A stretch of DNA of 64,000 bases from Candidatus Bathyarchaeota archaeon. GTDB lineage: Archaea > Thermoproteota > Bathyarchaeia > TCS64. The position numbers and the translations under genes are program-made. The notes beneath the pieces were generated by a model that was not told where the DNA came from, did no database searches, and worked only from the letters and a program-made list of their open reading frames with translations. Of the stretch, positions 1 through 64,000 are shown piece after piece; positions within the stretch are counted from its first letter, which is position 1, and every line of letters begins with the position of its first letter. The stretch spans positions 1 to 64,000 of the forward strand of contig JAGTRB010000012.1 of assembly GCA_018396865.1 (NCBI GenBank), written 5' to 3'.

Positions 1-37
1 TCTATTTACATATCTCTTTTTATATGACAACTTAAAT

Positions 38-562
38 CTATCTAGCTTTGCGTGGCACATTGGCTCTTTCCTTTCTGCTTCTCCAGTATATGGTTATGAA
101 GAGGGTGGCGCTTGCCACTCCGTACTCTGAGAAGGCATTCACCTCACCGTAAACCTGTTGAGGGGTGTTGTAGACGATCTTCGGTGAGATATCGACCAGT
201 GACACGCTCTCACCGAACCTCAGGATGAGGGGGAACTCTAAGCCGACTCCCACGTTTACGAGGGGATAGAGAAAGGGTACGCCCCCCGATATAAAATCCA
301 GGAGGATGTGGGAGAAAAGGAAAGCCACTGCGATGAGAGAGTGCTTCAGCCTCCTCCTCAATTTGTATTCTAAGGCTAGTATGCCGGCTGCTAGGGGTCC
401 CAGAAACAGGATCGAATGGAAAAGCCCCCTATGGATCCCCGTTAGAACGTCGAAGTCCGGCAGGATGGCTAGGAGGGCGAGCCCGATATGCCAGGCTCTG
501 AAGTCCCTCTTCAAAAGGTATATGAGCGTTAATGGGAGGAAGATGTGGGTTAGGATGTCCAT
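38..562 (-). CDS. YdjM/DUF457-type membrane-bound metal-dependent hydrolase
   Basis: A 174-residue membrane protein with the His/Asp pattern of the YdjM (DUF457) family: His6, the PDFD motif at 35-38, His44 and His49 in HRGLFHS, and His85/Asp89 in HILLD. These residues sit at the ends of four or so hydrophobic segments, as in the family. Family members are thought to be metal-dependent hydrolases of the inner membrane, but their substrates are mostly unknown. The start codon overlaps the 3' end of the upstream glycosyltransferase gene by 13 bases on the same strand, so the two are probably co-transcribed and may both act on lipids. The function is inferred from the motif only. Confidence 0.75.
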   Translation of the reverse strand: MDILTHIFLPLTLIYLLKRDFRAWHIGLALLAILPDFDVLTGIHRGLFHSILFLGPLAAGILALEYKLRRRLKHSLIAVAFLFSHILLDFISGGVPFLYPLVNVGVGLEFPLILRFGESVSLVDISPKIVYNTPQQVYGEVNAFSEYGVASATLFITIYWRSRKERANVPRKAR

Positions 563-1671
563 CTCCGCCTATGCTCCGTTAAGATGCTTAGCATAAAGGT
601 TGAGAGGAATGTCTGCATACTCAGAGTTATAAGGGTTAAGCATATGACGCTATGCTCTACGGGTGGTAGAAGGGTGAATCCGCTGCGGAACCAATCTGAA
701 GCCATCTTCAGAATCCAGACAAACCCCGCTGAAAAGACTGATATGCTTATCATCGCCCCATTCTCCAATGTCAAGAACTGGGGTAGGCCTCTAAACTGGA
801 GAACCCTTGCGAAGACCTCGAAGAATAATCCCTGATATCCAGAAACTAGAAGGATGCTCCCAGCGATCAGGGAGTGGATTCCGGGATTATACCCTACATA
901 GATGTTTAGAAAGGCGGAGAGCATGAGGAGAATCCCTGCAAACGATATGAAAAGGCTTGGATAGAGGAAGAGATAGTCTGGGGCGAACATGAGCATGAAC
1001 TTAAGATGCCTCCAACCATCCGAGAGTGAGGAGAGCTTTGACCTCGCATTCCTCCTCCTATGATAGGAGATTGGGACCTCCCTTATCCTTAACCCCTTCC
1101 TGACGGCCTCGACGATCATCTCGGATGCGAACTCCATCCCATCCATCCACAGTTCAAGCCTCTCCAGGGCCTCGCCCCTTATGGCTCTGAAGCCCGAATG
1201 GGCGTCTGAGACCCCAGCCCCGTAGAAGAGGTTCAGGAACCATGTCAGAACCGGGTTTCCAATGTATCTCCGGTGCCATGGCATAGCCCCTCTCTCGATC
1301 CTCCCCTTGAACCTGCTCCCGATGACCATGTCGGCGCTGCCTTCTTTGAGGGGTTCTAGGAGCCTGGGAATCTCAGCGAAGTCATATGTGTCGTCGGCGT
1401 CCCCTATAACCACATACCAAGGAATCTTCCCATGCTTATCTCTGAGATATTTGAAGGCATACCTGTACGCATATCCATAACCCTTCATATCCGGGGTTAT
1501 GACATCTGCCCCCATCCCCCGAGCTATGTTGGGGGTCTCGTCCTTAGAGTTATCCGCAACGATTATCTCACCCTTAATGCCATTCTCATCGAGAACCCTC
1601 CTTATCTTATCGATGCATATGCCTATAGTCTCCTGTTCATCCTTCGAAGGGAGAACCACTGCAACTTCCAT
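550..1671 (-). CDS. Family 2 glycosyltransferase, dolichol-phosphate sugar synthase type
   Basis: A 373-residue GT-A glycosyltransferase. The N-terminal nucleotide-sugar fold carries the start VVLPSKDE, the DNSKDET segment near 40-46 and the metal-binding DxD as DADD at 91-94. The C-terminal third has about four hydrophobic segments, as in dolichyl- or polyprenyl-phosphate glucose/mannose synthases with a membrane anchor. It should move a sugar from a nucleotide donor to a polyprenyl phosphate on the cytoplasmic face, feeding protein glycosylation or surface polymers. The gene begins with ATG and overlaps the downstream YdjM-type gene. The donor sugar cannot be told from the sequence. Confidence 0.85.
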   Translation of the reverse strand: MEVAVVLPSKDEQETIGICIDKIRRVLDENGIKGEIIVADNSKDETPNIARGMGADVITPDMKGYGYAYRYAFKYLRDKHGKIPWYVVIGDADDTYDFAEIPRLLEPLKEGSADMVIGSRFKGRIERGAMPWHRRYIGNPVLTWFLNLFYGAGVSDAHSGFRAIRGEALERLELWMDGMEFASEMIVEAVRKGLRIREVPISYHRRRNARSKLSSLSDGWRHLKFMLMFAPDYLFLYPSLFISFAGILLMLSAFLNIYVGYNPGIHSLIAGSILLVSGYQGLFFEVFARVLQFRGLPQFLTLENGAMISISVFSAGFVWILKMASDWFRSGFTLLPPVEHSVICLTLITLSMQTFLSTFMLSILTEHRRRWTS

Positions 1672-1767
1672 TATCCAGCTACGCTTAAGATTTCATGTTT
1701 ACATACGCTGAACAGAAACCGGTGTTTCGATGCGTAGTAGCACATTAGTGTTGGAAAATCCATCCTC

Positions 1768-2208
1768 CTATTCCCTTGGGCGCACGGTCACCCAGAGGTG
1801 GAGGGTTCTGTAGGGCTCTTCCAGACCGGCTCTGTATAGGAGGAACTCCAGCTTCATCCTCTCCCCAGCCCTCTGGGGTGTGAAGGTGTAGCTCTGCACC
1901 CAGGAATCTTCATGTTTAAGCATTATACCATCTATCTCTCCAATCGTCTCATTATCCAAAGCTATCACGACCCTGTAGAAGGCATCCTCATACTCATGGT
2001 TAACTATCCCTATAATCACCAATCCGCTCTGCCCCAGGGTGAGGTTGGTTGGATAGCCGTAGGCCTTACCGGAGGGGCCGAGGATGTAGAACTCTGTGAA
2101 CCTCTCCCCAACATGAGGTGTAACAGCTATGTAAACCGTCAACCCGATCGTAAGGAGCAGAATGGAGAGTAGGATGAAGGTTAGGGCTCTACTAAGCCCC
2201 CCGCCCAT
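1768..2208 (-). CDS. DUF1616-like membrane-anchored protein
   Basis: A 146-residue protein with one hydrophobic segment at about 8-29 followed by a beta-rich domain predicted outside the membrane. The text FTEFYILGPSGKAYGYPTNL and the following NHEYEDAFYRVVI resemble the C-terminal half of DUF1616 proteins, which often sit in archaeal surface-glycosylation loci. That fits the neighbouring glycosyltransferase gene, which lies on the same strand 96 bases downstream. It is shorter than full DUF1616 proteins, which carry extra membrane segments at the N-terminus, so it may be a stand-alone ectodomain version. The molecular role is unknown. Confidence 0.55.
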   Translation of the reverse strand: MGGGLSRALTFILLSILLLTIGLTVYIAVTPHVGERFTEFYILGPSGKAYGYPTNLTLGQSGLVIIGIVNHEYEDAFYRVVIALDNETIGEIDGIMLKHEDSWVQSYTFTPQRAGERMKLEFLLYRAGLEEPYRTLHLWVTVRPRE

Positions 2209-2339
2209 CCCCAGCCGTGCCCCACCTCACCCAAACGCTTCCCAAAGCCACAACATCAATGTGATGGTGAAATCGAGCTGACTTTGGGCTCCTTCCGAAC
2301 TTCAAATACATCTTCTCCTTGAACATATGAAGCCTCACG

Positions 2340-3311
2340 CTAGGGCTGGTATAGGGCTATGAGATAGAGGACTAGGTTTCCTATTCCGTGTGCTGCTATG
2401 GGGGCTATGAGGCTCTCGGTGGAGACAGCTAAACACCCGAAGACAACGCCAGCCCCATAGGCCAAGAGAACCTCAAGGGGGTTCATCCAGCCCACATGCA
2501 TCAACCCGAAGATCATTGAAGCGACCCCTATAGCCTGCCAGTGGGGTAGAACCCTCTCCAGGGAGCCCTGGAGAAGACCTCGGAAGAGCATCTCCTCAAC
2601 AACCCCAACCATCAAAACCAAAACTATCAGTATATAGGCCAGCATCTGGAACACACCTGCGCCCTTGAGGACCAGGGGAGGCCTCAACAAAAGGTACTCT
2701 ATGAACCCTATAATGAGGCCGAAGATTAGCCCCAAACCAAGCTGAGAGGCCAGGCCATGCCTTCCTAGGGTGAGCCTCACATCCCTAGCCGAGACCCTCC
2801 TAATACTCATGTAGAGGACAAGCCCCATGAGTATCAGGGTGTAGATGATGGGGAGGAAGAGGGGGAGGCCCAGGAACCCGACAGGGAAGGGGGAGAGCAC
2901 AACCCTAGTCGCGAAGACCAGACCCAATGCCTCCAAGGCCACCCTGAACCAACCATCCCGCCCCCCAACCCTGACGGCTAGGACTGGAAGAGAGACAAGC
3001 CCGAGGACTGAAAGGGCTAGGCCGTAGAGAGCGAACACGCTGTTCAGGAGGAGTTCCTCAGCCGCAACGGCGCCCATCAACCCCGCCAATAAAACCCTCA
3101 AGCCAATCGAGACCTCGGAGCTACCTCTGAACAACCCGAACGTGACCAGCACCCCGAGAATGGTGTAGATGATCGTGGAGAACAAGTGGAGTTCATAGCC
3201 ATAGCCAAGATGAGACAATAGGAGAGCATAGGCCAAGGAGAAGGCCGAGAGGAGCGTCAAAGCCGAAAGGACAGCCCTCTTAACCGGGGAGGCTAACCAG
3301 ACCAGAGGCAA
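2340..3311 (-). CDS. CPBP-family intramembrane metalloprotease (CAAX/Abi)
   Basis: A 323-residue, very hydrophobic protein with about eight membrane segments. Its C-terminal quarter has the three CPBP (Abi/CAAX prenyl protease 2) motifs: EExxxR as EEMLFR at 239-244, FxxxH as FGLMH ending at His272, and HxxxN at His308-Asn312. In the family, the Glu and His residues form a membrane-embedded zinc protease site. Known members process prenylated proteins or bacteriocin-related peptides. The archaeal substrates are unknown. It is on the same strand as the next gene, the pentapeptide-repeat membrane protein, with a short gap, which may mean shared transcription. Confidence 0.82.
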   Translation of the reverse strand: MPLVWLASPVKRAVLSALTLLSAFSLAYALLLSHLGYGYELHLFSTIIYTILGVLVTFGLFRGSSEVSIGLRVLLAGLMGAVAAEELLLNSVFALYGLALSVLGLVSLPVLAVRVGGRDGWFRVALEALGLVFATRVVLSPFPVGFLGLPLFLPIIYTLILMGLVLYMSIRRVSARDVRLTLGRHGLASQLGLGLIFGLIIGFIEYLLLRPPLVLKGAGVFQMLAYILIVLVLMVGVVEEMLFRGLLQGSLERVLPHWQAIGVASMIFGLMHVGWMNPLEVLLAYGAGVVFGCLAVSTESLIAPIAAHGIGNLVLYLIALYQP

Positions 3312-3339
3312 AGGATTTCACACAGGGAGGCCCAGGATG

Positions 3340-3762
3340 CTATCCTACAAGTATGCCCCAGACCCTCATCGCGACGATTATAGAGAAGAGGACCGTCAGG
3401 AGAGCCGAGAAGGGAAGCCAGCTCCTCCTAAGCTCAAGAAGCGCAGACCTCAAGCCTCCTACCGAGGGATCCGTGAGCTCCAGGTAAACTAGCAAACCGA
3501 TCAGAACCGAGCTGAGCCAGGGCTGCATTGAAACAACCGCCTGAGCATAAGCCTCCACGATGGTACTAGCCAAGACCGAGGAACCCAGCACAGAGGAACC
3601 TAATACAGAGGAGCCCAGCACGGAGGAGCCTAAAACCGAGGAGCCTAAGACGGAGACTCCTAGGATTGTGGAGAGGCCTGAGAGGGGGGCTGCAACGGTG
3701 AGGAGGCTAGCAGCGGATAGGCAACCGAAAAGGGCTAGGAGGAGGATCAACCTACGCTCCAA
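3340..3762 (-). CDS. Membrane protein with perfect SVLGS pentapeptide repeats
   Basis: A 140-residue hydrophobic protein of unknown function. A first hydrophobic segment (about 5-26, signal-like) is followed at 37-66 by five copies of SVLGS and one SVLAS, then two more membrane segments (about 82-97 and 115-135). I chose this strand because the 15-base repeats differ only at synonymous sites here: Ser TCC/TCG/TCT, Val with all four third bases, Leu TTA/CTG/TTG and Gly GGC/GGT. On the other strand the same differences change Ser, Asn and Lys. It lies 28 bases upstream of the CPBP protease gene and may be co-transcribed with it. I recognise no family. Confidence 0.6.
   Translation of the reverse strand: MERRLILLLALFGCLSAASLLTVAAPLSGLSTILGVSVLGSSVLGSSVLGSSVLGSSVLGSSVLASTIVEAYAQAVVSMQPWLSSVLIGLLVYLELTDPSVGGLRSALLELRRSWLPFSALLTVLFSIIVAMRVWGILVG
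3565..3654 (-). repeat. Tandem 15-bp repeat encoding SVLGS x6
   Basis: Six consecutive 15-base units lie inside the hydrophobic protein gene. The units are diverged at the DNA level but encode an almost invariant pentapeptide. The array therefore looks old and held at the protein level rather than freshly expanded. Confidence 0.85.
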
Positions 3763-3852
3763 GCGGAACCCCCCACACTACGCTTAACTGTCAAAGGGAT
3801 CTAGAAAATCCTATATAAAAGCTTTTCACTGGTCACCTAACACATATTCCTA

Positions 3853-4104
3853 TTAAGGATGGGTGGATGCTTGAAGTAAATAAGCACCCTGGTTCTCTTC
3901 AACTAACATCCAACCATCTAGCCTTTCATGAGTGGAAACTCTATCGGTTACAAAGTAACCCTTGAAGAGCACGCCTCCAACATCTAACGCTGCTAAATAA
4001 CGCCCTTACCATGTGTGGAGGAATGAAGGTATCTTGACCATAAAGGTTCTTCGATCATACAGCTTCTGACGAACCACTCCGCCCATAACCAGTACACCCA
4101 CCAT
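3853..4104 (-). pseudogene. Possible decayed gene of unknown family
   Basis: The stretch between 3763 and 4242 holds no intact gene. On the minus strand a reading frame from an ATG at 4104 stays open to 3853 except for one TAA at 4006-4008. Its second half (reading LAALDVGGVLFKGYFVTDR and on) looks protein-like, with mixed hydrophobic and charged residues. It lies next to two clearly broken toxin-antitoxin genes, so decay of a small accessory patch is plausible. I do not recognise the family, and chance is possible. Confidence 0.25.
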
Positions 4105-4242
4105 ATTCAAAACCGATCTCTTCCATAGCTGTAAAATCCTTTGGCCCATGAATTAAGTTACTCCATAGTCTACCTAAACCTCGATCTAACAAGCTTTAAG
4201 CGGATGAAAGGGGTGTTGGGATGGGTTGATGGCTCCTCCGAG

Positions 4243-4641
4243 CTATATTAGTCCTCTCAAAATGCGGAGATCGGCATACTGCCTAACCGCTTCGTCAACA
4301 AGCTCTATCCTCTTATCCTCACCCTTCGAGAAGAGCAGTCTTCCCCTAGTGAAGGTATGATATCTGAAGAGTAGAGGAGCTTGGTTGAGCACGTGCAGGT
4401 CGATCGGAGTTTTTAAGATGGCTTCAAGCCTCGCTGAGAGGTCAGTCTCATAGCTGAAAGCATCCTCTGGATTTCTGGCCCAGAGTGCCACATCGACATC
4501 TCGAAAGATATCTTATCTCAGCAAAGCTCCCATGCACATAGGCGAAGAGGATGCCATCAACGCCTTCAAGCTCCCCCACAGGGCATTAAGAAACTCCTCT
4601 TTCTCCTCAATGGCCAGCTTACGATACTTAGCCTCATGCAT
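4243..4641 (-). pseudogene. Broken MntA-type nucleotidyltransferase antitoxin
   Basis: Remains of a minimal nucleotidyltransferase of the MntA family, which AMPylates and silences HepT toxins. Three reading frames must be joined. An ATG at 4641 gives MHEAKYRKLAIEEKEEF. A second frame reads GVDGILFAYVHGSF, the typical strand and GS motif, near 4520-4560. A third frame reads FRDVDVALWARNPEDAFSY and runs to the stop at 4243, giving the DVD metal motif. At least two frameshifts separate the GS and DVD halves of the active site, so no functional enzyme can be made. It lies 4 bases downstream of the equally broken HepT gene, the normal order for this system. Confidence 0.75.
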
Positions 4642-4645
4642 CCTC

Positions 4646-5063
4646 TCAGCCGCCTTGAAATCTCCTAATCTGGGAGATGAACTCCTCGAAGTCCTTTAAG
4701 CCTTTCTTAACGCTTTCATAAACCCTTTCATCCATTATCGTCCAATACCTGTGAACGAGGAGGTTTCTAAGCCTAGCGGCTGAGGCCAGCCTAGAAGTCA
4801 AGCTCTCGGGGTGGGATGCCTCTCGATCCAAGCCTCATAAAGCACTCGGGAAAGCCTTCCACTGTCTCACCGTAAACTCTCAACAGCACCCGCACACATA
4901 TGCTTGCGGCAGCCTCAACAAGCTGAATGATAAGGTATCTGACTGAAAGCCTCTCCTAAATCGTCAACTCCTCAAACCTCTTGGAGACGAGACCACTGAG
5001 AAGCTGCAGGGCATCATTAATCTCCCTTATCCTAGCCTCACCAGAATCGCTAATCGTTCCCAA
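4646..5063 (-). pseudogene. Broken HepT-type HEPN ribonuclease toxin
   Basis: Remains of a HepT (DUF86) toxin. From a TTG at 5063 the frame reads IREINDALQLLSGLVSK and later LIIQLVEAAASICVR, typical of the first helices. An in-frame TAG interrupts it at 4956-4958, where a sense codon would fit. Near 4820-4845 the frame shifts by one, and the rest (SRLASAARLRNLLVHRYW) contains the catalytic R-x4-H-x-Y motif as RNLLVHRY. The remainder ends at 4646. One stop and one frameshift mean it is not expressed as a whole protein. Both partners decayed together, as expected once the toxin is lost. Confidence 0.78.
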
Positions 5064-5213
5064 AAAGGTCTACATCCAAAAACATGACATCAGGCTGGCT
5101 TCTGACATAACCTTCAGACCAGATCCTAGCTAGATCCAGCCGATGCCTTCTGAATCTAACCCACCCGACATTACCCTTAGTAGTAAGCTTATGGGTCGAG
5201 GCCTCTCGGGCCG

Positions 5214-5513
5214 TCACTCCTCCTTCTTCTCCTCTCCTTCTACCTCCCCCTTCTCCTCAGCCTCGGCCTCGCCTAAGCCTTCAAGCTCCTTCTCGATCTC
5301 CTCTATAGGCTTCGGGGGTGGCGTCGTCGCAAGGGTATACCCTATCCAGGCCATTATCAATAGGATGGCTGCGACGGCTACAAAGGCTGAGGCCTGTATC
5401 ACCAGCTGAGCCCAGGGGGAGAGGAATACCAGCCAGAAGTAAACCCCTATCCCTACTATGCTCCCGACTAGTATTCCGGCTCCAAGAACCCTATCATCCA
5501 TCAGAATCCCCAC
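5214..5513 (-). CDS. Small two-helix membrane protein with acidic tail
   Basis: A 99-residue protein with two hydrophobic segments (about 8-31 and 36-60), then TTPPPKP and a strongly acidic, Glu/Lys-rich tail (about 70-99) likely to lie in the cytoplasm. The acidic tail resembles those of small archaeal membrane proteins of unknown function. An internal Met at position 5 is a second possible start. The gene overlaps the 3' end of the upstream 118-residue gene by 13 bases on the same strand, so they are probably one transcript. I do not recognise the family. Confidence 0.6.
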   Translation of the reverse strand: MGILMDDRVLGAGILVGSIVGIGVYFWLVFLSPWAQLVIQASAFVAVAAILLIMAWIGYTLATTPPPKPIEEIEKELEGLGEAEAEEKGEVEGEEKKEE

Positions 5514-5857
5514 CCAGAGGGAGTGTTAAGGTCTAGAACCGTGAGGTATCTGATGAAGCCCTCATCTGAAGCCCAGAGTCTGGCCTCGAGGTAGCCCCAC
5601 CCGACAGCCAGATTGGCTATCTTCCTAGCCCTGGATATTCCTTGGGCTAGGCTTCTTTTGAACCTCCCATCCATGGCATCCCTGAGCCTCCTCAATATAT
5701 CGACAAGTATGACGCCTAGGTGGGGGCTTCTAACACGCCTCACGATCATAGGAACGAGCCTCAGGATAGCCCTATCAACCGAATCAAGAACCCGATACAG
5801 GACCCCCCTCCTGAGAGCTCTCCTTCTCATATTGACGAGGAAACTAGCAGTGAACAT
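5501..5857 (-). CDS. Small basic protein of unknown function
   Basis: A 118-residue protein rich in Arg and Leu, with no clear membrane segment. It reads MRRRALRRGVLYRVLDSVDR after a possible alternative start at Met10, and appears mostly helical. A TATA-like stretch on the minus strand at about 5893-5900 lies 36-43 bases upstream of the ATG at 5857, supporting transcription. It overlaps the two-helix membrane protein gene downstream by 13 bases, suggesting a two-gene unit and perhaps a complex of a basic protein with an acidic-tailed membrane partner. That pairing is inference from charge and position only. I recognise no family. Confidence 0.5.
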   Translation of the reverse strand: MFTASFLVNMRRRALRRGVLYRVLDSVDRAILRLVPMIVRRVRSPHLGVILVDILRRLRDAMDGRFKRSLAQGISRARKIANLAVGWGYLEARLWASDEGFIRYLTVLDLNTPSGWGF

Positions 5858-5976
5858 AGCTATCTTTAGATGGACATTTAACTGAATAGTCTTATAAAAT
5901 TTTTGGATTTAAGATTTCTACCTACTGCTGCTGATCGCTCTCAACTAATCTTTATATAAGATGTTCAGAATCGAGA

Positions 5977-6120
5977 GGGGCTTAGAAGCCTGAGTTTTGA
6001 GAGGCCATCGATAGGGGCTCGACCCCTCCGGCCAGAATAGGAGAGAAAATTCTTGAACTTCCGAGGCAAGCCTCGGAGCCAATATGTCTATGTCCCACTC
6101 CAAAGGGATGAGTGGAGATC
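5977..6120 (+). ncRNA. Candidate structured RNA with its own TATA box
   Basis: The gap 5858-6518 lacks a convincing gene. A good archaeal TATA element (CTTTATATAAG, about 5950-5960) is followed about 25 bases on by three stem-loops. One has an inner stem 6013-6017/6023-6027 and outer GGCC arms at 6003-6006 and 6030-6033. The second is a perfect 7-bp stem at 6061-6067/6070-6076. The third is a 6-bp stem at 6095-6100/6110-6115. I looked for the conserved cores of SRP RNA and RNase P RNA and did not see them. Both ends are guesses. The rest of the gap, 6120-6518, shows nothing I can name. Confidence 0.35.
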
Positions 6121-6518
6121 TCAGCCCCCATATCGAGATGAATCAGTTAGATCCTCACCTCCTCGAATAAACGGAGAAACCTGCATCAGATATCAATCAT
6201 AATCATAGCTGCTCTAGCTTTTGTAAGCTTCTCAGGCATTTAACGATGCCCTAATGGGATTTTAACTTGGTTTGGCCGATTAGTCCGAGGTCGTCTCTCA
6301 AGGCTATCCCGCATTCGATAGCCCAGCCAGCTGTCCCCCCTCCTTGAGCCTTATAAACTCTCGAGGGGTCTGGGACATGAAAGGAGGAGGGCCTACACCT
6401 CGTCAAAGGGGCTGCGTTGTAGATACTGACCCCCAATCCAGGAGGGGTCCAGTCTCTTCACTTAGAACCTAATGAATATAGCGTTCTCAGCGAGCTCCAT
6501 CATCTTCAGCCCTAGAAG

Positions 6519-7262
6519 TTAAATTAGGATAAGAACCAGGATGGTTGAGATGATGCCTGTCAAATAGATCCCGTCGAATATCCCAGCTCCCCCCACACTC
6601 ACTATAGGGGCTCCAAGCTTTGGAATCTTATCTAGGTTTAGGAGGTCCGCCCCCAACAAGGTTCCAACAGTCCCCGACACGTAGGCCATGATGAATGGAT
6701 TGCTCTTGGCGCTGATCGAATATAGGATGATGGAGGTTAGGGCTGTTGTCAGGGGCGGTATGAAGGTCGGCACCGCAATCCCCAACCCCTTAATAGGTTT
6801 CGCAACCCTATTGGTCACGGTTGTTACCATTAGGAGGGCTATCAGGATCTTGATGTATGTGATGGGCGGATCGGGCTCCCTTGATGGAATGGTTATTAAG
6901 AGAAGGTATGTTGATGTTATTAATGGTATGACTGCCCCGCCAAGATTTATTGAGAGGATCGTCCTTCTCCTTCTCCTTGCAAACTCTGGTATTACCCAGC
7001 TGACACCGAAGAAGCTCACCCTCCTTAGAGCTACTAATGGCTCTATTGAAACGATCTCTTTTATCGGAATGTTGATATGACTCCCAAGAAGGGAGAGCAA
7101 AAACAGTGTAAAGGTGAGGGTTAAAGGCAGGCCTAAGGCCTTGGAGAGGACTACCTCCATGCTGATGAATAGAGGTAGAAGTATGAGGGTCCACCCCAAC
7201 ATCAATAGAAAATATGTGATCGAGATTGGGCGGAAGATCAGCCTCGGTCCATCAGTCTCCAT
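6519..7262 (-). CDS. DUF1614-like integral membrane protein
   Basis: A 247-residue membrane protein with roughly seven hydrophobic segments. The segments NLGGAVIPLITSTYLL and GTLLGADLLNLDKIPKLGAP, followed by SVGGAGIFDGIYLTGI, match my memory of the DUF1614 family, in which Gly-rich loops and an Asp-containing helix are conserved. No biochemical function is established for this family. The gene stands alone on the minus strand, about 250 bases downstream of the AOR gene. The assignment rests on motif likeness. Confidence 0.55.
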   Translation of the reverse strand: METDGPRLIFRPISITYFLLMLGWTLILLPLFISMEVVLSKALGLPLTLTFTLFLLSLLGSHINIPIKEIVSIEPLVALRRVSFFGVSWVIPEFARRRRRTILSINLGGAVIPLITSTYLLLITIPSREPDPPITYIKILIALLMVTTVTNRVAKPIKGLGIAVPTFIPPLTTALTSIILYSISAKSNPFIMAYVSGTVGTLLGADLLNLDKIPKLGAPIVSVGGAGIFDGIYLTGIISTILVLILI

Positions 7263-7514
7263 TTGATTTACTTCCCTCGGGCCTTAACTGCCATCCCCTC
7301 CTCCTCTCTCTTAGAGGAATATAACTCCTTCCTCACTGATCATGGAAACCACCTACATGGCCGAGGGATACCCAACCAGTTAGAAAATATAACGCCTATT
7401 CTGGAAACCCTAAAAAACTTCAAAATGGCTAAGGGGTTTAAGAAGATCGTTCTTCATTAAGGCGTTTCAGGAGGCCTAGGGAATTAATTAAATAAGTTGG
7501 ATAGAGCTTTTCAA

Positions 7515-9386
7515 TTAATCTATTATTTTTGTATTTCTTAGTTTGTTTTCAACACTCTCTAATCCAAGTTTTCGAAGAGTTTCTGGCTTTGGAACGCCTC
7601 TTTCATCCCATCCCACCAGTTTATAGTATTCTTGCTTCTCTCTTTCGAACTGGTTTCTGTCGACTGTTTTGCCCTTATATGGGCCTGAGGGCAAGGGCTC
7701 CCAGAATCTGGGTGGGTTCTCATCATCTATTCCCGGCCTCCAGTTTATATCAGGCCCGCCTATAAGGAGCATGGCTCTCTGGATCTGCAGTATCCTCAGA
7801 GCCTTCTCCTCGTACCACTCTTCCCTGGTCAATCTGAAACCTGTTACTGCCTCGTAGAGCTGCAGGATCTCTTCAACCTCGATGTCGAAGGTTGTGAAGG
7901 TGCAACATGTTGCGGAGTCCGACAGTATTGATGAGGCCTCGCCGCTTCCATACTCCCTGATGGAGGCGAGAGAGGTATGGTCTCCCGCTTGAACGGAGCA
8001 GGCATATGATATATTCTTTGCAAAGTCCTCCCCGCTTCTGATCCCGTGTGCTCCAATCGCTACGCCCTTCTCGTGGACGGCGTATTGGAGGAGGTTAACC
8101 CCCTTGATTTGGCTGAGCTTCAGGGCGGCTCTGTATACCCCCTCAGCGAGGATGCCTCCTATACCCTCCCTGCGTGCCACCTTCTCGGCCAGTGAGGTGA
8201 AGGCCTCAGTATTCCCCCAACTGAGTTCTAGGCCTCCCAGCTCCTCCCTAGTTAATATTCCCCTCTGATATAGCTCCGCTGCAAATCCCAAGACCGCACC
8301 GCCCTGTATTCCGCAGAGGCCTAAGTCGTTTGCGATGTATGATATGTAGATGTTATCCTCAGGTCTGAATATTCCAAGGTTCGTGCCCATGTATGCCTCA
8401 AACTCATAGTCTGGATTGTCGCATATCGCCCCTGCAAATTTCCCAGATCTTATCACCGAGAGTTTAAGACATGTAACAGGGCAGCCGAAGTCTCCCCAAT
8501 ACCTTTTAACCCAGTATTTATCGAACTCCTCCCCCTTGAAACTCTCCACATTGTGCCATTCCTCCTGCCAGTTCCTTATAGGCTCCGAGCTGGTTTCAGC
8601 CCCAAAGTGGTAGCCGCCCCTACCCGTCCCCCACCTCCTGAAATCCTCTATCTCGAAATTCCTCCTGGAAAACTCATCAAACAGTTGGATCGCCTTTTCC
8701 ATATCGTGAGCCTCAGGGAGGGGTCCGAACCCCTTCACTACGATCGCCTTTAGATTCTTTGAGCCCATCACCCCGCCATATCCGCCATACCCAGCCCCAT
8801 GGGCGTATTTGGAGACCACCGCAGCAACCCTAGTCCTGTTCTCTCCAGCGGGGCCGATATAGAGGATTGATGGCTCCTTCACCTCCCCATAATTCGGCCT
8901 AAGCCTCTTTATATCTTCAACAGACCTCTTTACCAGATGCTTTAATGTCTCCCTACCTCCTTTGCCCCATATAGAGGTAGCATCCCTGATCTCGATCTGA
9001 CCATCGCATACGAGGATGTAGCTAGGCCTCTCGGCCCTCCCGGTTATTATTAAGCCGTCATATCCGGCGCACTTCAGATCTACACCGAACTCTCCCGCTA
9101 TGGTGGAACCGATCATCCCATTGCTCTGAGGAGACTTCCCAGAGATACAGACCTTCGTTCCAGGAATAAACCCAGTCAGGGGCCCGGTTAACACTAGAAG
9201 AATATTATCGGGGGAGAAGGGGTCTATCTCCTCCCATCTTTCGCCAATCCTATCCCAGAGGATCTTCGCAGCCAAGCCCCTCCCCCCGATATAATCCCGC
9301 AGAACCTCATCGGAGAAGCTCGTCTCCTTAACAGATCCCTCCGTGAGGTCTACCTCTAGAAAGTTACCCGCATATCCCATCATCAA
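7515..9386 (-). CDS. Aldehyde:ferredoxin oxidoreductase family protein (tungstopterin), paralogue 1
   Basis: A 623-residue AOR-family enzyme, expected to oxidise an aldehyde (or catalyse a related reaction) with a tungsto-bispterin and a 4Fe-4S cluster and to pass electrons to ferredoxin. Family features include GYAGNFLEVDL at the start, GGRGLAAK at 34-41, GPLTG at 68-72 and MGSKNLKA at 208-214. The cluster site differs from the Cys-x2-Cys-x3-Cys of Pyrococcus AOR: the first position is Asp299, with Cys302 and Cys306 following. The late Cys is present as Cys494/495. The ATG overlaps the stop of the upstream polyferredoxin gene (ATGA), so the two are translationally coupled and probably form one complex. 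The substrate is unknown. Confidence 0.88.
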   Translation of the reverse strand: MMMGYAGNFLEVDLTEGSVKETSFSDEVLRDYIGGRGLAAKILWDRIGERWEEIDPFSPDNILLVLTGPLTGFIPGTKVCISGKSPQSNGMIGSTIAGEFGVDLKCAGYDGLIITGRAERPSYILVCDGQIEIRDATSIWGKGGRETLKHLVKRSVEDIKRLRPNYGEVKEPSILYIGPAGENRTRVAAVVSKYAHGAGYGGYGGVMGSKNLKAIVVKGFGPLPEAHDMEKAIQLFDEFSRRNFEIEDFRRWGTGRGGYHFGAETSSEPIRNWQEEWHNVESFKGEEFDKYWVKRYWGDFGCPVTCLKLSVIRSGKFAGAICDNPDYEFEAYMGTNLGIFRPEDNIYISYIANDLGLCGIQGGAVLGFAAELYQRGILTREELGGLELSWGNTEAFTSLAEKVARREGIGGILAEGVYRAALKLSQIKGVNLLQYAVHEKGVAIGAHGIRSGEDFAKNISYACSVQAGDHTSLASIREYGSGEASSILSDSATCCTFTTFDIEVEEILQLYEAVTGFRLTREEWYEEKALRILQIQRAMLLIGGPDINWRPGIDDENPPRFWEPLPSGPYKGKTVDRNQFEREKQEYYKLVGWDERGVPKPETLRKLGLESVENKLRNTKIID

Positions 9387-9916
9387 CCTTCAACCTCCCT
9401 AGCGATCTCCTCACCGAATAGCCTCCTCGCAACCGCCGAGGTCAGGATCTCAGGGGTCTTCGCATAAAGCCTATATGAGAACCCTTCAACCCTGGGCACA
9501 GCCCTCAAGGCGTTCCATCTCCCCATCCTGCAAGCCTCAACACACCTCGGATCCCCATCACACAGGTCGCATATGACAATATGATCTTTTCTAGGATGTA
9601 GGTGGGGGACCCTTCCCGGGCAGGCAGTTATGCAAACCCCGCATGAAGTACACCTCGAGGCATCAACCCTCACAGCACCCGTCTCTGCATCAGCTGATAA
9701 CGCTCCGGAAGGGCAGGCGTTCACGCAAGGATAGTCTTCACATTGAAAACAGAGATGAGGAATCTCAACTCCCGGAATTAACATGAAGACCCTCACCCTA
9801 GAAGCCTCGGGCCAGACCCTACCCTCATGATACAATGAGCAGGCTATCTCACACCTCCTGCAACCGCTACAACTCTCATAATCCCTTTCGATCCAAATCC
9901 TTCTAGCTCCAACCAT
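9383..9916 (-). CDS. Four-cluster ferredoxin subunit partnering the AOR
   Basis: An iron-sulfur electron-transfer subunit of the HycB/NrfC/DmsB type with four Cys groups: CSGCRRCEIAC, CFQCEDYPCVNAC, CTSCGVCITAC and CDLCDGDPRCVEAC, enough for four 4Fe-4S clusters. It should carry electrons from the AOR active site to a soluble ferredoxin or other acceptor, like the small Fe-S subunits of WOR5- and BamC-type systems. I start it at the ATG at 9916 because GAGGTG lies about 8 bases upstream; a TTG at 9952 is in frame but has no such site. An AT-rich TATA-like stretch at about 9960-9980 is the likely promoter of the two-gene unit. It is closely similar to the protein at 54458-54976. Confidence 0.88.
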   Translation of the reverse strand: MVGARRIWIERDYESCSGCRRCEIACSLYHEGRVWPEASRVRVFMLIPGVEIPHLCFQCEDYPCVNACPSGALSADAETGAVRVDASRCTSCGVCITACPGRVPHLHPRKDHIVICDLCDGDPRCVEACRMGRWNALRAVPRVEGFSYRLYAKTPEILTSAVARRLFGEEIAREVEG

Positions 9917-10036
9917 CAATGGCACCTCACATATGGATTTGATCAGGATCAATGGAATTATAGATTTAAAAAATTTTAAAAAGGCCCCGTTAAACGAAAA
10001 AGTTGCTTAATTAATCTTTTTTGGGAATAAATTTCT

Positions 10037-10170
10037 TGGTGGGGCCGGAAGGATTTGAACCCTCGACATTCGGGTTTCCTCTCCAAAAGCTCTTCATCCC
10101 GTCGCCGGTCAGCAAACCCTAATCCTTGTCTTCTGGAGCCCGACGTCATACCTGGCTAGACCACGGCCCC
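10037..10170 (-). tRNA. tRNA-Trp (CCA) with intron
   Basis: Read on the minus strand, a 7-bp acceptor stem (GGGGCCG/CGGCCCC), D arm, anticodon stem TCGGG/CCCGA, loop CTCCAG+A with anticodon CCA, and T arm GAGGG-TTCAAAT-CCTTC fold normally. The 3' CCA is encoded (10037-10039). A 57-base intron (about 10076-10132) follows position 37, the usual place in archaeal tRNA-Trp. The intron start and end (CAGAAG and CTTTTG) can extend pairing with the anticodon. A TATA-like run at about 10193-10205 lies 25 bases upstream. Confidence 0.93.
10076..10132 (-). other. Intron of tRNA-Trp
   Basis: A 57-base insert between positions 37 and 38 of tRNA-Trp. CTTTTGGAG near its 3' end can pair over 9 bp (one G-U) with the anticodon and intron start. 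I could not draw a strict bulge-helix-bulge, so the exact cut sites are uncertain by a base or two. CTGA and GATGAAG occur inside, reminiscent of box D and a weak box C, but the insert is much shorter than the C/D-RNA introns of euryarchaeal tRNA-Trp. Confidence 0.75.
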
Positions 10171-10192
10171 TCCAGAATGGCTAACCCACCAT

Positions 10193-10205
10193 CCAATATA
10201 TATTT
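10193..10205 (-). promoter_or_regulatory. TATA box of tRNA-Trp
   Basis: An AATATATATTTTT run about 25 bases before the mature 5' end of tRNA-Trp, the expected distance for an archaeal promoter. Confidence 0.55.
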
Positions 10206-10252
10206 TTTAGGATTTCTTCTCGATCGAATGCATTGGAGCCTTTTGAGAAGCA

Positions 10253-10265
10253 AAAGATTTAAACG
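10253..10265 (+). promoter_or_regulatory. TATA box of 5S rRNA
   Basis: AAGATTTAAACGA is centred about 27 bases upstream of the 5S rRNA 5' end at 10287. A separate promoter fits a 5S gene that is not part of a 16S-23S operon. Confidence 0.6.
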
Positions 10266-10286
10266 AGCCCTTCATGCCCTTTTTAT

Positions 10287-10409
10287 GGGCTACCGGCCAA
10301 AGGGCGTGGGAACCACCTGAACCCATACCGAACTCAGAAGTTAAACCACGCTCCGTCCACGGCGGTAGTGTTGTCTTCGGCGACGCGAAACCGTGGAAGC
10401 TGGTGGCCC
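10287..10409 (+). rRNA. 5S ribosomal RNA
   Basis: About 123 bases with the 5S core: CCTGAACCCATACCGAACTC and CAGAAGTTAAAC in the loop B/C region, and ends GGGCTACCGG and CTGGTGGCCC that pair over 10 bp. No 16S or 23S rRNA is nearby, so this is an isolated 5S gene with its own promoter, common in TACK archaea. It is transcribed divergently from tRNA-Trp. Confidence 0.95.
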
Positions 10410-10486
10410 CCCATACTTACGAATAATCCTCCTTCCCCCTTTTCCCTCGCCCCTCCGGTTTAAGACTGAGAATTACCTGTTTTGAG

Positions 10487-11662
10487 TTGAAGAGGAAATT
10501 AATGTTTATAACCTTGTGGCTAGATTCAACTGAAGTGGTTAGGGTGATATCTTCGGCCGGGCAGCTATTCCAGCCTCAGACTGAGCTGGGGACGATCATA
10601 CAAGTGATAATCAGCATAGCCTTCATCACCTACATCTTCTACGCCCAGAGGATCCAGAGCTTAACCATGCTAAGGCAGATCGAGGGGACCCTGAGGAGGG
10701 TTAAGGCCATCAGGGATGAGGGGAGGAGGATATCCATCGAGACGATAAAGGAGGTGGGGAAGCCCCCGAGTGACCCTACCCCCCAGGTGGAGCGCCTCCT
10801 TGAGAGCTTCTTCATCTCGCCAACGGACCTAGACCCCGCCGGGATTGTCTGGAAGCTGGAGCAGCTGCTCAACGTGAGGGAGAGGAAGTTTAGGGCTGAT
10901 GTTAGGGCTATAGCGCCGAACGCCTCTGAGAGCGAGGCACACAACATCGAGAACCTTTTGGAGGCCTCTCAGGCCCTCAACGTCTTCTATAAGGTCATCC
11001 GCCACTACTACCTTCTCGGAAGGAAGACCATGAACATCTACATCATCATGCAGATCCACATGATCCTCCCCCTAGTTATGAGGGAGGTCGAGGCCTTCTC
11101 CTCCGCCATACAGGCCTTCCAGCAGGGGATGCCCATAGGGGATGGGGTTGGAGCCCTGACAGCTGCAAAGATGATGTATGGCCATCCATACAAGGAGGTC
11201 GCTGAGGATTTCATAGCGGCTGAGGTGCCTATGGATGGGAGGGAGCTGATAGTGATCAAGGCAACTGGGCCAGGGGGGAATGTTGGGAAGCCCGCTGAGG
11301 CGATAGAGGCCATCCTCAGGGAGAGGAAGGGGGAGGTCAAGGCCATAGTGATGATCGACGCCGCAGCCAAGCTCGAGGGGGAGCAGACGGGGGAGGTCGC
11401 TGAAGGGGTTGGGGCGGCCATCGGGGGCATAGGGGTGGAGAAGTTCAAGATAGAGGAGGCTGCCAAGGCCTACAACGTTCCGTTGTATGCTGTGGCCATA
11501 AAGGTCGACATCACGGATGTCGTAGCCCCCATGAGGGAGGAGCTCTTCGAGGCCACGGATAGGGCTGTCGAGGCGGTTAAGAGGATCATCTCGGAGAGGA
11601 CGAGTGAGGGGGATGTGGTCATAGTGGCGGGGATCGGGAACACTGTAGGCATAGCCCAGTAG
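10487..11662 (+). CDS. DUF1512 family protein
   Basis: A 391-residue protein with one N-terminal membrane segment (about 35-55, reading TIIQVIISIAFITYIFYAQ) and a large soluble domain. The pattern, with a conserved block ending GDVVIVAGIGNTVGIAQ, is that of the archaeal DUF1512 family, whose function is unknown. The C-terminal text (ATGPGGNVGKPAEAI, KVDITDVVAPM) suggests a nucleotide- or metal-binding fold, but no catalytic motif is clear. It is followed after 9 bases by a membrane zinc-ribbon protein on the same strand, and that gene converges on map. The 5' part is preceded by the 5S gene. Confidence 0.7.
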   Translation: MKRKLMFITLWLDSTEVVRVISSAGQLFQPQTELGTIIQVIISIAFITYIFYAQRIQSLTMLRQIEGTLRRVKAIRDEGRRISIETIKEVGKPPSDPTPQVERLLESFFISPTDLDPAGIVWKLEQLLNVRERKFRADVRAIAPNASESEAHNIENLLEASQALNVFYKVIRHYYLLGRKTMNIYIIMQIHMILPLVMREVEAFSSAIQAFQQGMPIGDGVGALTAAKMMYGHPYKEVAEDFIAAEVPMDGRELIVIKATGPGGNVGKPAEAIEAILRERKGEVKAIVMIDAAAKLEGEQTGEVAEGVGAAIGGIGVEKFKIEEAAKAYNVPLYAVAIKVDITDVVAPMREELFEATDRAVEAVKRIISERTSEGDVVIVAGIGNTVGIAQ

Positions 11663-11671
11663 GGTGGGATC

Positions 11672-12088
11672 ATGGGTGATATGAGCAGTGGCAGGGGGGT
11701 CATCCCCCAAATCCCATGGGTCGTCATCCTAGGAGCCCTCGCCTTGGGGGTCTTCTCCCTCCTCAACCTATATCTGGGGTTTCAGGCCTATGCCTCGGGG
11801 AGGGCCGAGCAGGCAAGCTATTATATACTCATTGGATCTATGGGGTTCGCCGCTATGGGCTATATGTTCTTCAGGGCTAGGGCTCCACCCTTGAGGAGAG
11901 CGTTGATACCCCGGGTCGAGGTCGTGACGACCATAGAGTGTCCAAGCTGTGGGTTGAAGAGGGTAAGGAACTTCGAGAGGGGTGACTACATATTCAGGAG
12001 GGATATCCCCTGCACGAAGTGTGGAGGGCAGGCGGTTATAACCAGGATCCACAGGAAGAGGCTGCCTGAGGAGGCTAGGCAGTTATGA
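11672..12088 (+). CDS. Membrane protein with C-terminal zinc ribbon
   Basis: A 138-residue protein with two membrane segments (about 17-37 and 48-67) and a cytosolic zinc ribbon formed by CPSCG and CTKCGG. The gene begins 9 bases after the DUF1512 gene, so the two are likely co-transcribed and may form a membrane complex. Its last 14 bases overlap the 3' end of map on the other strand. Zinc ribbons of this kind usually mediate nucleic-acid or protein contacts. No enzyme motif is seen and no family is recognised. Confidence 0.7.
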   Translation: MGDMSSGRGVIPQIPWVVILGALALGVFSLLNLYLGFQAYASGRAEQASYYILIGSMGFAAMGYMFFRARAPPLRRALIPRVEVVTTIECPSCGLKRVRNFERGDYIFRRDIPCTKCGGQAVITRIHRKRLPEEARQL

Positions 12089-12971
12089 CCTCACATCCAT
12101 CCTCTGTCACGATGAGCGAGTGCTCGGCTTGGGCGACGGGCCTGCGGCTCCTCTCCAGGAGCTGAGGGTATGAGTATATACATCTAGAGTCCACAAGTTC
12201 CATGAAGGCCTTCTCCCCCTCTTGACCCTGGAACCGCCTTGAGATCCACCTATGGGCGAAGGGGAGGGTTCTATACTCCGACTGGATGATCCTGAGCATC
12301 TCCCTGGCCATCTCCCCGCTCAGGGACCTCTTCTTCTTGAATATGTAAATGTTTCCTGGCGGCCCATCAACAACCTCACCAGATGCCTCTGGGAGGGTTG
12401 CGAAGGGCTCAACAGCGTAGAGGTCTCCAGCCCTGAGCCTGTGGAGGTGGGGCGAGGCCACATTGGGGATCGCCTCACCAGCATGTACTATGTAGCGGGC
12501 CATCCTATGCCCTGTCAGGTTCCTTACTGGAACTGCTCCCCTCCTCCTCATGGCTCGCTCTATAACGGATCCGATCTCGGAGGCCCTCACTCCCGCCCTT
12601 ATCCTCCTTATCGCCTCCTCTAAGGCCTCCTCAGCGGCCTCAATCAGCACTTCATATCTAGGATCCAAGCAGACTGTTGTTGCTGTATCAGCTATATATC
12701 CATCGATGTGGACTCCAAGGTCGACCTTCACTAGGCTCCCCTCGGGCACGGTCATTTGGTCTTGGGGCGGAGATGTGTAGTGGGCGGCCACATGATCGAT
12801 ATCGACGTTGCAGGGGAAGGCTGGCTGCCCTCCAAGTTCCCTGATCCAACACTCTACATCCTCACAGATCTGGATGACCTTCACCCCAGCCTCGATTCGG
12901 CTCCGAATCCTCTCCCTGACCTTGGAGGCGATGCGCCCAGCTCTCCTGATGGCGTCTAACGGATCCATCAA
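12075..12971 (-). CDS. map: Methionine aminopeptidase, type II
   Basis: A 298-residue pita-bread-fold metallopeptidase that removes N-terminal Met from new proteins. The two metal-binding Asp residues lie in VDLGVHIDGYIADTATT, the conserved His in LTGHRMARYIVHAGEAIP, and a metal Glu in the C-terminal SLIVTEDGCEVIT. The insert between the last His and Glu (EYRTLPFAHRWI) marks the type II, archaeal/eukaryotic class. Length is typical. The 3' end overlaps the zinc-ribbon gene on the opposite strand by 14 bases. Confidence 0.95.
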   Translation of the reverse strand: MMDPLDAIRRAGRIASKVRERIRSRIEAGVKVIQICEDVECWIRELGGQPAFPCNVDIDHVAAHYTSPPQDQMTVPEGSLVKVDLGVHIDGYIADTATTVCLDPRYEVLIEAAEEALEEAIRRIRAGVRASEIGSVIERAMRRRGAVPVRNLTGHRMARYIVHAGEAIPNVASPHLHRLRAGDLYAVEPFATLPEASGEVVDGPPGNIYIFKKKRSLSGEMAREMLRIIQSEYRTLPFAHRWISRRFQGQEGEKAFMELVDSRCIYSYPQLLERSRRPVAQAEHSLIVTEDGCEVITA

Positions 12972-13012
12972 AGGTCTCTCTCCGCCCCCGAACTCCTCGT
13001 GGTCGGCCTAGG

Positions 13013-13483
13013 CTACTTTACTACGAGGATGGGCTTTGTGCAGGAGTCCACCACCCTCCTGCTCGTGCTCCCCAACACCCAGCCCATTATCCCTCCTAAC
13101 CCCCTGCTCCCAACCACTATGAGGTCCACTCCCTCCTTATCCGCCGTCTCCACGATGGTTGAGGATGGCCTCCCCTCCTTGAGGATCCCATCCACCCTTA
13201 TCTCGGGGTGCGCCTCCTTAACAGCCCTGACTGCATCCTCCAGCACCTTCTCGTAGGCTGCCTTCGCCCTATCTCGATATCTATCCATCTCGGAGTAGAG
13301 GGTTGCTGGAACGGTTCCAACGCCCTCATTCGGGAATACTGGAAGGATCACCTTCGGGACTACAGCTAGGATCTTTAGTTCGGCCCCCCACTTCACGGAA
13401 AACTCGGCGGCGTACTTCAATGCCCTGTTAGATGGCTCAGAACCATCGACTGCGACGAGGATCTTCCTAAACATCTTCTCCAA
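13013..13483 (-). CDS. Universal stress protein (UspA family)
   Basis: A 156-residue protein with the Usp alpha/beta fold: the N-terminal ILVAVDGSEPSNRALKYA and the C-terminal ATP-binding motif G-x2-G-x9-G-S/T in GSRGLGGIMGWVLGSTS. Such proteins bind ATP and form dimers in stress adaptation; the target is unknown. The gene stands alone between map and the MBL hydrolase gene on the minus strand. Downstream of the Usp stop at 13013, map starts after 41 bases, so a shared message is possible. Confidence 0.9.
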   Translation of the reverse strand: MEKMFRKILVAVDGSEPSNRALKYAAEFSVKWGAELKILAVVPKVILPVFPNEGVGTVPATLYSEMDRYRDRAKAAYEKVLEDAVRAVKEAHPEIRVDGILKEGRPSSTIVETADKEGVDLIVVGSRGLGGIMGWVLGSTSRRVVDSCTKPILVVK

Positions 13484-13599
13484 GATATTCGGAGGTTGAA
13501 AGGCTATTTAATTCCATCGCACGGGTCAAAACCCTTATTAAAACTGGGATGTGACTTGAAAATAAAAGATGGATCTTTTTCATCTTTTCGTTATAGGGG

Positions 13600-14514
13600 T
13601 CACCTCGGGGAGACTATCAGGGAGAATCTTCCATAATCATACCTTCTGATCCCCCCCTCCCCCTCCAAATACCTTCCGATGCCTGCCTTGATCTCCTCAG
13701 CGGCCTTTAAAACCTCTAGGAGGATCTCCTTCCCTATCCAGGGCTCGTTATGGCTGGGCATCAGCCTATCATAATGGGGGAAGAGGCCGATCAATCTTCT
13801 ATAACTCTCTATAAACCTCTCCAGGTCTCCCCCTGGGAGGTATGTGTATATAGCCCCGGTATAGAAGGTGTCCCCGGTCCATAGGAGGCGGGACTCCCTA
13901 TCAAGGAGGCATATGGAGTCGGGGGAGTGGCCGGGAGTGTGTATTACCTCAAGCCTCCTCCCGCCGAGGTCGATGACATCCCCATCCCTTAGCCAGCGTG
14001 TGACCCTGAAGGGGGGCACAAAGTAGGCTTCGGGGTTGAATCCCTCAGGGAACGGCTTCCAGACAAGCCCCTCAGAGAGGAGCTTAATGGCTTCCTCATG
14101 GCTGTACCCCTCCTCCGCCGCCCTCCTAGCCATTGGATGATCGAAGATGGCTACCTCCTCGAAGAGGTGGTTCTGGGCTACGTGGTCGATGTGGTGGTGA
14201 GTATTCACAACCATGATAGGCATGTCCGTGAACTCCCTTGATAGAGCCCTAATGTCCCCTATCCCGCACCCAGTGTCGATCAAGGCCGCCCTCTCCCTCC
14301 CCACCACGAGGTAGGAGATCGCCTCCTCGAACTGCCCCGGCTCGTAAAAGACGTAGACCCCAGGCTCCACCTTATAGACCTCAAACCATGGCTGACTTGA
14401 CTCAAGCCTCCTCAGGTGGGAGTAGACGGGCCTCGGAAGGGCCTCCCACCACCTAGAAGGCCTGACGACATCCCCCTCCCTACCCTCAGCGAGCCTCATC
14501 CTCAAAACCACCAC
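13600..14514 (-). CDS. Metallo-beta-lactamase fold hydrolase
   Basis: A 304-residue MBL-fold protein. The HxHxDH motif appears as THHHIDHVAQNH, with later metal ligands in HTPGHSPDSI, the Asp in WTGDTFYTGAI, and a final His in MPSHNEPW. It is of the glyoxalase-II-like type acting on thioester or ester substrates, but the family also includes lactonases and nucleases, so the substrate is open. Met6 (MRLAEG) is an alternative start. It is not obviously linked to its neighbours. Confidence 0.85.
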   Translation of the reverse strand: MVVLRMRLAEGREGDVVRPSRWWEALPRPVYSHLRRLESSQPWFEVYKVEPGVYVFYEPGQFEEAISYLVVGRERAALIDTGCGIGDIRALSREFTDMPIMVVNTHHHIDHVAQNHLFEEVAIFDHPMARRAAEEGYSHEEAIKLLSEGLVWKPFPEGFNPEAYFVPPFRVTRWLRDGDVIDLGGRRLEVIHTPGHSPDSICLLDRESRLLWTGDTFYTGAIYTYLPGGDLERFIESYRRLIGLFPHYDRLMPSHNEPWIGKEILLEVLKAAEEIKAGIGRYLEGEGGIRRYDYGRFSLIVSPR

Positions 14515-14615
14515 AAAGAGTCCACACCTCCCAATATTTAATTCATGGGTTCCAAGAATCCTGAGTTTACCATGGAGGCCCCTTGGTAGAAGCTATGCTC
14601 CTCCTTCCAAGGTTT

Positions 14616-14653
14616 AAGTAATACTTTTTAATAGTACTTCCTTTGATGAAGTA
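14616..14653 (+). promoter_or_regulatory. Promoter and operator of the vapBC pair
   Basis: A TATA-like run (TTTTTAATA, 14625-14633) is flanked by two inverted repeats of the same half-site: AAGTA-A-TACTT at 14616-14626, and TACTTC-7 bases-GAAGTA at 14635-14653, which reaches into the vapB start codon. Four copies of one half-site around the TATA box are what an autoregulated VapB-type antitoxin operon would show. Confidence 0.6.
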
Positions 14654-14880
14654 TGACTGAGGTCTCAGTCACTAGGAAGGGGCAGATAACCATACCCGTG
14701 GAGTTGAGGAGGAGGTTCAACATCGAGGAGGGATCGAAGGTTGAGGTTTTTGAGGAGGGGGGCCGCATCGTGATAAGAAAGCTCCAGAGCATATTCGACC
14801 TAGGCGGGAGCGGCGCTGGAAGGGGCGATGTGGAGGAGCTGAAGAGGGTGCTCGATCGGATGAGGGAGGAGGATGCCTGA
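14653..14880 (+). CDS. vapB: AbrB/VapB-type antitoxin
   Basis: A 75-residue swapped-hairpin AbrB/SpoVT DNA-binding protein. The first 47 residues hold the fold: VSVTRKGQITIPVELRRRF and GSKVEVFEEGGRIVIRKL. The C-terminal tail (about 55-75, charged and helical) would bind and block the toxin. Its last 8 bases overlap the PIN toxin gene, giving coupled translation. The ATG sits inside the second inverted repeat of the operator, supporting autoregulation by the VapBC complex. Confidence 0.88.
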   Translation: MTEVSVTRKGQITIPVELRRRFNIEEGSKVEVFEEGGRIVIRKLQSIFDLGGSGAGRGDVEELKRVLDRMREEDA

Positions 14881-15268
14881 GAGGAGCACCTATGACACCC
14901 GATTCTTTGTCGAATACTTCTACTCCGGCGACTCTGGCCTTCTGAGAAGGTTTAGGGAAGAGCTCAGGTCGGTGAGGGAGAGGATGGTCTCTTCGGTGAC
15001 GGTTCACGAGATCTATCGCATCAGCCTAGAGAAGGAAGGTAGAGAGGTCGCGGCCCTGAGGAGCGAGGCCATCCGTAGAGACTTCCGGATAGTTGATGTG
15101 AACTATGAGGTGGCCGTCAGGAGTGCGGAGCTGAGGAGCAGACATAGAATACCGATGGCCGACAGCATCATCGCAGCAACGGCTCAAATCCAGAAATCCA
15201 ATCTGGTCTCGGACGATCCTCACTTCAAAGAGATAGAAGACCTTAAGATAAGATGGCCCATCAAGTGA
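14873..15268 (+). CDS. vapC: PIN-domain toxin (VapC family)
   Basis: A 131-residue PIN ribonuclease. The acidic active-site set is complete: Asp8 (YDTRFF), Glu46 (VHEI), Asp97 (PMADSIIAA) and Asp114/115 (SDDPHF). It should cut RNA, probably tRNA or rRNA, when freed from the AbrB-type antitoxin encoded just upstream, whose gene overlaps it by 8 bases. All motifs are intact, in contrast to the decayed HepT/MntA pair and the PIN remnant elsewhere in the window. Confidence 0.88.
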   Translation: MPERSTYDTRFFVEYFYSGDSGLLRRFREELRSVRERMVSSVTVHEIYRISLEKEGREVAALRSEAIRRDFRIVDVNYEVAVRSAELRSRHRIPMADSIIAATAQIQKSNLVSDDPHFKEIEDLKIRWPIK

Positions 15269-15278
15269 AGGCGCCCCC

Positions 15279-16289
15279 TCAATATGCATTAAAGCCATAT
15301 TTTAAAGGGTCATCGGGGTTTATCATAACCTTTACGAGTTGGGTTATGAAGGCCCTCCCAGTGATCTCTGGTATTATGGCCTCGTATCCTCCAACTCGCG
15401 TTGTCCTGAGGATCCTCGCCCTGAAGGTTGTGTTTATTATGCTCTCATGGATGAACGGCTCATCAACCTCTATCAGGCCTTTGACATACATAGTGGCAAG
15501 CCTGGCCGCTGTGCCAGTCGCGCAGGGGCTCCTGTCGAACTGTCCCCTACCGAAGACCACTATGTTCTTCCCAGAGCTTTGAGGAAGCTCAGCCTTGTCT
15601 GTGATCATCGCCAGCTTTATTCTCTCTTCTATTCCCCTCCCATCTGGATGGGAGACAGCAACCTGCCGGGACACCTCATCCCTGAGTTCGATCCCCCTCC
15701 TCACAAGCTCCCGGAGATTCCCCAGTCGCACCCTGGTCTTGAGGCTCTCCGCCTCAACTATGGCATAATAGTTGCCTCCATAGGCCACATCGACGTTTAG
15801 AATTTCCCCTCCAAGCCTCACCTCATGCGTTCCCAGATGGAAGCTTGGGACATCTATAACCGAGACCTCTTCAACACAACCACCCCTCACCCTAGCCCAA
15901 GCCTCCACCACCCCCGAGACCGTCTCATAGGTTACCTTTGTAGTGGGCTCATCTGGCTGGATGAACCCCAACTCTATGAGGGCTGTCGTAACCCCCATGG
16001 TCGCATGCCCACACATATCCAGATATCCCTCGCCATCCATGAAGATGAGCTTGTAGTCGATATCCCCCTCCTCCGAGGGTAGAACCAAGGCGCCGAACTG
16101 GTCTCTATGCCCCCTAGGCTCAAATAGAAGAGAGGTCCTCAACCAGTCAAGATGCCTTCTTAGGAACTCCCTCTTTTCAACAAGGTCTTTGCCCTCAAGC
16201 CTTGGAAACCCAGCTAGGAGGATTCTGGTTGGCTCTCCCTCGGTGTGCGTGTCCACTACATAACAGAGATGGGTAGACCTCATATTCAA
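15279..16289 (-). CDS. Proline racemase / hydroxyproline epimerase family
   Basis: A 336-residue enzyme of the proline racemase fold, with DTHTEGEPTRI at the start and both catalytic Cys residues: Cys93 in MDGEGYLDMCGHATMG and Cys256 in DRSPCATGT. Two Cys residues mean racemase or epimerase activity (proline or 4-hydroxyproline) rather than trans-3-hydroxyproline dehydratase, where the second is Thr. Nearby genes for a FAD amino-acid oxidoreductase and an arginase-family protein fit amino-acid use. The true substrate cannot be read from the sequence. Confidence 0.9.
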   Translation of the reverse strand: MNMRSTHLCYVVDTHTEGEPTRILLAGFPRLEGKDLVEKREFLRRHLDWLRTSLLFEPRGHRDQFGALVLPSEEGDIDYKLIFMDGEGYLDMCGHATMGVTTALIELGFIQPDEPTTKVTYETVSGVVEAWARVRGGCVEEVSVIDVPSFHLGTHEVRLGGEILNVDVAYGGNYYAIVEAESLKTRVRLGNLRELVRRGIELRDEVSRQVAVSHPDGRGIEERIKLAMITDKAELPQSSGKNIVVFGRGQFDRSPCATGTAARLATMYVKGLIEVDEPFIHESIINTTFRARILRTTRVGGYEAIIPEITGRAFITQLVKVMINPDDPLKYGFNAY

Positions 16290-16358
16290 GGGTTTTCTAA
16301 TAAAGATGCCTTAATAATGATCTCGAAGATTATCTCATGATTGAGGGAGTGACGTGTT

Positions 16359-17384
16359 ATGTCAAAGATCTATGAGTTCGAGTTGGGTAGGGCCGCTGAC
16401 ATTCTCACGAGGGAGCTATTTAAGCTAAAGGAGGGCGAGACCTTTGTAATAACCTCTGACACAGAGTCAGACATGCGTGTAGTGGAGGCCACGGCTAGGG
16501 CCGCCTTCGCCCTTGGAGCGAAACCCATGGTCATCTGGCTTGCATCCCCCTTGGGAGTGGGGAAGGCCGCAGACCCCATGCTGCCCCAGGAAGCCCTCAT
16601 AGGCGCCCTTAAGGGTGCTGACGCCTGGGTCGAGTTTAATAATGAGTGGCTTTTATACTCGACGCCGTATGACATCGTCATGAGGGAGAATTCACGTCTG
16701 AGGTACCTCTGTCTTGTGGGTATGAATGCGGAGATGATGGTTAGATGCATCGGGAGGATAGATTATCCCCTTCTAGGAAAGTTCTTGGAGAAGGTGGCGA
16801 TATTAACGACATCAGCTAAGGAGGTGCACATCACCACGCCGGCGGGTTGCGATGTCACCTTTAAGAACGATCCTAAGGGTAGGCCGAGATACGCGTCGGG
16901 TTATGCTGATACGCCCGGACCCCACATGATGGCCGGGCAGATAGGTTGGGCCATACTACACGAGACCATAAATGGGAAGATAGTCTTCGACGGCTCAGTC
17001 GTTCCGCCGATTGGGCTTCTGAAGGAGCCTATAGAGCTAACAGTAGAAAAAGGGGAAATAGTAAAGATTGAGGGGGGAAAAGAGGCAGCGGAATATGAGG
17101 CCTGGCTCAGAAGCTTCAATGACCCTAACATGTTGAAGATGGCCCACATATGCTACGGCTTCAACCCAGGAGCCAGATTGACCGGGAACATAGTTGAAGA
17201 CGAGAGGGTCTGGGGCTGCACAGAGTGGGGTATTGGGAACATGCCATGGAGGCCCGCCGCGACCCACTCAGACGGCATCTGCCTCAACTCATCAGTCTGG
17301 CTTGATGGAGAACAGATCCTCGATAAGGGAAGATGCATCCACCCTGAACTAGCTGAACTCGCCAGAAAACTTGGTAAATGGTGA
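16359..17384 (+). CDS. M29-like aminopeptidase / NicX-type metalloenzyme
   Basis: A 341-residue protein of the superfamily that joins M29 aminopeptidases (aminopeptidase T) and 2,5-dihydroxypyridine 5,6-dioxygenase (NicX). The N-terminal half has EGETFVITSDTESD and a Rossmann-like region. The C-terminal half has the superfamily's metal-site layout, with GWAILHETINGKIVFDGS, the Glu in AHICYGFNPGARLTGNIVED, and His/Asp in ATHSDGICLNSSVWLDG. Hydrolysis of a peptide or ring opening are both possible. It is divergent from the proline racemase gene across a 69-base gap, suggesting a shared control region. Confidence 0.65.
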   Translation: MSKIYEFELGRAADILTRELFKLKEGETFVITSDTESDMRVVEATARAAFALGAKPMVIWLASPLGVGKAADPMLPQEALIGALKGADAWVEFNNEWLLYSTPYDIVMRENSRLRYLCLVGMNAEMMVRCIGRIDYPLLGKFLEKVAILTTSAKEVHITTPAGCDVTFKNDPKGRPRYASGYADTPGPHMMAGQIGWAILHETINGKIVFDGSVVPPIGLLKEPIELTVEKGEIVKIEGGKEAAEYEAWLRSFNDPNMLKMAHICYGFNPGARLTGNIVEDERVWGCTEWGIGNMPWRPAATHSDGICLNSSVWLDGEQILDKGRCIHPELAELARKLGKW

Positions 17385-17637
17385 CTTGTGACTTGGCTTT
17401 CCTCCTCTACTTTTATGTCAAAGAGATAATGTTCAACTAAAGGATTAGGATGAACTTGGCGGCCTTCAATTACACCGTTCTAAAAGATCACTCTGGTGTA
17501 GTGAAAGTGAAAAGTAAAACATGATTCTCTCTCGATTCATCTATTTCTCGTTATAAGATTTTTATCTTAAATTTGGATAATGTGAAGGAGAATTCAAAAT
17601 GCATAAATGTTAAAGGCATCTTTGGAATCATCCTCTA

Positions 17638-18933
17638 ATGGTGATGAATGTGGAGTGCGATGTCTTGGTCATTGGTGCAGGCATTCTGGGCCTGAGTTCG
17701 GCCTACCACCTGAAGGTTAGGCACCCTAATAAGAGGATTCTCGTCGTGGAGAGGTTTGGGGGGCCTGGGCAGGGTAATAGCGCGAAGAGCGAGGGGGCTT
17801 TCAGGAATGTCTTTGGATCTGAGACTAACTATCTCCTCGCGGACTCGACCATTGACTGGCTCATACATCTTCAGGAGGATCTTGGATATGACCTGAAGCT
17901 GGCTAGAATCGGTTACCTGTGGCTCTTCAGCGAAAAGCAGTATGGCCATCTACTGGGGGCGTTGGAGAAGATCAGGTCTAGGGGTGTTGAACTGCAGGTC
18001 TTTAACAGGGAAGAGCTTACGGGTAAGATCCCTGAGCTTAAGGTCGATTTTGAGGGGGATGAGGAGGCCGAAGTCTTAGGCCTTGAGCCCGTCGATTTTG
18101 GGGTTCTTGGGAGGAAGTGTGGGAGCATCGATGCTGACTCTCTCGTCAGGTGCTATGAGGAGATGTTCCTCAAGCTAGGTGGAGAGATTAGGTATGGCGT
18201 TGATGTTAAGAGGCTTATACTTAGGCCCAAGGTCGAGCTCGGCCTCCCCGGGGAGCCCTTCATCTGGCAGGATGTCCACGTGGCTGGGGCTGAGACTAGC
18301 AGGGGGGAGATAAGGGCGGAGACCACCATAGTCGCTGCTGGGGTCTGGTCTGAGAGGCTCCTGGAACCCATTGGGCTGGATCCTTTCATGAGGGCTAAGA
18401 AGAGGCAGATATTCACCTTCAAGGACCCAAGGCTTAAGGGCATATTTGAGGTGAGAGGGCTGAACGATTACGGGGTTCTCCCCTTCACCATACTACCCAA
18501 GGCTGGGGTATACTTCAAGCCTGAGTTGACTGAGGGGAGCGTGTGGCTGGGCTGCGCCGACAATCTCGGGAGGAGGTTCGGCCTAGAGGAGGACCCGCAG
18601 CCTGAGGAGGAGTACTATACTAACAACATCTACCATGTGCTGGTCAAGTACTTCCCATGCTTCAGGGATCTGAGGCCTGTTAACATGTGGGCTGGGCAGT
18701 ACTCGATAAACAGCCTAGACCAGACCCCGGTGGTTGAGGCGTTAGCGCCGGGCCTGATCTATGTGGGGGCGGCGAGCGGGAGCGGAATAATGAAGTGCGA
18801 CGCCCTCGGCAGGATAACCGCCGCCCTCTACGCTGGTGAGGAGGAGGCCGAGCTTTACGGGGGCAGGAGGTTCAGGGTCTCAGACATAGGGGTAGAGAGG
18901 CGCAACGTGGAGAGGGAATCCTTCGTTATCTAG
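17638..18933 (+). CDS. FAD-dependent amino-acid oxidoreductase (DAO family)
   Basis: A 431-residue flavoprotein. The dinucleotide-binding motif GAGILGLSSAYHL lies at about 12-24, followed by LVVERFGGPGQGNSAKSEG, and a C-terminal FAD-binding GAASGSGIMKCDALG. It belongs to the DAO family, which includes sarcosine, proline and glycine oxidases and 2-hydroxyglutarate dehydrogenases. With proline racemase nearby, D-proline or another imino acid is a reasonable substrate, but this is inference. In an anaerobe it is expected to feed electrons to a carrier rather than to O2. ATG at 17644 is an equally possible start. A TATA-like run lies near 17555-17570. Confidence 0.82.
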   Translation: MVMNVECDVLVIGAGILGLSSAYHLKVRHPNKRILVVERFGGPGQGNSAKSEGAFRNVFGSETNYLLADSTIDWLIHLQEDLGYDLKLARIGYLWLFSEKQYGHLLGALEKIRSRGVELQVFNREELTGKIPELKVDFEGDEEAEVLGLEPVDFGVLGRKCGSIDADSLVRCYEEMFLKLGGEIRYGVDVKRLILRPKVELGLPGEPFIWQDVHVAGAETSRGEIRAETTIVAAGVWSERLLEPIGLDPFMRAKKRQIFTFKDPRLKGIFEVRGLNDYGVLPFTILPKAGVYFKPELTEGSVWLGCADNLGRRFGLEEDPQPEEEYYTNNIYHVLVKYFPCFRDLRPVNMWAGQYSINSLDQTPVVEALAPGLIYVGAASGSGIMKCDALGRITAALYAGEEEAELYGGRRFRVSDIGVERRNVERESFVI

Positions 18934-19820
18934 GCCCTCCTCTCCAACCCCTCCAGAACCCCCATGAAGAGGTTCTTCACAGCCTCCATAGACCTCTCTC
19001 CGCCCCCGGCAGGGTATGATGCTATCCCGAAGGCCCCCACCTTGTGATGCTCGAAGATCATGGATAGGGCCTTAGAAAGTTCCATGCTGGAGGGGCCCCC
19101 CTCAACCAGAAATCTATGGCCCGTGACCTCCGATGGGTCTAGGATGTCGAGGTCCACGTGGACATAGATCACATCCGTCAGCCTCTCCAGCCTCTCCACC
19201 TCCAGATCGATGCTCTGGGAGGCCTCCTTAACCTCCTCGACGGATATTTGGGTTATCTCACTCCTGTCTAGGAGTTCCCTCTCTAATGGGTCTACATCCC
19301 TGACTCCAACCATCACCACATATCTGGATGGGAGGGCGGGATCGAGGCCGCACTCCATCCTGAGCCTAGAGAGGCATAATCCTGTTGAGACCGCTACAGG
19401 CATCCCACCCAGCATTCCGCTGAGGGAGGTCTCAGGGGTATTATAGTCGGCGTGGGCGTCACAGTAGACCAAGCCGACCCTGAGGGGCCTCCTCCCCGTT
19501 CTCTGGAGGCCTCCCAGCACCCCCATTAAGCCAGAGCAGTTTGAGAGGAGGGCTAAGGGGAATAGGCCCCTCCTCCTCTGGCTGGCTATCATTTCTCCCA
19601 GGTGGCGGGAGGCCAGACCTAGGCGGTGCCACGCACCGTACTCACCCTCCTCATCAGGTGTGAGGGTGGCGATGGAGGTCTCCTCAATCTCAACCCTCTT
19701 CAACATGGCCTGCTCCCTCAGGCCCTGCTCCATAATCATAGGCCCTTGAGAAAGCTCCGGGCCGTCCCACGAACCCGTGTAGGGGAGCTGAGAGAATCCA
19801 AGTCTTATAGATGGAGCCAT
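18930..19820 (-). CDS. Arginase/agmatinase-family protein with altered metal site
   Basis: A 296-residue ureohydrolase-fold protein. Two of three metal motifs are present: DAHAD at 121-125 and VHVDLDILDPS. The first motif, normally GGDHS, is replaced by SNCS at 93-96, so the first His metal ligand is Cys95 and the preceding Asp is Asn94. This suggests one changed metal site; activity may be lost or use another substrate such as formiminoglutamate or a guanidino compound. Its stop codon overlaps the FAD oxidoreductase stop on the other strand by 4 bases. Confidence 0.75.
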   Translation of the reverse strand: MAPSIRLGFSQLPYTGSWDGPELSQGPMIMEQGLREQAMLKRVEIEETSIATLTPDEEGEYGAWHRLGLASRHLGEMIASQRRRGLFPLALLSNCSGLMGVLGGLQRTGRRPLRVGLVYCDAHADYNTPETSLSGMLGGMPVAVSTGLCLSRLRMECGLDPALPSRYVVMVGVRDVDPLERELLDRSEITQISVEEVKEASQSIDLEVERLERLTDVIYVHVDLDILDPSEVTGHRFLVEGGPSSMELSKALSMIFEHHKVGAFGIASYPAGGGERSMEAVKNLFMGVLEGLERRA

Positions 19821-19940
19821 GATGATGAACCCATTATTCCAAATATAAAAGATAATTGTTTATAGATGGATATTTGAGCCCTCTTTTATTTAGAGAGAGA
19901 AGGACTTTATAGGTTATTGTCTCTTATAATGAGATGTATC

Positions 19941-20588
19941 ATGTCCGGCGTGAGGGTTTTAGGCGTTTTGGGATCCCCGAGGAAGGGTAAGAACACGGAG
20001 CTGTTACTTAGAGCCTCCCTTGAGGCTGCTGCAGAGGATGGGGCTGAAACGGAGCTGGTAAGCCTATCGGAATATAGGATTCTCCCATGTAACGGGTGTA
20101 ACACCTGCGTTAGAGGGGAACCATGCCCCCTAGACTCAGAGGACGATATGGGCAGGGTCACCGAGAGGCTTTTGGAGGCGGATGCCATAATCCTAGCGGC
20201 CCCAAGCTACTTCGGATCGGTTCCGGGCCTAATGAAGAGCTTCATGGATCGAACCAGGCCCCTGAAGATGAGTGGGCACAGGCTTGGGGGAAAGGTGGCC
20301 TCAGCCCTCTCGGTTTCAGGCCTCCGCCACGGGGGTGGTGAGAAGGTGATCGAGGCCATAACCCACTTCGCCCTCGTCCACGGCATGATCGTCGTAGGGG
20401 GGTGCGAGGACCCCCTAACCATAGGCCAGTTCGGGATCGGAACGCTCCAGGGAGATGCCGGATGGAGAGGGATCAAGGAGGATAAGATAGCCCTCTCCAA
20501 CGCGAGGGGTGTTGGGAGGAGGGTTGCAAGGATAGCCCTAGCCATAAAGCTGGGCTATGAGAGGCTGAACCATGGCTCACAGGGCTAG
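19941..20588 (+). CDS. Iron-sulfur flavoprotein / NADPH-dependent FMN reductase family
   Basis: A flavodoxin-like protein of about 215 residues. The FMN phosphate loop is GSPRKGKNTE, the compact Fe-S motif of iron-sulfur flavoproteins is CNGCNTCVRGEPC (C-x2-C-x2-C-x5-C), and PSYFGSVPGLMKSFMDR completes the FMN site. It should carry one or two electrons from ferredoxin. I favour the ATG at 19941 because a TTTATA lies at 19906-19911; ATG 19929 and TTG 19917 are in frame. Its end overlaps the Cgi121 gene start by 17 bases. Confidence 0.87.
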   Translation: MSGVRVLGVLGSPRKGKNTELLLRASLEAAAEDGAETELVSLSEYRILPCNGCNTCVRGEPCPLDSEDDMGRVTERLLEADAIILAAPSYFGSVPGLMKSFMDRTRPLKMSGHRLGGKVASALSVSGLRHGGGEKVIEAITHFALVHGMIVVGGCEDPLTIGQFGIGTLQGDAGWRGIKEDKIALSNARGVGRRVARIALAIKLGYERLNHGSQG

Positions 20589-21132
20589 GATAAAGGGCTC
20601 AGACCTGTATCTGGTGATCGGAGGCTTCAGGGATGTTCAGGTGAACGATGTGGAATCCCTCCTGCGGAGGATAGGGGAGATGGCCGCCCCCTGCACCTTC
20701 CAGATCTTCGACGCTGACAGGGTCGCAGGCTGGGAGCACCTATTTATGGCCGCCGTGAACGCCTATAGGGCCTTCAAAGCCGGTTCGGCACTCTCGAGGA
20801 GCTTGGCCATGGAAATCCTCCTCTACGCATCGTGCAGGGACCAGATCTCAGAGGCATTAGAGGTCTTGGGCGTCTCCAAGTCCACCAAGAATATAGCCCT
20901 TCTCGTGACGTCCAAAGAAGAGGAAGTGGCCAAAGGGTGCTTCGAGAGGGTCTCCAAGCTTCTAGGAGCTGAGGACGACTCCTTGCTTTTGGTCAGCGAA
21001 GAGAAGTTTAGGATCCTCCTGGATGTCTACGGGGTCACGGTGGAGGAGCTGGAGGCTGTTGGTGGAGATCCCCATGAGGCCTTGACCAGCCTCCTAATAG
21101 AGAGGGGAGCCCTTTTAGCTGTTCAGCGCTGA
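20572..21132 (+). CDS. cgi121: KEOPS complex subunit Cgi121
   Basis: A 186-residue protein of the Cgi121/TPRKB family, the KEOPS subunit that binds the tRNA 3' CCA end during N6-threonylcarbamoyl-adenosine (t6A37) synthesis. Matching features are the mixed alpha/beta N-terminal half, the AGWEHLFMAAVNAYRAF helix, and SLAMEILLYASCRDQISEA, the conserved helix with Glu and Arg. Sua5/TsaC, which makes the threonylcarbamoyl-AMP precursor, is encoded 1.5 kb downstream on the other strand. The 3' end overlaps the THUMP-protein gene by 18 bases. Confidence 0.85.
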   Translation: MAHRARIKGSDLYLVIGGFRDVQVNDVESLLRRIGEMAAPCTFQIFDADRVAGWEHLFMAAVNAYRAFKAGSALSRSLAMEILLYASCRDQISEALEVLGVSKSTKNIALLVTSKEEEVAKGCFERVSKLLGAEDDSLLLVSEEKFRILLDVYGVTVEELEAVGGDPHEALTSLLIERGALLAVQR

Positions 21133-21663
21133 CTCAGCCTTCAACTTCTGCACGTTCAAGATGGAGTCCGGGCGTAAAACAGAGACCCCTGTATACCTCC
21201 CCACGATCTCTATCAACACTATCCAGTCAGGGTTCTCGAGGTCCACCCTCCTCTTTATGCCGGATGCGACCGCCTCAATAGCCTCCCTGCTGCTGAGCTC
21301 TGTCCTCCTCTTCTCAACGGTTATCCTAAAGGTTTCTTCCTCCCCTATCCTGGAGGCCAGCTGGTGGGCGGCCTCCACGATCCTATCCAACTCCGTTGGG
21401 ACGACCATCTCAACGGGTATAACCCTCAGGAGATACCTGAAATCCTCCGGGCTCCTCCTCAACTCATCTTTGAGAAGCCTCACCGCCTCCAACGGGTCTA
21501 GGGATGTCCTAGCGAGTATGAGGCCCCTAACATGGGCGTGGCCCACGCTGGGGTTCTCATCCCCCAGCTCCCTCAAGAGCATCCAGAGCTCGCTGGAAGC
21601 CTCACTCTCCAAACCCCTCGTCGTGGTCGCGATGAGGTTGAAATCGGATGATAAGGAGACCAT
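21115..21663 (-). CDS. THUMP-domain tRNA acetylation adaptor (Tan1-like)
   Basis: About 182 residues, with the opening DFNLIATTTRGLESEASSEL, the THUMP core PEDFRYLLRVIPVEMV and the end GVSVLRPDSILNVQKL typical of archaeal Tan1-like proteins that present tRNA for N4-acetylcytidine formation. I start it at Met21 (21663). The longer start at 21723 would overlap the divergent DUF89 gene, and TTTATATA at about 21689-21696 lies upstream of 21663. It converges with and overlaps the Cgi121 gene, so two tRNA modification genes meet tail to tail. Confidence 0.82.
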   Translation of the reverse strand: MVSLSSDFNLIATTTRGLESEASSELWMLLRELGDENPSVGHAHVRGLILARTSLDPLEAVRLLKDELRRSPEDFRYLLRVIPVEMVVPTELDRIVEAAHQLASRIGEEETFRITVEKRRTELSSREAIEAVASGIKRRVDLENPDWIVLIEIVGRYTGVSVLRPDSILNVQKLKAESALNS

Positions 21664-21686
21664 CAAAGATAGAACAAGCCTCCAAG

Positions 21687-21698
21687 TTTTTATATAGT
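21687..21698. promoter_or_regulatory. TATA element between divergent THUMP and DUF89 genes
   Basis: GTTTTTATATAG lies about 25 bases before the ATG at 21722, giving a near-leaderless DUF89 message, and about 25 bases before the ATG at 21663 on the other strand. It may serve both genes. Confidence 0.5.
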
Positions 21699-21721
21699 GG
21701 CCCCATCTCCCATTGGATCCC

Positions 21722-22609
21722 ATGAAGGTCGGTTCTCGCTGCGGATACTGTTTGATACACAGGGGCTACATGGAGATCATAAGGGCGACGGGGGATGAGA
21801 AGCTCCGCTTCCAGGCTGTCAGGGGTCTCCTTAAACTAATGGGGGAGAAGTTTAACCCCGAGGCCGTCCCGTCGAGGCTTGGGTCTGAGAGGGACAGGCT
21901 GATCAGGAGGGTGACGGGCTGCGCAGACCCCTATAGGGAGATGAAGAGGAGGGCAAACATGGAGGCCCTACGACTACTTCCGGCTTTAGAAGAATTCTTG
22001 GAGGGGCAACACGAAGACGAGCGTCTCAGAACAGCCCTGAGATTATCCTGCCTTGGAAACATCATAGAGTACGATGTGCCAGGGCACAGCCATGATATAA
22101 ACGAGGTCCTAGGGAGGTTCGAGGCAGAGGGGCTCTACATAGATGACACGGAGGCCTTCAAGAGGCTTCTCGGCCCGAGGGTTGAGGTGCTCCTCCTCAC
22201 GGACAACGCTGGGGAGATAGCCCTAGATAGATTGCTTGTGAGGGAACTCAAGAGCCTAGGCTGCAGGGTCGTGGTGGCCGTGAAGGGGGGTCCAGCCCTA
22301 AACGACGCCCTGATGGAGGACGCCATGGCCACTGGGATGGCTGAGGAGGCCGACATGGTGGTTGATACTGGATCGGATGCGATAGGCATCAACCTGGAAG
22401 AGGCATCAGAGGAGTTCAGGAGGAGGTTCAGAGAGGCTGACATTATCCTGGCTAAGGGGATGGCCAACTGGGAGACCCTCACCGAGGAGCCAGTCCACCA
22501 TCCGACCCTCTTCATCCTCAGGACCAAATGCGAACCTGTAGCCTCTTCGATAGGGGCCCCACTTGAAAAGAACATAGTGAAGCTTGTTCCAGCGGGTTGG
22601 AGCCTCTAG
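21722..22609 (+). CDS. DUF89 / damage-control phosphatase family protein
   Basis: About 295 residues with the DUF89 layout: N-terminal CGYCLIHRG, the metal-site segment LSCLGNIIEYDVPG, LTDNAGEIALD, KGGPALNDAL, GSDAIGINLEE and ILAKGMANWETL. Family members (ARMT1-like and pantetheine-phosphate types) are metal-dependent phosphatases thought to remove damaged sugar-phosphate metabolites. The start is ATG 21722, about 25 bases after a TATA box; an in-frame TTG at 21713 lacks that support. The gene ends 4 bases into the Sua5 gene on the opposite strand. Confidence 0.87.
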   Translation: MKVGSRCGYCLIHRGYMEIIRATGDEKLRFQAVRGLLKLMGEKFNPEAVPSRLGSERDRLIRRVTGCADPYREMKRRANMEALRLLPALEEFLEGQHEDERLRTALRLSCLGNIIEYDVPGHSHDINEVLGRFEAEGLYIDDTEAFKRLLGPRVEVLLLTDNAGEIALDRLLVRELKSLGCRVVVAVKGGPALNDALMEDAMATGMAEEADMVVDTGSDAIGINLEEASEEFRRRFREADIILAKGMANWETLTEEPVHHPTLFILRTKCEPVASSIGAPLEKNIVKLVPAGWSL

Positions 22610-23217
22610 AGCCCAAGGGCCTCCCTGATCTGCTCAGAGCTTATCGGCCCCTTCCTCAGGATCCAGACCTCCTCCCCGCTCAGATCCACTACTGTAGAGG
22701 GCTCCCTAAGGGGGGTTCTGCCACCATCCAAGATGAGGTCCACCTCCCTTCCAAGGGCCTCAGCAGCCTCTCCAGCCGTGGTGGGAGGAGGCTCCCCAGA
22801 CCTGTTCGCACTCGTACTAACTATAACTCCACCCGAGAGCTCCGCGAGCCTCCTAGCCACGGCGTGGTCTGGAACCCTAACACCCAGGGTCCTGGCCCCC
22901 CTGGTAACCCAGATAGAGTAATCAACCCTCGCTGGAAGCACTAGGACTAGGGGGCCAGGCCAGAACTTGGAGGCGAGCCTCTCAGCAGGAGGGTTAAACT
23001 CCACCAGCCTCCTAGCAACATCTACATCGGAGCAGGCTAGGGGCAGGGGCTTATCCACCCTACCCTTAATTATGCATAATCTCTTAGCGGCGTCCACATT
23101 AGCTGGATCGCAGCCCAAGCCATAAACCGTCTCAGTTGGGTATATAACCACCCCTCCAAGCCGGATGATGGCCGCCGCCCTCCTGACCGCCTCCTCAGAT
23201 GCCTGAAGGATCTCCAT
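22606..23217 (-). CDS. Threonylcarbamoyl-AMP synthase (Sua5/YrdC/TsaC)
   Basis: A 203-residue YrdC-fold protein that makes threonylcarbamoyl-AMP from Thr, bicarbonate and ATP for tRNA t6A. It shows IYPTETVYGLGCDP, the basic KGRVDKPLPLAC, the FWPGPLVLVL stretch and STSANRSGEPP, all expected for the active cleft. It lacks the C-terminal Sua5 domain, so it is a single-domain TsaC-length protein. With Cgi121 in the same cluster, it covers the first step of the same modification. It overlaps the DUF89 gene by 4 bases, tail to tail. Confidence 0.93.
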   Translation of the reverse strand: MEILQASEEAVRRAAAIIRLGGVVIYPTETVYGLGCDPANVDAAKRLCIIKGRVDKPLPLACSDVDVARRLVEFNPPAERLASKFWPGPLVLVLPARVDYSIWVTRGARTLGVRVPDHAVARRLAELSGGVIVSTSANRSGEPPPTTAGEAAEALGREVDLILDGGRTPLREPSTVVDLSGEEVWILRKGPISSEQIREALGL

Positions 23218-23371
23218 CCAGAGATTCGAAAAGGCCTTCAGATTTAAGGATGGCGTTAACTCACATGATAAAGCAATTTTAAAAACTTTAAGAGATGATC
23301 ATAATAGCAAATCAAAAGGGTACATCATTAATACATATTACAAATTCACAATCCATTTATCAAATGAGATA

Positions 23372-23530
23372 TTGGTCAAATTGGGTCGTTTTAGATTGGA
23401 GAAAACTGATAGGGAGTATAGCATCCACCAAAAAATCGCAACGGCGATCTTGGTAGCCATAACACTAACAGCAGCCGCAGCATTCGGCTACTGGCTGGGA
23501 GGGATCGTATCACTCATAATCCCGCCCTAA
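23372..23530 (+). CDS. Short archaeal pilin-like hydrophobic peptide, possibly truncated
   Basis: A 52-residue reading frame starting at TTG 23372. After a charged stretch (RFRLEKTDREYS) comes IHQKIATAILVAITL, then AFGYWLGGI, very like the N-terminal helix of archaeal type IV pilins (the usual form is SPVIATVILVAIT...). It stops soon after the helix, so the pilin body is missing. The frame is open further upstream without ATG. It may be a remnant or a small membrane peptide. The stretch 23531-23842 otherwise has only a 49-residue reading frame (GTG 23653) that I do not recognise. Confidence 0.35.
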   Translation: MVKLGRFRLEKTDREYSIHQKIATAILVAITLTAAAAFGYWLGGIVSLIIPP

Positions 23531-23842
23531 AATATAAGAGGCTTCATAGAACATCTCACTATTTTATCTCCTTAAACCCAGTCCATCTCATCAGCTCCTC
23601 CTGTATAGTATATACCGGCGGGAAGTGGGATTATCTATTCAGAAAAACAGGCGTGAGTTTGATTGAAAATGGATTAAAAGACTGGTCAATGTTTAAAAGA
23701 TCAAGGACGGAGATTGGAGTAAAGATCATAGCAGGGTTGGAGAGGCCTTTTAATCCTCTCCTGAACCTAGCTAGGCAGCAGAAAACCACCAAGAATGGAT
23801 GATTAAATTTTTATTAAGCTTAGGCCTCTATATTATTTCGAA

Positions 23843-23919
23843 GCCGCCGTAGCTCAGCCCGGTAGAGCGCCTGGCTGTTAACCAGTTGGTCGACGGTTCA
23901 AATCCGTCCGGCGGCGCCA
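23843..23919 (+). tRNA. tRNA-Asn (GTT)
   Basis: A cloverleaf with acceptor stem GCCGCCG/CGGCGGC, anticodon loop CTGTTAA giving anticodon GTT, T loop TTCAAAT and an encoded CCA at 23917-23919. No intron. A T-rich, TATA-like region precedes it. Confidence 0.95.
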
Positions 23920-24020
23920 AAGAAAAACTGTATCCTCTTAACCATCCTACCCTTCCCTTGAAGGGCCTCAGATCCCGTTATGCTCCGAATTGTATGTTTA
24001 CAGAGGTTCCTCAAATCTTG

Positions 24021-24055
24021 GCATGTGAGATGGGAATTGAGCCCATCTCACATGC
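24021..24055 (+). repeat. Perfect 14-bp inverted repeat
   Basis: GCATGTGAGATGGG and its exact complement are separated by 7 bases, followed by a pyrimidine-rich run (CTCTCTTTCTCTCTG). It lies about 100 bases after tRNA-Asn in the 575-base gap 23920-24494. It could be a strong RNA hairpin or terminator, or a remnant of a mobile element; the sequence does not decide. Confidence 0.7.
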
Positions 24056-24107
24056 TCTCTTTCTCTCTGTAGGTCTTTATCTAAGCCCCCTATCCAACTA
24101 AATCCCG

Positions 24108-24283
24108 CAAGGACTGCCAAAAGAGTGGCGAGGTTAACACCTAGTGGCAAAGTTTATGTCCTTCTGGAAGCTTTAGAGGCTGGAGAGTTAATCTCGAAGG
24201 TTTTTAGAGATCTAAGAGACCTGGTGAAGAAAGGCTTCAGGCCGAAAGAAGAGGTCTATCTGGAAGCTCTCAAAAATGCATGA
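24108..24283 (+). pseudogene. C-terminal remnant of a DUF3368 PIN-domain toxin
   Basis: One frame reads RTAKRVARLTPSGKVYVLLE, then EAGELISKVFRDLRDLVKKG and ends FRPKEEVYLEALKNA before TGA at 24281-24283. This matches the end of DUF3368-type PIN toxins, where a TxSG..GVLL segment is followed by 'LI..V...L..L...GF...EE.Y...L..A'. No start codon or N-terminal PIN motifs remain, so it is a fragment. The rest of the gap to 24494 holds only an AT-rich promoter region with TTATTTAATA near 24452-24461. Confidence 0.5.
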
Positions 24284-24494
24284 GAAATAACTAAAAATTT
24301 TACTTAGGATTTGATTCCTCCAAACAGATAACTTAAAGAGCTTGAAAAAGTTGAAGAGTAGACATTTATCCTAATATTTAAAATTTGAAGGTATAAGCCC
24401 CTACTAACTTAAGACCCGTGTTTTGTTAGACTTGAGATGCTGCTATACGCAGATTATTTAATAGCTACATTAGGATGATAATTCTGGTGGTTTT

Positions 24495-25364
24495 TTGAGG
24501 AGCACTGGAATTGGTGAGAGCCCCGTGAGGGTTGCATGCATCCAATTTGAGCCGAGGGTTGGGGAGAAGGAGGAGAACCTGAGGAGGGTTCTCAAGCTCG
24601 CTCAGGAGGCTGCTGATAGAGGAGCCGAACTGATCCTCTTACCAGAGCTCTCCAATACGGGTTATGTCTTCGAGTCTAGGAGAGAGGCCTATGAGCTTTC
24701 TGAGGAGGTTCCCTGCGGTGAGACATTAGAGAGATGGGCCGAGCTCACCAAAAGCCTAGGGATCTACCTTGTGGGAGGTGTCGCTGAGAGGGATGGCTCG
24801 GCCCTTTACAACACCTCGGTGCTATTAGGGCCCATGGGGTATCTAGGTAAGTATAGGAAGCTTCACCTCTGGGACAGGGAGAAGCTCTTCTTTGAGCCCG
24901 GAGACCTAGGCCTCCCAGTCTTCCAGACCCCTCTTGGGAGGCTGGCTATGGGCATCTGCTACGACCTCTGGTTCCCAGAGATTATAAGGATATACTCGTT
25001 GAAGGGGGCTGACATCGTCCTTATGCCTACGAATTGGGTCTGCATAGGGGATAAGGTTGGGGAGGGACGCCTGGTCGAGGCCCTCTGCGTCGCCCAAGCC
25101 CATATGAACGGCGTCTTCATCGCTGCAGCAGACAGGGTCGGGGTTGAGAGGGGTCAATCCTTTCTTGGGATGAGCATGGTGGTCTCTCCTAGAGGGAGGA
25201 TCTTGGCTGGCCCCGCCAGCTATGAGAGTGAAGAGTTGATCTACGCAAACCTGAACCTAGCAGATTCTAGGTTGAAGAAGAGGAGGACCAGCCTTAACCA
25301 CATAATCCATGACAGGAGGATAGATGTCTATGGCCCCCTCCTCGGTTATGAGGAGCCCCATTAA
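24495..25364 (+). CDS. Carbon-nitrogen hydrolase (nitrilase superfamily)
   Basis: A 289-residue nitrilase-fold amidase with the full Glu-Lys-Cys triad: Glu51 (LLPELSNTGY), Lys122 (KYRKLHL) and Cys155 (MGICYDLWFPE). Such enzymes hydrolyse linear amides, N-carbamoyl compounds or nitriles; the text is closest to N-carbamoyl-amino-acid or omega-amidase types. The TTG at 24495 follows an AT-rich promoter; a GTG at 24525 with GGTGAG upstream is an alternative start. The amidohydrolase gene converges on it from the other side. Confidence 0.88.
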   Translation: MRSTGIGESPVRVACIQFEPRVGEKEENLRRVLKLAQEAADRGAELILLPELSNTGYVFESRREAYELSEEVPCGETLERWAELTKSLGIYLVGGVAERDGSALYNTSVLLGPMGYLGKYRKLHLWDREKLFFEPGDLGLPVFQTPLGRLAMGICYDLWFPEIIRIYSLKGADIVLMPTNWVCIGDKVGEGRLVEALCVAQAHMNGVFIAAADRVGVERGQSFLGMSMVVSPRGRILAGPASYESEELIYANLNLADSRLKKRRTSLNHIIHDRRIDVYGPLLGYEEPH

Positions 25365-25386
25365 GCTGGGTGAAGATCTGTCTCAA

Positions 25387-26373
25387 TCATAGTTTTAGGA
25401 GTCTAGCCGCATTCTCCCCGAGGATCATGGTTTTATCCTCCTCCCCTATTGGAAGCCTCTTGATCCTCTCCACAGCCCTCTCAATGTCCCCTATCTGGTG
25501 AGGGTGGTCGCTGCCTAGAACTATCTTCCCGGCTCCTGAGAAGGAGTAGACAGACATTAGGACTTCCTCATCGTAGCAGATGGAGTCCATCCATATCTCC
25601 CTTAGATATCGGGAGGGGGGCTCCGAGATATTGACTTTACATTCCGGGTATGCCTCGAAGCCTCGGTCTATCCTTCCCCTAAGGTATGGGAAGACTCCTC
25701 CGAGGTGGGAGGCTACAAGCTTCAGCCCCGGGAGCCTTTTTAGGACGCCGCTGAAGACCAATCTGAGGATGGATAGGGTGGTGTCCACCCCGAAGCCCAG
25801 GATGGGGACCAGCCTATAATCGCCCATACCCCTCTGGTTGATGGGGCTGGCGGGGTGGATGAACAGAGGGACATCCAGCTCGACTGCCCTCTCGTAGACT
25901 TGGATGAAGGGCTCCCAGTCCAGTGGCCTCCCGCCCACATTAGACATCAATGTGGCACCCCTAAGGCCGCATTCCCTCACAGCCCTCTCAAGCTCCTCCG
26001 CGGCCGCTGGGGGATCCTGCATCGGTAGGGCCGCCAGGGCGGCGAACCTATCCGGATACTTATCTACGATCCTTCCGAACTCGTCGTTTGTCACCTTGGC
26101 GAGCCTTATTCCCCTCTCCACCTCCTCTCTCTCCACGCCCGGAGTTGTAAGGGTCAGGACCTGCATATCTATACCGCACCGGTCCATGTCCTCGAGCCTC
26201 TCCTCCAGGTTGATATGGGAGCCCGCGACTATGTTGTAGTCCCCCTCATAGTTGATGATCAGCCTCCCCATCTCATCCGTGTATAGGGAGGCGAAGCCCA
26301 CCCCCCTCTTCAACTCCTCTAGGTAGGCCCTCGGGTAGAAGTGGTTGTGAAAATCGATCACCAGACCCATCAC
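25387..26373 (-). CDS. Amidohydrolase, ACMSD / gamma-resorcylate decarboxylase type
   Basis: A 328-residue TIM-barrel amidohydrolase (amidohydrolase-2 family). It shows the N-terminal metal motif DFHNHFYP, the ASHLGGVFPYLRGRID segment with the catalytic His, and LGSDHPH near the C-terminus. Family members are zinc-dependent non-oxidative decarboxylases or hydrolases of aromatic and other carboxylates. The substrate is unknown. The gene converges with the nitrilase gene and shares no obvious operon. Confidence 0.85.
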   Translation of the reverse strand: MMGLVIDFHNHFYPRAYLEELKRGVGFASLYTDEMGRLIINYEGDYNIVAGSHINLEERLEDMDRCGIDMQVLTLTTPGVEREEVERGIRLAKVTNDEFGRIVDKYPDRFAALAALPMQDPPAAAEELERAVRECGLRGATLMSNVGGRPLDWEPFIQVYERAVELDVPLFIHPASPINQRGMGDYRLVPILGFGVDTTLSILRLVFSGVLKRLPGLKLVASHLGGVFPYLRGRIDRGFEAYPECKVNISEPPSRYLREIWMDSICYDEEVLMSVYSFSGAGKIVLGSDHPHQIGDIERAVERIKRLPIGEEDKTMILGENAARLLKL

Positions 26374-26458
26374 AGCCTACTCTATTCTAGAGCCAGAGAT
26401 AAAAACTGATTGGACAGATGAAACAGCCTGGGGGAACGGGGTTAATGGGGGTGAATGC

Positions 26459-27049
26459 CTAGGAGAATAGCCCCTTGATGTAATCCGTGAATCCCCTGTT
26501 TCTCGTGAGCCCCATGAGGATAAACCCCATCAACGCCATCTCGATGAACGCCTTTGCCAGTATCTGGAGGGTTAATATGCCCGCGATCCACTGGGGGAGC
26601 CCGAAGGCTATTGGGAAGATGTAGATGAATAGGAGGGCTGTGTAGGCCCCCTCTGGAATATATGAGGCTATAGCCCCAGGGATCATTAAAAGCCCATTAT
26701 TTGACCTCGAACCTAATCTCCGGAGTATAAGTCCTGCAGCCAACCCCGTTAAGGCCTTTCCGAGGGGTAGGCCGAAACCGGTTATCAGGTTCCCCTTCGA
26801 GAATCCGAACTCATAGGAGGCGGTGAGGCCCCCTATCAGCCCCGTGAGGAAGCCTAAGGTGGGGCCCCCGAAGAGAGCTGCTAAGAATGTTGCCGTATGC
26901 GACAGATCGAGGGCTATGGAGACGCTTATGGGGCCGAGTGGAAGAGACGGAACTAGAGGAGCCACCCTTATGGAGAGGAATGAGAGGGCGTTTCCAAGCG
27001 CCCCCAGAATCCCTGTCATAACTATGATCTTCGTAGACCCCTCCCTCAT
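26459..27049 (-). CDS. ECF transporter substrate-binding (S) component, or similar membrane protein
   Basis: About 196 residues with six hydrophobic segments and Gly/Pro-rich loops, as in S components of energy-coupling factor vitamin transporters (ALFGGPTLGFLTGLIGGLTA, LPLGKALTGLAAGL). The start at 27049 is preferred because a TATA-like ATATAAAAG lies at about 27081-27089; an upstream in-frame start (27127) would add a stretch that reads through the promoter. No ATPase or T-component gene is in the window, so it would have to share them. The vitamin is unknown, and so is whether it is an S component at all. Confidence 0.55.
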   Translation of the reverse strand: MREGSTKIIVMTGILGALGNALSFLSIRVAPLVPSLPLGPISVSIALDLSHTATFLAALFGGPTLGFLTGLIGGLTASYEFGFSKGNLITGFGLPLGKALTGLAAGLILRRLGSRSNNGLLMIPGAIASYIPEGAYTALLFIYIFPIAFGLPQWIAGILTLQILAKAFIEMALMGFILMGLTRNRGFTDYIKGLFS

Positions 27050-27185
27050 ATAGACCCTCTCAGGGAATCCCCATCTACCAATATAAAAGTTATTACTAAA
27101 AAAAGAGTAGATGAGGTTAATACCCAAAACCCTTCCTTGAAGAGAGGCAACTTAAAGAGGCCTCGACGTCCATCAACCTTTGGGA

Positions 27186-27755
27186 ATGTCCATCTATGTG
27201 TTGAGGCTTGGCCATAGGCCCCGTAGAGATGAAAGGGTCACAACCCATCTCATGCTCGCTGCTAGGGCCTTCGGGGCCTCCGGGGCCTACTACAGCGGGG
27301 TTCGAGATCCTTCAATGGAGGGGTCCATCAGGAAGGTCTGCGAAGATTGGGGTGGAAGGTTCACACTGGAATATGTCTCAGATTGGAGGAGAACCATTAA
27401 CGACTGGAAGGAGAGGGGCAGGGTGATCCACCTCACGATGTACGGGCTCCCCCTCATGGATGTGATCCCGCTGATTAGGGCGGATCCGTCCTCGAAGCTG
27501 GTGGTTGTTGGAGGGGCGAAGGTCCCAGGGGAGGTCTTCAGACTGGCCGACTGGAACGTCTCAGTGACCTCCCAACCCCACTCTGAAGTGAGCGCACTAG
27601 CGGTCTTCCTCCACGAACTTTACGAAGGAAAGGAGCTGAGCCTAGTCTATGAAGGGGCGAGGCTCAAGATAGTCCCCCAGGCCAATGGGAAGCGGGTTGA
27701 AACCCTCAAACCTAAGAGTCATCAATCGAATGTTTCCCCTAATGGATATAACTGA
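27186..27755 (+). CDS. trm56: tRNA (cytidine-56 2'-O)-methyltransferase
   Basis: About 189 residues of the SPOUT-class archaeal enzyme that methylates C56 in the T loop of tRNA. Family features: VLRLGHRPRRDERVTTHLML at the start, FGASGAYYSG, VIHLTMYGLPL, and KLVVVGGAKVPGEVF with the knot loop NVSVTSQPHSEVSALAVFL. The start is ATG 27186 rather than TTG 27180. A TATA-like CTTAAAG lies about 30 bases upstream. Confidence 0.9.
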   Translation: MSIYVLRLGHRPRRDERVTTHLMLAARAFGASGAYYSGVRDPSMEGSIRKVCEDWGGRFTLEYVSDWRRTINDWKERGRVIHLTMYGLPLMDVIPLIRADPSSKLVVVGGAKVPGEVFRLADWNVSVTSQPHSEVSALAVFLHELYEGKELSLVYEGARLKIVPQANGKRVETLKPKSHQSNVSPNGYN

Positions 27756-27868
27756 AATTAAGTGGGATCGCCCTTCCCTTACTATACAGATGGATTGTGA
27801 CATCAAGGAGATGTAAGTTTGTATGTCCTACTTCACTTGGTCTTAGCCTCGGAGGGTTATTGGCTCGC

Positions 27869-27887
27869 TTCTCAAGGCGCTTGAGAA
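27869..27887 (+). repeat. Perfect 8-bp hairpin between trm56 and tfe
   Basis: TTCTCAAG-GCG-CTTGAGAA in the 232-base gap after trm56. It may be a hairpin at the transcript end or part of the tfe control region. Nothing else in the gap is convincing. Confidence 0.4.
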
Positions 27888-27987
27888 CCATCGTAGAGGA
27901 GTTCGTTGAGATTTTGGTTTATTCTCTTTAAAGATTTAAGTCTCTTCATATACCCATATATTGAATAGGACCTGCGGAGGATGGGCC

Positions 27988-28494
27988 TTGAACAGTAATG
28001 AGGAGAACCTTCTGGAGCTTGTCGAGATCCTCGGGGGCGAGGAGGGAGTGGAGATAGTCAAGGCCCTCCGCGATAGTGGTGATGTCACGGTCGAGGAGCT
28101 CTCAGCCAAGACCGGCATCCAGATAAACAATGTTAGAAAGCTCCTGTACAAGCTCTATAATCATAGCCTTGTCATGAGCAGGAGGTCGAGGGATAAGGAT
28201 ACGGGATGGTTCATATTTCAGTGGAGGCTCCAGCCAGAGCTCGTGGACGCCTATATACTGGGGGTAAAACAGAAGATCCTGAAGAAGCTCAAGACTAGGC
28301 TTGAGTATGAGCAACAGCACGAGTTTTACCACTGCGGCTCATCCAGCTGCCCCAAGGTGACCTTCGAGGAGGCAATGGAGACCGTCTTCAAATGCCTATC
28401 ATGCGGAAAACCTCTACATCCCATCGACAACACATCCTCCATAGATTTCCTGAGGAAGAAGATAGATGAGCTTGAGAAGGAGTTGAAGGCTTGA
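27988..28494 (+). CDS. tfe: Transcription factor E alpha
   Basis: About 168 residues. The N-terminal winged helix (ENLLELVEILGGEEGVEIVK, VTVEELSAKTGIQINNVRKL) and the C-terminal zinc ribbon (CGSSSCPKVTFEEAMET, FKCLSCGKPL) are those of archaeal TFE-alpha, which helps RNA polymerase open promoters. I place the start at TTG 27988, where GCGGAGG lies about 8 bases upstream; the in-frame TTG at 27961 has no such site. The HD-protein gene overlaps the end by 4 bases. Confidence 0.92.
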   Translation: MNSNEENLLELVEILGGEEGVEIVKALRDSGDVTVEELSAKTGIQINNVRKLLYKLYNHSLVMSRRSRDKDTGWFIFQWRLQPELVDAYILGVKQKILKKLKTRLEYEQQHEFYHCGSSSCPKVTFEEAMETVFKCLSCGKPLHPIDNTSSIDFLRKKIDELEKELKA

Positions 28495-29030
28495 AGATTC
28501 CAGATAGAGAAGAGGCTATATGCATCATGAAGAGGGTTGGATGCAGTCAACCCATCATAGAGCATTGCATAAGCGTATCGAGGATAGCCTTGGAGCTAGC
28601 TTGGGAGATAAGGGGGAGAGGGATGGAGATAGACATGAAACTCGTAGAGGCCGGCGCCCTCCTCCACGACATAGGAAGGTGTAGAACCCACTCAGTTGAG
28701 CATGGAGCTATAGGTGGACAGATGGCAAGGGGAATGGGCCTCCCAGAACCCTTGGTGAGGATAATAGAGAGGCATGTAGGAGGGGGAATCACACCAGAGG
28801 AGGCGGAGAAGTTGGGCCTGGAGAGGGGAAACTATATTCCCGAGACGGTTGAAGAGAAGATAGTGGCCTACGCCGACAAGCTCATAGAAGGAGAAAGGAG
28901 GATCCCCATAGAGGAGACCATAGAAAAATTCGCCGAAGAGCTTGGAAGAGAGCATCCAGCAATAGAGAGGCTCAGAGCCCTACATGAGGAGATGTCAAGG
29001 CTCATCAACCTGGGTATGACAGAAAAATAA
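28491..29030 (+). CDS. HD-domain protein (TIGR00295 type)
   Basis: A 179-residue HD phosphohydrolase-like protein. Metal residues: the His in IIEHCISVSRIALELAW, the HD pair in LLHDIGRCRTHSVEHG, and the further His in IERHVGGG. It belongs to an archaeal HD family of unknown substrate. It starts with TTG and overlaps tfe by 4 bases, so the two are translated together. Its TAA stop is directly followed by the first base of tRNA-Val. Confidence 0.88.
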   Translation: MKIPDREEAICIMKRVGCSQPIIEHCISVSRIALELAWEIRGRGMEIDMKLVEAGALLHDIGRCRTHSVEHGAIGGQMARGMGLPEPLVRIIERHVGGGITPEEAEKLGLERGNYIPETVEEKIVAYADKLIEGERRIPIEETIEKFAEELGREHPAIERLRALHEEMSRLINLGMTEK

Positions 29031-29105
29031 GGGCCGGTCGTCTAGCATGGTCGGGACGCTGCCCTTACGAGGCAGAGGTCGCCGGTTCAAGTCCGGCCCG
29101 GCCCA
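29031..29105 (+). tRNA. tRNA-Val (TAC)
   Basis: Acceptor stem GGGCCGG/CCGGCCC, anticodon stem CTGCC/GGCAG with loop CTTACGA (anticodon TAC), and T arm GCCGG-TTCAAGT-CCGGC. CCA is not encoded, unlike the other three tRNAs here. The 5' end touches the stop codon of the HD gene, so it is probably cut from the tfe-HD transcript. Confidence 0.93.
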
Positions 29106-29137
29106 CTTCTGAGCTTTTCTCAGAGCTAACCGATTCT

Positions 29138-29302
29138 ATGGCCTCTATGACCCTTTTAAGGCTATATTCTAGGATTATCGAAAAATTGAGGCCTAATTTT
29201 TCCCCTTTCGGTAGAGTTCAGGATATCTTCAACTCACCCTGGACATGGGGAGTCAACCTCAGGGTTATTGAGGGATGGAAAATCTCTTCTAGGCGAGCTT
29301 AG
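29138..29302 (+). other. Gap after tRNA-Val: small reading frame and a hairpin
   Basis: The 557-base stretch 29106-29662 has no gene I can support. An ATG-started reading frame of 54 residues (29138-29302) contains readable text (FGRVQDIFNSPWTWGVNLRV) but matches no family I know. A perfect 9-bp hairpin GCTTAGATG-5 bases-CATCTAAGC lies at 29297-29319. The end of the gap is AT-rich and likely holds the promoter of the methyltransferase gene. Confidence 0.3.
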
Positions 29303-29662
29303 ATGCTCTCCATCTAAGCCAGCCCCTCTTCTGGTTTTTATCAAATCGGCCAGCAGCTCGATGAGGAAGTTTCTCACCACTCTCGTCTTCTATAGCCAGC
29401 TACACCCGAAGATGTTGAAGAGGGGGGAGAGATCTCTCCCTCTTCCCAGCCACTGGGACATAAAAGGGTCTTAATTCTCGCCCCACTTTTTTAAACTAAC
29501 CTTTTTTTCTAGGGAGGACTGGGTGTCCAAGCCACTTGGTACCTAAATTTTTTCTCCCTCCATTCTGATGGCTAAGCTGTTCAAACCTCCACCCTCCTTA
29601 GTCGATCTCCTCCAATAATTTTAAAATCATGTTCTCCAATTAAATCAGATAAAAACTGATGG

Positions 29663-30280
29663 GTGATCAAGTTAATGGAAGTTGTAAAGAGATTTATTAG
29701 TTTTTATGAAAGTGATTTTGGAAGAGGGATAATATTAAGGGAATCTGAATATATCTTAAACGAAATGAAGGAATTTAATTTGATTGTTGATGTTGGATGT
29801 GGAATTGGGGAATTTGAAAAATACCTTTCAAAACTTATCATAATAGGTTTAGACATTTCAGAGGAAATGATAAGAGAGGCTTTAAATAGGAGTAAAGGTA
29901 TGTTTATTATTGGAGATGTGAATTATCTTATGTTTAGAGAATCAACAATTGAAGCTATGTTTTCTGTGGCAACCCTAGAATTCCTAGAAAACTATTGCAG
30001 GGCTATAAAAGAAATTCATAGAGCATTAAAGAGGAATGGAAAAATGTTGGCAATGATTTTAAATCCTAAATCAGATTATTTCAATGAGGAGATAAAAGAT
30101 CCTAAAGACTATTTCAGAAAAATAAAAATTTGTGGTTTAGAAGAGATTAGAAAGCCTATATCTGAATTTTTCACAATAATTAAGGAAGAATATTTCCTAG
30201 GAATAAGGAATGAACAAATATTTGAAACTAGTGAAGAAAGATACGCTAGTATGTATGTCATAGTCGGGAAAAGGGAGTGA
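29663..30280 (+). CDS. Class I SAM-dependent methyltransferase, AT-rich
   Basis: A 205-residue SAM methyltransferase with motif I DVGCGIGEFEKYL, the acidic GLDISEEMI and FIIGDVNYLMF. The substrate is unknown. Base use is much more AT-rich than in neighbouring genes: Lys AAA, Ile ATA and Asn AAT are common, whereas neighbours favour AGG, GAG and GCC codons. It stands alone after a decayed-looking gap, so recent acquisition is likely. It is not part of a restriction or defence gene set I can see. Confidence 0.85.
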   Translation: MIKLMEVVKRFISFYESDFGRGIILRESEYILNEMKEFNLIVDVGCGIGEFEKYLSKLIIIGLDISEEMIREALNRSKGMFIIGDVNYLMFRESTIEAMFSVATLEFLENYCRAIKEIHRALKRNGKMLAMILNPKSDYFNEEIKDPKDYFRKIKICGLEEIRKPISEFFTIIKEEYFLGIRNEQIFETSEERYASMYVIVGKRE

Positions 30281-30397
30281 TCTCCAGCTCAGAGAGGGCA
30301 ACCCAAAATTCTTCTCATCCTGATCCCCTTTCTCCTGGTGGAAGCATGAGCTATATGGGGTATAAAATAAATCTGGGTTCTTGAAGGTAGTGGAGAT

Positions 30398-31579
30398 ATG
30401 GAAGGAAGGCTTCAGGACAACCTTGGCATCCTGGTGGGTGGGTTCCTCTCACTCTTCATATTGAACCTCCTCAACTCGGCCTATTCCCCAGTCTTAATCC
30501 TCATCAAGGAGGAGCTGGCCCTCACCTACACCCTCAGCGGAGCCCTGATGTCATCCTACCACGTGGGCTACACAATAGGCCAGATACCCTGGGGATACAT
30601 AGCCGACAGATATGGCTGCAGGAGGGCTATGACAATGAGCCTGATCGGAACGGCTTCCGCCATGATCCTCTTCGGAGTATCCAGCTCGATCTGGCAGGTC
30701 ATGGTGTCGAGGTTCATGGCGGGGCTTCTGGGGGCTGGCATCTTCGTACCATCTGTGAAACTGGTCTCAACCTGGTTCTCATCTAGTTTAAGGGGGACGG
30801 TGCTCGGAGTGCTGAGCATAGGAGGAAGCCTAGGCATGGTGATCGCATCTTGGAGCTCCCCCCTCATCAGCATCGCTCTAGGATGGAGGAGGACTCTAAT
30901 ACTCTTAGGTATCGTCGGGGTGACCTCATCCCTTCCGGCCTGGCTCGGCCTCAGGGACAGAGAAGGTCAGCGCGTGGGGATCGGGGGGGATCTAAAGGGT
31001 CTATTCAGAAGCAGGAGCTTCTGGCTGCTAGCCTTCATCCAGTTCCTCCGACTGGGCTCATATTACACCTTTATCGCGTGGCTCCCCCTGCTGCTGAGCG
31101 AGGAGCACGGCCTTAACATCATAGCGGCCGGAGCTGCCCTATCCCTCTTCAATATCTCAGGTATGCTCTCAAACCCCCTTGGAGGTGTTATCTCAGACCG
31201 CGTCGGGGAGAGATTGATACTTTTCTCGACCTTTATGAGCCTAGCACCAGCCGCGATACTATTAAACCACTCCGGTTCCGGTTCGGGTCTTTATCTAGCC
31301 GTCTTCTTGATAGGCTGGCTTGTCAACTTCAGCCGGAGCCCATCATTCACCGTCATTGCCAGACTATATGGAGTGGGGTTGGCGGGGAGGATATCCGGCA
31401 TTCACAACACATTCGCATCCCTTGGGGCCCTAGCCCTTCCCTTCATGCTCGGATATGTGAGGGATGTGACCTCAACATATGGTCTTGGCCTCGTAATCAT
31501 CTCGATCCTCATGCTCCTTGGAGCCCTCTCCGCTTTATTTGTAAAGGCTCCGGGAGCTGGGTCCTTGGAGAGTGCCTAA
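30398..31579 (+). CDS. Major facilitator superfamily transporter
   Basis: A 393-residue protein with about 12 membrane segments and the MFS loop 2-3 signature (IPWGYIADRYGCRRAM), plus its weaker copy in the second half (PLGGVISDRVGERL). It probably moves a small organic anion or sugar with an ion gradient; the closest-looking group is the anion/sugar porters, but the substrate is unclear. The start has a GTGGAG site upstream. Its last 4 bases overlap the end of the gene on the other strand. Confidence 0.87.
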   Translation: MEGRLQDNLGILVGGFLSLFILNLLNSAYSPVLILIKEELALTYTLSGALMSSYHVGYTIGQIPWGYIADRYGCRRAMTMSLIGTASAMILFGVSSSIWQVMVSRFMAGLLGAGIFVPSVKLVSTWFSSSLRGTVLGVLSIGGSLGMVIASWSSPLISIALGWRRTLILLGIVGVTSSLPAWLGLRDREGQRVGIGGDLKGLFRSRSFWLLAFIQFLRLGSYYTFIAWLPLLLSEEHGLNIIAAGAALSLFNISGMLSNPLGGVISDRVGERLILFSTFMSLAPAAILLNHSGSGSGLYLAVFLIGWLVNFSRSPSFTVIARLYGVGLAGRISGIHNTFASLGALALPFMLGYVRDVTSTYGLGLVIISILMLLGALSALFVKAPGAGSLESA

Positions 31580-32001
31580 TGCGCTGTGCGGAACCCATGA
31601 AAGATCACGGGATCTCCTAGGTTGACTCTTGGAGCTTCAAGCGAGTTAGATTGGATGAGGATGTTCATATGGTTCGGCATATGGGTGAGATCAAAACCCC
31701 CTAAGATTCCTAAGGGCCTTCCCCCTACGGTTACTTCGTCTCCCACGACTATGACCCCTCCGCTCTTAACCTCGAAGAACGATATCGCGGAGATTCTATC
31801 TACGGTTCCCCCAAGGATCGGCTTCTCGTCAGTTATCATGAGTTCATGGATCTCACCCTGAATGAGGGCCCTGCTCATCGCCTCGATGAGCTTGAGGCCC
31901 CTCTTCTCAAAGGTTATGTGGAGGAGGGCCACAACCTCCCCCACAACCTGGCGCCTCTCACCATAGGCGTTTCTGGTTATGAGCCTTGGGTCATAATCCA
32001 T
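31576..32001 (-). CDS. Conserved-looking protein of unknown function
   Basis: A 141-residue beta-rich soluble protein. The text VVALLHITFEKRGLKLIEAM, GGVIVVGDEVTVGGRPLGI and PNHMNILIQSNSL suggests a small barrel fold. I recognise no family. It lies 21 bases downstream of the asparaginase gene on the same strand, so it may belong to amino-acid or peptide turnover. It ends tail to tail with the MFS gene. Confidence 0.6.
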   Translation of the reverse strand: MDYDPRLITRNAYGERRQVVGEVVALLHITFEKRGLKLIEAMSRALIQGEIHELMITDEKPILGGTVDRISAISFFEVKSGGVIVVGDEVTVGGRPLGILGGFDLTHMPNHMNILIQSNSLEAPRVNLGDPVIFHGFRTAH

Positions 32002-32022
32002 TATTCATCCCCCGGGTTTCCG

Positions 32023-32976
32023 TCAATCTCTCACCCATACCCCTATCCTCTGCTCTGGCTCCCTTGAATCCACATCCATATAGTAGTAGATGGGCTCCCT
32101 GCTTATCGAGGTTGACATGGTATTACCATCCTTATCGAAGGCTAGGCAGCTCAGGCCTCCATACTCCTTCAGGGCTAGGGCCTCCCTCATGGCCCTTACG
32201 CAGGCTTCATGGACGCTCATGCCGTTCTCCATGTAGAATATTATGCTTCTAGCGGTTGAGAGCCTTATGGAGAGCTCCCCCCTCCCCGTGCAGGCGGCGG
32301 CTCCAACCCTGTTGTCGCAGTAGTTCCCAGCCCCTATAATCGGGGAGTCTCCAACCCTCCCAGGAAACTTGAGGGCTGTCCCGCTCGTGGAGACCCCTGA
32401 GCAGATATCCCCCCGCTCATCCATGGCCATCACATTGACGGTGCCATGATGGGCGTCCGAAAGCTTGCTGTACCAGTCCCTGAGCTTGAAGACCCTCACA
32501 TAGTCAGCCCAGTAGCTCCTCGCATCTCCAAAGCTATCATCGAGGTTTCCCAGAGCATCCTCGAGGAAAGCCTTGTACACCTTAAGGCTCCTCTCGGTTA
32601 GGAGTTCCTGGCGCTTGAATCCCATGGCCTCGGCGAAGAGTTCAGCACCCCGGCCCACTAAGAGGACGTGGGGGGAGACCTCCAGAACCTTACGAGCTAT
32701 GGATATCGGGTGGAGGTAGCCCTCCACCGCCGCCACAGCCCCGGCCCTCAGGGTTCTACCATCCATTATGGAGGCGTCGAGCTGGGGGACGCCAAGGAGG
32801 TTTGGTATCCCACCTAGACCTACACCCGTGTCTAGGGGGTTCTCCTCAACGGCTCTTATAGATGCCTCAACGGCGTCCATAGCCGAACCACCCCTCCTGA
32901 GCACCTCCACACCCTCCCTCAGCATATCCCTGGCATTAGAGGTTCCAACTATGAACGGCTTAACCATGTGTTGCAC
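32023..32976 (-). CDS. Ntn-hydrolase asparaginase / beta-aspartyl peptidase
   Basis: A 317-residue type 2 asparaginase-fold protein, made as a precursor that cleaves itself in front of the nucleophile Thr in HHGTVNVMAMDERGDI. Other features are GGSAMDAVEASIRAVEENP, DTGVGLGG and the glycosylasparaginase-like GRVGDSPIIGAGNYCDN. It could split beta-aspartyl dipeptides, asparagine or N4-linked GlcNAc-Asn. The 141-residue gene lies just downstream. Confidence 0.9.
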   Translation of the reverse strand: MQHMVKPFIVGTSNARDMLREGVEVLRRGGSAMDAVEASIRAVEENPLDTGVGLGGIPNLLGVPQLDASIMDGRTLRAGAVAAVEGYLHPISIARKVLEVSPHVLLVGRGAELFAEAMGFKRQELLTERSLKVYKAFLEDALGNLDDSFGDARSYWADYVRVFKLRDWYSKLSDAHHGTVNVMAMDERGDICSGVSTSGTALKFPGRVGDSPIIGAGNYCDNRVGAAACTGRGELSIRLSTARSIIFYMENGMSVHEACVRAMREALALKEYGGLSCLAFDKDGNTMSTSISREPIYYYMDVDSREPEQRIGVWVRD

Positions 32977-33152
32977 CAGATAATATGAAATAGAGAATTG
33001 CTATTTAACATCATTTATGAAGCTTGTTTAAGCTCGCTTTAATAGAATTTATATTAGATTTGAGACTCGAACTCAGGGCCTATTCCTCAGGCTCCACCTT
33101 AATGACTGTCTGTTTTTAAACCGGTATTTCTCTTTAATGATGAACTGAGACC

Positions 33153-34307
33153 TTGAAAGCTTCTGAGATTTGCAAGGTCTGTGGAAGTAAGGGATTGGTT
33201 GCGGAAGCTCTAGGCATCTGCCTCGACTGCATAAGGGGTAGGCCTGGAGAGGCCATAAATTTCATGGAGAAGGGGCATGAGGAGGCCAGAGCCAGGTACG
33301 GCCTACCCCCAAAGCCCCCAAGAACCGCTGGAGGGATCTCCTGCCAACTCTGCTCAAACTCTTGCGTCATGGGGGTGGGCGAGAAGGGTTTCTGCGGCCT
33401 AAGATGGAATGAGAATGGGAGCTTGAGGTCACTTTCCGACGGGAGGAGGGGCCTACTATACGCCTATCTAGATCCCCATATAACAAACTGTTGCTCTGCC
33501 TGGTTCTGTCCAGGGGGCACTGGGGCTGGTTATCCAAGGTATAGCTATTCGAAAGGTCCCGAGTGGGGATACAGCAACCTCGCCGTCTTCCTTTATGGAT
33601 GCAACTTCGACTGCCTATTCTGCCAGAACCCATCTCATAAGCTTCTGAAGGAGGGAGAAACCTTCTCTGTCGAGGAGTTCGCGGGATGGGTGGAGAGGAA
33701 TCCGAAGATATCGTGTATATGCTTCTTCGGCGGGTCGCCTGAGCCCCAGCTCCCCTTCGCAATAAGTGCTTCAGAGGCTGCGGTTGAGGCTAGGGGTGAG
33801 AAACCCCTCAGGATCTGCTTCGAATGGAATGGGTGTGGAGATCCCAAGCTGGTGAGGCGGGCGGCTGAACTCTCCCTTGAGACGGGGGGCAACGTCAAGT
33901 TCGATTTAAAATGCTTCACCCAGGAGCTTAGCCTAGCCCTGAGCGGTGTATCCAACGAGAGGGCCTACAGAAACTTCGAGATGGTCGCAAGGGAGCTGCA
34001 TCCCGAGAGGAGGGATCTACCCCTTCTCACAGCAACCACCCTCCTTGTCCCCGGATATGTAGACTCGAAAGAGGTGGAGGCCATCTCAGAGTTCATAGAA
34101 GCTCTTGACCCCACTATACCATATGGTCTATTGATATTCCATCCCGCCCACCGGATGATCGACCTCCCCGTCACCCCCTTGAGGCAGGTGATAGAGTGTT
34201 ACAGGGCATCTAGAAGGCATCTTGAGAGGGTTCATGTTGGAAACCTAGGCCTTTTAGGGATAAGGGACATGAACCAATTCTCCATCATAGAATCAAAGAG
34301 CCCTTAA
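33153..34307 (+). CDS. Radical SAM protein, pyruvate-formate-lyase-activase-like
   Basis: A 384-residue radical SAM enzyme. An N-terminal part has Cys-rich sites (CKVCG, CLDC, CQLCSNSC); the cluster motif C-x3-C-x2-C is in YGCNFDCLFCQNPSH. It is of the PflA-like superfamily that includes AmmeMemoRadiSam and PflX-like proteins. No PFL gene is present here, so it likely does another job. The start is TTG 33153, about 30 bases after a TATA-like GTTTTTAAACC. Confidence 0.85.
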   Translation: MKASEICKVCGSKGLVAEALGICLDCIRGRPGEAINFMEKGHEEARARYGLPPKPPRTAGGISCQLCSNSCVMGVGEKGFCGLRWNENGSLRSLSDGRRGLLYAYLDPHITNCCSAWFCPGGTGAGYPRYSYSKGPEWGYSNLAVFLYGCNFDCLFCQNPSHKLLKEGETFSVEEFAGWVERNPKISCICFFGGSPEPQLPFAISASEAAVEARGEKPLRICFEWNGCGDPKLVRRAAELSLETGGNVKFDLKCFTQELSLALSGVSNERAYRNFEMVARELHPERRDLPLLTATTLLVPGYVDSKEVEAISEFIEALDPTIPYGLLIFHPAHRMIDLPVTPLRQVIECYRASRRHLERVHVGNLGLLGIRDMNQFSIIESKSP

Positions 34308-34395
34308 AGGCCCCCTCAAAGTCGATAATATCATGGCTTAATCTCTTTGATTATGAGAAAAATGTTAATCACCGTCGTGAACTAGATATCTAGCA

Positions 34396-34542
34396 TTAGC
34401 CCAACTTGAAGAGGCCTGCCATCTCGGATATACGACCTATAATACTGTCTTCTATATGATTCAATCTCTTGTTCATTTGCTCTAGTATAATCACCTTTCT
34501 TTTTGCAACTCTCTCTTCTAATCTGATCTCAAGATATGGCAT
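34396..34542 (-). other. Gap 34308-34815: one charged 48-residue reading frame
   Basis: The 508 bases before ileS contain no gene I can support. The best candidate is a minus-strand ATG frame of 48 residues (34396-34542), charged and helical (RLEERVAKRKVIILEQMNKR), which might be a small antitoxin-like protein or chance. The last 100 bases hold the ileS leader, with a TATA-like GTATTTAATATG at about 34693-34704. Confidence 0.25.
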
Positions 34543-34815
34543 TAACACCTTGGTGTTCTTTTACCAGCTTCCCTTACAACGTTTACTAGTTGCTTTTGAT
34601 TCGCTTCGTGGATGTGAATGCTCAGATCCGCAATCTCTGCACTCCTGCTTTCCTACATAGAATAGTGAGGGGTAATTTTTTTATTCTACAGGGGTATTTA
34701 ATATGCGGGTGCCCCAGGTGTCCGGTGGTCCTAAAATCTAGCTCATCAGACCGTTTAGGGGGTGCCCTCGAAGTTTATCTGAAGGGTTTTAGGGCTGTTT
34801 AGAGGAGGCTTAAAG

Positions 34816-37800
34816 TTGTTTGAGGTTCTCGAAAGCGACCTAGATCTGCCGAAGCTTGAGCAAGAGGTCCTCAGCTTCTGGAGGGAGATAAGGGCCTTTG
34901 AGAAGAGATGGGAGAAGAACCGGGGTGGACCTACATGGAGCTTCATAGACGGTCCAATAACAGCCAACAACCCTATGGGGGTCCATCACGCCTGGGGTCG
35001 AACCTACAAGGACCTGTGGCAGCGGTACAAGGCGATGAGGGGTTATGACCAACGCTACCAGAATGGATTCGACTGCCAGGGACTATGGGTTGAGGTTGAA
35101 CTGGAGAGGGAGCTCGGGTTCAACTCTAAGCGGGATATAGAGGCCTACGGCATCGCGGAGTTCGTGAAGCGTTGTAAGCAGAGGGTCCTAAGGTACGCCG
35201 CCCTCCAGACCGAGCAGTCGATAAGGCTCGGGATGTGGATGGACTGGGATGACCCTGATGAGCTGAGGAAGCTCGCGGACGCCCTCGAAGAGCCCTTGGC
35301 TGAGGTCTCCTACAAGAGCCCAAGAGGCCTCTTCGTCGGCACCGCGGAGAGCCTGGTTGGGAGGCTGGGATCCAAAGAGATGGGGGGAAGCTACTTCACG
35401 CTGTCGGACGAGAACAACTACATGATCTGGGAACTCTTGAAGAGGTGCCATGAGAGGGGTTGGATATACCGGGGGGAGGACTCGATGCCTTGGTGCCCTA
35501 GATGCGGGACGGGACTAAGCCAGCACGAGATAGTGACAGAGGGTTACAAGGAGGTCACCCACAAAAGCCTCTATGTAAAGTTCCCTCTCAAGGACAGGGA
35601 TGGCAGCCTACTCATCTGGACCACCACCCCCTGGACCCTTACCTCCAACGTAGCCGTGGCAGCCCATCCTGACCTAACATACGTCGAGGTGAGGCATGGA
35701 GGGGAGACCCTCTACCTCTCTAAGGGGACGCTTGGGAAGGTCTTCCCCCAAGGCGACTATGAGATCCTCCAGGAGCTTAGAGGCGTGGAGATGGAGGGGT
35801 GGAGGTATCAGGGGCCTTACGACGAGCTTGAAGCCCCAAAGAGGCTGGGGGCGCCTGAGGCCCATAGGGTAATATTATGGGAGGGGGTGAGCGAGACCGA
35901 GGGGACGGGCCTAGTCCACATAGCCCCGGGGGCTGGGAAGGAGGACCTAGAGCTCGGGAGGAGGTATGGCCTCCCAGCCGTGGCCCCACTAGATGAGTCC
36001 GGCATCTTCATCGAGGGCTTCGGTCCTCTAACCGGAACCCATGTCTACAACTCCGCAGAGGTCATCACCAGAGATCTATCGGAGAAGGGACTCCTCTACA
36101 GGGAGGAGCCCTACACCCACAGGTACCCAGTATGCTGGCGCTGCGGGAGTGAGCTCGTCTTTAGGCTGGTCGAGGAGTGGTTCATCTCGATGGGGGAGAG
36201 GCTCAACAAGCCCCTTGAGGAGCTGACTGAGGAGGAGAAGGAGAGGAACCTACGCTATCAGATTATGGAGTCGGCGATGCAGGTTAGATGGATCCCAGAG
36301 TTCGGGCTGAAGAGGGAGCTGGACTGGCTGCAGAATATGGAGGACTGGATGATCTCTAAGAAGAGGTACTGGGGGCTGGCTCTACCCATCTGGGTCTGCC
36401 AGGAGTGCGGATGGTTCGACGTTATTGGAAGCAAGGAGGAGCTAAGAAGAAGGGCTGTTGAGGGATGGGAAGCCTTCGAGGGCCACAGCCCCCATAGACC
36501 CTACATAGACGCCGTGAAGATCAGGTGCGAGAGGTGCGGTGCCAAGGCCTCTAGGATACCCGATGTTGGAAACCCCTGGCTGGACGCCGGGATCGTGGCC
36601 TTCTCAACCTTGGAATACAGAAAGGACAGGAGTTACTGGATGAAGTGGTTCCCGGCAGACTTTATCACCGAATCCTTCCCAGGCCAGTACAGGAACTGGT
36701 TCTACGCCATGCTCGCGATGAGCACAATCCTGGAGAGGAGGAGCCCATTCAAGGTCTGCCTCGGCCATGGCCTCGTCCTGGCTGAGGATGGGAGGGAGAT
36801 GCACAAGAGCTGGGGGAACGCCATATGGTTTGACGAGGCAGCCGAGAGGATGGGGGCCGACGTGATGAGGTGGATCTACTGCACAACGAGGCCTGAAAGC
36901 GACGTCCTCTTCGGCTACAATAGGGCCGCTGAGGTTAAGAGGGACTTCTTCATGCCCCTCATAAACATATACAACTTCTTCGCCATCTACGCAAGGCTGG
37001 ACGGCTGGACGCCAGCCCAAACGAGTGGTATCCTCTCAATACTGGACCGATGGGTATTATCCAAGCTCCACTCCACCATCGAGGAAGTGACGAAGGCCTT
37101 AGACAACTATGACGCCTATACAGCCACCACTCTCTTATGGAGCTTCGTAGATCTCCTATCAAGGTGGTATGTTAGGAGGAGCCGAAGGAGGTTCTGGAAG
37201 AGCGAGGCGGATGATGATAAGAAGGCCGGCTACTCCACCCTTTACAAATGCATAAAGACCTTAACTCTTCTACTGGCCCCCATCACGCCGTTTATCGCAG
37301 AGACCATCTACCAGAGGCTCGTCAGGGGCGCTGAGTCAGGAGCACCGGAGAGTGTACACCTCAACCCATGGCCTGAGGCAGATCCGAAACTGATAGACAG
37401 GGAGCTCATGTCAGATATGGAGACGGCTATAAGGGCCTGCAGCCTAGGGAGAGCTGCGAGGGGTAAGAGCGGCATAAAACTCAGGCAACCCCTCCAGGAG
37501 GCTGTGGTGATCACAACCCCCAACAAGGCTGAAGGATTGAAGAGGATGGCAGAACTGATTAGGGATGAACTCAATGTGAAGAGCTTAAGGATATCAGAGG
37601 ATAGAGAGCAGCTCCTGAGGTATCACGCTAAACCTATACCCCGAATCTTGGGTAGGAAGCACGGCGGCCTATATCCAAAGGTCTCCAAGGCGATTGAGCT
37701 CCTTGGAAACGAGGAGGCTAAAAGGCTGGCGAAGGGCGAGAGGATAGATGTCGATGTGGATGGTCGCAGGGTGGAGATCCTGCCTGAGGAGGTAGAGGTC

Positions 37801-38166
37801 ACAGCCGAACCAATCCCAGGATACTCGGTTGCAGAGGAGGATGAGATGTTGGTGGGCGTGAGAGTTGAGCTGAGCAGAGAACTCCAGTATGAGGGGCTTG
37901 CCAGAGATATTGTGAGGAGGATACAGGCCCTGAGGAAGGAGGCCAGCTTCAACATAGATGACCAGATAGAGGTATACTACACGGGAGACCCGAGGGTGGA
38001 GGAGGCCTTCGAGGTAGAGGGCGACTATATAGCCCAAGAGACCCTATCAATAGCCCTTATTAGAGGTGAACCCCCAGAAGATTCCCACAAAAAGGATTAT
38101 GATATAGATGGGCTCAAGATGAAATTAGGCGTTAAAAGGATCAAGAAAGGATCTGGTAACAATTAA
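34816..38166 (+). CDS. ileS: Isoleucyl-tRNA synthetase with variant signature motifs
   Basis: An 1116-residue class I synthetase that charges tRNA-Ile; the length and the large editing (CP1) region fit IleRS. The HIGH motif reads HHAWG at 57-61, and the KMSKS loop reads EMHKS at 661-665 in place of the usual Lys-Met-Ser-Lys-Ser. Zinc-type pairs are present (CPRCG, CWRCG, CQECG, CERCG). TTG start with GAGGAG 8 bases upstream. The activity is expected to be kept because the catalytic Lys664 remains. Confidence 0.88.
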   Translation: MFEVLESDLDLPKLEQEVLSFWREIRAFEKRWEKNRGGPTWSFIDGPITANNPMGVHHAWGRTYKDLWQRYKAMRGYDQRYQNGFDCQGLWVEVELERELGFNSKRDIEAYGIAEFVKRCKQRVLRYAALQTEQSIRLGMWMDWDDPDELRKLADALEEPLAEVSYKSPRGLFVGTAESLVGRLGSKEMGGSYFTLSDENNYMIWELLKRCHERGWIYRGEDSMPWCPRCGTGLSQHEIVTEGYKEVTHKSLYVKFPLKDRDGSLLIWTTTPWTLTSNVAVAAHPDLTYVEVRHGGETLYLSKGTLGKVFPQGDYEILQELRGVEMEGWRYQGPYDELEAPKRLGAPEAHRVILWEGVSETEGTGLVHIAPGAGKEDLELGRRYGLPAVAPLDESGIFIEGFGPLTGTHVYNSAEVITRDLSEKGLLYREEPYTHRYPVCWRCGSELVFRLVEEWFISMGERLNKPLEELTEEEKERNLRYQIMESAMQVRWIPEFGLKRELDWLQNMEDWMISKKRYWGLALPIWVCQECGWFDVIGSKEELRRRAVEGWEAFEGHSPHRPYIDAVKIRCERCGAKASRIPDVGNPWLDAGIVAFSTLEYRKDRSYWMKWFPADFITESFPGQYRNWFYAMLAMSTILERRSPFKVCLGHGLVLAEDGREMHKSWGNAIWFDEAAERMGADVMRWIYCTTRPESDVLFGYNRAAEVKRDFFMPLINIYNFFAIYARLDGWTPAQTSGILSILDRWVLSKLHSTIEEVTKALDNYDAYTATTLLWSFVDLLSRWYVRRSRRRFWKSEADDDKKAGYSTLYKCIKTLTLLLAPITPFIAETIYQRLVRGAESGAPESVHLNPWPEADPKLIDRELMSDMETAIRACSLGRAARGKSGIKLRQPLQEAVVITTPNKAEGLKRMAELIRDELNVKSLRISEDREQLLRYHAKPIPRILGRKHGGLYPKVSKAIELLGNEEAKRLAKGERIDVDVDGRRVEILPEEVEVTAEPIPGYSVAEEDEMLVGVRVELSRELQYEGLARDIVRRIQALRKEASFNIDDQIEVYYTGDPRVEEAFEVEGDYIAQETLSIALIRGEPPEDSHKKDYDIDGLKMKLGVKRIKKGSGNN

Positions 38167-38509
38167 AGTCGAAGTATATTAGTCCGGCCCCTGGGCCTTA
38201 ATAGTCCCTCTCATAAATGCGTTATATTTAAGGATTAATGATTACAATGATTATAAAAAGGGATAAAGATTTAGGTCTTAAAAAGGTAAAGAGAATTTTC
38301 TCCTATAGAATATCTCCATACATGGAACATTAATTTGACAGTATATAGTGAATGAGCAAAAGTATATGATCATTATAGGAAAAAAATAAAATAGTATACA
38401 TAGGCGAGTTAGAAACCCAAAAGATTAAGATTATTTCGATCTCCCAAATCGAGCAACTCTTCAATCATGCCTATCTGATGACCTAGAACTCCTAGAACAG
38501 GCCTAAGAT
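38167..38509. other. Intergenic region after ileS
   Basis: A 343-base AT-rich stretch between ileS and the convergent radical SAM gene. I see only poly-T and A-rich runs suited to transcript ends, and no reading frame, tRNA or clear hairpin. Confidence 0.5.
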
Positions 38510-39628
38510 TCATTCTACTAGGTTCCTCAGTCCAGCATCCTCCGCGATTCTCCTAGCCTCAGCCATCTCTAGTTGGGTCAGCCTCCTCCTCAGCTCGGTC
38601 CTCTCGTAAGCCCTATACTCGGGGCGGTACTGGAACATCAGGTTGACTCTCGTCATGGGCCCTAGGTTTTTCGAGATCCAGTTCAGGATCGGCCTGGTGC
38701 AGCACTCATTATGGCCTGGAAGAACAAGGACTCGTATTATCAGCTCCCCGTACCTCTTAGCACTGAGGTGGTTTCTGGTTGTAGCCTCCCAGTATCCTGG
38801 TGCGTCGGATATGGCCTCAGCGCACGCATTGTTCCCGTATTTGAAGTCTAGCAGGTATACATCTATCAGGCCTGAGAGAAGATTCGAGGTCTCCTCGCTA
38901 TAGTAGCTATTGCTGTTCCAGACTGTGGGGAGGTTCACCTTAACCTCCCTCAAAGTCCTGAGCCAGAGCCAGGTGTTGGGTGTGGGCTCCCCTCCAACCA
39001 TGTTCAGGTTTCTGCATCCCTGCCTCCTCAAACCCTCCACGATTCTAGCCATCGTAGATGGATCCGCTGGTTCCCCCTCCTCAGCCCACTGGCTTATCTC
39101 CCAATTCTGACAATGGAGGCATCTTATGGTGCACCCGCAGGTGAAGACAGTTCCAGATGGGACGAGCTCAGGCTCCTCCCCCATATGGGGGAAACATGTT
39201 GAGACCCTGAACTCGGCGCCGCATCTGCAGTATCCTCGGCCCCCTGATAGGCGATCGACGCCACACCTCCTAACACAGAAGTGGCAGTTCATCATGATCC
39301 TCTTAGCGATCTCTATCTTTAGGTCTAGGAATGAAGGACCCTCTTCCACCTCCCCGGGGGCCTCCCCCTCATCCACCAACCTCTCCCACTCCAGATAATC
39401 CTTCAATATCTTTTCATGTGCCTTCCAGAGCTCCGTCGTCGAGGCGTCGGGCTCAAACTCGGCCGGCATCGACCTAGCTATCATGAACTTAGCCAACCTC
39501 CTACCCTCAACTATACCAACATATCTCGGTAGGGCCTCTTTGACACCTCGCTCCTCTAGGGCTAAGGCGGCGTCTGGCCGTATAAGCCTCCACATCTCAA
39601 ATTTAAGGATTAAAACGGCCCAATACAA
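38510..39628 (-). CDS. Radical SAM protein, PflX-like (COG1313)
   Basis: A 372-residue radical SAM protein with the motif CTIRCLHCQNWEISQ (C-x3-C-x2-C), upstream Cys group CHFCVRRCGVDR and the body of the PflX/COG1313 family (GGEPTPNTWLWL, LLDFKYGNN). The first 100 residues are an extension not typical of short PflX proteins. A Met at position 12 (39595) is an alternative start. It is divergent from the next radical SAM gene across 48 bases and may share its promoter. Confidence 0.82.
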   Translation of the reverse strand: MYWAVLILKFEMWRLIRPDAALALEERGVKEALPRYVGIVEGRRLAKFMIARSMPAEFEPDASTTELWKAHEKILKDYLEWERLVDEGEAPGEVEEGPSFLDLKIEIAKRIMMNCHFCVRRCGVDRLSGGRGYCRCGAEFRVSTCFPHMGEEPELVPSGTVFTCGCTIRCLHCQNWEISQWAEEGEPADPSTMARIVEGLRRQGCRNLNMVGGEPTPNTWLWLRTLREVKVNLPTVWNSNSYYSEETSNLLSGLIDVYLLDFKYGNNACAEAISDAPGYWEATTRNHLSAKRYGELIIRVLVLPGHNECCTRPILNWISKNLGPMTRVNLMFQYRPEYRAYERTELRRRLTQLEMAEARRIAEDAGLRNLVE

Positions 39629-39676
39629 GCTTTACTTGGAATCGGTTTATACGTCCCTTCCTTCTCCTATCCATCG

Positions 39677-40732
39677 ATGAGCAAGTTATCTGAGAGGGAG
39701 TCTAGGTTCTCAGAGCCCTTCAGGGATGATAGCGTACGCTGTATAATCTGCCCAAGGATGTGCGTGATAAAGCCCGGCCAGAGGGGGTTCTGTAACACCA
39801 AGGAGAACAAAGGTGGCCGCCTCATCTCCCTGACCTACGGCCTCCTCTCCGCCATCGCGGTAGACCCCATAGAGAAGAAGCCCCTAGCCCACTTCTATCC
39901 CGGGAGCCTAGCCTACTCCATAAGCAGCGTCGGCTGCAGCTTCACATGTGCTTGGTGCCAGAACTGGCACCTCTCGCAGGCGAAGCCTGGTGAGATACCT
40001 GTTAGATATGTCTCACCGGAGGAAGTTGTCAAGGGGGCGAAGAGGGAGGAATGCACCAGTATAGCGTACACGTATAATGAGCCATTAATAAACTTGGATT
40101 ATGTTGAGGATGTGGCTAGGCTTGCGAGGAAGGAGGGTGTGAAGAATGTGCTAGTCACGAATGGGTATATCTCTCAGGAGGCCTTGGAAAGGGTTGTAGA
40201 TGTGGTTGACGCGGCCAATGTGGACTGGAAGGCCTTCAGCGAGCCCTTCTACAGGAAGTACTGCAGTGCGGATCTGAAGAGCGTGCTGGATGCGACCGCT
40301 ACTATGAAAAGAAGGGGAGTTCATGTTGAGGTTACTTTCCTCATAATACCCGAGGTTCACGACTGGAGGAATGAGGCTAGGGAGATGGCCAAGTACTTGG
40401 TCGAGAACCTAGGTCCAGACACGCCCCTTCACCTGAGCAGGTTCTTCCCCCATTACAAGTTCAGCCACCTACCTCCGACTCCAGTTGAGCATCTGATAAA
40501 GGCTCGGGAGATTGCTATGAATGAGGGTGTAAGGTATGTCTATGTGGGTAATGTCCCCTACACGGACTATGAGAACACCTTCTGCCCTAGATGCGGCAAG
40601 GCCGTGATAGAGAGGGAGGGTTACGACATCGTGGACTGGCATCTGGACGAGGAGAATAGATGCGAGTATTGTGGGGAGAGCATCCCGATTGTGGGTAGAC
40701 GAGAGAGACATAGACGATTTCATATCTTCTAA
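39677..40732 (+). CDS. amrS: AmmeMemoRadiSam system radical SAM enzyme
   Basis: A 351-residue radical SAM protein with the AmrS layout: CPRMCVIKPGQRGFC, AVDPIEKKPLAHFYPGS, and the cluster motif CSFTCAWCQNWHLSQ, ending with a zinc-like site (CPRCGKAV, CEYCGESI). In the AmmeMemoRadiSam system it works with Memo and AMMECR1 proteins on an unknown modification; neither partner is in this window. A TATA-like GGTTTATACG about 27 bases before ATG 39677 indicates a leaderless message. Confidence 0.87.
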   Translation: MSKLSERESRFSEPFRDDSVRCIICPRMCVIKPGQRGFCNTKENKGGRLISLTYGLLSAIAVDPIEKKPLAHFYPGSLAYSISSVGCSFTCAWCQNWHLSQAKPGEIPVRYVSPEEVVKGAKREECTSIAYTYNEPLINLDYVEDVARLARKEGVKNVLVTNGYISQEALERVVDVVDAANVDWKAFSEPFYRKYCSADLKSVLDATATMKRRGVHVEVTFLIIPEVHDWRNEAREMAKYLVENLGPDTPLHLSRFFPHYKFSHLPPTPVEHLIKAREIAMNEGVRYVYVGNVPYTDYENTFCPRCGKAVIEREGYDIVDWHLDEENRCEYCGESIPIVGRRERHRRFHIF

Positions 40733-41036
40733 GGATTCAATCTGCTTATCCTCTCTAAAGGATTCAAGGTCGATGTATCGCCTCCGTGACTCAAAAGGGC
40801 ACAACCAATAACTCATAATGATAACAGGTGACATAATACCCATCGTTGATACTGTTATTAGAGCTACTCTCTTCGGTGATGATGAGGATTGAAGAGATGA
40901 TAGATCTAAGAAAAATAACCTTTTGGCCTTAAATGAAACCTAACCTCGTGATACAAGAGTATCGTCTCGATTTAATCGGCCACAGGCCCAAGTAGTCCAG
41001 AAGGCTGAAAGGGTTCGAGCTACCTTCCCCACAGAG
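40733..41036. other. Intergenic region before the ZIP gene
   Basis: About 300 bases with no gene I can support. The part nearest the ZIP gene is AT-rich and holds its operator (listed separately). Confidence 0.5.
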
Positions 41037-41085
41037 TTTTCTAATTAATATTAGAAACAAAAAATTAATATTTAGGTTTTCTAAT
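41037..41085 (+). promoter_or_regulatory. Promoter and likely operator of the ZIP transporter gene
   Basis: TCTAAT-TAAT-ATTAGA is a palindrome at 41040-41055, and TTTTCTAAT is repeated at 41037-41045 and 41077-41085. AATTAATATTTAG at about 41062-41075 would be the TATA box for the leaderless ATG at 41095. A metal-responsive regulator could bind here; that is inference. Confidence 0.5.
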
Positions 41086-41094
41086 ATCCACTTC

Positions 41095-41856
41095 ATGGAA
41101 GTTTATATCATCCTCTCTACAATACTAGTTAGCATACCTTCACTTGTAGGAGTCTCTGCACTTTCAATCAGAGAGGAAACTCTCCACAGATTCCTTATTT
41201 TTCTTATCGCCTTCTCCGCTGGTGCTATAATGGGGGCAGTTTACTTCGACCTCCTTCCTGAAGCCATGGAGCAGTTGGAGTCTCAAGTGGCACTTGATTA
41301 TATCGCTCTGGGGTTTATCCTCTTCTTCATCCTTGAAAGGCTCATCTACTGGTACCACGGGCACGGTCACAGTGAGGAGATAGAGTCCACAGCATTTGAG
41401 GTGACGAACATCAAGGGATTTGTCTATCTAAATCTCTTTGGAGACGCGATCCACAATTTTCTGGACGGATTGATAATTGCAGCATCGTACATGATTAGCT
41501 TTGAACTCGGAATTTCAACCACCATAGCAGTCTTCTTCCACGAGTTCCCCCAGGAGATGGGGGATTATGGGTTGCTCGTGTATGGAGGCCTAAGCAGTTT
41601 CAAGGCCCTTATTTTAAATTTCTTGATCGCCTTGATATCAATACTGGGAGGGGCCGTCGGCATATTACTCACCGGCAACTTTCAGGGGATAGGTGGAGTT
41701 CTCATCGCTCTTTCGGCAGGAGGTTTCATATACCTCGGGGCTTCAGAGCTGATCCCGGAGATTAAGAGGCAGAAAGGCATCACCAAGTCCGTTAGCCAAT
41801 TGGCCTTTTTTCTTCTAGGTATTATTTTCATGAGATTTCTTAAACTCATTTCATAA
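41095..41856 (+). CDS. ZIP-family divalent metal transporter
   Basis: A 253-residue protein with eight or so membrane segments, a His-rich loop YWYHGHGHSEE, and the ZIP helix-4 and -5 motifs HNFLDGLIIAAS and HEFPQEMGDYGLL, which form the metal pathway for zinc or iron. The ATG follows a TATA-like element by about 25 bases. It stands alone. Confidence 0.92.
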   Translation: MEVYIILSTILVSIPSLVGVSALSIREETLHRFLIFLIAFSAGAIMGAVYFDLLPEAMEQLESQVALDYIALGFILFFILERLIYWYHGHGHSEEIESTAFEVTNIKGFVYLNLFGDAIHNFLDGLIIAASYMISFELGISTTIAVFFHEFPQEMGDYGLLVYGGLSSFKALILNFLIALISILGGAVGILLTGNFQGIGGVLIALSAGGFIYLGASELIPEIKRQKGITKSVSQLAFFLLGIIFMRFLKLIS

Positions 41857-42480
41857 TCATTATTAAAATCCCTATAAAACCTAATCTTATAGGATTGCAG
41901 GATCTAGCATATCTCACATCTATTGCGGGATATGTCTGGAAAGCTTACATGGAAAAGATATTAACTTCAAAAGAGAAAGGTAGATGGAACTCCTATTAAC
42001 CTTTACGTGATGAGGTGCAGAGGATTTCAATTATCTCAATAAAGTCTACCATATCAAGTTTCTATCATTCATCCATTCTTCACACCCTTTAATAAAGAAT
42101 TTATCCCTTATCTTGACGGATAATCGGCTATGGTTCAAGCGAAGCCAGAACTAGGCTATTGAAGGACTCAGAGGTTAATAGAGGGGTGGACTTAAGCTGA
42201 ACAGACCTCCAATAAGACTATCTGGCCTTCACACCTTAAAAAATGAGGGTAATATGACCAGCATTCCCACCTATAGGGTAACCCTCATCCCATCTCAGAG
42301 GGAGGCAGAGAACCCAAGCTCTCTATGGACACCAATGGAAGAATAGGCTTAGGAGGCCTATCAGCCCCACTAGAGCCTTACAGTCATCCTTTAAAATATT
42401 GGTCCTATTTCTGGAAGGCTTCGATTCGCATCATAAAGGCTCTTATACAGGTCTCACTCCTAGGCGTGGGTGAATGGTTG
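41857..42480. other. Intergenic region before the AN1-M50 gene
   Basis: About 620 bases without a gene I can support. An upstream in-frame extension of the M50 gene (from 42325) is open but has no ribosome site or TATA box and no family match. No RNA or repeat is clear. Confidence 0.4.
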
Positions 42481-43254
42481 ATGGTTCGATGTGAGATATG
42501 TGGAAAGGAATCGTATATGCCCTTCAGGTGCAGCTACTGCGGGGGATACTTCTGCTATGAGCATAGGCTGCCGGAGGCCCATAATTGTACAGGAATCCGC
42601 TCGAGGATCGAGTATCTCAAGAGGGACTCCTACACCCCATTCGAGAGTCTTAGTCCCATTAAACGCGTTTTTCCTCCCAGTATGGCTACCTTTACCCGTA
42701 GGGAGCTGAGGGATCTAGCCATCGGCATATTAATCGTATCCGCCATACCCTTAACCTGGCTTGGAGGCCTCACTTTGAGGAGGCCCTTGGTGGCGATCGC
42801 GGCGATGGGCATCTTCATCTCGGCCTTCCTCCTTCATGAGCTCGCCCATAAATTCTCCGCCATGAGGCTAGGATACTGGGCTGAGTTCAGGATTAACGCC
42901 CTTGGACTGCTTGTCACCCTAATCTCCTTCTTCTCACCGGTTAAGATCGTGGCGCCCGGGGCTGTGGTGGTCGCCACTCCGTTATATAGCAGAAGCCTCG
43001 GGTTGATAGCCCTTTCGGGCCCCCTAACAAATATACTCCAGGCCATAGCCTTCCTCATCATAGGGATGGTAGCGGGTGATCCCATCCAAGCTCTACTCGC
43101 TGATGTGGGTCTCTCAATAAACTCTGTGCTTGCGCTCTTCAACCTGATTCCCTTCGGATCCCTAGACGGTGCGAAGATCCTGAGATGGAGCCTGAGAGCT
43201 TGGATAATCTCCATCTCCGCGGCTGTACTGCTCCTTGCATCAACCCTGATCTGA
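42481..43254 (+). CDS. AN1 zinc finger fused to M50 (site-2 type) membrane protease
   Basis: About 257 residues from ATG 42481. The first 45 residues are an AN1-type zinc finger (CEICGKESYMPFRCSYCGGY, FCYEHRLPEAHNC). A linker precedes the membrane domain of an M50 metalloprotease with the zinc motif HELAHK in FISAFLLHELAHKFSA and the Asp segment NLIPFGSLDGAKIL. Such enzymes cut proteins within the membrane; the AN1 finger probably recruits a substrate. I prefer this start because the family begins at the finger. Confidence 0.85.
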   Translation: MVRCEICGKESYMPFRCSYCGGYFCYEHRLPEAHNCTGIRSRIEYLKRDSYTPFESLSPIKRVFPPSMATFTRRELRDLAIGILIVSAIPLTWLGGLTLRRPLVAIAAMGIFISAFLLHELAHKFSAMRLGYWAEFRINALGLLVTLISFFSPVKIVAPGAVVVATPLYSRSLGLIALSGPLTNILQAIAFLIIGMVAGDPIQALLADVGLSINSVLALFNLIPFGSLDGAKILRWSLRAWIISISAAVLLLASTLI

Positions 43255-43327
43255 ACCATTTTTAGACTTGGCTTGTACAAGACATTATTTTTAACATGAG
43301 ATTCTTCTTGATTAACGGGGATGGATT

Positions 43328-44215
43328 ATGATCCTCATATCTGGGCCAGCGTCGGTTGAACTTGGGAGGAGGGTGGGGCTTGAACTGGGAATCCCCGCCG
43401 AGCCGGTGGAGCACCGAATCTTCCCAGATGGGGAGAGCTATATTAGGGTGGCGGTGGATGTTCGTGATGAGACCGCGATCCTCATCCAGGCAACATCACC
43501 CCCTCAGGATAGGCACATTATCCAGCTCCTCCTTATGGCTAGAACGGTGAAAGATCTGGGGGCTAGAAGGGTTTTATGCGTAGTGCCATACCTGGCTTAT
43601 GCTCGCCAGGATAAGCGCTTCTTACAGGGGGAGGCTCTAAGCCTCGAGGTCATCCTAAATCTTCTAGAGGGTTCTGGGGTCGATGGACTCCTGGTGGTGG
43701 ATGTACATAGTGAAGAGTCCTTGAAAAAACTCCGAGGGAAAATGGAGGTCTGGAATATCTCAGCGATACCCTTACTCGCGAGATATCTCAGGGGGCTGGG
43801 CTATGATGGGGCAATAAGCATCAGCCCGGACACCGGGGCTCTAGGGCTTGCAAGGTTAGCGGATCAGGAGCTTAAGGGAGGATTCGGGGCTCTCGAAAAG
43901 AGGAGGGATAGGAAGACCGGAGAGATAATGATGTGGGCCGAGGGTTTAGACATCTCAGGAAGAGATGCGGCTGTATTCGACGATATGGTGAGCACAGGGG
44001 GAACCACGGCCAGGGCCGTGGCCCTCCTCAAGAGCCTAGGGGCTAGGAGGGTGGCAGCAGCCTGTACGCACGCCCTATTTCTAGGGGATGCCGAGAGGCG
44101 AATAAAAGAGGCAGGGGCAGACCACATCCTGGCCACGGACACCATCCCCACACATCTTAGCACGGTCTCCGTGGCGAAATTGATCGCAGATCACCTGAAA
44201 ACCCTAAATTTGTAG
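43328..44215 (+). CDS. prs: Ribose-phosphate pyrophosphokinase
   Basis: A 295-residue PRPP synthase that makes PRPP from ribose-5-phosphate and ATP for nucleotides, His and Trp. Motifs: FPDGESYIRV, PYLAYARQDKRF, DVHSEESLKK and the PRPP loop DDMVSTGGTTARA. ATG start; the archaeal-length protein is complete. Confidence 0.94.
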   Translation: MILISGPASVELGRRVGLELGIPAEPVEHRIFPDGESYIRVAVDVRDETAILIQATSPPQDRHIIQLLLMARTVKDLGARRVLCVVPYLAYARQDKRFLQGEALSLEVILNLLEGSGVDGLLVVDVHSEESLKKLRGKMEVWNISAIPLLARYLRGLGYDGAISISPDTGALGLARLADQELKGGFGALEKRRDRKTGEIMMWAEGLDISGRDAAVFDDMVSTGGTTARAVALLKSLGARRVAAACTHALFLGDAERRIKEAGADHILATDTIPTHLSTVSVAKLIADHLKTLNL

Positions 44216-44294
44216 ATCCTCCTTACATGGGTTAGATAGAAGGGGGATGCTTCAGGGTAACCTATTTCAAGGAGCTTATCTAATCATTGCTTAA

Positions 44295-44639
44295 ATGATC
44301 AGCTCGAAGATAAAGCTGAAGGTGCACTCAATAACAGCGGTTAGGGATGTTGAGAATAGGGAGGGTTTCCAGATAGAGTTCGTTGAGGTCAGGCCTCGTC
44401 CACCCATGGTTATGGTGGCACCCCCCGAGCTACCGGAGGAGATAGGTAAGGTGGTGATGCAAATAGGAAAGACCATGCAGCAGGTCCTCCCCGGGGGTGA
44501 GGCGAGGGAGATGGAGGTGAGGAAGATGACCCTGATCCTAACGGCGGAGGAGATGGAGGCCTTCAGGCTGAGGCCATACCCAAACCAGCTGTATGAGCTA
44601 ACCATAACGGACGGCGCCCTCATCTTCAAGGAGATATGA
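44295..44639 (+). CDS. Arcadin-1-like protein (tentative)
   Basis: A 114-residue protein. SITAVRDVENREGFQIEFVE near the start, a helical centre and the ending KMTLILTAEEMEAFRLRPYP then TITDGALIFKEI resemble arcadin-1, a small protein of the crenactin cytoskeleton cluster in some TACK archaea. No crenactin gene is in the window. I recall the family pattern but cannot test it, so the assignment is tentative. Confidence 0.45.
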   Translation: MISSKIKLKVHSITAVRDVENREGFQIEFVEVRPRPPMVMVAPPELPEEIGKVVMQIGKTMQQVLPGGEAREMEVRKMTLILTAEEMEAFRLRPYPNQLYELTITDGALIFKEI

Positions 44640-44687
44640 AAGAAGGAGAGCAACCATTATAAGTTTCCCTTGCTTAAGATAAACAAC

Positions 44688-45068
44688 ATGAGTCCTAAAG
44701 TTGTTGAGATAAATGCAGCTGACTGGGAGAGAGAAGTCCTCAGGTCGGAGACACCTGTGGTGGTAGACTTCTGGCACCCCATGTGTGGATGGTGCTTAAG
44801 GCTGAACCCGATATATGACCAGCTCCCTGAGAGATTTGGGGATAGGGTCAAATTCGTGAAGGTAAACCTCCTTCAGAGCCAAGAGAACCAGAGGCTCGCC
44901 TTAAGCCTAGGAATCCTAGGAACACCAACCCTAAAACTGGTCTGTAACGGTAGAGTCGTGGGGGAGATAGTGGGCTATAGGCCGATGGACAGGCTCACGG
45001 AAGAGATAGAAAGGCTGCTGGAGAAGAGGGATGAGTGCTTAGGCCAGAGTACCCCACTGAGGTTTTAA
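44688..45068 (+). CDS. Thioredoxin-like protein with CGWC active site
   Basis: About 126 residues with a thioredoxin fold: VVVDFWHPMCGWCLRLNPIY and the cis-Pro GILGTPTLKLV. The redox pair is Cys-Gly-Trp-Cys, not the usual CGPC, which would alter its redox potential. The ATG at 44688 follows a TATA-like ATTATAAG (about 44656-44663) by 25 bases; the TTG at 44670 is less likely. Its partner reductase is not in the window. Confidence 0.88.
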   Translation: MSPKVVEINAADWEREVLRSETPVVVDFWHPMCGWCLRLNPIYDQLPERFGDRVKFVKVNLLQSQENQRLALSLGILGTPTLKLVCNGRVVGEIVGYRPMDRLTEEIERLLEKRDECLGQSTPLRF

Positions 45069-45227
45069 AATTTATATCAATGTAAGGTGTAGTAGCTAGA
45101 TTCTCTAAACCTTTATTCTTTAGGGACAGTATTTAGCGGCGCGAATTTTTAAACTTGATGTTTAACTCCACTAATGAGGGATCCATTCAGGGGGATCTAA
45201 AATCGACACATTAAGGCTGGAGGGGAG

Positions 45228-46133
45228 ATGAAGATCATATTTCTAGGAACAGGGGGAAGCATACCGACAAGGGAAAGGGGATCCCCCGCCATAGTTATCC
45301 TGAGGAAGAAGGAGGTCCTCCTATTAGACTGCGGGGAGGGAACTCAACATAGGATGGCAGCAGCTAAAGTGAGCTTCAACCGCCCCATGAGGATCTTCAT
45401 AACCCACCTCCATGGAGATCATGTTCTCGGGATTCCCGGTCTTCTCCAGACCATGAGCCTCCTAGAGAGAGAACCACCCCTACAAATATACGGCCCCAGA
45501 GGCCTTGCCTCCTTCATAAAGGCTTTCAGCTCAATACTGGGCGCCCCGAGCTTCCCCCTCGAGGTGATAGAACTCGTTGAGGAGGGTACAGCCTACATGG
45601 GGCCCGAGTATAGGATTGAGGCCGCGAAAGCAGAGCATGATGGTGAATGCTGGTCTTATGGACTGATAGAGAATCCGAGGCCTGGTAGATTTCATCCAGA
45701 TAGGGCTAGGATGCTTGGGATACCCGAGGGGCCTCTATGGAGGAGGCTCCAGTACGGTGAGGAGATCATCCTAGGCGATGGTAGGGTTATAAAGCCAGAT
45801 GAGGTCGTGGATCCCCCTAGAGAGGGGAGGAAGATCGTTTATAGCGGGGACACAAGGCCGAGTAGAAGACTCGTAGAGTTTGCTGAGGGGGCTGACATCC
45901 TAATACACGAAGCCACATTCGATGAAGAGTTGGCTGAGAGGGCGGATAGGGACGGCCACTCCACGGCGAGACAGGCAGCCGAGGTGGCCTCGGCTGCAAG
46001 GGTTAAATCACTCTTCTTAACACATATAAGCTCCCGATATCCGGATGCATCCCCCCTCCTCGAACAGGCCAGGGGGGTTTTCCCAAACACCGTGGTCGCT
46101 ACAGACCTGATGGAGGTCGAGCTTCCCCCTTAG
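45228..46133 (+). CDS. rnz: Ribonuclease Z (tRNA 3' processing)
   Basis: A 301-residue MBL-fold nuclease with the metal motif THLHGDHVLGIPG, a second Asp in YSGDTRPS and HEATFDEE, and a final His in FLTHISSRY. It trims the 3' trailer of tRNAs; tRNA-Val here lacks encoded CCA and would need it. GGAGGGGAG lies just before ATG. Its 3' end overlaps the next gene by 35 bases on the opposite strand. Confidence 0.92.
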   Translation: MKIIFLGTGGSIPTRERGSPAIVILRKKEVLLLDCGEGTQHRMAAAKVSFNRPMRIFITHLHGDHVLGIPGLLQTMSLLEREPPLQIYGPRGLASFIKAFSSILGAPSFPLEVIELVEEGTAYMGPEYRIEAAKAEHDGECWSYGLIENPRPGRFHPDRARMLGIPEGPLWRRLQYGEEIILGDGRVIKPDEVVDPPREGRKIVYSGDTRPSRRLVEFAEGADILIHEATFDEELAERADRDGHSTARQAAEVASAARVKSLFLTHISSRYPDASPLLEQARGVFPNTVVATDLMEVELPP

Positions 46134-46908
46134 AGCCCTTTAAAAGCCCCTCCAGCCTCTTGATGCTCTCCTTCACCCCTTTGAAGGACTCGATGACAAC
46201 CCAGCCTTTGAAGCCGGCATCTCTTATCTTTTGGAAAACCCTTTCCCAACCGATCGTTCCCCTTCCTATCTCGAGGTGCTCATCCATCTGCCCATTATTG
46301 TCGCTCACATGGATATGCCCGACCCTGCCTCCTAAATGCTTTAAGAATCCATCGATCTCACCTCTGAGGTGGGCGTGACCTATATCCAACACCATCTTGA
46401 GATCAAGCCCAGACTCCTCATAGAATCGGGTGAAGTTCTCCACGGATTTCATCAGGAAGGGGTAAGGCTCCGGGCAGTTCTCTATCATCGCCTGCACGCC
46501 ATATTCCTCTGCAAATTTTATAATCCTTTTAACAGATTTGATGTTCAGGTTCCATCCGACCCCCGGTGTGAAATACTCTATTGCGGTGGCCGCCCCAGGG
46601 TGGAAAACGAGGGCTTCCACCTTCAAGGCTGAGGCCCATTTAATGGAGGCCTCTAGCCGTCTAAGCATGGCCTCCCTCAGATATTCGTCCGGAGCGGCTA
46701 TGTTCATGCTCGAGAACGGGGCGTGCAGGGAGTACTCCAAGCCATAGGAGCTCCTCAACTCCAGAAGCCTCTCAACCTTCGGCCTATCCAACGCATGGAG
46801 GCCGTCATCCGTTAATTCTATGAGATTGGAGCCTGAGAGGATTATATCCGTGAAGGCCTCTTCAAGGGGTTTATGGAGGCAGAAGAGGGTTGAAACAGCT
46901 AGTTTCAT
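46099..46908 (-). CDS. Sugar phosphate isomerase/epimerase (xylose isomerase-like TIM barrel)
   Basis: A 269-residue TIM-barrel protein of the AP-endonuclease-2/xylose-isomerase-like superfamily. The metal residues are spread as in the family: Glu and His in LEYSLHAPFSSMN, VFHPGA, MIENCPEPYP, LDIGHAH, and HIHVSDNNG, VVIESF. It could be a sugar epimerase or an endonuclease IV-like enzyme; the text fits isomerases. The 3' end overlaps rnz by 35 bases. Confidence 0.82.
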   Translation of the reverse strand: MKLAVSTLFCLHKPLEEAFTDIILSGSNLIELTDDGLHALDRPKVERLLELRSSYGLEYSLHAPFSSMNIAAPDEYLREAMLRRLEASIKWASALKVEALVFHPGAATAIEYFTPGVGWNLNIKSVKRIIKFAEEYGVQAMIENCPEPYPFLMKSVENFTRFYEESGLDLKMVLDIGHAHLRGEIDGFLKHLGGRVGHIHVSDNNGQMDEHLEIGRGTIGWERVFQKIRDAGFKGWVVIESFKGVKESIKRLEGLLKGSKGEARPPSGL

Positions 46909-47020
46909 TTTAGGTCAACGTCCCTTGAGAGAGTGGATCTCTAAGCACCTTCATAAATGCTAGCCATGAGGGGATTAACCATAAAAAGAGGGGCGTTATC
47001 TTTTCTCGATTTGAATATTT

Positions 47021-47287
47021 CTATCTCCTCTTGATGAAGAATCTCACCTTGTCCTCCTCGCATTCTAGGGAAAGGATCTCGTGGCCGAGACGGGTTACTA
47101 GGCGTTTTATATCCTCCTCTGCCCCGGGGTCATCTGCTATTACCTCTAGCACCTCTCCTGAGGCCATTCTATCTAACTCGATCCTAGTTCTGAATACTGG
47201 CTCGGGGCAGTGCAACCCAATACAGTCTATGGTCTTGTCCGCTCTTATCCGGCTAGAGGACATGGCATTAACACCTATACGGGTCAA
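47021..47287 (-). CDS. TusA-family sulfur carrier
   Basis: An 88-residue TusA-fold protein with the sulfur-accepting Cys in DCIGLHCPEPVFRTRIEL (CPxP motif). It relays persulfide sulfur in tRNA thiolation or, in several organisms, molybdo/tungstopterin synthesis. It lies downstream of the PPOX-fold and MoaD-AOR genes on the same strand, so cofactor sulfur supply is a reasonable role. That link is inference. Confidence 0.85.
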   Translation of the reverse strand: MTRIGVNAMSSSRIRADKTIDCIGLHCPEPVFRTRIELDRMASGEVLEVIADDPGAEEDIKRLVTRLGHEILSLECEEDKVRFFIKRR

Positions 47288-47327
47288 TTCCTTTAAAAAG
47301 TGGATTTTATGCAGAATGAATTGAGCA

Positions 47328-47846
47328 TTATATTGAGATCTCCGGTGACTTCTTCCCTGTGAGTTCTTCGATATCTATTCGCCCAACGAGGGCTCTCTCG
47401 AGGGTTCCATCCCTCTCCCACTCCTCAAGCCTCTTCATAAGCACCTCGGGCTTCCTATCCTGGTGCCTTATCATCAGCCTGAGGGCTTTGAGCTTCTCCT
47501 CCCTGTCTGAGATGAAGGTCACATTCCCCCCGAACATGGCCGAGGCGTATAGGTGGTTGCACTCCCCCTCTTGGTATCCGAAGTCCAATATTGCTTGGCC
47601 CCAGATTCTAGGGTTCTCCCTCAGAAAGTCCAGTTTCTTCCCCTCCGTGGCGCAGTGGAAGTATATCTGGTTCTTCTCCTCATCGTAGCCATGGCTTAAA
47701 GTAACGAGGTAGGGCTCACCACCCCGGCACATCGCTATTGTGATGTAACGGGCTCTCTTCAGGATCTCCTTTAGGGCCCTCTCCTCCACGATCTCCTTAT
47801 CTTTTCTCCTCACATGATACCTCATAAGTATCATACATCGAACCAC
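47328..47846 (-). CDS. Pyridoxamine 5'-phosphate oxidase-like flavin-binding protein
   Basis: A 172-residue split-barrel protein of the PPOX/NimA type. The segments RYITIAMCRGGEPYLVTLSH, YFHCATEGKKLDFLRENPRI and the following central strand are typical of FMN-binding members. The function is uncertain: F420 or FMN binding, or an antioxidant reductase. It lies 40 bases upstream of the TusA gene on the same strand. Confidence 0.8.
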   Translation of the reverse strand: MVRCMILMRYHVRRKDKEIVEERALKEILKRARYITIAMCRGGEPYLVTLSHGYDEEKNQIYFHCATEGKKLDFLRENPRIWGQAILDFGYQEGECNHLYASAMFGGNVTFISDREEKLKALRLMIRHQDRKPEVLMKRLEEWERDGTLERALVGRIDIEELTGKKSPEISI

Positions 47847-47998
47847 TGAGGTACAGAAAAGTTTTTTCCATTACCAGATTTTCCTTCTCCTTAGACTTCC
47901 TCATGGGAGGAGCATCTTAGATAATCTAAATCATATTCAACCCACAGTTATCATTTTAGGCTAAATACGGGGTGAATGATATATAAAAATTGGGTTCT

Positions 47999-49840
47999 CT
48001 ATTTCAGGCTTGTATATCTCTCTAGCTGCTCTGCCTCTTCGCTCAGCCCTAATCTCTGGAGGGTGGCCTTCCTGGGTATGCCCCTTTCGTCCCATCCCCT
48101 CTTCTCGTAGTAGACCTGCAGGAGCCTGTCATAATTCTCCCTGGACAGGTGGGAGCCCTTTATCGGTCCCTCCTTCAGGGCTTCGTCAAACCATCTGGAT
48201 GGTGGATAGTCCTGCTCCCTACACCAGTTTCCCCCGAACTCCCTAACCCAGAAGGCCCTGATCAACGCGTAGACCCTGTCCCCCAAGGTGAACATCTCCT
48301 CAAGGCTCGTCTTGACCCCTGTAGCTGCCTCGAAGAACTTTGTATACCATTCAAGCTCGAAGCCAAGCTCTATCCATGGGAACCTGCATGTGACGAGCTC
48401 CTCGAACATCCCCCCCCTGATCCTCTGGAACTCTATAACCTTATCCGCCTTCTCGGGGTTGTATTCAGCTCTCCTCCCCGTGGATATCTCCCATGAGATA
48501 ACCCATGCATCCTTGTGGTGGGCCCCAATGGGTGAGGTCGCAAAGCTGAGGGCCATGCCGGGCACGAGGTGGCAGTCATATGCGCTGCACTCGAGTCCCT
48601 TTACATGTATGGCCCATCTTTGGGCTCCTCCCCCCAGCCTCTCAGAAGCCTTCTTAACCCCTAGGGATAGGAGGTCGCCGACACCTCTCCTGAATGCGAT
48701 ATCCTTTATAAGGCCCTTAGCGCCCTCGAAGTCCCCCCAGGTGATGTCTAGGTCTAGGACCCCCTTCTCAGCCGACTCCATGGCGAATCCAATCGTGTTA
48801 CCAGCACTTATGGTGTCTAAGCCGAGTTCGTCGCACATCCTGTTCAGGGTGGCGACCTTTCTAAGGTCTCCGAGCCCTATGTTAGAGCCTAGCATGGCGA
48901 CATTCTCGTAGTCCAGCTCGCTCTCCCTCCCCTCTGAGTCCATCACAACGTTTCCGCATATCATATTGCAGTTGGGACATCCCCTCTGCTTTACCACCAT
49001 CTTCTCCATGGTCGTCCCGCTTATGGCATCGGCCTCCTCGAAGACCCCCTCCCTAAAGTTGTAGGTGGGTAGCGTGCTGTTGACCTGGCACCATTCGATC
49101 GTGGCCATGGTTCCCTGCCTCCTCCAGAAGTTGTAGTTATCCCTTTTCAGTATCGACTGGTATCCCTCCTGCCCCAGCTCCCTCAGACTCTTCGGGTCGT
49201 GGGCCTGGGGCTCCCCGGATCCATTGATGACCAAGGCCTTGAGCTTCTTAGAGCCCATCACAGCCCCCATCCCCGGTCTTCCGCCAGCCCTCCCCTCCTG
49301 GGAGACGACTGTGGCGAAGCTCACGAGGTTCTCGCCTGCTGGGCCTATAAGTAGGACTCCCGAGCCCCTCCCATGGGCATCCTTCAACCCCGCCTCAGCC
49401 TTGAAGGAGTCGAGGCCCCAAAGGTCGGAGGCATCCCTCAGCTCAATCCTCTCATCCTCTATCAGGAGATAACTGGGCTTGTCCGCCCTACCCGTTATGA
49501 TCACCGCGTCGTAGCCGGCCCTCCTCAGGTTGACCGCCGCCGTTGAGCCGAGATTTCCATCCCCATATCCCCCTGTAAGGGGGCTCTTCGATGCAACGAC
49601 GAGCTTGCCGCTGCTGGGCAGCGCATAACCCGTCAGGGGTCCTGCGGCGAAGATGAGAATGTTCTCGGGGCTTAATGGGTCTGTTCCGGGCCTGAGTTCA
49701 TCCCATAATAGCTTTACTGCGAAGCCTCTCCCTCCCACAAACCTCTCAGCCAGATCCCTCGGATACTCCTCGACGTTCTTCTTACCCGTTGTCAGGTTGA
49801 ATCTCAGGAGGCGTCCATTCCAGCCCTTCAAAGGATCCAC
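47999..49840 (-). CDS. Aldehyde:ferredoxin oxidoreductase (canonical cluster motif), paralogue 2
   Basis: A 613-residue AOR-family tungsten enzyme with NGRLLRFNLTTG, GGRGFAVKLLW, GPLTGYALP and MGSKKLKA. The 4Fe-4S site is the canonical C-x2-C-x3-C in GCPNCNMICGN, and the late Cys is in LVTCRFPW, so it differs from the two other AORs here. It should oxidise an aldehyde to the acid and reduce ferredoxin. The MoaD gene is 65 bases upstream on the same strand, probably one transcript. No dedicated polyferredoxin is adjacent, so it likely donates to soluble ferredoxin. Confidence 0.9.
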   Translation of the reverse strand: MDPLKGWNGRLLRFNLTTGKKNVEEYPRDLAERFVGGRGFAVKLLWDELRPGTDPLSPENILIFAAGPLTGYALPSSGKLVVASKSPLTGGYGDGNLGSTAAVNLRRAGYDAVIITGRADKPSYLLIEDERIELRDASDLWGLDSFKAEAGLKDAHGRGSGVLLIGPAGENLVSFATVVSQEGRAGGRPGMGAVMGSKKLKALVINGSGEPQAHDPKSLRELGQEGYQSILKRDNYNFWRRQGTMATIEWCQVNSTLPTYNFREGVFEEADAISGTTMEKMVVKQRGCPNCNMICGNVVMDSEGRESELDYENVAMLGSNIGLGDLRKVATLNRMCDELGLDTISAGNTIGFAMESAEKGVLDLDITWGDFEGAKGLIKDIAFRRGVGDLLSLGVKKASERLGGGAQRWAIHVKGLECSAYDCHLVPGMALSFATSPIGAHHKDAWVISWEISTGRRAEYNPEKADKVIEFQRIRGGMFEELVTCRFPWIELGFELEWYTKFFEAATGVKTSLEEMFTLGDRVYALIRAFWVREFGGNWCREQDYPPSRWFDEALKEGPIKGSHLSRENYDRLLQVYYEKRGWDERGIPRKATLQRLGLSEEAEQLERYTSLK

Positions 49841-49905
49841 CGCTTAATAATTCGCTTTGTGGCAATAAGCTTTTTACTCTTCAGGTTTTAACCTGAGGAC
49901 CTCCT

Positions 49906-50178
49906 TCACCCTCCCGCGAAGGGTGGGAGAAGGATAACGAGGTCTCCATCCCTAAGCTCCGTCTCGTCACCCTCAAGGGTCTCTATATTCCTCCCATTCA
50001 ATAGGACAACCAGTGATTCACTCTCCCCTACGAGCTCCTCCTTTAGGAGCCTCTTCTCCAATCTCTCAAATAGTAGCCTCTTTAAAACGCCCATCTTTGC
50101 CCCTTCCTCGAGATCGATATTCAACACATCTCCGAGAAGGGGTATCAGACTTCCGAAGACCCTAACGGTGATCCTCAT
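49906..50178 (-). CDS. MoaD/ThiS-family sulfur carrier
   Basis: A 90-residue ubiquitin-fold protein ending in PFAGG, the C-terminal Gly-Gly that is thiocarboxylated to carry sulfur into molybdopterin/tungstopterin. RVFGSLIPLLGDVLNIDLEE and DLVILLPPFAGG are typical. It lies directly upstream of an AOR gene, which needs that pterin, and its transcription start is probably shared with it. MoaE is not in the window. Confidence 0.9.
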   Translation of the reverse strand: MRITVRVFGSLIPLLGDVLNIDLEEGAKMGVLKRLLFERLEKRLLKEELVGESESLVVLLNGRNIETLEGDETELRDGDLVILLPPFAGG

Positions 50179-50331
50179 CGCAAAACAGATATATTGAGAG
50201 ACAAATATAACATTATTTGATCCCTATTAAAAGTTAGAAAAGTGAACTGATTGATTTAGGATTTGCTGAATGTAGTTAAATTTTAGAGGTGAATGTTAAA
50301 TATCAATGAACGCCACTTATTCTTGATCTGA

Positions 50332-51987
50332 TTGGATGAGTTCAAGCTTCCTTCGGAGGTGGCCGCCGACCTAGTCCTCCTCGGCGGCAAGGTTGTGACA
50401 ATCGACCCGAAGAATAGGGTGGGGGAGGCCGTCGCCGTCAAGAATGGTAGGATCATCAAGGTGGGCAGTGATGAGGATGTGAAGATGCTAGTAGGCCCAT
50501 CGACCAAAGTGATCGACTTGAAGGGCAGGCTTGTCCTCCCGGGGTTCATAGACAGTCATGAACACTGTATAACCAGAGGCCTCCAAGCAGACTGGGTAAA
50601 CTGTTCATCCCCGCCCATGAAGAGCATAGAGGATATCGTGAAGGCTCTCTCAGAGAAGGCTTCCAGCAAACCCGAAGGGGAGTGGATTATAGGCTATGGA
50701 TTCGACGAGTCAAAACTTGAGGAGAGGCGGTTTCCAACCAGGTATGACCTCGATAAGGCATCGACCAGGCATCCCATATACCTCACGAGAGCTGGAGGCC
50801 ATAACGCGGTCGCAAACAGCCCAGCCCTCAGACTGGCAGGTATCGACAGAGACACCCCGCAGCCAGAGGGAGGAAGGATAGAGAAGGACGACTCCGGTGA
50901 GCCCACTGGAAGGCTTGACGAGATCGCTGCCATGAGCCTAGTCAGGAGGAGGATACCAGAACCTTCCCAGGATGAGGCGGTGGAGATGATGGTGAGGAAC
51001 TGGCCTGTGATAGAGGAGATGCTCCTGAGCTGGGGATTAACCACCATTCATGAGGCGCACGTGAAGGCTAGAGAGGCTAGGGCCTACCAGGAACTCCTGA
51101 GGAGGGGGCTGTTAAGGTTGAGGGTGGGCCTTATGCTGGACGGGATGGCACCCTACGGCGGGTATGCCACGAGCGACCTCTCTAGACAGGGGCTCGAGAC
51201 GGGATTCGGATGGGAAGACAGGCTTAAGGTGATAGGGGTCAAGCTGGGTGTAGATGGGGCGATGGGACCCAAGACGGCAGCCCTCAACAAACCATATGAG
51301 AATGAGCCGGAGAATAGAGGAATCATAAGGGTCTCCAGGGAGAGCTTGACCGAGGAGGTCATAAGGTGTCACGAGTCCCGCCTCAGGGTCTGTATCCACG
51401 CAATAGGGGACAGGGCCATCGACCTCGCCCTTGATGCGATCGAGGAGGCTTTGAGGAGGAGGAAGTGGGAAGATCACCGCCACAGGATCGAGCATGCTGG
51501 ATATGTGGAGGAATCCCAGCTTAGGAGGATTAGGGATCTGGGGGTGGTTGTCTCGGCCTCTATAGGTTTCTGTTATCCCATAGGCGACAGCCATCTGGAG
51601 GCGCTGGGCCGATGGAGGATGAAGGGATACTACCCCATGAGGAGCTTCAGAGATCACGGAATAGTGGCCGGGGGGAACAGCGATGGATTCGGGGAGAACT
51701 GGGCCTTAACCGGGATATATGGGTGTGTTACACGGAGGACCATGGGGGGAGAGGTTCTTTGTGGGGAGGAGGCCATACCAGCCATAGATGCGATAAGGGT
51801 TTACACAATTAATGGGGCCTATCTAGAGGGGTCTGAAAGGGAGAAGGGGTCAATAGAACCTGGGAAATTAGCCGACATGATCATCCTTGACAGAGACATA
51901 ACCTCAATTGACCCCGAGGAGATCCTTAAAGCAAAGGTTCTAACCACCATAATAGGCGGAGAAATAGTCTATAAAATAGAGGAATAA
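50332..51987 (+). CDS. Amidohydrolase 3 family protein (YtcJ-like)
   Basis: A 551-residue amidohydrolase of the YtcJ/N-substituted formamide deformylase type. It shows the N-terminal beta sandwich (LLGGKVVTIDPKNRV), the metal motif GFIDSHEHCI, and later HAIGDRAIDLAL, RIEHAGYVEES, and the Asp segment AGGNSDGFGE. It probably hydrolyses an amide; the substrate is unknown. TTG start, with GTTAAATATC about 35 bases upstream as the likely TATA box. Confidence 0.87.
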   Translation: MDEFKLPSEVAADLVLLGGKVVTIDPKNRVGEAVAVKNGRIIKVGSDEDVKMLVGPSTKVIDLKGRLVLPGFIDSHEHCITRGLQADWVNCSSPPMKSIEDIVKALSEKASSKPEGEWIIGYGFDESKLEERRFPTRYDLDKASTRHPIYLTRAGGHNAVANSPALRLAGIDRDTPQPEGGRIEKDDSGEPTGRLDEIAAMSLVRRRIPEPSQDEAVEMMVRNWPVIEEMLLSWGLTTIHEAHVKAREARAYQELLRRGLLRLRVGLMLDGMAPYGGYATSDLSRQGLETGFGWEDRLKVIGVKLGVDGAMGPKTAALNKPYENEPENRGIIRVSRESLTEEVIRCHESRLRVCIHAIGDRAIDLALDAIEEALRRRKWEDHRHRIEHAGYVEESQLRRIRDLGVVVSASIGFCYPIGDSHLEALGRWRMKGYYPMRSFRDHGIVAGGNSDGFGENWALTGIYGCVTRRTMGGEVLCGEEAIPAIDAIRVYTINGAYLEGSEREKGSIEPGKLADMIILDRDITSIDPEEILKAKVLTTIIGGEIVYKIEE

Positions 51988-52038
51988 AGGGGTGGCACGG
52001 CTGGAGAGCCATCTATATAAAGGGTAAAATATGTAGGT

Positions 52039-52551
52039 TTAGAGCCCCAATGGTTTTCCGTACTCCTCTCCGAAAAAGACCTCGTCGAGGCTCTTCCTCG
52101 GCCTTTGGGATGGGGCCTCGTCGGGGACTCCGATGGGCAGGAGGACCACGACCCTCAAACCACCGGGTATCTTGAGCAGGTTCTTAACCCCCTCCTCCTC
52201 GAAGGCTCCTATATAGCAGCTGCCGTAGCCTAACTCCGCTGCCGCGAGGACCATGTTCTCCACTGCTATCATGACGTCCTTATCGCACCATCTAGGTGAG
52301 GCCTCGGGATCGGCGAGGGCTACAATCACCGCAGCCGCGTCAGCTATGAACATCTGCCCCCTAGCAGCCTCAGCGAGCTTCCTCTTCTGCTCGGGCTCCC
52401 TCACCACTATGAACTTCCATGGTTGCCTATTCCCCGCGGATGGAGCTAGGCGTCCAGCCTCTAGGATCTCCATGAGGTGCTCCTTAGGTATCTCTGAGGG
52501 CTTGTATTTTCTGATACTTCTCCTCTTCCTGATTATCTCCATAACCGTCAT
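52039..52551 (-). CDS. Nitroreductase-family flavoprotein
   Basis: A 170-residue nitroreductase fold that binds FMN, with RRSIRKYKPSEIPKEHL, SAGNRQPWKFIVV and AAAELGYGSCYIGAF. It probably reduces quinones or nitro groups with NAD(P)H, or works as a dehydrogenase. It sits downstream of the third AOR gene on the same strand, 55 bases away. Confidence 0.9.
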   Translation of the reverse strand: MTVMEIIRKRRSIRKYKPSEIPKEHLMEILEAGRLAPSAGNRQPWKFIVVREPEQKRKLAEAARGQMFIADAAAVIVALADPEASPRWCDKDVMIAVENMVLAAAELGYGSCYIGAFEEEGVKNLLKIPGGLRVVVLLPIGVPDEAPSQRPRKSLDEVFFGEEYGKPLGL

Positions 52552-52606
52552 TCTAATCCAACTCCATTACGCTCTGACTGATTCTCTCATCCTCTCGTTT
52601 TGTTAT

Positions 52607-54457
52607 TTATGTCTTTCTGAGCTTTGAGAGTTGGGGTTCGAGGTATTCTAGGCCGAGCCTCTCCAGGGTCTCCCTCTTGGGGATCCCTCTCTCATCCCAG
52701 CCTAACACCTTGTAATAGTTCCTCTTCATCACCTCGACAGCAGCCCTGTCCGTCGCCTTTCCCTTATATGGGCCTTCGGGCAGAGGCTCATAGAATCTCG
52801 GCGGGTTGTCGAAATCCTTCTCCGGATTCCAATAAATGTCTGGCCCTCCGAGCAGGAGTAGCGCCTGCTGGAGGGTTACTATCCTGGGGCCGTGCTCAGT
52901 GCACCACCTATGCCTAGTTATATTCCAGCCTGTCACAGCCCTCGCGAACTCCCATATAAGCCTATCATATGAGCAGAATCCGCATACCACGGCGGAGTCG
53001 TTGAACACCGACCATCTCATATCATCATATCCATCCCTTGTGCTTGATGTATGGTCTCCCCCCTGAACCGAGGCCGCATAGCCTATTGGGTTCATATCTC
53101 TTCCGCTCCTCGTCCCATGGGCTCCGACCTCAACCCCCTTAACCTGGACCGCGTAGGGGGTCACATCTACCCCCTTCAGCTTTGAGATCTTCAGGGCCGC
53201 CCTATATGTTCCCTCAGCCAGTATGTCACCTACTCCCTCCCTTTTAGAGATCATCCAGGCGAGCTTGGTGAAGGCCTCGGCGTCACCCCACTCCATCTCG
53301 AAGCCCAGGTCTTCCCTGGTCAGGATACCCCTCTGGTATAGCTCGGCGGCGAAGGCCATAGTGTTCCCGGAGTTTATCCCTGAGAGGCCTAGGTTGTCGA
53401 TGACTGCGCTTAGGTGGGTGGCATCCTCGGCGTTGAATATGCCTAGATTTGGGCCGAGATAGGCTTGCATCTCATAGTCTGGTGCATCTGTTATGTCGCC
53501 CTTCCACCTTCCGGCCTTTATGCAGCTAAGCTTCATGCAGCTCAGGGTGCAGTTGAAGTCTGACCAATACCTCTTGGCCCAGTAGGGAACCTCGAACCTC
53601 GGCCCCCCTATGCCTCTCTCGTCATGCCATTCGCTCTGCCAGTTCCTCACCGGCTCTGAGCTCATCTCCGCCCCGACGGAGTAGCCTCCATATCCTGTGC
53701 CCCAACGCCTGAACCTTTCCCTAGATATGAGGTTGCTGTGGATCTCCCTCCATAGGACCTTCACGGTCTCGGGTGCAGCTACCTCCGGGAGGGGTCCATG
53801 GCCCTTGGCGGCGATTGCCTTGAGGTTCTTAGAACCCATCACCGCCCCGTATCCTCCGTACCCAGCGGCGTGGCAGATCTTCGTCATCACGGCAGCTGTT
53901 CTAATCCTGTTCTCCCCTGCTGGGCCTATGTATATGATGCCGGGCTCCTTGTAGAGGCCGAGATTCGGTTTTCTCCTCTCCAGCTCCCCTGTGATCTCTC
54001 TATTCATTATCCTTATAGTCTCCTCCCCCGTTTTACCCCAGAGATGCTCAGCCCCTCTGATCTCACCTCCCTGGTCTGTGACTAGGATGTAGACTGGGCT
54101 CTTAGCCCTGCCTGTTACTATGACTCCATCATATCCCGCCATCTTCAACTCGGATGCGAACTCCGAGCTAGCCGTAGCCCCTATCACGCCGTTGCTCAGG
54201 GGTGACTTCCCCGAGCAGCATATCCGAGAACCTGGATATATGCCCGTCAACGGGCCCGTCATGGCTAGGAAGATGTTCTCTGGGCCTAAGGGGTCAACAT
54301 GAGGCCATCTATCCCCAAGCCTGTCCCATAGAACCTTGGCAGCAAGCCCTCTCCCCCCAAAGAAGGCCTCTAAAACCCCCTCCCCGAGCGTGGTCTCCCA
54401 TATCTTCTCCCTCGATAGGTCTACTTCAAGAAGCTTCCCGGCGTATCCTCTGGGCAT
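52607..54457 (-). CDS. Aldehyde:ferredoxin oxidoreductase family protein, paralogue 3
   Basis: A 616-residue AOR-family tungstopterin enzyme, very similar to paralogue 1 (shared PRGYAGKLLEVDL-like start, GGRGLAAKVLWDR, GPLTGIYPG, RWGTGYGGYS, MGSKNLKAI). As in paralogue 1, the cluster motif starts with Asp300 instead of Cys: DFNCTLSC with Cys303 and Cys307. The late Cys region is VVCGFCSYD. It begins directly after the polyferredoxin stop, so the two subunits are made together. The shared Asp and the shared partner gene suggest a specialised subfamily rather than decay. The substrate is unknown. Confidence 0.88.
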   Translation of the reverse strand: MPRGYAGKLLEVDLSREKIWETTLGEGVLEAFFGGRGLAAKVLWDRLGDRWPHVDPLGPENIFLAMTGPLTGIYPGSRICCSGKSPLSNGVIGATASSEFASELKMAGYDGVIVTGRAKSPVYILVTDQGGEIRGAEHLWGKTGEETIRIMNREITGELERRKPNLGLYKEPGIIYIGPAGENRIRTAAVMTKICHAAGYGGYGAVMGSKNLKAIAAKGHGPLPEVAAPETVKVLWREIHSNLISRERFRRWGTGYGGYSVGAEMSSEPVRNWQSEWHDERGIGGPRFEVPYWAKRYWSDFNCTLSCMKLSCIKAGRWKGDITDAPDYEMQAYLGPNLGIFNAEDATHLSAVIDNLGLSGINSGNTMAFAAELYQRGILTREDLGFEMEWGDAEAFTKLAWMISKREGVGDILAEGTYRAALKISKLKGVDVTPYAVQVKGVEVGAHGTRSGRDMNPIGYAASVQGGDHTSSTRDGYDDMRWSVFNDSAVVCGFCSYDRLIWEFARAVTGWNITRHRWCTEHGPRIVTLQQALLLLGGPDIYWNPEKDFDNPPRFYEPLPEGPYKGKATDRAAVEVMKRNYYKVLGWDERGIPKRETLERLGLEYLEPQLSKLRKT

Positions 54458-54976
54458 CTATAACACCTCCATCCCTTTCTCCCCGAAGAGGTTCACCGCA
54501 AGCTCCCTCGCGACCTCTATGGGTTTCCTTGAGAAGAGCTTCCTGTTCAAGTTCTGCCCCTCTCTAACCAATTGAAGGGCTTCATAGCCCGCCTCACCGC
54601 AGACCTTCACGCATTGGGGGTCCCCGCCGCAGAGGTCGCATATAGTTGCCTTCCCATCCTTAGGATGTAGAAACGGTACCTTTCCTGGGCAGGCATCTAT
54701 ACATTTTCCACAACCTATACACTTATCCCTGTCCACCAGGACGGCGGTAGTCTCATCAACCTTGAGGGCTTCAACTGGGCAGGACTTGACGCATGGGTAG
54801 TCGTCGCACTGGGCGCATAGGTGGGGCACCTCCAACCCCGGGAATGGCATGAAGACCCTCACCCTGGAAGCCTCGGGCCAGAACCAACCCTCATGGTTAA
54901 GGCTGCAGGCCAACTCGCATCGCCTACATCCAGAGCACTTCGGATAATCCCTGAATATCCATATCGGCTCTTTCAT
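54458..54976 (-). CDS. Four-cluster ferredoxin subunit partnering the third AOR
   Basis: A 172-residue protein with four Cys groups like those of the protein at 9383-9916: CSGCRRCELAC, CAQCDDYPCVKSC, CIGCGKCIDAC and CDLCGGDPQCVKVC. It is the electron-transfer subunit of the adjacent AOR and is its close paralogue's counterpart. The gene order ferredoxin-AOR and the sequence likeness show the pair was duplicated as a unit. ATG start. Confidence 0.9.
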   Translation of the reverse strand: MKEPIWIFRDYPKCSGCRRCELACSLNHEGWFWPEASRVRVFMPFPGLEVPHLCAQCDDYPCVKSCPVEALKVDETTAVLVDRDKCIGCGKCIDACPGKVPFLHPKDGKATICDLCGGDPQCVKVCGEAGYEALQLVREGQNLNRKLFSRKPIEVARELAVNLFGEKGMEVL

Positions 54977-55041
54977 GCTCTCATCGGAACTCTATAGAAG
55001 TTGTTGAATTAAATTTTTCCATCTAATTTGATAAGATAACC

Positions 55042-55848
55042 TTAATTTGCCTTCACCCTTTCAATATCCCATCTGTTCAGGATCATCCCAGCGAGCTCGG
55101 GCTGGAGGCTGAAGAGGCTCCTAGCCTCACCCTTTGGGACGAAAATCCTTATCCTGAAAGACCTCCCGAGGCTAACGCTTTCCTGGAAGTAATACTCGGC
55201 CCTCCTCAACACCTTATCCTTGTATTTCTCATGGAACTCCTCTATGGCCGGCTCTATGCACCTCTTCGATATTTCATCAACTGTAAGGGGTGGCGTATGG
55301 GGGAAGGTCAAGGTGAAGGTGTATTTTATCAATCCCTCATGGGTCAGGTTGAGGATCCTGCTATTCATAACCTGGGTGTTTGGTATCAGGAGGAGGTTGA
55401 AGGTCGGGGTATAGAGCTTAGTGTAATTTATGGAGATCTCCTCCACCTGGCCTTCGACGTCGCCTATCCTGACATAATCCTTAACCCTGAAGGGGCGGCT
55501 CAGGATGACGTAGAAGCCAGCGGCTATGTTGTTTATCGTCTGGGAGGAGCCGAAGCCCACTATTGCGCCGACTAGGGCGGAGCCGCCCACAAACCAAGTC
55601 GTGGGAAGCTCATATACGGTGAAGACCACGGTTATGCAGACGAATAGGGCCAAAACCCTCAAAACGAGCCTCATAGAGTTGGTGATATGGGGGTCGAGTT
55701 CAAGCCTCTTACTCAGCCTCGTCAGGGAACGGCTTAGAATGGTATAACCTATGCCCACCGCTATCAGAACGATTGAAACTAGAACTATGCGGGGCATCTC
55801 GGGATGGATCCAGAGGAGGCTCCTGATGAAGTCCTCAAGTACCGCCAT
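55042..55848 (-). CDS. MscS-family mechanosensitive channel
   Basis: A 268-residue small-conductance channel. About three N-terminal membrane segments are followed by the pore helix region (GGSALVGAIVGFGSSQTINN, AAGFYVILSRPFRVKDYV) and the beta domain with GDVEGQVEEISINYTKLYT. It releases solutes when membrane tension rises after osmotic down-shock. It stands alone. Confidence 0.92.
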   Translation of the reverse strand: MAVLEDFIRSLLWIHPEMPRIVLVSIVLIAVGIGYTILSRSLTRLSKRLELDPHITNSMRLVLRVLALFVCITVVFTVYELPTTWFVGGSALVGAIVGFGSSQTINNIAAGFYVILSRPFRVKDYVRIGDVEGQVEEISINYTKLYTPTFNLLLIPNTQVMNSRILNLTHEGLIKYTFTLTFPHTPPLTVDEISKRCIEPAIEEFHEKYKDKVLRRAEYYFQESVSLGRSFRIRIFVPKGEARSLFSLQPELAGMILNRWDIERVKAN

Positions 55849-55955
55849 AAGCCTCCCAAAGTATCAACTATTTCCAACTTAAACCTATTATGCCCAAGCC
55901 CCCTCTGTGACCAGCAATGTTAATTAGGAATAATCTCGACGGTGAGGTCCCTGCT

Positions 55956-56393
55956 TTAATCTCCACAGCGGACCTGTTCGATTAAACATCTGCAATTTTC
56001 GTACACTCTCTCTGCGTCTCTAAGAGCCTTCAATGCATCCTCAAATGAGAATAGTGATGATGGAGGCTTTAGGGTCATCTCATCTCCATAGAATGCTGGG
56101 CCCCTCTTTCTCGCGAGGTCGCTTGAGACGGCTCCCATAAACTCGAGTTCCTCCCTGAACCATTGAGGAAGCTCTCGGCTCTCTGCGGCCTCAATTAAAA
56201 CATCTCTGAGGTCATGCTCTCTTGGATACTCGACGGCTAGAAGCCTCAACGCTGCCTTAAGGGATAGCTCTACGACCTCTTGAGATCTCCTCACGGTTAA
56301 TGGATAATCCCCTGAGTTTAAGGCGTTTCTGGCTTCTATCAGCATTCTGGAGGCCCGTCCGATATAGTCTAGCGCCATCTCCATGCTCCTCAT
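55956..56393 (-). CDS. HEPN-domain protein
   Basis: A 145-residue four-helix HEPN protein (ARNALNSGDYPLTVRRSQEV, VELSLKAALRLLAVEYPREH, RKRGPAFYGDEM). It lacks a clear R-x4-6-H ribonuclease motif, so it may be a non-RNase HEPN that binds or regulates the partner. It overlaps the nucleotidyltransferase gene by 4 bases, downstream of it, the order opposite to the decayed HepT/MntA pair at 4.2-5.1 kb. Confidence 0.8.
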   Translation of the reverse strand: MRSMEMALDYIGRASRMLIEARNALNSGDYPLTVRRSQEVVELSLKAALRLLAVEYPREHDLRDVLIEAAESRELPQWFREELEFMGAVSSDLARKRGPAFYGDEMTLKPPSSLFSFEDALKALRDAERVYENCRCLIEQVRCGD

Positions 56394-56890
56394 ATCTCAA
56401 CAACCTCTCCAAGCTTATAGTCTGGCTTTAGATCCCAGTACCATCTCCCCCCAGGGAGCTGGATCCTCCTAGCTTTAAGGGCCTTGAGCTTCGCGTCGAG
56501 CTCCCTTAGATGCCTCTCCATGAAGCTATCTTTATCGTATAGGATCAATCCATCCACAAGTATATCTAAGAGGATTGGGGGGTTCCTCTTGACCTCCTCT
56601 CTCGTGAGGGGAACCGGACTGATGAGGGTTCCAAGCCCAAGCTTCCTGAGCCTCATCCTAGCCTCAGAGGAGAGGAGTGCATCCTCAACCTCTTGGAAGA
56701 GCTGGAATCTACCTCCATAGGAATCTTTGAAGGAGTCTGAGACCACTAGGATGTCCACATCGCTCCCCTCCCCGGCGTCTCCTCTTGCAACGCTTCCAAA
56801 GAGAACTATTGAGATGAGCCTCTCGCCTAGCCTATCCTTCAGAGAGGTCACGATCTGATTGATGTATTCGACATATTCTTCTCTGATCAA
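56390..56890 (-). CDS. Minimal nucleotidyltransferase (MNT type)
   Basis: A 166-residue DNA polymerase beta-like NTase. The active-site motif GSVARGDAGEGSDVDILVV has Gly32-Ser33 and Asp44/Asp46. The C-terminal half continues as in stand-alone MNT proteins. In HEPN/MNT pairs the NTase can AMPylate its partner. It is co-transcribed with, and 4 bases overlapped by, the HEPN gene. Confidence 0.85.
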   Translation of the reverse strand: MIREEYVEYINQIVTSLKDRLGERLISIVLFGSVARGDAGEGSDVDILVVSDSFKDSYGGRFQLFQEVEDALLSSEARMRLRKLGLGTLISPVPLTREEVKRNPPILLDILVDGLILYDKDSFMERHLRELDAKLKALKARRIQLPGGRWYWDLKPDYKLGEVVEI

Positions 56891-57070
56891 TATGGGGCTC
56901 TATCCTACATTGAAATTTAGATATTTAAAAACTTATTTCTCTAACTTAAAATATCACAAATAACATATATCATCAATCTACATCGAAAAAGATCTTATAA
57001 AATATATAAACCCGAATCCCACATCATCCTTTTTAAGCTGAGCTTAATCTTCTCATCTCTTTTAGGTGAT

Positions 57071-58798
57071 CTACCATCCTATCGCGTAGGGTGTTCCAAC
57101 TCTTGGGGAGGCTCCTCCGAGCTTTAATCCAGTCTTCTGGTCTATGGCCACAGCGAGGCATCTTCCATGGCTCCATGGCTGGTCTATTACTATGATGTGT
57201 CCTCTCCTTTTCAACCCCTCTATGGCCTCCTCGGATATTCCGGGTTCAATATGCACGACTCCAGGATGGGCATCGTGAGGCCAGAAGGAGGCGGGGAAGT
57301 GGGTTGTGTGAACCGTTGGCATGTCGATGGCCTTCTGGAGGTTCATCCCAAAATCCACATGGTTCAGGAATAGCTGGAGGGTCCATTGATCCTGCTGGTC
57401 TCCGCCGGGGGTTCCGAATGCCATGTATGGGGCGCCGTCTCTTTTCACAAGGCTCGGTGATAGTGTGGTGCTGGGCCTCTTTCCCGGCTCAAGCCTCTCA
57501 ACATGGTCTGGGTTGAGATGGAACATCTGGCCCCTAGTGCCCATGGGGAATCCTAGACCCGGTATGAGGGGTGATGAGGTTATCCAGCCTCCGCTGGGGG
57601 TTGCTGAGATCATGTTACCCCAGCTGTCAATTATATCCAGTTGAACGGTGTCCATCTCTATTCCACTCTTTCCATGTGTAAAGGTTGATGTATCCCCCGG
57701 CCTCACATCCAACGAGGCCCTTTCTGGATCTATCAACCTTCGCCTCTCCTCCGCATAATCCTTTGAGAGGAGTACATCCAGGGGAACCTCAACATAGTCA
57801 GGATCTGCGTAGTACTTCTCTCTGTCAGCGAAGGCCAGCTTGGCGGCCTCTACTAAGGTATGAAGGTACTGAGCGGAGTTATGGCCCATCGCCTCAAGGT
57901 CGAATCCCTCAAGGATGTTCAGCTGCTGCAGGAAGACTGGGCCTTGGCTCCAAGGGCCGCACTTGTACACCGTGTAACCCCTATAGGTTGTAGATACTGG
58001 ACGCTCGAGACGGGCTGAGAACCCCTCAAAGTCCTCGAGCGTCATCAATCCATAGTGCTCCTTTCCGTAGGAGTCCCTGCACTTGAAGCTGCTCATGAAA
58101 TCCACTATAGTCTTGGCCACATGCCCTCTGTAGAAGTAGTCTCTGGCGGCCTCCAGGCCTGCAACCCTCCCCCTCCTTCTTCCCCTCCTCTCCGCCTCAA
58201 TTAGCCCTTTCAGGGTATGGGCCAATGGAGGATTTCTGAGTATCGTGCCCACCTCGGGGGTCTTCCCATTTGGCAGGTATATCTCGGCCGAGGTAGGCCA
58301 CTCTGTTTTAAATCTCTCCTCACACCTCGATATTGCCCTTGAGAGGCCGAGATATACCGGAAACCCCTCCTCAGCCATCTCAACCGCAGGCTTTATGACC
58401 TCCTCTAGGCTGAGGGTTCCAAACTCTTTCATTAGTAGGATCCAAGCGTCGAGGGCTCCAGGGACGACGGCCGGGAGAAACCCATCCCCGGGGATAAGCT
58501 CATATCCCTCTTTCCTGAACCAGTCGATGGTCGCAGCCTTTGGAGCGGGTCCCTGGCCATTCACAGCTAGAACCTCATCGCCATCCGCCCAGTATATGAG
58601 GATTGATGCCTCCCCAGCAGGGCCCGCGAGGTGGGGCTCCAGCACAGTCTGGCAGAACCATATGGCTGCCCCTGCGTCAATCATGTTGCCTCCACGCCTC
58701 AGGATCTGGAGGCCAACCTCTGAGGCGAGGTAGTGGGTGGAAGCGACCACCCCATGGGTACCCATTATCAAAGGCCTAGTAGTGAACTCTTCAGACAT
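57071..58798 (-). CDS. Gamma-glutamyltransferase family protein
   Basis: A 575-residue Ntn-hydrolase precursor. The likely nucleophile Thr is in MDTVQLDIIDSWGN, after which the small subunit starts; GGNMIDAGAAIWFC and GGDQQDQWTLQLFL are conserved family regions. It splits gamma-glutamyl bonds, in archaea probably in amino-acid and peptide salvage (no glutathione is expected). No signal peptide is obvious. It stands alone on the minus strand; a 180-base gap to the NTase gene shows nothing else. Confidence 0.9.
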   Translation of the reverse strand: MSEEFTTRPLIMGTHGVVASTHYLASEVGLQILRRGGNMIDAGAAIWFCQTVLEPHLAGPAGEASILIYWADGDEVLAVNGQGPAPKAATIDWFRKEGYELIPGDGFLPAVVPGALDAWILLMKEFGTLSLEEVIKPAVEMAEEGFPVYLGLSRAISRCEERFKTEWPTSAEIYLPNGKTPEVGTILRNPPLAHTLKGLIEAERRGRRRGRVAGLEAARDYFYRGHVAKTIVDFMSSFKCRDSYGKEHYGLMTLEDFEGFSARLERPVSTTYRGYTVYKCGPWSQGPVFLQQLNILEGFDLEAMGHNSAQYLHTLVEAAKLAFADREKYYADPDYVEVPLDVLLSKDYAEERRRLIDPERASLDVRPGDTSTFTHGKSGIEMDTVQLDIIDSWGNMISATPSGGWITSSPLIPGLGFPMGTRGQMFHLNPDHVERLEPGKRPSTTLSPSLVKRDGAPYMAFGTPGGDQQDQWTLQLFLNHVDFGMNLQKAIDMPTVHTTHFPASFWPHDAHPGVVHIEPGISEEAIEGLKRRGHIIVIDQPWSHGRCLAVAIDQKTGLKLGGASPRVGTPYAIGW

Positions 58799-58958
58799 AT
58801 CATCTGTAATAGATTTTTTTAAAATTAAAATATTAAAAACCTTCTAGGAACATCTCTCTTCTCCTCCTAAAAGACCCTGTATATATAATTGGACTGGTCA
58901 AATCAAGATGTTTTGGCCTTCTTAACGATAAAGAAGTTTTCTCCAAAATCTAAAATGT

Positions 58959-60044
58959 TTATAGATGTTCCTTAAGTTTCAATACTGCGTTTATGAGGTC
59001 CGTGGGCTCTACTCCTAGGATCTGGGCTCCAGAATCCCTGTAGAACCTCTCAACCGCCTTGGAGACTGGCTCCCTCTCAAGTTCTAGTCCTATGAGCCTC
59101 TCTTCAAGCCTCTCCACAGCCTCCCTCGGCACGGCGAAGAAGTCACCTCTTATATTGATGCTTAATATCTTACTTCCCTTAATCTCTGCCCTAATCCTTA
59201 TCAGCTTTTTAGCCTTATAGTCTATCTCCATAACCCTGACGTCCCCAGCTATCTTCACTGCTCTCCCCTCCCCCGCCTGGGGAGACTCCATGTAAAGCCA
59301 CTCCTTTGAAGTGTGCCTGGGCTTCACCTCTTCTTCGAAGATCCTCCACTCTATGGTTGTGGGCTCACCTCTAAGAAGCCTCAAACCAAGAATCTCTTGG
59401 AAGGCGTCGCAGTAGACCCTCTTCACCTCCTCAGCCGAAGGGGCGTAACCCAACTCCCTCCTTAGAGAGGTGACCCAATCCCTCATGCTCTTGGCAATCT
59501 TGTCCCTGAACTTCTCATCAGGAACCCTTAGAACCGAGGCCATCGCATCATAGTCGAGGTCTAGGATGATATTCCCGACCAGGATTAACACAGACTCGTG
59601 GAGCCCGGCCCCGTTCCCAGATATTTTTCTATCTCCAACCACCACATCGTTTATAGGTTTAAAGCTGGCATCGACCCCCAATCTCCTGTAGGTTTCAACC
59701 GTAACCATCAACAATCTCCTGAACATCTCCTCTATATTTCTAGGAACCACTGGGCTGTCCCTAGCCACGATCTGATAGAATACCTGGTTAGAATCTAGAT
59801 ATGTGGCCCCTCCTCCCTGGCTGCGCCTTATCACTGGAAGGCCCATCTTTTGGCAGAAATCTAGATCTATCTCCCTCTCCAGATCCTGATGGTATCCAAC
59901 ACAGACATAGGGGCTGGCCGGTTGAAGGAGGATAAGCGTATTTCCAACCAGCCCCCTGTTAAGGGCCTCTGCTACAGCCTCATAGAATGCCTGAGCCACC
60001 AGCGGCTCGGCTAGGCCAAGGTCTAATAGCCTCCAAGCCTCCAA
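58959..60044 (-). CDS. lplA: Lipoate-protein ligase A, full length
   Basis: A 361-residue ligase that activates lipoate with ATP and attaches it to a carrier Lys. The N-terminal half has RRSQGGGATYLDSNQVFYQ and INDVVVGDRKISGNGAG (with the catalytic Lys); the C-terminal accessory domain follows in the same chain, unlike the split LplA/LplB of Thermoplasma. It lies 20 bases downstream of the lipoyl carrier gene on the same strand, which is its obvious substrate. Confidence 0.9.
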   Translation of the reverse strand: MEAWRLLDLGLAEPLVAQAFYEAVAEALNRGLVGNTLILLQPASPYVCVGYHQDLEREIDLDFCQKMGLPVIRRSQGGGATYLDSNQVFYQIVARDSPVVPRNIEEMFRRLLMVTVETYRRLGVDASFKPINDVVVGDRKISGNGAGLHESVLILVGNIILDLDYDAMASVLRVPDEKFRDKIAKSMRDWVTSLRRELGYAPSAEEVKRVYCDAFQEILGLRLLRGEPTTIEWRIFEEEVKPRHTSKEWLYMESPQAGEGRAVKIAGDVRVMEIDYKAKKLIRIRAEIKGSKILSINIRGDFFAVPREAVERLEERLIGLELEREPVSKAVERFYRDSGAQILGVEPTDLINAVLKLKEHL

Positions 60045-60064
60045 CCTGAGATCACTTGTTCAGA

Positions 60065-60496
60065 TTAAACCTTATGGATCTCCTTCTCCCGCCTCAGCCA
60101 GCTCTCCAACGTAGCTCTATCCGAGCCCTTTATCAGGTTTTTAAGCTCGTTCTCCAGATCGGTCGGCTCGATAACTGCGACCCACCCCCTCCCATAGGGA
60201 TCTTCATTTATTAAGGAGGGCTTCTTCAAGACCTCCTCATTAATCTCGACGATCTTCCCGGTCACAGGCGCCTTAAGAGGTCCAACCCATTTCCCGCTCT
60301 CGATCGTTCCAAGGGTCTTACCCTCCTGAACCATGCTGCCAACCCTCCTCGTGTTTATCTTCAACAGCTTCCCAGCTGCTGACTGCGCCCAATCATTATA
60401 CCCTACTCTGACCCTTCCATCCTCAATCCTAGCCCACATATGCTCCCTATGATAGAACAAGTCCTCAGGAAACTCATTCCCATCTATCCTCACCAT
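60065..60496 (-). CDS. GcvH-like lipoyl carrier protein
   Basis: A 143-residue hybrid-barrel protein. The lipoyl Lys69 is in TIESGKWVGPLKAPVTG, and INEDPYGRGWVAVIEP matches the C-terminal GcvH region. No glycine cleavage T, P or L genes lie in the window, and the ESGKW form differs from the usual ESVKA, so it may be a carrier for another lipoate-using reaction. lplA follows directly, forming a two-gene unit. Confidence 0.85.
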   Translation of the reverse strand: MVRIDGNEFPEDLFYHREHMWARIEDGRVRVGYNDWAQSAAGKLLKINTRRVGSMVQEGKTLGTIESGKWVGPLKAPVTGKIVEINEEVLKKPSLINEDPYGRGWVAVIEPTDLENELKNLIKGSDRATLESWLRREKEIHKV

Positions 60497-60599
60497 AAAG
60501 GACTCCCCATATAATATATCTACCCATTTTTAAAACATTATCACAATTGAGCCTAGCTCTGAAAAGTTTAAATCTAATCCCATCAAGATATTCGACGAA

Positions 60600-60676
60600 G
60601 GGTCCGTAGCTCAGCAAGGTAGAGCGTCAGCCTCTTAAGCTGAGGGTCGAGGGTTCGAATCCCTCCGGACCCGCCA
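60600..60676 (+). tRNA. tRNA-Lys (CTT)
   Basis: Acceptor stem GGGTCCG/CGGACCC, anticodon stem TCAGC/GCTGA with loop CTCTTAA (anticodon CTT), T loop TTCGAAT and encoded CCA at 60674-60676. AAGTTTAAATC (about 60564-60574) is the likely TATA box. Confidence 0.95.
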
Positions 60677-60824
60677 AGAATTCTAGGAGATTTCAGTGGA
60701 GTATAAAAATACAAAAAGGAAAATTAAATACATTAAAATTAAAGATATTACGGTAAAGTGGAATTCGAGAGATGAGTGTTTGGATAACTATCGTCTTTGA
60801 AGATTTTTGAAGGCTTGGAGATCT

Positions 60825-62228
60825 TTAAAGATTATTAAGTAAGGATGAACCTAGCTCCCTAACCAGGGAGACAGCGTATTCGAAGTCGCCCTTCTTGCTT
60901 CTATGATTTGTTATCGCGGCCCTTAGGGTGTATTTTCCTTTTATAATCGTATCACTGAACATCCAGAAGCTCACGGCATTTATCTTTTGAGCTATCATCT
61001 TGTTAAGTCTCTCTAATGTTTCTTCTGAGAGCCCTCCAGGGTTATATCTGAAGCATACCACGTTACTAGTTACTGGTGCAGTAAGCTCCAATTCATCAAT
61101 CTCATCTATGAGCTTAGCCAGATACTTAGCTTGGTCGAGGTTCTTCTGTATAAGTTGGCTGAACCTCCTACGCCCATAAGCTATGAGAAGCATATAGGCC
61201 TTGAGGCTTCGAAACTCCCTGCTCAATGGTAAGGCTAGATTGTGAGGGTTACTGAGAGGATCTCCCTCAGCTTTCTCAACGTCGAATCCTGATCTGAGAT
61301 ACTGCGCCTCATGACCATATACAAAGGTGGCATAGTGGGATAATCTATCCTTTACCAGTGCGCACCCGATTCCATATGGCATATACATCCACTTGTGAAG
61401 GTCTACTGCTATGGAGTCAGCCCTTTCCATACCGTCAGCTAAATGTCTGTGGCTTTTACTGAGTTTTACCCAAGCTCCGAATGCCCCATCCACGTGGAAC
61501 CACATATCCTCCCTTGAAGCCAATTCCGCTAGAGCGTTGAAGTCGTCGAATGCACCGGTATCAACCGTACCAGCGTTACCGATGATGCAGAATGGGTGGT
61601 AACCTGCTTTTCTATCCTCTTCGATAGCTTCCGCAAGCTTGGATACTCTGATTCGACACCTATCATCTGTAGGGATCCACCTAAGGTTCTCATTCCCGAT
61701 GCCTAGGAGTTCCACGCTTCTTTCGAGAGAGTGGTGTCCCCCATCGCTTACGTATAGGGTCATCTTATCTGTAACGCTCTGCATGCCTTTTGTCTTTATA
61801 TCCACCCTCGCTTTCGAGTTTCTGGCAACGGCCAATGCGGTGAAGTTAGCTTCTGAGCCTCCACTTACGATGACTCCTCCGGCTTCCTTAGGATAATCGA
61901 GCATCTCCTTGATCCATTCTATGACCTGCCTGTGGACTATTCCCGCGGATGTAAGAGCCTCTACATTCGAGTTCACACCTCCCCGGAGCATCTCAACTAA
62001 CATACCGTAAGGAGAACCCGTTCCGACAACCGCACCCCAGAACCTTGGCCTAATGTTATTATTCACGAGGTAGGGCAGAATACTCCTCTTGAAGACATTA
62101 TAAGCCTCTTCTTCGCCTAATCCCTCCTCAGATAATGGGGTGCATATATCCATGATAGCGTTTTGATCCGGGAAACTCGAAGGGTTTTCAGAGGCTCTCC
62201 GCTGGTAATCTATCATATCATCAAGCAT
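60825..62228 (-). CDS. PLP-dependent group II decarboxylase (aromatic amino acid type)
   Basis: A 467-residue PLP enzyme. It binds PLP through the Lys in VDLHKWMYMPYGIG and has VSGGSEANFTALAVARN and VDGAFGAW. It should decarboxylate an aromatic or acidic amino acid. The normal N-terminal 15 residues lie out of frame: an ATG at 62272 reads MDPEDWEDFRRFAQ up to the position of MLDDMIDY, which is the first in-frame start (62228). One missing base between the two would explain this. A TATA-like CTTATATTTAAG at about 62326-62336 suits the upstream start. Confidence 0.9.
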   Translation of the reverse strand: MLDDMIDYQRRASENPSSFPDQNAIMDICTPLSEEGLGEEEAYNVFKRSILPYLVNNNIRPRFWGAVVGTGSPYGMLVEMLRGGVNSNVEALTSAGIVHRQVIEWIKEMLDYPKEAGGVIVSGGSEANFTALAVARNSKARVDIKTKGMQSVTDKMTLYVSDGGHHSLERSVELLGIGNENLRWIPTDDRCRIRVSKLAEAIEEDRKAGYHPFCIIGNAGTVDTGAFDDFNALAELASREDMWFHVDGAFGAWVKLSKSHRHLADGMERADSIAVDLHKWMYMPYGIGCALVKDRLSHYATFVYGHEAQYLRSGFDVEKAEGDPLSNPHNLALPLSREFRSLKAYMLLIAYGRRRFSQLIQKNLDQAKYLAKLIDEIDELELTAPVTSNVVCFRYNPGGLSEETLERLNKMIAQKINAVSFWMFSDTIIKGKYTLRAAITNHRSKKGDFEYAVSLVRELGSSLLNNL

Positions 62229-62713
62229 CTTTGTGCAAATCTTCTAAAATCTTCCCAATCCTCAGGATCCATGCTTAAGTCATCAAAATACATCCAAATC
62301 CGCTCCAAAAATATCTCAAGATTAACTTAAATATAAGGAGACTGAGCCTTACGCTCAAAAACCTCACACAGCTTGAAATCCCTAGGTCTGGTCAGATGCT
62401 TCTCCCTCACGAAATTATGGCCCTTTAATCGTCTAATCCTCTTATCCCTCTCTCTATGGAGCTGCTCCCGCGTCTTTGTAGGCTTCTCTGAACAACTATT
62501 CTGAGTAATATATTAATTTTTGTTTATGCAGTTTTTAAATAGTCATAAATTCTTCAAACTTTTAATACACCATAACATTCCTAAATATTTAATTTCATAT
62601 TATAAACTTTTTAATCTTTAAGGTTTTATTCACATGACTCAGCCTAAGGGAATTACCTGAACTGGGAGGGGAAACCATCATATAGTTCTCCATGTTATCC
62701 CTCTTGAGTGGAT
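62229..62713. other. Gap with decarboxylase N-terminal codons and a basic reading frame
   Basis: This stretch holds the out-of-frame start of the decarboxylase (62229-62272), its TATA region and, further upstream on the minus strand, a frame of about 60 mostly basic residues (TKTREQLHRERDKRIRR) without a clear start, which I do not recognise. The 62510-62640 part is AT-rich. Confidence 0.4.
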
Positions 62714-64000
62714 ATGCTCAGCGATTCAGAAGAGGAGGTTTTGAAGGAGATATCCATCATAGAGGCCTGGAGCCACGTGGAGTATCTCTCAACCCTTGAT
62801 AAGACCTCGGGCACAGAGGGGGAATTGAAGGCCCACGAGTATGTTAGGGAGAGGCTTAGAGAGTATGGCGTCCCCTTCAAAACTTACGAGTTCGACTCCC
62901 TGATAAGCCATCCCAGGGAGGCCTCCCTTAGGGTCATCTCCCCATCCATCATAGATGTTGAGTGCATAACCCACTCCTTTTCAGGAGAGACCCCTGAGGG
63001 AGGCTTGGAGGCGGACCTGATACATGTCCAGGTCCCTCCTGGAACTCTCCACGGAGGTTTGGAGGGTCTAGTGGAAGAGTATGAGAGGGCGGGAGCTAGG
63101 GGTAAAGCCGTGGTCGTCTGGGGTGTGGCTAGCCCCTCCACGGTATGGGCTGCTCAGCTCTCAGGGGCCATTGCCCAGATCAACATAAGCGGAGAGGACA
63201 TACTTCATGAGATGATAGTCACTTCGGTTTGGGGGACCCCTACCCCCGAGTCCGCTGCCAGGATTCCTAGAATACCTGTGGTCTCGATAAAGAGGACGGA
63301 TGGAGAGCGCTTACTCCAGCTGCTGAAAGGGGGTGATGTTCGGGTTAGGCTTATGACGAGGGTTGACACTAGGTGGAGGAGGATCCCGATAACGGTCGCG
63401 GAGATCTCTGGTTTTGAGGAGCCTGAGAGTTTTATGCTTGTCCACGGCCACATGGATTCATGGTACCTAGGAGCCACAGACAACTGCACTGGCAACGCAG
63501 CCTGCCTAGAGCTTGCTAGGGTTCTGTGGAGGCATAGGAATAGGCTCAGGAGAGGTGTTAGGATTGCCTGGTGGTCAGGCCACTCAACGGGCAGATACTC
63601 GGCCTCCACATGGTACGCCGACAACCATTTCGAAGACCTTGATGAGAACTGCTTTCTAACAATGAATGTAGACTCTCCGGGGGTCATGGGGGCCTCAAAG
63701 GTTAGTGGAGGAGGCCTAATGGGCACCCTCCGCTTCGTGGAAGAGATCCTTAAGGACTCGGTTAAGGTTGAGGGGGTCGAGGTCAGATCCTACGCGATGA
63801 GGGCCGGAGACCAGTCTTTCTACGGGATAGGCATTCCCTCAATAGCTGTGGGTGCATCCATACCGGAAGGGAGTCCTCTACGAGGTGCCTGGATAGGCGG
63901 GAGCGGAGGGGGCTGGTGGTGGCACAGCGTCTACGACACCATAGACAAGGCGGATAGGGAGAACCTCCACAGGGACCTGAGGATGATCACCCTAGCCGTC
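62714..64000 (+). CDS. M28-family peptidase, partial (runs off the window)
   Basis: 429 codons to the window edge, incomplete at the 3' end. It has an N-terminal helical part, a PA-like insert (about 90-200) and the M28 core: the His in LVHGHMDSWYLGA, the Asp in TDNCTGNAACLELA, the Asp in NVDSPGVMG and the later His in WWHSVYDTIDK. The usual catalytic Glu-Glu region reads WWSGHSTGRYSAS, without Glu, so metal binding or catalysis may differ. ATG 62714 or GTG 62708 can start it. Confidence 0.8.
   Translation, partial: MLSDSEEEVLKEISIIEAWSHVEYLSTLDKTSGTEGELKAHEYVRERLREYGVPFKTYEFDSLISHPREASLRVISPSIIDVECITHSFSGETPEGGLEADLIHVQVPPGTLHGGLEGLVEEYERAGARGKAVVVWGVASPSTVWAAQLSGAIAQINISGEDILHEMIVTSVWGTPTPESAARIPRIPVVSIKRTDGERLLQLLKGGDVRVRLMTRVDTRWRRIPITVAEISGFEEPESFMLVHGHMDSWYLGATDNCTGNAACLELARVLWRHRNRLRRGVRIAWWSGHSTGRYSASTWYADNHFEDLDENCFLTMNVDSPGVMGASKVSGGGLMGTLRFVEEILKDSVKVEGVEVRSYAMRAGDQSFYGIGIPSIAVGASIPEGSPLRGAWIGGSGGGWWWHSVYDTIDKADRENLHRDLRMITLAV

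Follow-up and report, generated by a model that had tools for sequence, protein, structure and literature searches.

Aspartate at the first [4Fe-4S] ligand position of two bathyarchaeotal tungsten oxidoreductases is a clade-wide feature of WOR5/ASOR

Two of the three AOR family tungsten oxidoreductases encoded in the window, AOR1 and AOR3, have Asp in place of the first Cys of the proximal [4Fe-4S] cluster: is this Asp a functional ligand, and to which enzymes does it belong? The window is the whole stretch of DNA analysed, i.e., 64,000 nucleotides of contig JAGTRB010000012.1 (Candidatus Bathyarchaeota archaeon, assembly GCA_018396865.1). According to the original prediction, the shared Asp-x2-Cys-x3-Cys motif is a functional variant in which Asp is the fourth cluster ligand, possibly with a changed redox potential or a labile cluster. 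The positions and residue numbers given there, for AOR1 (8469-8492) and for AOR3, are exact by translation. The features concerned are the following.

7515-9386, minus strand: AOR1, WOR5/ASOR-type tungsten oxidoreductase large subunit (WorL), 623 aa; AFOR_N and AFOR_C above the Pfam cut-offs.
8490-8492, minus strand: AOR1 Asp299 codon (GAC), putative non-cysteine cluster ligand; read by translation, aligned with PfAOR C288 and PfWOR5 D299.
8481-8483 and 8469-8471, minus strand: AOR1 C302 (TGC) and C306 (TGT), second and third cluster ligands; read by translation.
7902-7904, minus strand: AOR1 Cys495 codon, fourth cluster ligand; opposite PfAOR C494 in the alignment.
9383-9952, minus strand: WorS-type four-cluster ferredoxin subunit, whose gene shares 4 bases with the start of AOR1; best structure 6x6u_B (PfWOR5 Fe-S subunit), E=1.3e-59.
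47999-49840, minus strand: AOR2, FOR-like tungsten oxidoreductase, contrast case; PfFOR 1b25, E=2.7e-240.
52607-54457, minus strand: AOR3, second WOR5/ASOR-type large subunit, 616 aa; 6x6u_A, E=9.2e-233; both AFOR domains above the Pfam cut-offs.
53537-53560, minus strand: AOR3 motif D300-F-N-C303-T-L-S-C307; D300 (GAC) at 53558-53560, C303 at 53549-53551, C307 at 53537-53539.
54458-54976, minus strand: WorS-type four-cluster ferredoxin subunit, whose gene ends immediately ahead of AOR3; 6x6u_B, E=8.2e-59.

The translated AOR1 motif on the minus strand is W297-G-D299-F-G-C302-P-V-T-C306, D299 to C306 running from 8492 down to 8469. AOR1 is numbered from a TTG start; an ATG lying one or two codons inward may be the true start, and the numbers would then shift by 1-2. 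AOR2, located between AOR1 and AOR3, has the canonical motif C288-P-N-C291-N-M-I-C295, and no ferredoxin ORF was found at its locus. The four-Cys pattern of AOR sensu stricto and FOR (C-x2-C-x3-C...C) is thus present in AOR2 and absent from AOR1 and AOR3. The source genome (a draft of 43 contigs) contains seven AOR family members, three with the Asp motif and four with Cys. The third Asp paralogue (L007, motif DFGCPSTC) is on another contig, and all three Asp paralogues lie directly behind a 16-Cys ferredoxin gene. In the fourth-ligand motif of AOR1 two Cys are adjacent (C494 and C495, 7902-7907); there is a single Cys in AOR3 and in the third paralogue.

The closest solved structure by far to AOR1 and AOR3 is P. 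furiosus WOR5/ASOR (6X6U, 6X1O). For AOR1, 6x6u is found with E=1.4e-225 and the next enzyme, PfAOR, with E=1.2e-74, i.e., a difference of ~150 orders of magnitude; for AOR3, P. furiosus WOR5 is again the best and P. furiosus AOR is next at 1.4e-69. The AlphaFold model of AOR1 (from 23 rows) has a mean pLDDT of 82.5 and a pTM of 0.89, but residues 297-305 have a pLDDT <50, thus the model is silent on the distance between Asp and cluster and served for fold comparison only. With this model Foldseek gives 6x1o as the top match (TM 0.95, ~52% identity over the fold match).

In the structure-anchored alignment, PfAOR C288 is opposite PfWOR5 D299, and C291, C295 and C494 are opposite C302, C306 and C495. 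The PDB sequence of PfWOR5 reads W-A-D-Y-G-C-P-V-N-C in the aligned motif, the Asp being Asp299. PfWOR5 is like AOR1 in having Asp299-x2-Cys302-x3-Cys306 plus Cys495, a His at the position of PfAOR Tyr427 (H447 of AOR1 is aligned with PfAOR Y427 and PfWOR5 H446, i.e., His for the usual Tyr) and a four-cluster small subunit. It differs in that the source genome has three Asp paralogues. The P. furiosus enzymes AOR and FOR (1AOR, 1B25) have in common with AOR1 and AOR3 the family fold, the W-pterin site and Cys as ligands 2 to 4; they differ from them by Cys as first ligand and, in the case of AOR, by Tyr427 for His. To our knowledge, P. furiosus AOR and FOR have no polyferredoxin partner subunit.

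The Asp ligation of PfWOR5 is taken here from two reviews. Both give three Cys and one Asp as the ligands of the WOR5 cluster (PMC12096430, PMC10221389); this was suggested by sequence (citing Bevers 2005) and confirmed by crystallography (citing Mathew 2022), as PMC10221389 recounts. The proposal that the shared Asp is a functional variant and a fourth [4Fe-4S] ligand thus agrees with the same residue in PfWOR5. That of a labile cluster finds no support: according to PMC10221389, purified PfWOR5 gives only the S=1/2 EPR signal of [4Fe-4S]1+, whereas AOR, FOR and GAPOR give mixtures of S=3/2 and S=1/2. PMC13328260 places PfASOR in Class II, clade 40 of a 92-clade tree, and AOR1 and AOR3 would by this assignment belong to clade 40; aspartate is without mention in the available text of that paper. 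PMC12096430 states that a conserved second-shell Thr is lost in WOR5. A Thr is nevertheless found in PfWOR5 (T253) and AOR1 (T254, 8625-8627) opposite PfAOR T243, and in 36/36 Asp/Glu alignment rows, PfWOR5 included. Since PfWOR5 itself retains the aligned Thr, the statement may concern another Thr or structural position.

These comparisons very probably identify AOR1 and AOR3, each with its upstream 16-Cys ferredoxin, as two WOR5/ASOR-type (Class II WOR) heterodimers, in which the proximal [4Fe-4S] cluster would be held by three Cys and an inherited Asp and electrons would pass via the small subunit to ferredoxin. The present analysis contributes sequence, homology, conservation, gene pairing and phylogeny; the Asp ligation and the electron route come from the PfWOR5 literature, and AOR1 and AOR3 would share this ligation and chemistry. 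Among the listed ORFs, none next to AOR1 or AOR3 was recognised as a sulfonate gene, so that ASOR activity is only assumed for both.

The conservation of the motif was surveyed in 270 loci, part of a longer list of matches, which yielded 226 distinct family ORFs with a length of 480 aa or more, any rows that are identical over their last 300 residues being counted once; 28 shorter ORFs were left out. The sampling, as far as named, is archaeal only. The 226 ORFs are split by a wide score gap, the lowest member of the WOR5 clade scoring 700 bits and the highest outsider 434. The loop with Asp exceeds that of Cys-type enzymes by one residue, so that MAFFT misplaced a gap or a neighbour opposite D299 in Cys-type rows; the first ligand was consequently read as the residue three before the aligned C302, which changes L198 from «R» to Cys and L176 from «D» to Cys.

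The 181 distinct proteins of the WOR5 clade have Asp (178), Glu (2) or Cys (1) as first ligand. The other three ligands are Cys in every one of them, and the second-shell and active-site set T254, E328, H447 and H470 is equally invariant (181/181). Among the 45 other family members, 43 have four Cys and none has Asp as first ligand. The remaining two are L167, with Ser as third ligand, and L074, with a poorly aligned W; the L074 segment reads C-x3-C-x3-C, its branch is the longest of the tree and the alignment there is unsure. L167 (L167:1178-3037) is a distant family member, with Ser for the third cluster Cys (C-x2-C-x3-S). Named archaeal records account for 80 of the 181 clade members, and their titles include Bathyarchaeota, Thorarchaeota, Lokiarchaeota, Njordarchaeota, Brockarchaeota and others. 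Six further loci (L271-L276) all have Asp; they are kept outside the counts, at least some of them repeating genes already counted.

A tree was built with 66 rows, i.e., 36 of the 181 clade rows, 28 of the 45 others and two typed proteins, the motif columns being excluded. The WOR5 clade (37 rows, PfWOR5 inside) has a support of 100/100, and it is with PfWOR5, apart from the AOR and FOR types, that AOR1 and AOR3 group. Asp and Glu rows form one side of a branch (94/97), PfWOR5 being inside the Asp clade. The three ligand states need three changes on this tree (shuffled mean 23.7): one between Cys and Asp, and two in which Glu replaced Asp, each in its own lineage. A sporadic occurrence of Asp, which would have spoken against the original prediction, was looked for and is not what the counts and the tree show. 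AOR1 and AOR3 are in different, well supported subclades, thus Asp was inherited by both. That both carry it was put forward as an argument for a functional variant; the variant is functional, but the two genes descend from one Asp-bearing ancestor and are not independent evidence. Asp is best described as the inherited ligand of the WOR5 clade.

The Asp swap is real and functional. It is also a clade-wide and already published hallmark of WOR5/ASOR, of which AOR1 and AOR3 are new members, so that the finding is correct and not new. A real cluster-ligand swap was picked out from raw sequence, and its status is now settled. The survey adds that the swap is stable over ~180 archaeal sequences, that it can be told apart from the possession of a polyferredoxin partner and that Glu and Cys occur as natural alternatives.

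Asp might occupy the position and not ligate, leaving an open site with a [3Fe-4S] cluster or an easily lost iron, as reported for P. furiosus WOR4. This enzyme too has an altered cluster ligand, and PMC12096430 correlates its Fe3S4-like EPR signal with the loss of one Cys ligand. However, the change in WOR4 is from Cys to Gly (PMC12096430), i.e., not to a carboxylate, and PfWOR5, with the same Asp, gives the [4Fe-4S]1+ S=1/2 signal and has a crystallographically confirmed Asp ligand (PMC10221389). In addition, the exceptions within the clade are Glu (2/181), another carboxylate, and one Cys on the outermost branch, a pattern in keeping with a ligand. An open site in AOR1 and AOR3 is therefore very improbable.

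It is just as hard to maintain that Asp evolved in response to a four-cluster ferredoxin partner, i.e., that it tracks pairing rather than the WOR5 clade. A ferredoxin gene is indeed located upstream in 177 of the 181 clade members (the others being L018, L091, one gene of the L137 array and one of the L142 array), and 16 Cys columns are kept in nearly all of the 177 partners. However, a similar gene is upstream in 25 of the 45 non-clade relatives and downstream in 4 more, all of them Cys-type; one of these, L001, comes from the same genome as AOR1. Also paired is L198, a Cys-type enzyme and the sister of all Asp/Glu members. Pairing is thus insufficient for Asp, and it is older than Asp or independent of it. 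Asp was accordingly rejected as a marker of ferredoxin pairing. Nothing was found in favour of neutral drift, or of a sequencing error affecting two paralogues of a single draft assembly; both are refuted by the survey, where many genomes contribute to the 178 of 181 distinct homologues with Asp, and by a ligand state so strongly clustered on the tree that 0 of 500 shuffles were as low.

L018:1471-3378 encodes a full-length Asp-type enzyme with ~1.4 kb on each side devoid of a ferredoxin gene.

For the WOR5-type heterodimers preferred here, the following electron route is proposed. The substrate would be oxidised at the W-bis-pterin site. Electrons would then leave one at a time via the proximal [4Fe-4S] cluster, held by three Cys and Asp299 (AOR1) or Asp300 (AOR3), and reach soluble ferredoxin by way of the four small-subunit clusters. 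Asp lies in a remodelled loop and is accompanied by an active site having His for the usual Tyr. An Asp-ligated [4Fe-4S] cluster is known from P. furiosus ferredoxin. In PMC5411485, Asp8 is likewise given as a [4Fe-4S] ligand of Streptomyces NsrR. Both proteins have a carboxylate as fourth ligand, but their folds are unrelated to the present enzymes, and the NsrR cluster is a sensor, not an electron relay. Asp was also considered as a marker of hyperthermophiles and this is unsupported: in the source genome, the family model search for reverse gyrase gave a sub-cut-off match only, so the source organism need not be a hyperthermophile.

A modest novelty lies in the two natural Glu forms and in the Cys form that branches early. 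L198:1492-3384 (= L238) is a WOR5-clade enzyme with canonical C-x2-C-x3-C and ferredoxin genes on both sides. It is 47% identical to AOR1, its Cys codon is TGC, and it branches first in the clade. No second close copy was found in 17 genomes of its family or 398 of its phylum, the best match after itself being 50% identical. A reversion within the Asp enzymes of its own family is disfavoured, since L198 falls outside them on the tree (94/97); a topology that groups it with three Asp enzymes of this taxonomic family is 41 log units worse (AU p 0.019). The placement is provisional because it concerns a single row on a 0.92 branch and because the group for the test was picked once the tree was known.

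L019:1395-3260 and L205:1498-3339 have Glu at the ligand position (GAG, in open frames) and come from different archaeal families. The sister of L205 is an Asp enzyme (100/95), and the four other close relatives found in its family (L204, L201, L202, L250) all have Asp; L019 is joined to an Asp enzyme at 97/68. The contig of L019, deposited as Bathyarchaeota archaeon B46_G15, is also that of L094.

These forms may be read, tentatively and with considerable doubt, as a natural Cys-Asp-Glu series under selection. The Cys form of L198, with His site and polyferredoxin, would come first, followed by one switch from Cys to Asp and by two independent changes from Asp to Glu (L019, L205); the carboxylate would be kept for a chemical reason, and both Glu enzymes would hold a Glu-ligated [4Fe-4S] cluster. 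Such a reason might be, e.g., a cluster reduction coupled to a proton, or a potential tuned for the sulfonate (four-electron) reaction, and the series would imply that a tungsten enzyme can have Glu as a [4Fe-4S] ligand. In any case, the naturally occurring Glu and Cys enzymes are ready-made variants for probing the effect of a carboxylate ligand on the proximal cluster.

Finally, tandem arrays of 2-3 WOR5-type large subunit genes are found in relatives of the source genome (L134, L137, L142, L144 and L145), some of them with no intervening ferredoxin gene.
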